DNA from: a virus
DNA: 26,970 nucleotides
Virus record (IMG/VR): IMGVR_UViG_3300049433_000288
Location: 1 to 26,970 of that record
Reading direction: 5' to 3' (one strand)
Numbering within the stretch: position 1 is the first letter of the stretch; every line of letters begins with the position of its first letter. Below, in pieces: positions 1-26,970 of this stretch. The position numbers were made by a program, and so were the translations under genes. The notes under the pieces are model-generated. The model was not told the DNA's origin, did not search any database, and saw only the letters and a list, made by a program, of their open reading frames with translations.

Positions 1-1674
1 ATGGTTCGGATTGCAGAGAAAACAGCACGGACGCGAAAAGTCATCTCTTACCTTCGGTTTTCGCGTCCGGAACAAATGCTTGGCGACTCGACACGCCGTC
101 AGCTTGAGGCGTCTATCAAGTGGGCCGCTGATCGTGGTCTCACGATTGACGAAAGCTTGAGTGACAAGGGCATCAGTGCATTTCGCGGCAAACATGCCGC
201 CGTGGGCGCACTGTCGGAATTCCTACGGTTGGTCAACGAAAAGCAAGTGCCTACCGGCTCGATACTGCTGGTCGAGTCGCTTGACCGGTTGAGCCGTCAA
301 GAATTGATCCAAGCGTTGCAACAATTTTTGGCGGTCATCAATGCCGGAATAACCATCGTCACATTATGCGATGGTTTTGAATACTCCGCGAAAGACTGCA
401 ATCTGCAATCGCTGATGTATTCGCTCATGGTGATGAGCCGTGCCCACGAGGAAAGTGCTATCAAGTCGCAACGGTGCGCCGCTGCATGGGGCAATAAGAA
501 AAAACACGCCGCGACGAAACCGCTCACAGCAAAACTACCCGGTTGGCTCAAGATGCAAGCCGGTCGCATCGTGGTTGATGAACCCTTTGCCGCCGTCGTG
601 CGCCGAATGTTTGCGCTTGCCATCGAAGGGTATGGATCTGGCACGATGGTTAAAAAATTGAACGGCGAAAAGGTTGCCGGTCGATTGGTGAAGCATTTCC
701 CAAAAGGCTACATACAGCACACGCTTAACAACCGTGCCGTGTTAGGCGAATACCAACCATGCAAATACGTTGAGAGTGAAAAAACATACCGTGTGCGTGA
801 GCCGGTAGGCGATCCGGTCATTGGCTACTATCCGCCAATCATCGACGAGCAAACTTACTACGCCGCTCAACACGCTCGCAAATCGCGTTTGCGTGATCGT
901 GGTCCGAACACCCATATCGTCAACGTGTTGAAAGGTCTCGTATTCGATGCACACGACGGATCAGCTTTGCAAATTTCGTGCAAGGGTGGCCCACGCAAAA
1001 GACTGCCGAACGGCAAACGAGTGAGAACCAAAGGCGCGGAAGCTATTACCGACGGTCGCTGCTACGTTTCCTTTGCCGCCGCAAATGGCATCAAGGGCGC
1101 GTCACAATTCGTCGGCTTCCCACGCATCGGATTAGAAATTGGTATTGCCGGTGCATTGGTCCTCGTTGGTCGCATCAAACCTACTGACGGCACTGCGGAT
1201 AAACTGACAACACAAATCGAAGCGATGCAAGGCGAGATAATGGAATGCGACCAAAAGATTGCAGAGGTTCAAGAGGCAATGTTTTCAAGCAAAACGAGCG
1301 GTGCCAGTGTTGTGGCAATGTTGTCTCGCCTTGATCAACGCAAAGCGGAATTGGAACAAAAGCTTTCAGAATTGAAAGGCGAAAAGGCTACCGGCTCTCT
1401 TCCGTCCGCGATGGTAGAAATTAAAGATGCAACAAAGACGATTGAGGATCAATCCGACCTGACAAGCGATAAGCGTGTGCGGCTACATGCCGCGATGAAA
1501 CGACTTGTGGAGCGTGTCGATTGCGACCTGTCACGCATCGGTCACACGTACACTTGCAAAGCTGCTATCAAACTTCACACCGGCGAAATACTTGATACCG
1601 CTTTTCAAATCCGCCGGTTACATCGCACTGCGGATAAACCTTTCCATTTTCAATGGCTCACAAAAGTAGACTAG
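1..1674 (+). CDS. Large serine integrase (site-specific recombinase)
   Basis: Probable phage integrase that joins attP and attB through a 5'-phosphoserine intermediate. Seen: the N-terminal resolvase-type catalytic domain (about 14-160) has the YLRFS motif with likely nucleophile Ser21, Gln25, and the helix motif ESLDRLSR with Asp95, Arg96 and Arg99. A Recombinase domain follows (about 175-300), then a poorly conserved segment, a predicted coiled coil (about 395-465) and a C-terminal tail. The length of 557 residues fits the large serine family. The usual zinc-ribbon CxxC pair is not visible; in its place is a degenerate segment around GLVFDAHDGSAL. The ATG is the first base of the window, so its ribosome binding site and any attP just upstream cannot be seen. 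A terminator follows the stop by about 25 bases. The family call is secure; the role as this element's own integrase is inferred from its place beside phage genes. Confidence 0.93.
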   Translation: MVRIAEKTARTRKVISYLRFSRPEQMLGDSTRRQLEASIKWAADRGLTIDESLSDKGISAFRGKHAAVGALSEFLRLVNEKQVPTGSILLVESLDRLSRQELIQALQQFLAVINAGITIVTLCDGFEYSAKDCNLQSLMYSLMVMSRAHEESAIKSQRCAAAWGNKKKHAATKPLTAKLPGWLKMQAGRIVVDEPFAAVVRRMFALAIEGYGSGTMVKKLNGEKVAGRLVKHFPKGYIQHTLNNRAVLGEYQPCKYVESEKTYRVREPVGDPVIGYYPPIIDEQTYYAAQHARKSRLRDRGPNTHIVNVLKGLVFDAHDGSALQISCKGGPRKRLPNGKRVRTKGAEAITDGRCYVSFAAANGIKGASQFVGFPRIGLEIGIAGALVLVGRIKPTDGTADKLTTQIEAMQGEIMECDQKIAEVQEAMFSSKTSGASVVAMLSRLDQRKAELEQKLSELKGEKATGSLPSAMVEIKDATKTIEDQSDLTSDKRVRLHAAMKRLVERVDCDLSRIGHTYTCKAAIKLHTGEILDTAFQIRRLHRTADKPFHFQWLTKVD

Positions 1675-1697
1675 CCGAAACGCTGGTCCGCTCGACA

Positions 1698-1733
1698 GGT
1701 CGCAACCTACCAAAGTTGCGGCCTTTTTCTTTT
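1698..1733 (+). terminator. Rho-independent terminator after the integrase
   Basis: A 9-bp stem (GGTCGCAAC with GTTGCGGCC, one G-T wobble) encloses an 8-base loop and runs straight into CTTTTTCTTTT-like sequence. It ends the integrase transcript, so the next gene needs its own promoter. Confidence 0.8.
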
Positions 1734-1829
1734 GACGCGTTACCGTGCGTTTGACGCTTGACTCGTGGGAAGTTTTCGGCCCCAGTGAGCCACGGCAATT
1801 ACGCCACTTTTTGAAAAGGTAGGAACGTT

Positions 1830-2402
1830 ATGAGGAAAGTTATTCTAATGGCCGTTGGTGTACTCGGTTTCGCATCCGTCGCATCGGCTCAATTGTCGCC
1901 GGACGAGGCGACAGCGAAGTTGAACGAACGGCGACAACATCCGACCACGCAACCGGCAAGTAATGAGGTTTCCGATCTTCGCTCTGTCATCTTTTCATTG
2001 CGAGCCGAAAACACCGCTCTAAGAGAAAAGGTTGCGGCCCTCACTGTACAGTTGAAAGAGAAACAGAACGCAAAACCGGCAACCGCCGCGAAGGTTACCG
2101 TTGATCCGAATGCAGTCATCCACAACGGAATGACTGTGACAGAAGTTGAGACAGCAATCGGCCAACCGATTGCCCTCGTCAGTACGGCGGATGGCATCCA
2201 AACTTATCATACATCGGTAGACCGCGACGTAACGAATGGTCCCGGTGCAATGACTATTTCATACTGGGACGTGTCGTTACAAGTGGAAAATGGGAGGGTA
2301 ACACATTCCGAAATATCTGCGGAGCATAAGACAGTACGCAACGGCGGTATCGGTAGCGGCAGTGGTCGCCCTATCGATCCGCGTAGCTTACGTGGTCACT
2401 GA
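1830..2402 (+). CDS. Secreted coiled-coil protein with BamE/SmpA-like domain
   Basis: Unknown function; likely exported. Seen: a signal peptide (MRKVILMAVGVLGFASVASA, probable cleavage after Ala20 before QLSPDE), a polar linker with TTQPA, a short coiled coil (about 48-78, leucine heptads) and a C-terminal domain (about 95-155) with HNGMTVTEVETAIGQP. That pattern (GMT..EV...GxP, then a strand ending in ENGRV) is what BamE/SmpA/OmlA-like small periplasmic domains show. The tail is Gly/Ser/Arg-rich. The start is supported by an A/G-rich AAAAGGTAGGA upstream. It lies alone between two terminators, on the opposite strand from the structural genes, so it is probably a lysogenic-conversion (moron) cargo gene acting in the host envelope; that role is inference. 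The fold assignment rests on motif resemblance only. Confidence 0.75.
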   Translation: MRKVILMAVGVLGFASVASAQLSPDEATAKLNERRQHPTTQPASNEVSDLRSVIFSLRAENTALREKVAALTVQLKEKQNAKPATAAKVTVDPNAVIHNGMTVTEVETAIGQPIALVSTADGIQTYHTSVDRDVTNGPGAMTISYWDVSLQVENGRVTHSEISAEHKTVRNGGIGSGSGRPIDPRSLRGH

Positions 2403-2436
2403 TCGCACTGGTTCGCATTCTGGCACGTCAGCAAAT

Positions 2437-2470
2437 GAAAGAGGCACGGCAATAGGTTGCCGTGCCTCTT
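2437..2470. terminator. Bidirectional terminator between convergent genes
   Basis: A perfect 12-bp inverted repeat (GAGGCACGGCAA / TTGCCGTGCCTC, 2441-2452 and 2457-2468) with a 4-base loop. It lies between the convergent ends of the secreted-protein gene and the winged-helix gene. Flanking A/T tracts are short, so termination strength is uncertain. Confidence 0.75.
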
Positions 2471-2494
2471 GTGCGTTGTGGTTGCTCTGGTCCC

Positions 2495-3025
2495 TTATGC
2501 AAGCGTGTACGTGGTCGATGCTTTGTTGCCCTCTGTCTTTACCTTGTGACCGCCGTTGTCGGCCAAGAACTTTGACAATGACGGCTTGAAGTTAACACCG
2601 GTTGCCGCCGCGATGTCACCGGCTTTAGCGCCCGCATTCTTTTCGAGGTACGCAACAATCTTTGCCGCGTCCGCTTGGCGATCCTCTTCACTGCGCCGCG
2701 TTCGCTTGCCGCTCGCCTTGCCGTTGGTTGGTGCTTCGATCCCCAACACGTCAGCTAATGCCTTATTCAATTTGGTCAAGTCGTGTTCAAGCGTACCCAA
2801 TTCGGCATCAAGTGCGGTTCGTCGTGTCGTCAGCTTGTCGATTTGATCACGTAACGGCTTTGTGACGTTCGCCATTTCCGCCTCATACACTTCGTTCGCC
2901 TTTGCACGAGCCGCCGCTCGTGCCTCTTGTAGTGCGTGCCGGTCTAAAACCGGCTGTGCCGCTGTCTCTCGCATTGCTCGCAACTGTGCCTCTTTCGCGC
3001 CCGGTGCTTTCGTTTTCTTTGCCAT
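2495..3025 (-). CDS. Coiled-coil protein with C-terminal winged-helix-like DNA-binding domain
   Basis: Likely DNA-binding protein; the exact family is not recognised. Seen: a basic N-terminus (MAKKTKAPGAKEAQ), a long helical coiled coil (about 25-95), a Lys/Arg-rich linker (GKRTRRSEEDR, about 104-114), and a 60-residue C-terminal domain that reads as a helix-turn-helix with wing (AAKIVAYLEKNAGAKAGDIA, then TGVNFKPSLSKFLAD and a beta tail ending TTYTLA). This layout, an oligomerising coil followed by a small DNA-binding domain, recalls nucleoid-associated or xenogeneic-silencer proteins, but that is analogy. The ATG has a strong AAGGAGAT site 5-6 bases upstream. It has its own TTGACA-bearing upstream region and is separated from the tail operon by a terminator, so it is an independent unit, possibly expressed in the prophage state. 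Confidence 0.75.
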   Translation of the reverse strand: MAKKTKAPGAKEAQLRAMRETAAQPVLDRHALQEARAAARAKANEVYEAEMANVTKPLRDQIDKLTTRRTALDAELGTLEHDLTKLNKALADVLGIEAPTNGKASGKRTRRSEEDRQADAAKIVAYLEKNAGAKAGDIAAATGVNFKPSLSKFLADNGGHKVKTEGNKASTTYTLA

Positions 3026-3065
3026 CGCTATCTCCTTACGTTGTTTGTTGCCCCCATTGGTCTAA

Positions 3066-3096
3066 CTATCTGGCACTAACTTAATTGATTTGTCAA
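3066..3096 (-). promoter_or_regulatory. Candidate promoter of the coiled-coil/winged-helix gene
   Basis: On the minus strand a perfect -35 box TTGACA (plus coordinates 3091-3096) lies about 65 bases upstream of the ATG. The -10 is poor: CAGATA at 18-bp spacing is the best match. It comes just after the terminator of the tail operon. Confidence 0.45.
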
Positions 3097-3104
3097 CTGA
3101 TCCA

Positions 3105-3151
3105 CGACTACCAATAAAGAAACCGGCAATCGGTAAGGATCACCGGTTCTT
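3105..3151 (-). terminator. Terminator at the end of the tail operon
   Basis: Read on the minus strand, AAGAACCGG (3151-3143) pairs with CCGGTTTCTT (3126-3117, one bulged base) and is followed by TTATT. The loop is about 16 bases. It falls just downstream of the last tail gene, as expected for the end of a late operon. Confidence 0.55.
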
Positions 3152-3179
3152 AAAACCGTTCCGCACTATGGCGAAAGCG

Positions 3180-4019
3180 TTACGGCTTTTTCGCTCTGCT
3201 ACACGACGCACAGCCTTTTGATTGTGGACGTGCAACCGTTTTTGTATCTGTCGTTTTGCTCACTACCTCATTAGCCACCGTAGGTCGATGCATCATTACA
3301 CCGGTAAACGTGATCGTAATATTTTGGCCGCAAGTGCCTGCCACACTCGATTGCTTTGTCAGAAGCAAAGACGGTGGACAACCGCCACAAGTGACCGGCG
3401 ACGTGCCTAGCCAAGAATTGCCGCAATCGGTTCCTCCACCGGTCATCGACACAAAGTAAGACCAATACGGCGCAACGCCCACGTCGGAAGAAACACAGTT
3501 GATTTCGATTTGCACGCTAGACGTTATGCCGGTTCCGGCATCCCCACCGGTATAGAAAAAAGTGCAAGGGATATTCGTTAGATTTGCGTTTGTGTAGTTG
3601 CCGTTTAAGTCGGCGCAACACGCATCACTTGCACCGGAAATGGTGATTCGATCCATATGACAACCAGTCAAATCCGTGCAATCAACAGTAGGGCATTGCG
3701 GACAGCACTTGTTTATATCTGTTGGCACACTGGGAGTAGGTGCATCGGCCATACCATCGCAATCACCGTCACTTGTGCAACATGATCCCATCGGCACGAA
3801 AATCTGATAGGTGCATCCGGTCGGACAGTTGATCGTTTTGTCCCATGTCAATAGCGGTACTTCGGATAGACATTGTTTAGCGCCCGGTGTGACTGTGCCC
3901 CACGTTTGGCTACCGGGCGCGTTATCATTACAGTTGTAATCAACCGTAAACTTTTGGAAACAGAGGTTGCCGCTTATGCAACAGCAAATACACGGAAAAG
4001 TTGTTGTTGATGTTCCCAC
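3180..4019 (-). CDS. Cysteine-rich distal tail-region protein, unknown
   Basis: Not assigned to a family. Seen: 27 cysteines in 279 residues (about 10%), many in pairs and triplets (CICCC near residue 10, SCC, KCC, ACC) and in C-x2-C or C-x3-C pairs, ending in GCASCSRAKKP. There is no signal peptide or membrane helix. A segment reading as beta strands contains ACCADLNGNYTNANLTNIPC (118-residue region onward), a CC-x-D-x-NG-x-Y pattern. The start is GTG, chosen because AGGGGTGG lies 6-7 bases upstream; it begins 10 bases after the stop of the preceding gene. As the last gene of the tail operon, after the tape measure, it could be a tail-tip, baseplate or adhesion protein, or an assembly factor. 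Whether the cysteines bind metal or form disulfides cannot be told. Confidence 0.75.
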   Translation of the reverse strand: MGTSTTTFPCICCCISGNLCFQKFTVDYNCNDNAPGSQTWGTVTPGAKQCLSEVPLLTWDKTINCPTGCTYQIFVPMGSCCTSDGDCDGMADAPTPSVPTDINKCCPQCPTVDCTDLTGCHMDRITISGASDACCADLNGNYTNANLTNIPCTFFYTGGDAGTGITSSVQIEINCVSSDVGVAPYWSYFVSMTGGGTDCGNSWLGTSPVTCGGCPPSLLLTKQSSVAGTCGQNITITFTGVMMHRPTVANEVVSKTTDTKTVARPQSKGCASCSRAKKP

Positions 4020-4029
4020 GTCGCCACCC

Positions 4030-5214
4030 CTACGAGCACGGTCCTAATACCGTAATCGTTATTGTCTCATTTTTTACCCATGTTTTTGTAACTGATATCG
4101 TTCCGGTTGCCGGATCACATGCGACGGTTACATCGCCAAGAAATGCACCGGCATCTCCTTCGCTCGCTGGTACCACGTTGCCGGTTGCTACCGTTACATC
4201 AGTGTGACACACATTGATTTTCCAACAACATTGGTACATCTCGGCTTTCGTATAATCGCCGTCGCACATTAATGTTGATATGGTATCGGTACCGTCAAAC
4301 TGTATGCCGACTCCGAACTTTAGACGTGCCGGATCGATATATACCGGTGTGTCCGATGGTGCGCCGTCCACGCACGGGTACACCTTGAACTTTGGTACAA
4401 ACGTCTGTGCTGAGATAACCGCTTGATGTTTTTGCGTCGTGCATCCATCCGGATCGCACAAATCCGCCGTTGGTACATCCGTTACGTTAAAAAATATGTC
4501 TAGTTTGTTTTCGCCGTCGGGCGCAGTTTGGCCGCTCGGTATATCCGGTGGAGTAGGGTTGTCGAACTTTAGAATCTTGACGTGACAGATACGTTGATCG
4601 CCGTACTTCTCAACCGTGAAACCTAGCCAATCAACCAATACTCTTTCATCGTTGGTCTCGTCGGTATCGTCATCGACCGTCACCAAAAAATCAGTGTGGT
4701 TAAAGCTTAAATGGTAGATATCCTCGTTGTCGTGTGTGTAATAGTTGTCGCCGGTTGAATCACAGTTGTACCAACCGACCGACGGTCTCACAGCGTAATA
4801 GAAATAGACAAGCGGCACCGGCGATATATCACCGGTCATTCCCTTCACCTTGCCCATGACAAACGTTTTGCCGTCTTTGTTTAGTTGTCCGATATGCTTG
4901 CGGTTGTTTTCATCGACGTTTAGTCCGCAGTAAATCGGAATGGTGATATCATCAGCAAAGTAATCGGTTAGGTCGAGGTCTACCGTAGGATCTGGTGGCG
5001 TGCCGTTCCACGCTTGTTTGTGCATTAGGTAATAACCTTTTGCACTGTCATAGTCATAGATCCGGTAAAGCTGAAAATCGTAGTATACTTCTCTCGCCGG
5101 ATTTAATGCGCTGACGTTGTTAGTCGGAATGCCCCTGACTTTGTTAACCGTGTTGACGATAGCCAATGCCGCTTGCGGTGTTATTTGTGTGACGTTGCCG
5201 GATTGGTTATTCAT
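4030..5214 (-). CDS. Distal tail/virion protein, unknown
   Basis: No family recognised. The 394-residue product is acidic and rich in Asp, Thr, Tyr and aromatic residues, with predicted mostly-beta content and no signal peptide or membrane helix. Cysteines cluster in the C-terminal third (CDPDGC, QCCWKINVC, VACD), and the last strand (ISVTKTWVKNETITITVLG) looks like the end of a beta sandwich similar to that of the following Cys-rich protein. The start overlaps the previous gene's stop by one base (TAATG), so translation is probably coupled. The position after the tape measure and among other beta-rich proteins suggests a tail-tip, baseplate or host-contact component; that is inferred from gene order only. 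Confidence 0.7.
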   Translation of the reverse strand: MNNQSGNVTQITPQAALAIVNTVNKVRGIPTNNVSALNPAREVYYDFQLYRIYDYDSAKGYYLMHKQAWNGTPPDPTVDLDLTDYFADDITIPIYCGLNVDENNRKHIGQLNKDGKTFVMGKVKGMTGDISPVPLVYFYYAVRPSVGWYNCDSTGDNYYTHDNEDIYHLSFNHTDFLVTVDDDTDETNDERVLVDWLGFTVEKYGDQRICHVKILKFDNPTPPDIPSGQTAPDGENKLDIFFNVTDVPTADLCDPDGCTTQKHQAVISAQTFVPKFKVYPCVDGAPSDTPVYIDPARLKFGVGIQFDGTDTISTLMCDGDYTKAEMYQCCWKINVCHTDVTVATGNVVPASEGDAGAFLGDVTVACDPATGTISVTKTWVKNETITITVLGPCS

Positions 5215-6137
5215 TAGCTGATCCCCGTAAACAGTGCCGACAAATCAGCAGATTTAACCATCACGAAATCCAAGAAATATGGTGTGTTTGTCTTATGGCC
5301 GCTGCCATCCAAATAGTGCGGAGTGTTCAGCAGATTGCCGTCGCTGTCTTTGATCGCTACTGGTGGCGTGCCTATCTCACAGTACCCGGCATCGACGAGG
5401 TACATTTTGAAACCACTAACCAACGCGCCCGCGTCCGCACTATTGGCCGGTGACGTGATTTGATTGCGTTGCGTGAAATGCAGTGAGACATTCCAATATG
5501 CCACGGTGCCAAGCTGCACAACCGGCTCGGCTGTGTAGTCGTCAAGCCGTAACGTGTCCGCTGCAAACGAATGCGAATAACTTAACGCGGAGATTACAAG
5601 CGTTATCACTTCGGTATTCGAGCAACCGCGTAACGGCTCACAACTGGTCTCATCAAATGTATCGGTTTTGAAACTAATGCTCAATTTGCCATCGTAGAAC
5701 GTTTCGACCGGCTGTGAGGCAAAGTTCTGTTTTGCGCTGTTGGTGATCGGCTTGTTATTGATGTCATAATATGCGGTGACTTGCACCGGCTCGCCGTCAA
5801 ACGTTACTTTGGTATCCCATTTACCGGTTTCGCCGCTACTGGTCCTCGTGCTGAATTGCACTTGTACGCTGTACATGGTGGCCGCTTGCGTCACTTGCTG
5901 CGGATTAACATCTATAACGGTTAACGTGCCGTCGGTAGGGTAGGCATCACCGATCACCGGTACCGTATTAGTGCCGTCGCTTGCACCATAACATTGACTA
6001 GGATCGGATTGAGCCGCAGAGAATTGGACGTGCCAGTATTGCGTTGCTGTGGTTGATATGATGCCGCTCGACAAGTCTTTTGCCTTGCGCCATTGTGTTG
6101 TCTTTTTTGGATCTAATCCCACTTTAATAATCGTCAT
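5214..6137 (-). CDS. Distal tail protein, unknown (first gene after tape measure)
   Basis: No family recognised with certainty. The 307-residue product is Thr/Ser/Asp-rich and looks mainly beta. Two segments share a pattern of alternating hydrophobic residues in a strand: ATQYWHVQFSAAQ (about 32-44) and TVAYWNVSLHFTQRN (about 212-226), which suggests an internal duplication of a beta domain. In lambda-like tails the gene directly after the tape measure encodes the distal tail or tail-tip protein, so that role is the natural candidate here. It ends in TAATG shared with the next gene and starts 13 bases after the tape-measure stop, so it belongs to the same transcript. Confidence 0.7.
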   Translation of the reverse strand: MTIIKVGLDPKKTTQWRKAKDLSSGIISTTATQYWHVQFSAAQSDPSQCYGASDGTNTVPVIGDAYPTDGTLTVIDVNPQQVTQAATMYSVQVQFSTRTSSGETGKWDTKVTFDGEPVQVTAYYDINNKPITNSAKQNFASQPVETFYDGKLSISFKTDTFDETSCEPLRGCSNTEVITLVISALSYSHSFAADTLRLDDYTAEPVVQLGTVAYWNVSLHFTQRNQITSPANSADAGALVSGFKMYLVDAGYCEIGTPPVAIKDSDGNLLNTPHYLDGSGHKTNTPYFLDFVMVKSADLSALFTGIS

Positions 6138-6150
6138 GCTGCCATTCCCC

Positions 6151-8058
6151 TTACAAAGTAATGTCTAATAGGACCGGTGCGTTAGTGCCGGTCACTTGCT
6201 GCCAAATGTCTTTGAACAACTGATCCCACTTTTGATGATATTGCAGTTGTTGCTTTGCGATGTTCAAAGCTTCTGCCTTTGGATCTCTACCGGCTTGACT
6301 CGGCAATCGAAAATCAAAACGTCTTTCGACCAATTCGGCTTTTTTGTCCGCGCCCTCTTTTTCCGCCTTGCCTAACTCTTGCGCTGCCTTTTTCCGTGCC
6401 TCATCAAACTGATGTTGATTGAGCGCACCGTGTTCCAAAAGTTCGTTCAACTCTTTTAGCTTGTCGTTATATTTTTCGATTGGTGACTCGGCATCCTTCC
6501 AAATTTCCTTTGCCTTTTCCATCCGCTTTTGCTGGTCCTCAATCTCTTTAAGCTGTGCCGATAGCTTCGTGTATGCTTGCAAGTCTGCATTGCTTGCGCC
6601 CGCCGCTACCAGTGCCGCCGCTTTGTTCGCCGTGGCATTGCCGCTTTTGCTCGCTATCTCCTCTTGTAGTTGCTTGATTGCCTCTGTAGCGGCCTTGTGC
6701 GCTTCGAGCGTATGCAGTTGCTTCGCATATTCTTTGCCTTGTGCCAGTTGAGCCGGTGACGCGCCGTCAGCTTTTAATTCGATTAGCTTTTTCTCGGCTT
6801 CTGTTTTGCCAAACTCGGCAACTTCTTTTTTGAGACCGGCAAGAACTTCGGACGCCTTTTTGATGTTTTCAATAAAACCTTCGGTGCCGACTTTCGCGGA
6901 GTCTCTTAACTTTGTCTCAATGTGTTTACCGGCATCGTCAATATCATTGTGTAGACCGGCAATAAATTGGTGTGCGCCTTTGGATGTATTGATGTTGTCC
7001 GCTGCCTTTGCCCAGCTTTGCATTGATTCGCCAAGCTGTCTCGCCTCTGCTGCCGCTTGCCCTTCACCCATGGCCGATAGGATCGATGCCTCTAAAAACT
7101 GTGCATCCGCTGCGCCTTGCAAGAGCCATCCGCCGATATGAGCCATCGTATCGACCACGTACGCGCCTAATTCGATCATGGCATCGAATGCGACCGTCAT
7201 AACGGCTTGCATCTTTACGCCGGATGGTGCGAGGTCTTGTATGTGTTCGGCAATCGCTTTGATAACCGGTGCCGCTCCTATGGCTACAGAGTTTTTGACG
7301 CCCTCAAATGCTCTTGATAGATCGTTGACTGACTCATTAGCGGCTACCAGCTTGCTTACATTGGTCGTGCTTAACACGTCGCCAAACTGCAAACCCTTTT
7401 TGATCGCCTCATCAATGCCTTTTGCGCCTTGCTCAAATAGCGGTGCAAGTTTACCGGCTGACTTGCCGAATAATTCAGTGACGATTACAGCACGTTGTGA
7501 TTGGTTATGTATTTGAGATATAGAGTCGGCTACCTTGCGTAGTGCCTCGTCCGGTGACAGGTTCACCAACTCTTTCATGTTGATGCCGAAGTGTTCAAGT
7601 AATTCGGTACTCTCTTGCCCCTTTGCCGCAAACTGTCCTAGTGATTTAGTGAACTTGAGGAGTGCGCCGTCTACCTCTTCCGCGCTGCCGCCCATATTCT
7701 TTGCGGCGTGCGACATGCCTTGTATTGTCTCGGCACTAACGCCTATGGATTGTGTTAGCGTTGCGGTTCGCTCTGCGCTCTCTAATGCTTGTAGTGACCA
7801 CTCGGCTACCGTCTTGATTGCCTCTGTGCCGATTTCGACGAACTTCTCAACCGCTTTCGATGCGAGTTCAAATCCGCCTTTGACAACTTCGATACCGGCA
7901 CCAATGCCGAAACCTTCGGCTAGTCCGCTCAATATGCCGCTGGTAGATCCGGCTTTGCCGCCAAACTCTTCTAACGATTTACCGGCACCGCTAATGTCTT
8001 TGGTAAAGTCAGCAGTGCCCGCCCCTATCTTGATGATGATGCTGCCGACGGTCGCCAT
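6151..8058 (-). CDS. Tail tape measure protein
   Basis: Sets tail length and occupies the tail lumen before DNA ejection. Seen: 635 residues, strongly helical, with a glycine-rich hydrophobic stretch near the N-terminus (SGILSGLAEGFGIGAGIEVV), a tape-measure core (about 95-225) with LTQSIGVSAETIQGMSHAA, ALLKFTKSLGQ, LSPDEALRKVADSISQI and VTELFGKSAGKLAPLFEQGA, then long Lys/Glu/Ala coiled coils (about 390-600). These core phrases are typical of phage tape measures. I take the ATG at 8058 rather than the GTG at 8079: the ATG shares a base with the upstream stop (TAATG), has AGGTGGGAAG before it, and begins MATVGSIIIKIG. At about 1.9 kb it predicts a fairly short siphovirus tail. It is the longest tail gene and lies after the two tail chaperones, as expected. 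Confidence 0.93.
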   Translation of the reverse strand: MATVGSIIIKIGAGTADFTKDISGAGKSLEEFGGKAGSTSGILSGLAEGFGIGAGIEVVKGGFELASKAVEKFVEIGTEAIKTVAEWSLQALESAERTATLTQSIGVSAETIQGMSHAAKNMGGSAEEVDGALLKFTKSLGQFAAKGQESTELLEHFGINMKELVNLSPDEALRKVADSISQIHNQSQRAVIVTELFGKSAGKLAPLFEQGAKGIDEAIKKGLQFGDVLSTTNVSKLVAANESVNDLSRAFEGVKNSVAIGAAPVIKAIAEHIQDLAPSGVKMQAVMTVAFDAMIELGAYVVDTMAHIGGWLLQGAADAQFLEASILSAMGEGQAAAEARQLGESMQSWAKAADNINTSKGAHQFIAGLHNDIDDAGKHIETKLRDSAKVGTEGFIENIKKASEVLAGLKKEVAEFGKTEAEKKLIELKADGASPAQLAQGKEYAKQLHTLEAHKAATEAIKQLQEEIASKSGNATANKAAALVAAGASNADLQAYTKLSAQLKEIEDQQKRMEKAKEIWKDAESPIEKYNDKLKELNELLEHGALNQHQFDEARKKAAQELGKAEKEGADKKAELVERRFDFRLPSQAGRDPKAEALNIAKQQLQYHQKWDQLFKDIWQQVTGTNAPVLLDITL

Positions 8059-8402
8059 TACTTCCCACCTGTCGCCCACGCTTTAAGCTTGTTGGCGACG
8101 TTCTCACGTTTCGTATTTTTGTATTGCTCGGCATAGTCGATTTCTGGTTCAACTATTTCGCGGTAGTGTTGACCGTGTTGCGGTGTAAACTCATCCGCTC
8201 TAAATAACTCTGTACCACTGGTCCTCGTTAGCGGACCGTTCGCCACACAGCTTGCAATGATGCCGGTGCGTTGATCCTCAACAACCGATCCCCACGGCTC
8301 TAACTGATAAAACGCTATCCACTCCACAAACTCATCAGGATCGCAACGCTCCATTGCCTCACTGACAGTGCAACCAAATAGGGACGCGAGACGAAACCAC
8401 AT
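8058..8402 (-). CDS. Tail assembly chaperone, gpT-like part (made mainly by -1 frameshift)
   Basis: Matches the C-terminal half of lambda-type tail assembly chaperones: SEAMERCDPDEFVEWIAFYQ followed by LEPWG, VEDQRTGIIASCVANGP and EFTPQHG are familiar from gpT-like proteins that recruit tail tube subunits to the tape measure. An ATG at 8402 overlaps the stop of the upstream chaperone (TAATG), so independent or coupled initiation is possible. However, the reading frame stays open upstream back to the slippery heptamer at 8426-8432, which would fuse it to the first chaperone as a product of about 234 residues. Family and position, between tube protein and tape measure, agree. Confidence 0.88.
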   Translation of the reverse strand: MWFRLASLFGCTVSEAMERCDPDEFVEWIAFYQLEPWGSVVEDQRTGIIASCVANGPLTRTSGTELFRADEFTPQHGQHYREIVEPEIDYAEQYKNTKRENVANKLKAWATGGK

Positions 8403-8761
8403 TAACCGGCTGTCTCGCTTGAGGAGTTTTTTGCTGCTACCTCAACCGACGTTGCGGTAAGTGCGTTTACTTCCCACGCCTTGTCGAAAAGGAGACTGAT
8501 ATCGTTATCAAAATCCATGTCGCCCAAAGTAACAACGTCGCTATCACTAAAGACGCGGTTGCCTTGATCGTCATAGAGGCATTGCACTAGCATCTTGGCG
8601 CGAAAGTTCTCACTGCCGCCCTTTTGCGGAGTGATAGATACCTCGTACCTATCACGCCCCTGATTGCTCATTCGATGTATGTATAGTGTTTGGCCCCACG
8701 CTTCCACCGTCACCGGCTCGCGTTTAGGTCTACCTAATATGTTCTCTCTTATACTTGCCAT
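8402..8761 (-). CDS. Tail assembly chaperone, gpG-like
   Basis: Small tail assembly chaperone (119 residues) equivalent in place to lambda gpG. Seen: N-terminal strand-rich region with VTVEAWGQTLYIHRMS (a tail-chaperone-like beta segment), a core with FRAKMLVQCLYDDQGNRVFS, and DFDNDISLLFDKAWEVNAL before a polar tail. The LVQ.L.D..G.R.FSD...L motif is common in the phage tail assembly chaperone family. Near its end, codons 111-112 are AAA AAC preceded by an A, a textbook -1 slippery site. AAGGGAAAAATACT precedes the ATG. Gene order (tube, G, T, tape measure) supports the call. Confidence 0.87.
   Translation of the reverse strand: MASIRENILGRPKREPVTVEAWGQTLYIHRMSNQGRDRYEVSITPQKGGSENFRAKMLVQCLYDDQGNRVFSDSDVVTLGDMDFDNDISLLFDKAWEVNALTATSVEVAAKNSSSETAG
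8426..8432 (-). promoter_or_regulatory. Programmed -1 ribosomal frameshift site (A AAA AAC)
   Basis: On the minus strand AAAAAAC lies with zero-frame codons AAA and AAC, the phase needed for simultaneous -1 slippage. The -1 frame then reads LLKRDSRL followed by MWFRLASLFG of the gpT-like gene with no stop, giving a fusion of about 112 + 122 residues. In lambda and most long-tailed phages the same gene pair is joined this way. Confidence 0.8.
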
Positions 8762-8781
8762 AGTATTTTTCCCTTATGTTA

Positions 8782-9189
8782 TTACGTGTAAGCGACTGCA
8801 CCGGTTACAGTGACTTTGATTTTTTGCGTTAACGTCTTTTTGTTCGGTACTTCGATACCGTCATTAGAGATCCAACCGGTAAACTTGATAGTGTGAGTAT
8901 CCGGCAACGTGCATAGCCAATCTTTTGAGATTCCGATGATTGCTTCTAGTGCCGTCGTCTCTGCGGTTGTGTAGTTGATCTCTAGTTCGGCATCGCCCAC
9001 GCTTTTCCAACCGACCACAAATTCCTCGTAGCCTTGCGGAGAGTCGTATCGTGTTGCCTCTGCTTTAGCCACCGATGTAACTGGTGGCTTGAAATCAATA
9101 AGTTCCGCGACTGTTACATACGTGCTAGATGCTATAACGCCGAAACCTACCGTAGTGCCCTTTCCGATTATCGCTGTAGTTGCTGACAT
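8782..9189 (-). CDS. Major tail tube protein
   Basis: Probable tail tube subunit, polymerising into the conduit for DNA. The 135-residue protein begins with GKGTTVGFG, then STYVTVAELIDFKPP, which resembles the start of lambda gpV-like tube proteins (short beta strand, then a 'V.ei.~i~.P' segment). The middle has SPQGYEEFVVGWKSVGDAEL, and the C-terminus is a run of strands (HTIKFTGWISNDGIEVPNKK, then QKIKVTVTGAV). The length is within the range for this family. TGAGGTTTAATT precedes the ATG. The position after the tail terminator and before the chaperones is canonical. A hairpin in the 79-base upstream gap may affect expression. Confidence 0.88.
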   Translation of the reverse strand: MSATTAIIGKGTTVGFGVIASSTYVTVAELIDFKPPVTSVAKAEATRYDSPQGYEEFVVGWKSVGDAELEINYTTAETTALEAIIGISKDWLCTLPDTHTIKFTGWISNDGIEVPNKKTLTQKIKVTVTGAVAYT

Positions 9190-9210
9190 AATTAAACCTC
9201 ATTTGCAAAT

Positions 9211-9242
9211 GGTCATCAGTAGTATCACTACTGTCATTGACC
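9211..9242. repeat. Hairpin upstream of the tail tube gene
   Basis: GGTCATCAGTAGT (9211-9223) and ACTACTGTCATTGACC (9227-9242) form a 7-bp upper stem with a 3-base loop plus a 5-bp base stem separated by a small bulge. It lies in the 79-base gap between the tail terminator and tail tube genes. On the minus strand there is no U-tract after it, so mRNA processing or stability is more likely than termination. Confidence 0.55.
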
Positions 9243-9268
9243 GGCCTTTCCTCTTTTATCTCGTGCGA

Positions 9269-9709
9269 TTAACTCAAATAGTAAACGACGTTGAACGTCA
9301 TCTCCTTGAGGTAATACATAATCGCTTGTGTATCTGGTTCGATGATTGTGGAGTCTTCCCACTGTTCGAAAAATACCGCACTAACAACGGTGCCACCCCA
9401 CGTACCACCTTGCTGGTCTATACTCGATAGAATTGCTTGCGCTGTTTGCTCGCAACTGATATAGGTTAGACCGGCCACCATTATCTCAACATCGACGTAC
9501 ACTAAACCGCTATTATGCGTGTAGGTAACATCGAATTGAGGATTTTTGACGGTGTACGATGCTTGCGGAAACAACGCACGCCCTGCCGCGTCAAACTTAT
9601 CCGGCTCTTTAATGTCGTTTGGGTAAATGCGTGTAGGATCTGTGCCAAGCAACGCCGTTACTGCACTATCCGTTATCAGTCTTTGATATATAGCTGGTCC
9701 TATCATCAT
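9269..9709 (-). CDS. Tail terminator / tail completion protein (DUF3168-like)
   Basis: Probable protein capping the head-proximal end of the tail tube. Seen: 146 residues beginning IGPAIYQRLITDSAVTALLG, followed by RIYPNDIKEPD and the strand QASYTVKNPQFD, then CEQTAQAILSSIDQQGGTWG and a C-terminal strand set (MYYLKEMTFNVVYYL). The phrases 'I...L..d..v.aLlG..rIyp' and 'P.~.Y.' are typical of DUF3168/gp17-like tail-completion proteins. The ATG overlaps the upstream TGA (ATGATGA), so either of two adjacent ATGs could start it. Position between the gp10-like neck gene and the tube gene fits. Confidence 0.8.
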   Translation of the reverse strand: MMIGPAIYQRLITDSAVTALLGTDPTRIYPNDIKEPDKFDAAGRALFPQASYTVKNPQFDVTYTHNSGLVYVDVEIMVAGLTYISCEQTAQAILSSIDQQGGTWGGTVVSAVFFEQWEDSTIIEPDTQAIMYYLKEMTFNVVYYLS

Positions 9710-10137
9710 TCACCCACTGCCGCGTCAATGCCACTCTCTATTGTGCTAATGACTGCGGTTAATGCCGCGTTTTTGCTCTGGTCGTATCCTTTGGTCATAA
9801 AGTCGTTTGCCGGTATCTGTTTCCGACTGCCGCCAAGCTTGCGACTACCTACCTTGTGACCGAATGCGACAAATGCCGCGTAAAATGCTGGGCCGCTAAA
9901 CCACGCCTTGCCCACTCCGACCACATAAGACAGAAATCCTTTTTTGCGTTTACCGGCTTTAACCTTGATCCCCTTTTTAAGAGTGCCGGTTAATTCTGGT
10001 GCCGCCGCTTTGGTCGCTTGGCTCACCACTTTGGCACCGGCTCGCAATCCTTTGCGCACTATTCCCTTGCTCAACTTTGGCTCTAATCCCTTCAAAGCTT
10101 CCAAAGACTCTTTTAGTCCGCTTACCTCAAAACTCAT
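9706..10137 (-). CDS. HK97 gp10-like head-tail/neck protein
   Basis: Small basic protein of the HK97 gp10 family found at the head-tail interface of many siphophages. Seen: MSFEVSGLKESLEALKGLEP at the start, KGLRAGAKVVSQATKAAAPELTG-like region (about 30-52) with the family's 'l..ga..v...ak..aP..TG.L...i' pattern, a Lys-rich segment (KVKAGKRKKGF), and 'FYAAFVAFGHK.GSR...PANDFM' where the family has its Y..~vEfGt...paRPFm motif. I take ATG at 10137, which shares a base with the upstream stop (TAATG), rather than a start 21 bases earlier inside the preceding gene. The product is then 143 residues. Confidence 0.87.
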   Translation of the reverse strand: MSFEVSGLKESLEALKGLEPKLSKGIVRKGLRAGAKVVSQATKAAAPELTGTLKKGIKVKAGKRKKGFLSYVVGVGKAWFSGPAFYAAFVAFGHKVGSRKLGGSRKQIPANDFMTKGYDQSKNAALTAVISTIESGIDAAVGE

Positions 10138-10580
10138 TACGCGGTTGCCTCTGTGCAATACAGTATTGTCTTGTAATGCCGTTCGTCCTCGTCAACTACA
10201 TCGTTAATGGTGTAGTACCGTGGCTCTTTGCCTATAGGATTTAAGGTTAGCGCGTACAGTTCGTCGCTTGTCAGTGCCGCGTAGTCTTCAACGGTTAGAT
10301 CAAGAAAACTGATTGGTACATTGCCGTATCTAATGCGGTATTTCGCTGGTACCAATCCGGCATAAAACCGCATGGTGACAACGTGCGTTATCAGGTTAGC
10401 CGTTGTCACCATTTGTGATAGTTGTATCTGTCTACCGGCCTTTGGTGTTTCGATGGATGCCCACACAGTTGAGACGGTAGACCAATGGTCTATATCTTCA
10501 CCGGCAGAATCTTGACCGGTTGGTGCATAGATTTCTATGGCTACTCGCTTGCGTAAGTCACCGGCTCTAATCGGAGTCAT
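10137..10580 (-). CDS. Head closure / head-tail adaptor protein
   Basis: Likely head-closure protein of the SPP1 gp16 / phage head-tail joining family. The start MTPIRAGDLRKRVAIEIYAP matches the family's 'M.aG.lr.rV.i......d..Ge....w....vwA.i' signature: GQDSAGEDIDHWSTVSTVWA and SIETPKAGRQIQLSQ follow. Later come THVVTMRFYAGLVPAKYRIR and a C-terminal acidic segment. The 147-residue length is slightly longer than usual (about 105-120), due to a C-terminal extension. It follows the gp6-like connector by 4 bases and overlaps the gp10-like gene through TAATG, the standard connector, closure, neck order. Confidence 0.88.
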   Translation of the reverse strand: MTPIRAGDLRKRVAIEIYAPTGQDSAGEDIDHWSTVSTVWASIETPKAGRQIQLSQMVTTANLITHVVTMRFYAGLVPAKYRIRYGNVPISFLDLTVEDYAALTSDELYALTLNPIGKEPRYYTINDVVDEDERHYKTILYCTEATA

Positions 10581-10584
10581 CGCA

Positions 10585-11130
10585 TTACCTCACTACTGTT
10601 GTTCTGGTATGGTTGGCTATGACTCTGTCGAGTCCATGCCCTAATTCGTACATGCTTCGCGCTGCCATCGCTTCGCGGTTTTCGTAGTACAGTGCGGTTA
10701 ATAGGAATATGGCTCGTCGAATATCACGCGGCATCACTGGCGCGCCATATTCATCCGTCTCGTAGCCGGTTGTGTACGTCGCTACTATCGGTGTGGCGAT
10801 GTTGCTTGGAGTATCGAGGTAGTCGGTATTGCCAATGCGTTTAAGCGTGTAGAGTGACGTTGAGACGGTGTGACCGTTGCCGGTGACTGATATAACGTCG
10901 GTCACTGGTCCATATGGTAGAAATAGCTTCGGTGCCCACGCATAGTGCGTTACTTGCAACGTAGTCGGCATGATGCTTGACTCTGTTTCCGACTCAAAAA
11001 AGTCGGTTGCATCTTCAATACAAATATTGACGTATGACGAGTCGGTTGACTCATCCAAGCGTAGATGTTCGGCAGCTTGCGCGTATGTAATCGGTAAAGA
11101 GGTTGGCGCGCTAATTACTTCTATCTTCAT
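10585..11130 (-). CDS. gp6-like head-tail connector protein
   Basis: Adaptor protein expected to form the ring under the portal. Seen in the 181 residues: the family start 'pitlaeak.hLrld....D..i...i.aA...~E..t' as SLPITYAQAAEHLRLDESTD, SSYVNICIEDATDFFESETE; a central strand region with PYGPVTDVISVTGNG; and a C-terminal helix IRRAIFLLTALYYENREAMA. Spacing to neighbours is zero to four bases, with TAA directly before its ATG, so translation is coupled to the upstream small gene. Position after the capsid gene and before head closure is canonical. Confidence 0.9.
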   Translation of the reverse strand: MKIEVISAPTSLPITYAQAAEHLRLDESTDSSYVNICIEDATDFFESETESSIMPTTLQVTHYAWAPKLFLPYGPVTDVISVTGNGHTVSTSLYTLKRIGNTDYLDTPSNIATPIVATYTTGYETDEYGAPVMPRDIRRAIFLLTALYYENREAMAARSMYELGHGLDRVIANHTRTTVVR

Positions 11131-11397
11131 TTACTTGCCCTTACTTTTCTTTGCCGCTTTTTCTTCCGTTAAAACCTTTGCATAATCATTTGGTTGGCCT
11201 TTATCAGTTATATCCGGCAGTTTCTTTTCCGGTGTTGGCTCTATAGCCTTTGCTGGTGCTACGAATACCGCGTGCCCCTCTGCTACGATCTCGTCGGCTC
11301 GCTTCGCTGGTACGTCGTATTCTTTGCCACCGGCAAACGATGTTTGAATGGTCGCAAAGGAGCGTACGAATTGGATGCGCTTTGTCTTATCTTGCAT
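11131..11397 (-). CDS. Small head-region protein, unknown
   Basis: An 88-residue protein between major capsid and connector. Seen: N-terminal strands IQFVRSFATIQTSFAGGKEY, then 'DVPAKRADEIVAEGHAVFV', a pattern common in small phage proteins at this locus (a hydrophobic strand, 'G..y.vp...A..lv..G.A'), followed by a Pro/Lys-rich disordered tail ending in KKSKGK. Function unknown; the locus often holds small head accessory proteins. It is the first gene after the strong terminator that follows the capsid gene, so its expression depends on read-through or a promoter I cannot identify. The upstream Shine-Dalgarno is weak (GGGAATTAAACAAT). Confidence 0.75.
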   Translation of the reverse strand: MQDKTKRIQFVRSFATIQTSFAGGKEYDVPAKRADEIVAEGHAVFVAPAKAIEPTPEKKLPDITDKGQPNDYAKVLTEEKAAKKSKGK

Positions 11398-11420
11398 ATT
11401 GTTTAATTCCCATAGTTGAT

Positions 11421-11460
11421 TAAACGAAAATCAGACTGCGGCTATTAACCGCAGTCTGAT
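11421..11460 (-). terminator. Strong terminator directly after the major capsid gene
   Basis: Read on the minus strand, a perfect 12-bp stem (ATCAGACTGCGG / CCGCAGTCTGAT, 11460-11449 and 11441-11430) with a 7-base loop is followed by TTTTCGTTTAAT. It begins about 12 bases after the capsid stop and lies inside the morphogenesis gene array. Confidence 0.88.
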
Positions 11461-11471
11461 GATTAGCTAAA

Positions 11472-12626
11472 TTAGCTGGTCTTGTATTGGAACAACGAGA
11501 CACCGGCGGCGACAAACTGACAATCGCCATTCGCGAACAAATTGAACCCGGTTTGATCCGGCTTCGTCGGAATGTTGACGTATCGAGTTAGACGCTGTGG
11601 TACCACGTCGCGGATCTTGATTGCATCGGCACTAACGAAAATACCACCGAATGCGGAAACCGCTGGGGCATCGAAGAAATCGCCAACAAACAACGGCTTA
11701 CCATGGAAACTTTCCATAAAGTTGTTGGTCGGATCAAGATCGATGATAGGACGGCTGTTAGCGTCCACTAGACCACGCATTGCCTTGTATGTTCCATCGC
11801 TAACGATGAACACGGCATCACTGCGGTACGCTGGTTTAAGTGTGTGTTCCCACGCAATCAAGTCAGCATAGGTTAGACCGCTGTTTGACGAGCCGGTGTA
11901 CCCTACAGTGAGTGCCTTTGCGACGACAGTTGCGGCAGACTCTTGTCCCTTGTCCAATTGCTTGGTCAAGATCGGAGCAAGATAGCCCAGAACGTCAAAG
12001 CCGTTAGCATTCAAAAGCGTATTGCTGAACCACTTGGATTTGCTTTCGTACAGCGTTGCGTTGAGAGTCAACGATCCGGTTAGTGTGCTATCAACGGTTG
12101 TATCAGCGGTTGCCGATTCCGAAGGTGCATCACCATTGGCGGATGTGTCATCCCATACCGGCAACGTTACCTGATCGGTTGCGGTGCTTTCAATCGGCTG
12201 ATAACCGCGAGCGGCTAGTGCAGCGCGATAAGGATTAACGTTGCGACGAACGGCAATCGGTGCCATTACTTCTTTTGGCAGCATAATCGAGGAGCCGGAA
12301 GTGCTAACCAACACGAACTTATGCGAGGTATCACCACGCAAAAACATATTGATCTCATCTTTGGCGGTTAGCTTGGATGCTAGTGGCTGGCTCTGTGCAA
12401 ACTCCGCCTCCGCGCGGCTGATGCTTGGCATGTAGTTAGCAAATGCGTTTTCCGCGAGACGCTCAATAGCAAACTTCGTTGCTTTGATCTCGTCCATGCG
12501 CGCAAACATCTTTGCTTGTGATTCTTTATCTTCTGCGGTTAGCTTCCCACCAGTCTTTGCAAGTAGGTCGGATGCGTCTTTGTGAATACTAGCGTATTCC
12601 TCGTGAAGTGCTTTAATTTGGTCCAT
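11472..12626 (-). CDS. Major capsid protein, HK97 fold
   Basis: Forms the icosahedral shell. Seen: an N-terminal helical, charged delta-domain-like region (about 1-85; MDQIKALHEEYASIHKDASD onward) of the kind that acts as a built-in scaffold and is removed by the protease; then the HK97-family core from about residue 105 with the entry strand GSSIMLPKEVMAPI, the WDDTSANGDAP loop, ESKSKWFSNTLLNANGFDVL (the family's 'k.~..S.ell.ds..d~~~~l'), AYRSDAVFIVSDGTYKAMRG, GKPLFVGDFFD and a C-terminal DVVPQRLTRYVN strand set. Length 384 fits. AAGG lies about 9 bases before the ATG. The adjacent upstream protease gene and the terminator after the stop support high, separately controlled expression. Confidence 0.95.
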   Translation of the reverse strand: MDQIKALHEEYASIHKDASDLLAKTGGKLTAEDKESQAKMFARMDEIKATKFAIERLAENAFANYMPSISRAEAEFAQSQPLASKLTAKDEINMFLRGDTSHKFVLVSTSGSSIMLPKEVMAPIAVRRNVNPYRAALAARGYQPIESTATDQVTLPVWDDTSANGDAPSESATADTTVDSTLTGSLTLNATLYESKSKWFSNTLLNANGFDVLGYLAPILTKQLDKGQESAATVVAKALTVGYTGSSNSGLTYADLIAWEHTLKPAYRSDAVFIVSDGTYKAMRGLVDANSRPIIDLDPTNNFMESFHGKPLFVGDFFDAPAVSAFGGIFVSADAIKIRDVVPQRLTRYVNIPTKPDQTGFNLFANGDCQFVAAGVSLFQYKTS

Positions 12627-12632
12627 TGTATT

Positions 12633-13289
12633 TTACCTTGTCATATTGCGGATCTCTCCTTTCGGCTGTGACTTTGACAGGTCGAACGAATAATAATCCA
12701 ATTTGTATTGTGTTAACTTCGCAAAGTGTTCGCGGAGTTCCTTCTCGTTATCTTCTAATTTTGTATCGGCTATATTTTCCGTCTTAACTTCTATAGAAGT
12801 CTGGTCGAATGCCGGTATCGGTGTTATTGATACCTCATCAAACACAAACTTGGAGTAATTAACGACGTTAATACCGTTTTCTATGGTCTCAAATGACTCT
12901 ACAGAGTCGGGTACAACGCTAGGCGACATGCCGCGAATCTTCTGATTAGCCACTAACCACTCGGCATCGCGGCCTATTGTGGTGTCCGGTACGTCGATTT
13001 CGCACGGTATTCCATAGCTATCCGCCGGTAAAATACGTAGTGAGCCATCGTCATTACGTGCTAATAGCCGTTGATAGTCATGATCCGACAGTGCAAACGT
13101 CAATAGAGCCGGTGTTGCGGAGTTCGGAAGGAAACGCACGACAAATCCGCCTCTGTCACCGCTCAACACGTTCCACACAATGCAATACCCTTTGAGGGTA
13201 GCGCGTCCGGTATCGCTCTTGATGATTGAGAAGCGTTGATCGCCTTGAGGCGTATCAAACGTAATGCGTTTAATGTTAGGCTGGTCCAT
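12633..13289 (-). CDS. Prohead maturation protease (HK97 family, U35)
   Basis: Serine protease expected to cut the capsid delta domain and itself during head maturation. Catalytic triad candidates are visible: His70 in FALSDHDYQRLLAR, Ser122 in IRGMSPSVVP, and Glu152 in VFDEVSITPIPAF, at spacings close to those of HK97 protease. After about 170 the protein continues as a helical, charged tail (LEDNEKELREHFAKLTQYKL) that may act as capsid-binding scaffold. The ATG is preceded by GAGG at 6 bases and overlaps the portal gene's end by 14 bases. It is followed at 6 bases by the capsid gene, so portal, protease and capsid form one translation unit. Confidence 0.93.
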   Translation of the reverse strand: MDQPNIKRITFDTPQGDQRFSIIKSDTGRATLKGYCIVWNVLSGDRGGFVVRFLPNSATPALLTFALSDHDYQRLLARNDDGSLRILPADSYGIPCEIDVPDTTIGRDAEWLVANQKIRGMSPSVVPDSVESFETIENGINVVNYSKFVFDEVSITPIPAFDQTSIEVKTENIADTKLEDNEKELREHFAKLTQYKLDYYSFDLSKSQPKGEIRNMTR

Positions 13290-14952
13290 ATACTACCTCG
13301 TTAGCTAATTCGATAAGACTTTCCTTTGTATTGGTTGTGGTACGTCGCTTGATCGCATCGGAGTAACGATTAGCGAGCCGGTCAACGTCAATCGTGCGGT
13401 CAAAATGTATGGCTACCTTTTCGAGCGGTGCGAAAGCGGATTTGAGGAATTGCGATTGCTTTTCTGCGAACACGTTGCCCCACGGTATGCGGTGCTGTGG
13501 CTCTGTGGTGACGCGATCCGCAAATGCCTTGTCCTCTTTTGTCTCAATCCGGCTCACGGCATCGAGGATCAGTGGCTCTAGTACCGCCGCGTAGCTTGCC
13601 GGTCGTGCGTTCGGGTCCACCGTGTTCGCGCCCGGTATCATCTCATCAATGGAGGTGTCTACCGTGGCCGCCGTTGCCTCTGTGCCGCTCTGTGGTGCGT
13701 CATCGGCACTAGGATCGGCCTCCGAGTCGTCATCCGCTGTCGGTGCGCCCGGTGCATCGACCTGATTGACCAACACGGCACCGTTGCCGCCGCTTGGCAG
13801 TCGCAGCTTGTCGCCGTCGGTGCCTAGTGACGGTATCTCTAACTCGGCACAACCAACGTTCGGCAACATCAAACCGCCGTTGACGAGTGATAGTATCGTT
13901 TGTGCGTATGTCGCCTTGTCCGCTTTAACCAATTTGTCAGTGCCAACGCGGATGTAATACCCTTGATCTTGCTCCGCATCGGTCAATAACTTGGCCGAAA
14001 ACTCTTGCTCAATTTGAGTGATCCAACTTTCAAACGTGTATTTGACTAACTCATCACCCATTTGCTGTACGCTTGACCACTTGCCGGTTGTTTCATAGAG
14101 GATATGAGGAGGCAATCGGAGCATTTGCGATACTTCGATAACGCTCCACTTGCGGGTTTCAATCAATTGACTTGTTTCGTTAGGGATTGTGCTGTTATTT
14201 AGCTTCGCGTTCGCTTGTAGGATCATCAACTCTAATGCGTTGCCGCCGTCGATGCCCTTGAAAGCTTGTAGCGAGTCACGCATAGTCGCAAACTGTGCAT
14301 CGGACAAGGTGCCGGGTACTTCGATTGCGCCTTTGACGAATGATCCCTTTTTGAAGTAGTTGGCACTATAACGCTCTGCATACTTGCCAACCTCTAGCGA
14401 TTGACGCATGACTTGCACGAGCGGATAGCCGCGAACACCGTCGAAACCGACTAATGCGATATGACACACGTCAGTTGCCGGTAAGATTAACGGCTTTTCA
14501 AAATTAACATAGAACCATTTTTGACCGGCATAGATAAACGGTACTGTGATTTCCGGGTTGAGGTTGAGCATTGCAATCGGATTTAGATTGCTGTCTCTCT
14601 TGACCCATAGGTAGCCGTTGCCCCACACAACCGCATGATGATACCACGTTTGCAAAGTTTGGAATGGTGTACTAAATCCATTCATGGATCTGCCTAGCAC
14701 CTTATTAACGCTGTGCTTTGCCGGTGTCCGCTCCGATCCGGTATCTTGATAGACACACGTTCGGAACGATGCGAGCGTGCCAGTGAGGAAAGACACACCG
14801 GAATAAAAAGCCGGTATCGTCATCGCGCTATATTCATTGATATAGGTTGTGTTACTTACCGCTGTGTCGCCAATCATCGTTATGAGCGTTGTAGGTATCG
14901 CAAAGTTAGCGTTACCGGTTGGTGTGGTCCCTTGCACTGTGTCTATTGTCAT
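13276..14952 (-). CDS. Portal protein (HK97 gp3 family)
   Basis: Dodecameric ring at the packaging vertex. Seen: MTIPAFYSGVSFLTGTLASF near residue 43 (family 'vy.av~~is~~iasl'), LQTWYHHAVVWGNGYLWVKR (about 100-120), 'LNLNPEITVPF', DVCHIALVGFDGVRGYPLVQ (family 'dilH~~~~s.dG~~G.Spl'), NYFKKGSFVKGAIEVP, and RLPPHILYETTGKWSSVQQM (family 'rvPp.lLg......yssveq'). The C-terminal 170 residues hold an acidic, Ala/Asp/Thr-rich low-complexity linker (about 400-455) and a helical extension not needed for the fold. AGG in TGAGGATTAACCA precedes the start. It lies 18 bases after the large terminase. Confidence 0.94.
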   Translation of the reverse strand: MTIDTVQGTTPTGNANFAIPTTLITMIGDTAVSNTTYINEYSAMTIPAFYSGVSFLTGTLASFRTCVYQDTGSERTPAKHSVNKVLGRSMNGFSTPFQTLQTWYHHAVVWGNGYLWVKRDSNLNPIAMLNLNPEITVPFIYAGQKWFYVNFEKPLILPATDVCHIALVGFDGVRGYPLVQVMRQSLEVGKYAERYSANYFKKGSFVKGAIEVPGTLSDAQFATMRDSLQAFKGIDGGNALELMILQANAKLNNSTIPNETSQLIETRKWSVIEVSQMLRLPPHILYETTGKWSSVQQMGDELVKYTFESWITQIEQEFSAKLLTDAEQDQGYYIRVGTDKLVKADKATYAQTILSLVNGGLMLPNVGCAELEIPSLGTDGDKLRLPSGGNGAVLVNQVDAPGAPTADDDSEADPSADDAPQSGTEATAATVDTSIDEMIPGANTVDPNARPASYAAVLEPLILDAVSRIETKEDKAFADRVTTEPQHRIPWGNVFAEKQSQFLKSAFAPLEKVAIHFDRTIDVDRLANRYSDAIKRRTTTNTKESLIELANEVVYGPA

Positions 14953-14970
14953 TCGTGGTTAATCCTCAAT

Positions 14971-16605
14971 CTATATAAACTGTATTTTGCCGTCCCAATT
15001 CGCTAATGCGTTTGCCGGATCGCCCTCGCGCTTCTGTCTTTCCAAATGTTCTGTCAATGCAAGGATCAAAGACACTATTCCGTCTATCTTTGCATCTCTC
15101 CTTCCAGCAAACTTACCTTTTGACGACTGTTTTACCGGTCGGATGTTGCCTAACTTGTCCGCGTATACCTCAACGTTGGCCGCTTGCCATCGCAAACATG
15201 GGTTTTCTGGTAGCACAATAGAGCCAGCTTTTAGCCGTCGCTCTAATTCCGCTGATGCGTTTGCGTACCCTTCAAAGGATTGCGCTACCGGCTTACACAT
15301 TAAACCCTCTTTTTCGAGTCGGTTAATCAAGTCATTGGCGCGGTATCTGTCATAAGACAACGCTTGCACGTTGTATTTGTCTCTTAATTTGTTGATAAGC
15401 TTCTGTATTCGTCGCTTCGCGGAGTCGTCAACGGTTTCTGTATCGAAGTAACGGACGTGTTTAGCCAATTTCCATTCGGTTATCGGTACGGTTAACTGAT
15501 CCTCAAAACGTTGTGCTGACTTGCGAGGTACATAGATCCACACTTTGACGTATAGCCGCTCTGGTCCTATCCACACTGCCGCGAGCGCGCTAAAGTCGTC
15601 AGTTAGCGATAAATCTAATCCAAGAAAACACGGCAAGGTTGCCAACACGTCTTTCGGTATGTCGATTGGACCGGTGCATTCATCCCATCGATCCATCGGT
15701 AGCCAACCGTTGACCGCTTGCGTCCACTGGCCCAAATTGAGCCGTCTAAACTTTGCCTCTGCCGCCGGTGTCTCTTGTGCTTTGATAAACTCGCCGCGCA
15801 AACCTTCGAGCGTGATCGTGTGGCCTAGTGACGGATTAGCTTTTGCCCAAACGGTTTCGTCCGTCCACTCGTCTTTGTCGGTGGCCGCGTATAGGACCGG
15901 ATACAAGCTGTCGTCTTTGCTAGTGCCGTCCAATACCCTCTGCGCCCGCGTGTGGAGTTCGTAGCAGATAGATTGCCGGTTGGTTCCGGCATTGGTCGCA
16001 ACCAACATCAACGGCTCTTGCCGTTTGAATAGGTTGCTCGTCATCGTGTCATACAGCTTGCGGTTATCCCACTCGTGGGCCTCGTCCGCACAGATGCAAT
16101 CCGGCCTAAATCCATGCTTGCCCTCTGCGGTGCCGCTGACGATTGCCCAACGTGAATAACGAGCCGGTATCACAATCTCATATTGATGCAAAACGATTTC
16201 GCCCTTTTCTTTCATCGCCGCTAACACCGGCGAACAAAGGATCATATTTTTGGCACCTTCAAAGGTTATTTTGGCTTGCGAGAAATCAGTAGCGACTGAA
16301 TATATTTGTTGACCGTGGCGGTCCTCTGCTAAAAATATATACATCGCGATTGCGGTTATCAGTGGTGACTTGCCGTTGCCTTTGGCTAACTCCAAATAGA
16401 GTTCGCGGAAACGCCGCAAATGATCGCTTTTGCGCTTCCAACCGAAGATGTCGCAAACGAGTTTACGTTGCCACGGTAGAAGTATGAAAGGCAAACCTTT
16501 ATAACGCTCCTCGTAATGCCGGAGGAACGCTTCGATAAACTTAATTGGCCGTTCTGCCGCTATCGCATCATAGTAGTATTTATCGCATTCTTTCAGGTCC
16601 AACAT
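14971..16605 (-). CDS. terL: Terminase large subunit
   Basis: ATP-driven DNA packaging motor with nuclease. ATPase part: adenine-binding PWQ (44-46), Walker A AKGNGKSP (74-81), Walker B CICADEAHEW with Asp174 and catalytic Glu175, and coupling motif ATNAG (203-207). Nuclease part: Asp331 in FLGLDLSLTDDFSAL, Asp419 in the LSYDRYRAND segment, and Asp508 in RRDAKIDGIVSLILAL, the three-metal-ligand pattern of RNase H-like terminase nucleases. The length of 544 fits the terminase_1 family, of which many members are cos packagers. The start ATG lies 1 base after the preceding stop (TAGGATG), with GGCGGTAGG upstream. Packaging mode is not proven by this alone. Confidence 0.96.
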   Translation of the reverse strand: MLDLKECDKYYYDAIAAERPIKFIEAFLRHYEERYKGLPFILLPWQRKLVCDIFGWKRKSDHLRRFRELYLELAKGNGKSPLITAIAMYIFLAEDRHGQQIYSVATDFSQAKITFEGAKNMILCSPVLAAMKEKGEIVLHQYEIVIPARYSRWAIVSGTAEGKHGFRPDCICADEAHEWDNRKLYDTMTSNLFKRQEPLMLVATNAGTNRQSICYELHTRAQRVLDGTSKDDSLYPVLYAATDKDEWTDETVWAKANPSLGHTITLEGLRGEFIKAQETPAAEAKFRRLNLGQWTQAVNGWLPMDRWDECTGPIDIPKDVLATLPCFLGLDLSLTDDFSALAAVWIGPERLYVKVWIYVPRKSAQRFEDQLTVPITEWKLAKHVRYFDTETVDDSAKRRIQKLINKLRDKYNVQALSYDRYRANDLINRLEKEGLMCKPVAQSFEGYANASAELERRLKAGSIVLPENPCLRWQAANVEVYADKLGNIRPVKQSSKGKFAGRRDAKIDGIVSLILALTEHLERQKREGDPANALANWDGKIQFI

Positions 16606-16606
16606 C

Positions 16607-16942
16607 CTACCGCCCGGTAGCTATGCGCCGTTGCTCTGCTACCCATTGTGCAATTACATCTATTTTGATTTTCATTTCGTTGATCGTGTCGCGTGTGGTC
16701 CGGTCGTCTAACTCATTAGCCACAATGCGAGTATTGTGGTCCGCAATCTGCCACTGCATTTGTTCCGGTTTTAGTGCTTCGATATCTGTGATCCTCTTTT
16801 GCATTTGTGCATTGTCCGCTTTGCTCATTCCGTAGTTAATAAAAAAGGTGGCGCAGATAAGAGCCATATTGATATACGTGCCGATGCCTTTTAGCAGGTC
16901 GCCTAACGTCTTATCCTCATTTTTTTGCTTATCAGGTTGCAT
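16607..16942 (-). CDS. Small single-pass membrane protein with coiled coil, unknown
   Basis: 111 residues: a charged N-terminus (MQPDKQKNEDK), one likely transmembrane helix (about 18-38, IGTYINMALICATFFINYGM), then a predicted coiled coil to the C-terminus. A single membrane helix joined to a coil is seen in XhlA-like and some holin-accessory proteins, but the order here (membrane helix first) differs, and the locus, just upstream of the large terminase, is not a lysis locus. It could be a holin-like or membrane-anchored accessory protein; I cannot decide. It ends 1 base before the terminase start, so it is part of the same operon. Confidence 0.65.
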   Translation of the reverse strand: MQPDKQKNEDKTLGDLLKGIGTYINMALICATFFINYGMSKADNAQMQKRITDIEALKPEQMQWQIADHNTRIVANELDDRTTRDTINEMKIKIDVIAQWVAEQRRIATGR

Positions 16943-16948
16943 CAGTCG

Positions 16949-17161
16949 TTACCTTGATTGTACTCTCATTATGCTTTGGGCGTATTCATCCTTAAACGAA
17001 CCGAGAATCATTGCACGCGCTTCATCGGCAGTGAAAATATTGTTCTCTACCGCTTCGACTGCCGCCGTGATCAACTCCGTTAATCCCTTTGTTGTAAAGT
17101 CGAGTTCTATATCGATCATTTTCTTATTGACATGTCTTTCCGGTCTACTCGATAGATTCAT
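16949..17161 (-). CDS. Small conserved-looking protein, unknown
   Basis: 70 residues, no recognised domain. The C-terminal half (GLTELITAAVEAVENNIFTA, then DEARAMILGSFKDEYAQ) is helical and contains an 'FTADEARAMIL' segment like the 'lt.nEAR..l' helix found in many phage structural proteins. No membrane helix. AAAGGA lies about 9 bases before the ATG. It sits 6 bases before the membrane-protein gene and follows the cos-like intergenic segment. Confidence 0.6.
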   Translation of the reverse strand: MNLSSRPERHVNKKMIDIELDFTTKGLTELITAAVEAVENNIFTADEARAMILGSFKDEYAQSIMRVQSR

Positions 17162-17194
17162 AGTTTCTGTCCTTTTAGCCGTTCAAGGCTATCA

Positions 17195-17300
17195 AAATTG
17201 CTTCACAAAATGCGCACGAGGGTCAAGTCGGTCCCCGGCGCTAAACCTAAAATGTTTTATGGTGCCCCCCATTGGACCTGCGGCCCACGCACCGTCAGGT
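17195..17300. other. Candidate cos (packaging start) region
   Basis: This 149-base gap after the HNH gene (17162-17310) has no convincing gene. On the minus strand it holds GGGGGGCACC, an A/T patch (ACATTTTAGGTTTAG), then CGCCGGGGACCG. The pattern, a G-run, a short A/T stretch and a GC-rich GGGGACCG-like block beside HNH and terminase genes, resembles the cos neighbourhood of HNH-encoding cos phages as I remember it. No cohesive end can be placed from sequence alone. Confidence 0.4.
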
Positions 17301-17310
17301 CGCACGATGC

Positions 17311-17685
17311 CTACCGTGTTGCTCTGGTACTCTTGCCACGCATCCGCGCCTCGTAGCGTTTGTGGCATGGGCCGCACGTACTCATTAGGTTGCTATGCAC
17401 CAACCGCAGATCCCAGTTACTCCGCAACGCTTGCTTGTGGTGTACCTCTGTCGCCGCTTGACGCTCACAGAATTGGCAGAACGGATCAGCTTGCAACTTG
17501 TTTAATCTGGTCGCTTGCCACTCTACCGACTTGTAGAACGCTACCGACTTGGGGTCTCGTTGCTTGTCATACTGCCGATCCGTCTCTCGCTGGTCCGCTC
17601 GTTCTTGCGGAGCGTGTGCCGGACAATAGCCGTGATGCGGCAGATAGACCGGACAAGTCGGATTGTTACAGTGATAGGACGGCAT
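17311..17685 (-). CDS. HNH endonuclease (packaging-associated)
   Basis: Small HNH nuclease of the type encoded beside terminase genes, where in HK97-like phages it helps large terminase cut at cos. Seen: an N-terminal Cys/His cluster (YHCNNPTCPVYLPHHGYCPA), SVAFYKSVEWQATRLNKLQA (the 'FY.s..W...R' entry helix), then C70-x2-C73, EVHH (His82/His83, catalytic), Asn99 and C104-x2-C107-H108, a complete zinc-supported HNH. The ATG at 17685 is preferred to a TTG one codon earlier. It overlaps the end of the small terminase gene by about 20 bases. Order here is small terminase then HNH, the reverse of the commonest arrangement. Confidence 0.9.
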   Translation of the reverse strand: MPSYHCNNPTCPVYLPHHGYCPAHAPQERADQRETDRQYDKQRDPKSVAFYKSVEWQATRLNKLQADPFCQFCERQAATEVHHKQALRSNWDLRLVHSNLMSTCGPCHKRYEARMRGKSTRATR

Positions 17686-17998
17686 CAAGTTTGAACGGAT
17701 CTTTCGTGTCCGTTTCCTTTTTAATGTTTGGTTTCAAGAGCGTATACAGTCGTCGCATCTGGTCGATTGCTTGGCTCTGTATCTTGATGCCGCTATGCGG
17801 ACAATATGCACCGTTGCTACTCATTACGGCTAGGTCGTCGGCTTTGGCAATCTCCGCAATGGCTCGTAGGTACAATGCGTGTTGTTCACAGTATTGGATT
17901 GCTAACTCAACCTCTAATGGATTAGTGAGGTCGAACGTGTCGGCCAATTCGATCCATTTCGCTTTCGCATCGCCTTGTAATCTTTTTGGTGTTTTCAT
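17666..17998 (-). CDS. terS: Terminase small subunit (P27 family)
   Basis: DNA-recognition subunit of the packaging machine. The 110-residue product shows the P27-like pattern: an early 'A...W.ela' (GDAKAKWIELADTFDLTNPL), an LT-like helix leading to EVELAIQYCEQHALYLRAIA, then LAVMSSNGAYCPHSGIKIQS, equivalent to the family's 'ng....~P...~~~~a', and LRR-like ending helix MRRLYTLLKPN. I take ATG at 17998, which gives MKTPKRLQGDAKAKW and lies 8 bases after the stop of the tail-fibre-like gene; a longer reading to 18061 would begin inside that gene. The Shine-Dalgarno is weak. It overlaps the HNH gene. Confidence 0.82.
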   Translation of the reverse strand: MKTPKRLQGDAKAKWIELADTFDLTNPLEVELAIQYCEQHALYLRAIAEIAKADDLAVMSSNGAYCPHSGIKIQSQAIDQMRRLYTLLKPNIKKETDTKDPFKLDAVLSL

Positions 17999-18006
17999 AG
18001 TTATGT

Positions 18007-19629
18007 TTAGCTGATTGCGGTTATTGCACCATTGGTGATCGTGATTGAACCACTGCCACAAGGATATGTACCGTCTGCGAGTGCGCCGGTAACTGATAAG
18101 ACCCCGACGTTTAACAGGGAGTTATTGTTAACATCAATGTTTTGTCCACTCGCCATAGTAAGTGCCGATAATGCCGTTGGTATAAATGCGGTCGATTGAG
18201 TGGTGGCGTCAAAGAAGGCGATGGAAGCAAGGTCTATAATGCTTGCACTGTTGGCGTTCAAAGCAGACAACAATGTGAGATTATCCAATCCGTTTCCAAG
18301 AGTTAATGTGCCACCACTATTGCTAATTTGACTTATGCTAGTGATTTGCTGACTGCTCAAATCAATGCTGCCGCTTAATGTCCCGCCGGTTAATGGTAAT
18401 GCAGCAGTGGTTTGAGATGTGGAGTCAGTGAAGGTAATACCCATTATATCTGTAAGACTATGACCGTTCACTACAATATCACCACTCATTGTCCCACCCG
18501 TTAGCGGTAATGCAGCAGTGGTTTGAGAAGTCGAATCGGAAAACGTAATACCAGTGCCATTGCCATTAAAAGTGATCTGTTGCAATTGATCTATAGATGC
18601 TGGTCCACCTGCGGCCATTACAATATCAGCGACATTAACGATTCCGCTGATAGAACCCATGTCGATACTACCACTCATCGTTCCGCCAGTCAGTGGCAAT
18701 GCAGCAGTGGATTGAACTGTTGAATCGGAAAAAGTGACGCTGTTGAGATGCGTAAGAAAGCCAGAATTAAAATCAACGGTAACACCACTGCCCATCTGCC
18801 CACCAGTTAGTGGCAATGCAGCGGTCGATTGCGTTGTTGAATCGGCAAAAGTCATAGAGGCGAGAGCAGTAATCGTTCCGCCGTCCATCGAAAGCGTTCC
18901 ACCGGTTCCACCTGTGCCGCTCATACTTAGATTGTTACCGTTTAGAAAAAGTTCTGCGCCAGCAATGCCAATGGCTCCAGCACCATTCATAGTAATAACT
19001 TGACTGCCGAAACTAAGCGTTGCAATGTTGGCGATGTTGCCGCTGTTCAAATCAATGTTGCCACTCATTGTTCCACCGGTTAGCGGCAATGCGGCCGTGG
19101 CTTGAATTGTGGAGTCGGCAAAGGTAATTCCGGTGCCGACTGTGACAGTGCCATCGGTGATAATATTGCCACCAGAAACGGCGAGATCACCTACAATCTG
19201 ATGTCCACCCAAGTTGAGATTACCACTCATGGTGCCGCCGCTTAACGGCAACTTTGTTGAGTCATTAACGCTAGTTAGCGCCGATCCGTCGCCCACGAAA
19301 TTGGTGGCTGTCACGGTGCCAGCATTGGTGACATTATGCGTTCCCATGTTGACGTTGCCGGTCAACGTGCCACCGCTCAACGGTAGCTTTGTGGCATCAC
19401 TGACAGTCTTATAGGTGCTGTCGCCATAAAGCGCGGTTGTACTGCTTGCGGTGCCGCTTCCAAGTCGTGCCGGTGCAACGGTGCCGGTCGATAGATTGCT
19501 CGCGTTGGTGACGTTATCAAACAAATCACCGACCGTCTTAAAATTGTCGTTTATGTTATCACCGGCATCGCCGGTAGGATCTGTATCTAGTGCTGTAATG
19601 CCGTGCTTATATGGTACGAATGCGCTCAT
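18007..19629 (-). CDS. Repeat-rich tail-fibre-like protein
   Basis: Probable fibrous, trimeric beta-rich virion protein, likely in host recognition. Seen: a short N-terminus, 'PTGDAGDNINDNFKTVGDLF' common at the start of fibre-like proteins, then seven copies of a module around LPL(T/S)GGTMSG, five of them within a longer unit (F.DSTxQxTAALPLTGG). Between repeats are Gly/Asn/Thr/Ser strands. The C-terminus is ...PCGSGSITITNGAITAIS. 'L.ltGGt.tG.i' repeats are a known hallmark of phage tail fibres. The DNA repeats are imperfect. GAGGATTAACCA precedes the ATG. It is oddly placed, before the terminases and far from the other tail genes, so it may be a late insertion or a host-range cassette. Confidence 0.82.
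   Translation of the reverse strand: MSAFVPYKHGITALDTDPTGDAGDNINDNFKTVGDLFDNVTNASNLSTGTVAPARLGSGTASSTTALYGDSTYKTVSDATKLPLSGGTLTGNVNMGTHNVTNAGTVTATNFVGDGSALTSVNDSTKLPLSGGTMSGNLNLGGHQIVGDLAVSGGNIITDGTVTVGTGITFADSTIQATAALPLTGGTMSGNIDLNSGNIANIATLSFGSQVITMNGAGAIGIAGAELFLNGNNLSMSGTGGTGGTLSMDGGTITALASMTFADSTTQSTAALPLTGGQMGSGVTVDFNSGFLTHLNSVTFSDSTVQSTAALPLTGGTMSGSIDMGSISGIVNVADIVMAAGGPASIDQLQQITFNGNGTGITFSDSTSQTTAALPLTGGTMSGDIVVNGHSLTDIMGITFTDSTSQTTAALPLTGGTLSGSIDLSSQQITSISQISNSGGTLTLGNGLDNLTLLSALNANSASIIDLASIAFFDATTQSTAFIPTALSALTMASGQNIDVNNNSLLNVGVLSVTGALADGTYPCGSGSITITNGAITAIS
18385..19390 (-). repeat. Seven degenerate LPLTGG-module repeats in the fibre gene
   Basis: DNA copies near 18387, 18493, 18683, 18799, 19072, 19232 and 19369 share a block reading (plus strand) CC(G/A)CC(G/A)GTTAGTGGCAATG or close to it. 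The five 18387-19072 copies extend for about 55 bases through GCAGCAGTGG; the last two lack that extension. Such repeats can recombine and change fibre length. Confidence 0.8.
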
Positions 19630-19670
19630 TATTGGTTAATCCTCATTAGTCGGTAGTCGGTTATCCGTCT

Positions 19671-20291
19671 CTACGAGGATTGGCCGCTCTTGTCCTTCTC
19701 GTTATTACTTTCGCACTCATCTATCTGGTTCGCACGCTGCGGAGCGAAACCCACTGCATTAGGGTTTGATGCCCTAAACCGCATGATTGCCTCTGTCGCC
19801 TCTGCTACGGTCTTGTACAATCCAATGTGGACGCGGCGCCGCTTGCCATATTCATCCATGAGGTATTGCCGTGCGGACCACTTATCTTGCTTACCGACGT
19901 AGTTGACATTTGGTATACCACTTTTAGTGGCGACGCTATTAATCCGGTTTGCCACCAGATCCGCTAAATCGCCCACGAACAGATTGGCACGTCGGATATC
20001 GAGCGAATTATGGTTGCGGTATCCGACTAACAACTTGGCATCTTGCGGTTGCACAAGATACCGCCCCAATGTAGTTATCATCTCGGTTTGCGCTGTCATA
20101 ATGTAGGGTTTGCCGTATTGGTAATCGACATACCACAATAACTGTTTAATGATTGGCAGGTCCGCCGTGTCAACAATGCAAGTGACAGTTGAGCCGTCTT
20201 TTCTTTTGATAGTCAACGTACTAACGTCGCCGGTAGTTTCGTACCAATTACGCTTGCGCTTTAATCTATCTGTTGCCTGTGGTGTATACAT
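19671..20291 (-). CDS. AP2-domain protein with degenerate HNH (homing-endonuclease-like)
   Basis: Resembles phage HNH-AP2 homing endonucleases. Seen: an N-terminal part with strands (TLTIKRKDGSTVTCIVDTAD) and 'LLWYVDYQYGKPYIMT' typical of the segment before HNH; then VGYRNHNSLDIRRANLFVGD, aligning with the usual 'VDH.NGd.LDNRR.NLR', in which the leading D-H pair is lost and the His/Asn positions are altered; then an AP2-type DNA-binding segment (SGIPNVNYVGKQDKWSARQY, VHIGLYKTVAEATEAIMRFR). Loss of the first catalytic His suggests that it binds DNA but may not cut. Gap to the sigma gene is 7 bases and to the fibre gene 41 bases. It could be a mobile element gene or a domesticated regulator. 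Confidence 0.78.
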   Translation of the reverse strand: MYTPQATDRLKRKRNWYETTGDVSTLTIKRKDGSTVTCIVDTADLPIIKQLLWYVDYQYGKPYIMTAQTEMITTLGRYLVQPQDAKLLVGYRNHNSLDIRRANLFVGDLADLVANRINSVATKSGIPNVNYVGKQDKWSARQYLMDEYGKRRRVHIGLYKTVAEATEAIMRFRASNPNAVGFAPQRANQIDECESNNEKDKSGQSS

Positions 20292-20298
20292 GAGAGGT

Positions 20299-20973
20299 CT
20301 ATCGACTAATATTTTGTAAGTCGGTAGGTAGGTCTAATTGCGGAGCGATGTATTTGTACTGGTTGCGGATCTTGACGGCAGCACGTTGGCAAGCGTTGTC
20401 TACTGTTTTAAGCGTTACTTTTTTATTGCCTCTTACTTTGTGCTTATTGAGGTATTCGACAACGCGAGCGTAGGTTTCGCCGTGTAGCGCCGTCAGCACA
20501 AAACAAAGGTATTCGATTGCGCTCAAATACGGCTTAACCACTTTGGCGACTTTGCGGAGTCGCTTCGCTTCCATCAGGTCATCATTCGGATCGATTCGTT
20601 TGCAGGTCACAACATCACCAACGTCGCCGTCAAGTGAGACGGCTATACGATTGATCCGCCGCATGTCAGCGTTGGCGATGGTTAGCACGTTCATTAGACG
20701 CGAGTAATAAATCATGGAAAAGTACCCGACAAATCCGTCGTAGTTTTTTGAAGGATGCCGCGTAGGGTCATACTCCTTGATCGCTTTCATCAAGGTTAAC
20801 CGCGCCTCTTGCGTCAGGTCGTCAACGTCGGCAAGGCAAGGAAACCGTCGCATCTTTAGCCGTGCGATGGGTTGCACTCTCGCAAACAGTGTCTCAAAAG
20901 CGGCAGATTGCTTAACGCGGTCGCTGCCGCTCTGGTAGTCGTTAATGCATTGCGTGAGTTCGTCGGTAGTCAT
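20299..20973 (-). CDS. Phage-encoded sigma-70-family factor
   Basis: Likely redirects host RNA polymerase to phage promoters. Seen: region 2 at about 25-100 with DVDDLTQEARLTLMKAIKEY (51-68, the conserved DL.QEa...L..Ai..yDp core helix that binds beta') and FVGYFSMIYYSRLMNVLT (region 2.3-2.4); a linker with an acidic patch; and region 4 at about 148-205 with LSAIEYLCFVLTALHGETYA and a helix-turn-helix-like VTLKTVDNACQRAAVKIRNQ. At 224 residues it fits small group 3 sigma factors or phage late factors rather than ECF (region 2 plus 4 with long linker). No clear ribosome binding site. It heads the minus-strand gene array containing the fibre, terminase and head genes, so a late-gene activator role is plausible but inferred. 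Confidence 0.85.
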   Translation of the reverse strand: MTTDELTQCINDYQSGSDRVKQSAAFETLFARVQPIARLKMRRFPCLADVDDLTQEARLTLMKAIKEYDPTRHPSKNYDGFVGYFSMIYYSRLMNVLTIANADMRRINRIAVSLDGDVGDVVTCKRIDPNDDLMEAKRLRKVAKVVKPYLSAIEYLCFVLTALHGETYARVVEYLNKHKVRGNKKVTLKTVDNACQRAAVKIRNQYKYIAPQLDLPTDLQNISR

Positions 20974-21032
20974 TAATTGATGTTATCGACATAGCGGCAA
21001 AATCGGTCCGCGACATGCTATAGTCTTAAAAT

Positions 21033-21233
21033 CGCAAACATGGATTATTAGCGTAATACTCCATGCTTGCGAAAAGCCCCCTACGTCTATCACAAGCGCA
21101 AACATGATGTATTTCGCTGATACTCCATGTTTGCGCTTTTTCGTCCATGCTTGCGCCATGCTTGCGAAGTACACATTCATGGATTATTAGCTCAATACTC
21201 CATGAATGTGGTCATTTTTCGTCCATGCTTGCG
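21033..21233. repeat. Three 39-bp hairpin elements plus three half-sites (candidate origin or operator array)
   Basis: Elements at 21033-21071, 21097-21135 and 21172-21210 share an 11-17-11 layout. Arms: CGCAAACATGG/CCATGCTTGCG (one mismatch), CGCAAACATGA/CCATGTTTGCG, and CACATTCATGG/CCATGAATGTG. Loops are alike: ATTATTAGCGTAATACT, TGTATTTCGCTGATACT, ATTATTAGCTCAATACT. In the third element both outer arms change together, so pairing is kept. Extra copies of the half-site CCATGCTTGCG occur at 21145-21155, 21156-21166 and 21223-21233. The block fills the gap between the sigma gene and the primase-helicase gene. No protein gene is credible in 20974-21263. Confidence 0.9.
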
Positions 21234-21263
21234 ATGCGGAGGTGAGACGTAGGAAAATGACTA

Positions 21264-23489
21264 TCAAACGATGGCATCTGGGAGGTTCCAAAAGTATTCA
21301 CCACCGAATACCGGCCTACGCGATTTGAGTTTTAGACTCTCTCTCGCCGCTCGCAAAGCATATGTGGACAAACCCATTTTTGCCCCTTCACTCTCTAACA
21401 CACTAACCGCCGTCTCTCCGCAATCCGATAGCTTCTGACTCAACCATTCGACACATACATCCTTTTTGGTTTTGCTTTCCACGCTATCGACTCTGGTTAC
21501 ATCCTCTATCCGTTTGCTGGTCTCGCCGGTCCATTTTACGATTCCGTCGCTAATGGTGTAGGTGCAAGCTGGTAGTAATGGGCCGTAGTTATTTTTGTCA
21601 TGGAATAGGTAACGCTTGTCCGCCTCTTCTTTGTCGGATACCACAAAATGCACCGCTCTTGAAAGATCACGCCATGCGAGCGAACCTGATATGCGGTTGC
21701 TCATTGATTTTTTCTCATCTTTGTTCAAGTGCATTACCATGATAACCGCCAAGTTGTGTTTCTCGGCAAAGCGTTGCAACGGTGTTAGTACCCGTCGCAC
21801 GTCCGCCGTCTTATGTGAGTCGATGCCACTGACAAAAGAGGCAATCGGATCAATGATAATTAGCTTGGTTTCCGGCCAACGTGCTATAGCCTTTTCGAGC
21901 GTATCGAGGTCGCCAATATCAAAGTACGTTTCGTCGCCGTTGGTTCGTTGACCGTCTATCTTGTGTACCCGTGATAGATCCGCTCCTTGCTGCCGTAGCC
22001 GCTTTTTTACTACGTTGTCGCCGTCTTCACCGCTAAAGATGATCGCGTCTCCTAGCGGTGCCCTGTCGCCGTTGGGAAAAGTTCCACCGACTGACACTAC
22101 CGCCGCGAAGTCTACCGCCGCTGTGCTTTTGCCTTTGCCCCCTTCACCGGCAATCAATGTGAGATTGCCCATCGGTATACGGTTTAGCCACAACCAAAAT
22201 ATCTCCTCGCTGACAGTATCCCAATCGGTAACGATTAATCCGTCAGTGCCCTTTGGATCTATTGCCGATGATAGTACCGCCTTTGTCTTTGCTTTTAGTG
22301 CTGGTTCTATCTTGGCTCTAAAGTCTTTCCACGTTTCGTCGGAACAACTTGTGTGGCTACAGTGGTAACCATACCCATTTGGATAGACAAGAATATAAGA
22401 GTCGTTAGGTTTGTAGACACCGGATGCATGAACAAATGGACAAGTAACCCAGTATTTTTCAAAGCTGACACCGTCTTCATTCGTCGCCTTGCCCTTGCGG
22501 TCAATTATCACTTTATGGCGTTTGGCCCAGTCTTCTAACCATATTGCCTTTTCAGTTTTGTTAACGTGGTTCGCTTTGTTGGTTGACTCGGCTTTCGGCT
22601 TTTCGTCAAACTGGTCCTCAACGGTTGGTATGAGTGCCGGATCTTGCAAGGCATAGGCAAGCATCATATCCACGCCGTGGGCCGCTGTCAGCCATTTTGC
22701 GGCGTCAAAATCGTAGAAGCTACTCACAGCCTCACTTTTGTAATGCTTGCCGGGTAGTCGCACCCAGTTGCCCACGCCGTCAATTGGCAATGTCGATTGT
22801 TTCGGAAAGACTTCCGTTGACGGGTCCACGTCGGCAATCATTGCTTGTCCGAATGCTCTTGCTGTCGCCAACGGTATGAGCGTCCGAAAGAATACCCAAA
22901 TATGACAACCGCCCTTGCCGTTGCTTTCCTCAAGTAGCGGACGAATGCCCAGTTTGCGAATGTTGTCGCAAATCTTGAACGCGCGGATCAATGCCTCTGC
23001 GCGGTTTTCCGGTGTGTCGTCGCCGTGGTTATCGCTTTCGATGCAAACGCCTTTGGATTGCCAAGCATCATTGATCCTGCCTTGCATTAATATTCCCACG
23101 CGATGTCGCGGACTACCAAACGTGTTTGGGTAGTCTTTGTGCTTAAAATGACTGATAAGCTTTTCTGCGGTTAGCGGATCTTTGGCCGTGCTGACTGTCC
23201 ACCCTTTTGGATACTTCGGATTGGTACCATCGCTCAACCAATAATAGCCGTGGCGATTGGTAGTGACGATCCATTCTGTCATTACCTTATTCGCGAGTGC
23301 ATCCGCTTTTGTTGCAAATGCCTTTTCCTCAATAGTCGGCTCTTTTGGTAATGGTGGTGGCGTGACGAATAAATTGAAAATCTCATCTTCTGTCGTTGGC
23401 TCGGTCGTGGTTTCCGGTTCGCGTTTGAAAAGTTCGTTGAGGAACGACGCGTCCGCCGCGTCATTGTCCGTGTCTATCTCTGTAATCAT
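21264..23489 (-). CDS. Primase-helicase fusion (archaeo-eukaryotic-type primase plus RepA-like ATPase)
   Basis: Replication initiator of 741 residues that should lay primers and unwind DNA. N-terminal AEP-type primase (about 125-275): GVCIESDNHGDD with Glu151/Asp153 (motif I), LEESNGKGGCHIWVF with His196 (motif II, S.G.G.H.W), and IDGVGNWVRLPGKH (motif III region). A Cys/His segment (about 347-386: C350, C377, C382, H379) may bind zinc. C-terminal RecA/RepA-like ATPase: Walker A GEGGKGKS (448-455), 'IIFSGEDGD', Walker B LIIID (543-547), 'VIMVMHLNKDE'. A winged-helix-like tail (CVEWLSQKLSDCGETAVSVL) ends the protein. The ATG shares TAATG with the small upstream gene. Such fusions occur in phages and in plasmids, and the TOTE-like primase family is the nearest I recall. 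Confidence 0.9.
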   Translation of the reverse strand: MITEIDTDNDAADASFLNELFKREPETTTEPTTEDEIFNLFVTPPPLPKEPTIEEKAFATKADALANKVMTEWIVTTNRHGYYWLSDGTNPKYPKGWTVSTAKDPLTAEKLISHFKHKDYPNTFGSPRHRVGILMQGRINDAWQSKGVCIESDNHGDDTPENRAEALIRAFKICDNIRKLGIRPLLEESNGKGGCHIWVFFRTLIPLATARAFGQAMIADVDPSTEVFPKQSTLPIDGVGNWVRLPGKHYKSEAVSSFYDFDAAKWLTAAHGVDMMLAYALQDPALIPTVEDQFDEKPKAESTNKANHVNKTEKAIWLEDWAKRHKVIIDRKGKATNEDGVSFEKYWVTCPFVHASGVYKPNDSYILVYPNGYGYHCSHTSCSDETWKDFRAKIEPALKAKTKAVLSSAIDPKGTDGLIVTDWDTVSEEIFWLWLNRIPMGNLTLIAGEGGKGKSTAAVDFAAVVSVGGTFPNGDRAPLGDAIIFSGEDGDNVVKKRLRQQGADLSRVHKIDGQRTNGDETYFDIGDLDTLEKAIARWPETKLIIIDPIASFVSGIDSHKTADVRRVLTPLQRFAEKHNLAVIMVMHLNKDEKKSMSNRISGSLAWRDLSRAVHFVVSDKEEADKRYLFHDKNNYGPLLPACTYTISDGIVKWTGETSKRIEDVTRVDSVESKTKKDVCVEWLSQKLSDCGETAVSVLESEGAKMGLSTYALRAARESLKLKSRRPVFGGEYFWNLPDAIV

Positions 23490-23689
23490 TAGTTTATCTC
23501 CCTTGGTAGGTCTAACCAGTTTCCGTTGCGATCCATATGGTCTATCAAGGTTGCAAGTCTGGTTCTTATTTTTAGTACGGCATCGATCAAATACTCCGAC
23601 GCGTCGTTATCAATTAGCTGGTCATGCAACAATGTTAGATAATCGTATGCGTCCTCTGCTGCGCAACTAGCGCGATAAGGCATTTTCAT
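23489..23689 (-). CDS. Small protein coupled to the primase-helicase, unknown
   Basis: 66 residues, helical, no recognised domain: MKMPYRASCAAEDAYDYLTL then LIDNDASEYLIDAVLKIRTR. The ATG at 23689 is chosen because GAGG lies 7 bases upstream; a longer reading would begin at a TTG inside a terminator hairpin. It shares TAATG with the primase-helicase start, so the two are translated together. It might be a small replication partner, but nothing in the sequence shows that. Confidence 0.65.
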   Translation of the reverse strand: MKMPYRASCAAEDAYDYLTLLHDQLIDNDASEYLIDAVLKIRTRLATLIDHMDRNGNWLDLPREIN

Positions 23690-23701
23690 CAGGTCACCTC
23701 G

Positions 23702-23755
23702 TATCAAAAGAAAACCCCACAAGCGATACGTGACAGCGTATCCCTTGTGGGGTTT
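23702..23755 (-). terminator. Terminator-like hairpin just upstream of the primase operon
   Basis: Perfect 12-bp outer stem AAACCCCACAAG / CTTGTGGGGTTT (23712-23723 and 23744-23755) with an inner 6-bp extension (CGATACG/CGTATCC, one mismatch) and a minus-strand T-tract TTTTCTTTT. It ends only about 13 bases before the primase-operon start codon. It therefore either ends an upstream RNA or acts as a leader attenuator. Confidence 0.82.
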
Positions 23756-23890
23756 AAGTGTTTCTATTCGATTGGACGTTGCGGACCTGTCAATCCGAAA
23801 TGGTCATAACATAACTATGTAACAATAGTCGTTATATTCCTCTTTCGGATTTCTGGTAATTTTTCAACAACGGATTAAGTGCGTGAAAAA
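23756..23890. promoter_or_regulatory. Noncoding segment with nested inverted repeats, between two terminators
   Basis: No gene is credible. A 9-bp inverted repeat AATCCGAAA / TTTCGGATT (23792-23800 and 23843-23851) encloses a 12-bp palindrome-like ACATAACTATGT (23809-23820) in AT-rich sequence. It may hold the primase-operon promoter and operator, or a small structured RNA. I found no promoter with good boxes and spacing. Confidence 0.4.
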
Positions 23891-23926
23891 TAGAGGCGAT
23901 CCGTGCCTTACTTCGGATCGCCTCTA
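23885..23926 (-). terminator. Terminator after the small SH3-like-protein gene
   Basis: On the minus strand a perfect 13-bp stem (TAGAGGCGATCCG / CGGATCGCCTCTA) with a 10-base loop is followed by TTTTTCAC. It lies about 60 bases beyond the stop of the 88-residue gene. Confidence 0.88.
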
Positions 23927-23984
23927 CAACTAATGACCATGACATTGATTATTATCGACATTTCAGCGGTGTTAGATGCCGCTT

Positions 23985-24251
23985 TCACGAATAGGCATCC
24001 GCCCATTTTCGATTCGGATATTTTTGCTCGTATGCGCCCGTCCACTCTTCCACCGTATCGTAAAACGTCCACTCCTTCATTTCGGCCAAGCTGATTAGCT
24101 TCTGGTCGCTCGGCTCTCCCATTAGCCACTCAAACAGTTGCACGAGGTATAGACCGGCTGACGGACGTGATAACACTTGCCCTTGCCACTGCGTTTCGCC
24201 GTCTTTGTAGGAATGGAAGAACTTACCGATTAAACTCTGTTTATTTTTCAT
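23985..24251 (-). CDS. Small protein of the 'WQGQV...YLVQLFEW' type, unknown
   Basis: About 88 residues from the ATG at 24251: LIGKFFHSYKDGETQWQGQV then YLVQLFEWLMGEPSDQKLIS, ending EWTGAYEQKYPNRKWADAYS. I recall similar small proteins on phages and plasmids whose N-terminal half looks like a small SH3-type beta barrel (FFH...W.G.V.......YLVQL). No catalytic residues, signal peptide or membrane helix. The reading frame runs upstream to 24383 and the Shine-Dalgarno for 24251 is awkwardly close (GAGGATATG), so the start is uncertain. It is divergent from the next gene across about 135 bases, and a strong terminator follows. Confidence 0.6.
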   Translation of the reverse strand: MKNKQSLIGKFFHSYKDGETQWQGQVLSRPSAGLYLVQLFEWLMGEPSDQKLISLAEMKEWTFYDTVEEWTGAYEQKYPNRKWADAYS

Positions 24252-24386
24252 ATCCTCGTCTATCGACTTTGCTGCATTCCGTGTCTCGCTTATCACGATA
24301 TAAAAATTCCAATTCGTGTAATCTGCCGACTTTATAAAGACAAGTCGATAAGAGGAACACAGAGAACACACAAAAGGAAACAACTA

Positions 24387-24968
24387 ATGACAAAGACAAA
24401 GACAGATACGAAGATTTGTACACCGACCACGTTTCGGATCGTCGGGTACGTCGATAACCGGCTCAAGGCTTTCACGTACACGCATAAAGATTCTAACTAT
24501 CAAGATGCGTGCAATGCTGCTGATGCATTGATGGGTCAACACGGTTGGTCAAGTGCTGACGTTAAGGCGGGAAGTATTTTGCCGACTGGTCGCCGCAGTT
24601 GGAGGCTTGTGAAACGTGTTCACAGCGAACCAGACACGAAAGAAAAACAACCAATGACAGAGGCACTAATTAGTATCCCGGAAAAGCCAATAGCTATGGC
24701 AAAGACCAACACAGATAACGAAATAATTGTCGAGGTCCGCAGGTTCGTCGATAGTATATATCGTGTGACAGTCGTCAACCCTGATTATACCGTTGCAGAG
24801 GTAGCCAAGTTGATACAAAACAGCTTTGCGGAGTTCGGTGATAAAACCGGCACGTTGATTACTAGCGGGTGTCACACCGTCGTTGCAGAGTATGATTGCA
24901 CAGCGCAGTACGACGAGGAGCAACAGGTGCGGCGCGTTCATAACAAAAACACTGAATTTCATAGCTAA
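24387..24968 (+). CDS. Unknown protein, divergently transcribed
   Basis: 193 residues, no family recognised. It has a polar N-terminus, a first alpha/beta segment (TFRIVGYVDNRLKAFTYTHK, DACNAADALMGQHGWSSADV), a Lys/Pro linker (about 78-105), and a second segment with IIVEVRRFVDSIYRVTVVNP and a helix AEVAKLIQNSFAEFG, then strands. Two similar-sized alpha/beta halves could be a loose duplication. AAAGGAAAC lies 7 bases before the ATG. It is the only plus-strand gene in the right part of the window and is followed by a terminator. Its place across a divergent intergenic region from an early-type gene might suit a regulator, but no DNA-binding motif is visible. Confidence 0.6.
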   Translation: MTKTKTDTKICTPTTFRIVGYVDNRLKAFTYTHKDSNYQDACNAADALMGQHGWSSADVKAGSILPTGRRSWRLVKRVHSEPDTKEKQPMTEALISIPEKPIAMAKTNTDNEIIVEVRRFVDSIYRVTVVNPDYTVAEVAKLIQNSFAEFGDKTGTLITSGCHTVVAEYDCTAQYDEEQQVRRVHNKNTEFHS

Positions 24969-24995
24969 ACACTAACAATACTTGTTCTCTGTCGA

Positions 24996-25029
24996 GGTCG
25001 GTATGTCGAAAGATGCACCGGCCTTTTTT
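24996..25029 (+). terminator. Terminator after the plus-strand unknown gene
   Basis: GGTCGGT (24996-25002) pairs with ACCGGCC (25017-25023, one G-T wobble) and is followed by TTTTTTA. It lies about 30 bases after the stop. Confidence 0.78.
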
Positions 25030-25034
25030 ATGCA

Positions 25035-25070
25035 AACAAAAACGCGAGCAACTTATTAGGCCGCTCGCGT
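25035..25070 (-). terminator. Terminator facing the convergent minus-strand gene
   Basis: Perfect 8-bp stem ACGCGAGC / GCTCGCGT (25042-25049 and 25063-25070) with a 13-base loop; on the minus strand it runs into TTTTTGTTTG. It would end the transcript of the 25150-25434 gene and, with the adjacent plus-strand hairpin, separates two convergent units. Confidence 0.72.
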
Positions 25071-25149
25071 CTTTGCTCTATTAGAGGGTTCGCCCATGTC
25101 CTACGAACACAAGCTGCAATCACCGTATCGTCAGTGTTCCGATTAATGA

Positions 25150-25434
25150 TTAGCAGGGTGCGTTGTCATAGGGTCCGTTCGGCTTCCACAAATCGAAAGC
25201 TGTTTGGATTAGCTCGGGTGCGTCAATGATTTCGACAACGTCCCACTTAGAATGGTTCGGCAGTTGGTTATGTATCTGGTTCCCATTCTGAACGGTGATT
25301 AGCGTATCCGGCGTTTCCTCATTGTCTGGGTCGGCGTGCTTCTCTTGAATCTCGTAGATAAACCAATTGTCGGCGTCAAGGGTGCATTGTGCGCCGTACA
25401 TGCCATTATCAAAGCGAACTAGTGTATTTGTCAT
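25150..25434 (-). CDS. Small acidic protein, unknown
   Basis: 94 residues from ATG at 25434: MTNTLVRFDNGMYGAQCTLD then DNWFIYEIQEKHADPDNEET, with an acidic middle and an aromatic C-terminus (AFDLWKPNGPYDNAPC). No recognised domain, signal peptide or membrane helix. A GTG at 25464 is possible but has no better ribosome site. A terminator-like hairpin (25494-25540) lies about 60 bases upstream, and a tandem palindrome lies further up, so it may have its own regulated promoter. Confidence 0.55.
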   Translation of the reverse strand: MTNTLVRFDNGMYGAQCTLDADNWFIYEIQEKHADPDNEETPDTLITVQNGNQIHNQLPNHSKWDVVEIIDAPELIQTAFDLWKPNGPYDNAPC

Positions 25435-25483
25435 ATGATGGCATTTTACCGATTTGCTTATCACCTGTATACGTTTACATCAG

Positions 25484-25540
25484 CGCAATATAAAGGCCGG
25501 ATGGCTCCAACCGCCGGTGAAACGGTATACCATCCGGCCT
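25484..25540 (-). terminator. Terminator hairpin after the methyltransferase gene
   Basis: Perfect 11-bp stem AGGCCGGATGG / CCATCCGGCCT (25494-25504 and 25530-25540) with a smaller inner hairpin (ACCG/CGGT) and minus-strand TTTATATT after it. It would end transcripts of the methyltransferase, 130 bases beyond its stop, or act as a leader hairpin for the following small gene. Confidence 0.7.
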
Positions 25541-25558
25541 AACCGCGCAAACGCGATA

Positions 25559-25587
25559 GCTACTATAATAACGGCTACTATAGTAGC
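25559..25587. promoter_or_regulatory. Operator-like tandem palindrome
   Basis: GCTACTATAGTAGC (25574-25587) is a perfect 14-bp palindrome; a 12/14 copy, GCTACTATAATAAC, lies 1 base to its left (25559-25572). A minus-strand promoter-like pair, TTGCTA and TATAGT at 16-bp spacing, overlaps both copies. The rest of 25541-25674 is AT-rich and has one more palindrome, CGATCAATGATCG (25622-25634). Confidence 0.55.
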
Positions 25588-25674
25588 AAGTTAATTAGGC
25601 ACCTATTTTCTCTGTTTTTTTCGATCAATGATCGTAGCAGGATACACAATCGAACTTGTCTAGCATTATTGCAG

Positions 25675-26970
25675 TTATGCCGCTTTATCCTTATCTCGTT
25701 GGTCAACACTATCTAGCACGCGTTGCCGTGCCCTTGCGGTGTACGTCTTATCAACGTCAACGTATTCAAACTCTCGGCCAAGCTGTGAGCAAGCAAGAGC
25801 CGTGGTACCGCAACCACCGAACGGGTCTAGCACTCTGTCGCCAACGCATCCGTAAAACTTCAAAAGTCTGGTAGGTATGTCGATTGGAAATGGGCACGGA
25901 TGCCACTTGATGCCGCGTTGGGCACCGATCCGCCACACGTCTTGCGACCACTCCACAAATTCCGCTGTGGTAATGTCGATGGTTGCCGGGTCCACTTCTC
26001 GCCGGTAGTCACCACGCACGAAAACTAGGATGCGTTCGGACCTGCGCCGCACGTTGGGGCAAGCCGGAGAAAAATCAGAACCCCACGTCCGCTCTTGCGC
26101 TTTCGTCAACTGCATACGATCCCATACGATTTCTTGATACAACCGCACGCCCTCAATCTTTCGCATGATAAGGATTAATTCGGTTGGTAATGGATGGATG
26201 TATTCGGCATCGCGTTCGCCACCACCGTAAGTATTCGGCACGTTGATGCACATTCTGCCGCCGTTTTCTTTGGTCATCTTGACGATTACACGCATCCACT
26301 GTTCAAGCCGTGCGAGGTACTGGCCGTGGTCCGCTGTGTCTTTGTACGTGCCGTATTTGATTGCCTTGCCAATGCCGTATGGTGGCGACGTTATGACGAG
26401 GTCAAAGCTTGCCGGTTGTAGAAACGGCAAACCGTCAAGCATGTCGGCACAATGGAAATGCTCCGCAAGCCGTCTATCCGTTCGCTGGTTCGCTTTGATG
26501 CCGTCAAGCTGCAATGTGGCACGGTGGCGGATCTCGCCGCTTACCTCATCTCCTATCTCTGCTGACGTTGGCAATTTGGTTGCCTTTGACTTGGCCGATT
26601 TGAACGCACGAGCCATCGCTTGCGGATCGTCTTTCAGCTTGTAAAGTTCTCTCGCGTGCCGTGGTTTGATTTGTACGTGCAACGCTGGTTCGCTGTCTCC
26701 CATGGGACACAGAGGCGCGATAAGTTCCAACGTCTCGGCCCACTCAACGGCTCGATAAAAATCTCGCCGTTCGATGCCCCAAACATCCTTTGCGTATTGC
26801 TTGAGGTTGTCATATTTGCCGTGCGGTTTTTTGTACGGTGCCGGTTTCAACCGATGGATCGTCAGCAGTGCGTTACCTATCGCAAGTACGTCGCCTTTGT
26901 TGCGCCGGATAATCGCCTCTTGCTCTGCAAACTGTTTCGCGGTGTCCTTTGGCAGCTTTTCATTTGCCAC
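25675..26970 (-). CDS. Orphan beta-class DNA methyltransferase (N4-cytosine or N6-adenine)
   Basis: Transfers a methyl group from S-adenosylmethionine to an exocyclic amino group of DNA. Seen: catalytic TSPPY at 194-198 precedes the AdoMet-binding DPFGGCGTT at 382-390, the order of beta-class enzymes; HPCPFPIDIPTRLLKFYG before it and 'FEYVDVDKTY' after it fit the family. The N-terminal 150 residues are a separate helical domain (IGNALLTIHRLKPAPY, YAKDVWGIERRDFYRAVEWA) like the DNA-binding or sensing domain of phage methylases. The GTG start is the last base of the window on this strand, so a longer protein cannot be ruled out. No restriction endonuclease is adjacent in the window, so it is probably a solitary phage protection or regulatory methylase. 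Confidence 0.9.
   Translation of the reverse strand: MANEKLPKDTAKQFAEQEAIIRRNKGDVLAIGNALLTIHRLKPAPYKKPHGKYDNLKQYAKDVWGIERRDFYRAVEWAETLELIAPLCPMGDSEPALHVQIKPRHARELYKLKDDPQAMARAFKSAKSKATKLPTSAEIGDEVSGEIRHRATLQLDGIKANQRTDRRLAEHFHCADMLDGLPFLQPASFDLVITSPPYGIGKAIKYGTYKDTADHGQYLARLEQWMRVIVKMTKENGGRMCINVPNTYGGGERDAEYIHPLPTELILIMRKIEGVRLYQEIVWDRMQLTKAQERTWGSDFSPACPNVRRRSERILVFVRGDYRREVDPATIDITTAEFVEWSQDVWRIGAQRGIKWHPCPFPIDIPTRLLKFYGCVGDRVLDPFGGCGTTALACSQLGREFEYVDVDKTYTARARQRVLDSVDQRDKDKAA

Follow-up and report, generated by a model that had tools for sequence, protein, structure and literature searches.

The 290-bp block between the primase-helicase gene and the sigma-like gene of a 26,970-base virus record (the window, that is, the whole stretch of DNA analysed) is most probably a phage replication origin, in which 11-bp iterons immediately follow the gene for the initiator that would read them (probability about 0.85, judged from sequence). 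Sequence analysis and comparison with relatives establish the array itself and show that its position following AAA_25 replication genes is conserved. In the proposed mechanism, the C-terminal domain of the primase-helicase would bind the 11-bp iterons beside its own gene, the inverted pairs would help two oppositely oriented AAA_25 rings to assemble, the A+T-rich 17-bp centres would melt or extrude, and the fused AEP domain would lay primers on the opened strands. The steps of binding, melting and priming are extrapolated from SaPI, SCCmec, P4, pRN1 and RSF1010 (PMC7581432; PMC4234260). Among the sampled genomes, which centre on planctomycete and Armatimonadetes records, and among plasmids, arrays of this kind mark where an AAA_25 branch probably has its origins, and these candidate origins come with repeat sequences whose recognition is testable. 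The finding would also supply a candidate minimal replicon for use in bacteria whose genetic toolkit is small. A search of the literature, within its limits, returned no description of origins for the AAA_25 branch.

The unit of the array is an 11-bp iteron (CGCAAGCATGG / CCATGCTTGCG), arranged partly in direct orientation and partly in inverted pairs, the 17-bp centre of which is an A+T-rich near-palindrome. An earlier note on this DNA had described three 39-bp elements of 11-17-11 layout (HP1, HP2 and HP3) and three further half-sites, two of them in tandem, within a 290-base gap between the replication and sigma genes, and all of these are found at the positions listed in Table 1. Outward from the primase-helicase, the order is half-site, HP3, the two tandem half-sites, HP2 and HP1, and the edge of the array lies 30 bp past the stop of the primase-helicase gene, directly after the initiator gene. 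The cluster comprises seven copies of the 11-mer, direct and inverted (ten shuffles of the window reach three at most), and is the only array of such kind within the window.

Table 1. Features of the proposed origin and the adjoining genes (window positions).
Feature	Positions	Strand	Remarks
HP1, inverted iteron pair CGCAAACATGG-17-CCATGCTTGCG	21033..21071	.	fold -19.7 kcal/mol on - strand, z -6.7
HP2, inverted iteron pair CGCAAACATGA-17-CCATGTTTGCG	21097..21135	.	fold -16.9 (-), -18.0 (+) kcal/mol
HP3, divergent inverted pair CACATTCATGG-17-CCATGAATGTG	21172..21210	.	fold -18.3 kcal/mol on - strand, z -6.6
Iteron CCATGCTTGCG, tandem pair, first	21145..21155	+	
Iteron CCATGCTTGCG, tandem pair, second	21156..21166	+	
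Single iteron CCATGCTTGCG	21223..21233	+	
Whole intergenic region, proposed origin	20974..21263	.	lies between two ORFs; relatives keep the array in this position
Primase-helicase, 741 aa: AEP-TOTE primase domain, AAA_25 RecA-type ATPase, predicted helical (winged-helix-like) C-terminal DNA-binding domain	21264..23489	-	Pfam PF22548 4.5e-13, PF13481 5e-30
C-terminal domain, proposed iteron binder	21267..21533	-	inferred from conservation up to LP motif in relatives
Sigma-H-like RNA polymerase sigma factor	20299..20973	-	

When compared with 200 shuffles each, HP1 to HP3 fold with z values of -5.4 to -6.7, with no shuffle as good, and they beat the shuffles on either strand. In HP1 and in HP2, a single arm pair is imperfect, being A.C when read on the + strand and G.U on the - strand. 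HP3 differs from the iteron sequence at three positions, each changed identically on both arms, and it is from HP3, not from the other two hairpins, that the covariation described in the earlier note comes. A search of the array against Rfam matched no family, and promoter and terminator scans remained at chance level. The GC skew across the window makes no clear switch at the array, which counts against the origin reading and left the skew check proposed in the earlier note uninformative; nor was a strongly A+T-rich stretch found beside the array, a further point on that side. A 9-bp perfect long-range inverted repeat (CCTACGTCT / AGACGTAGG, at window 21080-21088 and 21245-21253) encloses HP2 and HP3.

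The gap is bounded by the sigma-like gene and the stop of the primase-helicase gene, and the 65-aa ORF that overlaps it (20983-21180, - strand) shows no sign of being a gene. The C-terminal part of the primase-helicase aligns across relatives and is conserved up to an LP motif, after which the arrays start. Single-sequence AF2 prediction of this domain gives three helices at low confidence (pLDDT 55), too weak for a fold search, and a sequence search of solved structures matched none.

Direct searches for relatives of the primase-helicase found none, and the hairpin DNA gave no match, with the proviso for both that records very near the window may be outside the coverage; since no close relative was found, the array of the window is not comparable base by base. 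Relatives of the terminase are only 28-38% identical and have no array at the terminase end, and an AEP motif search of viral contigs returned only proteins matching in the AEP domain. A motif-steered search of genome contigs, in which the decoy rows around the conserved motifs were invented variants used for steering only, led to a contig of an Armatimonadetes MAG (L108) that encodes the same AEP-TOTE and AAA_25 fusion at 27% identity. Because three inverted pairs of TTCCAGATGCTCAT lie at the 3' end of this gene, it was hypothesised that array and replication gene belong together, and the hypothesis was then tested on new loci. Within the phyla of three anchor genomes, several dozen more AAA_25 homologues were found, and the best of them, at 37% identity, came from the phylum to which a Phycisphaerae MAG belongs; hence the host of the window phage may be a planctomycete. 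The phylum sample around a Lentisphaerae MAG gave no homologue. Overall, the distant homologues are about 26-39% identical over the AAA_25 and C-terminal part.

Whole loci, mostly of ~19 kb, were scanned for 11-mers that recur four or more times inside 300 bp, copies on either strand and one mismatch being allowed, and a cluster was counted if it fell between -100 and +700 bp relative to where the AAA_25 match ends. Such clusters are present in 27 of the 56 loci, window included, against 0.78 predicted by the background rate in the remainder of those loci, and at none of 17 terminase gene ends. The positives include the window and L108, both of which were known beforehand and prompted the search, as well as some that are weak or mutually related (L249, L254, L257; L256 with L259); dropping the known, weak and related loci leaves the conclusion unchanged. 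The other 29 loci are without an array at the scan threshold, which counts against the origin reading.

In many loci the arrays mix direct and inverted 11-mers, for example as 11-21-11 (L271), 11-16-11 (L243) and 11-13-11 (L261). The iterons vary by element, and many have a common core near AAGATGCTC (CCAAGATGCTC, CAAAGATGCCC, CGAAGATGACC, TTAAGATGCTC, CAGATGGTCAA). Similarity among iterons correlates with similarity among Rep proteins (Mantel r 0.33 for the C-terminal domain and 0.39 for the AAA core, p <= 0.003), although the C-terminal domain gives no stronger a correlation than the ATPase core; such a correlation is as expected if the protein reads the repeats. The primase halves encoded at the arrays are either AEP-type (window, L108 and the plasmid pCG2) or TOPRIM-type (L185, L277), which indicates that the partner of the array would be the shared AAA_25 and C-terminal half. 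In several relatives the coding frame extends into the array, whereas in the window it ends before it. An integrase gene ~1 kb past the array gives two relatives the rep-origin-integrase order of integrative elements. At L237:9633-9760 and L239:10169-10325, the frame coding for the Rep C-terminal tail contains the array, and an integrase gene follows ~1 kb on. A motif CCCAGTARTA (AGCCCAGTAGTATCAAGGG and variants) occurs between the iterons at L108:11924-11960, L185:10915-10940 and L191:8290-8330. Strictly periodic inverted iteron pairs are seen at L267:1-280 and L271:1-290, and as these run into the contig end, the full arrays would be longer.

The same layout, again with element-specific repeats, is kept in plasmids (pCG2 and L277). 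The free plasmid pCG2 from Corynebacterium glutamicum (NC_004534.1, 6,758 bp) encodes a Prim-Pol and AAA_25 protein; nowhere on the plasmid are repeats denser than in the cluster that begins 38 bp after this gene, with six copies of a CACATACATAC-type repeat and long inverted pairs at L276:2375-2640. It is like the window in its Prim-Pol and AAA_25 protein and in having repeats within 40 bp after the gene, many of them inverted, but the repeat sequence is different. In a Streptomyces plasmid, four repeats start 91 bp after the gene of a TOPRIM and AAA_25 protein. The literature searched yielded no experimental paper on the pCG2 origin; the plasmid offers a tractable model for the AAA_25 family.

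Fusions of AEP primases to helicase and winged-helix domains are widespread among mobile elements, and a survey of AEP families proposed the C-terminal winged helix only as a possible origin reader (PMC5862659). The present sequence comparisons fit the idea of that survey that this domain may recognise origins. The statement of the earlier note that no named element has this form was too strong, since the block has close functional counterparts in the origins of SaPI, SCCmec, P4 and pRN1. In SaPI and SCCmec (cch2), the origin follows immediately downstream of the gene for the initiator helicase, whose C-terminal domain binds it (PMC7581432). The window shares with SaPI rep-ori and SCCmec cch2 the short repeats directly downstream of an initiator helicase gene and the C-terminal domain as reader (predicted in the window); their helicases, however, belong to other families and priming is carried out by separate proteins, whereas the window has an AAA_25 helicase fused to an AEP primase and 11-bp iterons in facing pairs. 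In pRN1, the origin is a stem-loop downstream of the primase-helicase gene that needs to be intact (PMC4234260). As in the window, it lies just after the gene of an AEP primase-helicase with a C-terminal winged helix (again predicted in the window), but it consists of one ~100-nt stem-loop with no iterons and is served by an SF3 helicase. The three 39-nt hairpins of the window, which are built from iterons, and its AAA_25 helicase set it apart from the pRN1-type stem-loop origins. The P4 alpha protein, a primase-helicase-winged helix fusion that binds repeats at its own origin (PMC4234260), resembles the window protein, the winged helix and repeat binding of which are predicted; its primase is of the bacterial TOPRIM type, and the likeness is by description. 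Finally, the RSF1010 origin combines iterons with the short stem-loops ssiA/ssiB for priming (PMC4234260). The window likewise combines iterons with short stem-loops, the use of which in priming is a proposal, while RSF1010 relies on three separate proteins and its ssi sites are distinct from the iterons.

An alternative is a composite origin, in which the hairpins, extruded or single-stranded, would serve the primase-helicase for priming or loading in the manner of ssiA/ssiB of RSF1010 or the pRN1 stem-loop, and the single iterons would be the binding sites. This is unlikely, but it keeps a modest chance, since the arms of HP3 pair perfectly though the iteron sequence is lost, the imperfect arm pairs are G.U on one strand, pRN1 needs its stem-loop intact (PMC4234260), and in 19 of 23 arrays of relatives the best hairpin, often long, beats nearly all dinucleotide shuffles. 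The members of inverted pairs in the relatives nevertheless agree with each other no more than with other copies (p = 0.41), and permutation of partners within arrays leaves complementarity unchanged in the iteron (P = 0.21), the inner flanks (P = 0.74) and the outer flanks (P = 0.90). In the absence of such pair-specific complementarity, the idea that pairing is selected across the whole family was dropped, and the claim of the earlier note that pairing rather than sequence had been kept finds no support in the relatives. As partners match no better than other copies, the hairpins would follow from the inverted iterons and, as far as these data tell, are in the family a by-product of facing iterons. 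HP3 is the exception, both of its arms having changed alike in a single event that a plain iteron does not explain, and this too counts against the origin reading; it may point to a role of the hairpin itself or to one arm having been copied onto the other by quasi-palindrome correction. Such correction could produce HP3 without selection, and the strand is indicated by two mismatches only, both of which weigh against the composite origin. About as unlikely is a two-layer origin, in which the iterons would load the AAA_25 helicase while the fused primase domain would read the three hairpins as folded DNA and set the primer starts, one protein thereby reading the sequence and the shape of the origin.

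Iteron arrays often have control roles, and the array could instead be a copy-control or autoregulatory element that the primase-helicase binds to limit replication, like P4 crr or iteron handcuffing, with the true origin elsewhere. The missing skew switch would suit this explanation, which appears distinctly improbable given that the window holds no other such array and that the strongest array of pCG2 follows the rep gene. Less probable again is the idea that the block is a structured RNA or an operator belonging to the sigma-like gene's 5' region: it does lie upstream of that gene in the direction of transcription and folds well as RNA on either strand, but it belongs to no Rfam family and shows no pairing covariation, and the arrays of the relatives follow the rep gene with an integrase or other genes downstream. 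Accordingly, an operator array of the sigma gene is disfavoured, as are the late-region operator array and the set of structured RNAs offered in the earlier note, while the iteron-bearing replication origin that the note named first gains strong support from the comparison with relatives.

Apart from the genes already mentioned, the window contains serine recombinase, tail, head and portal genes besides the terminase gene. The sigma-H-like factor encoded by this small phage adjoins the proposed origin. A tRNA-Arg (TCT) is predicted at window 3324-3397 (- strand), within an ORF at 3180-4019 (- strand); one of the two calls, ORF or tRNA, is doubtful, or the tRNA is phage-borne.
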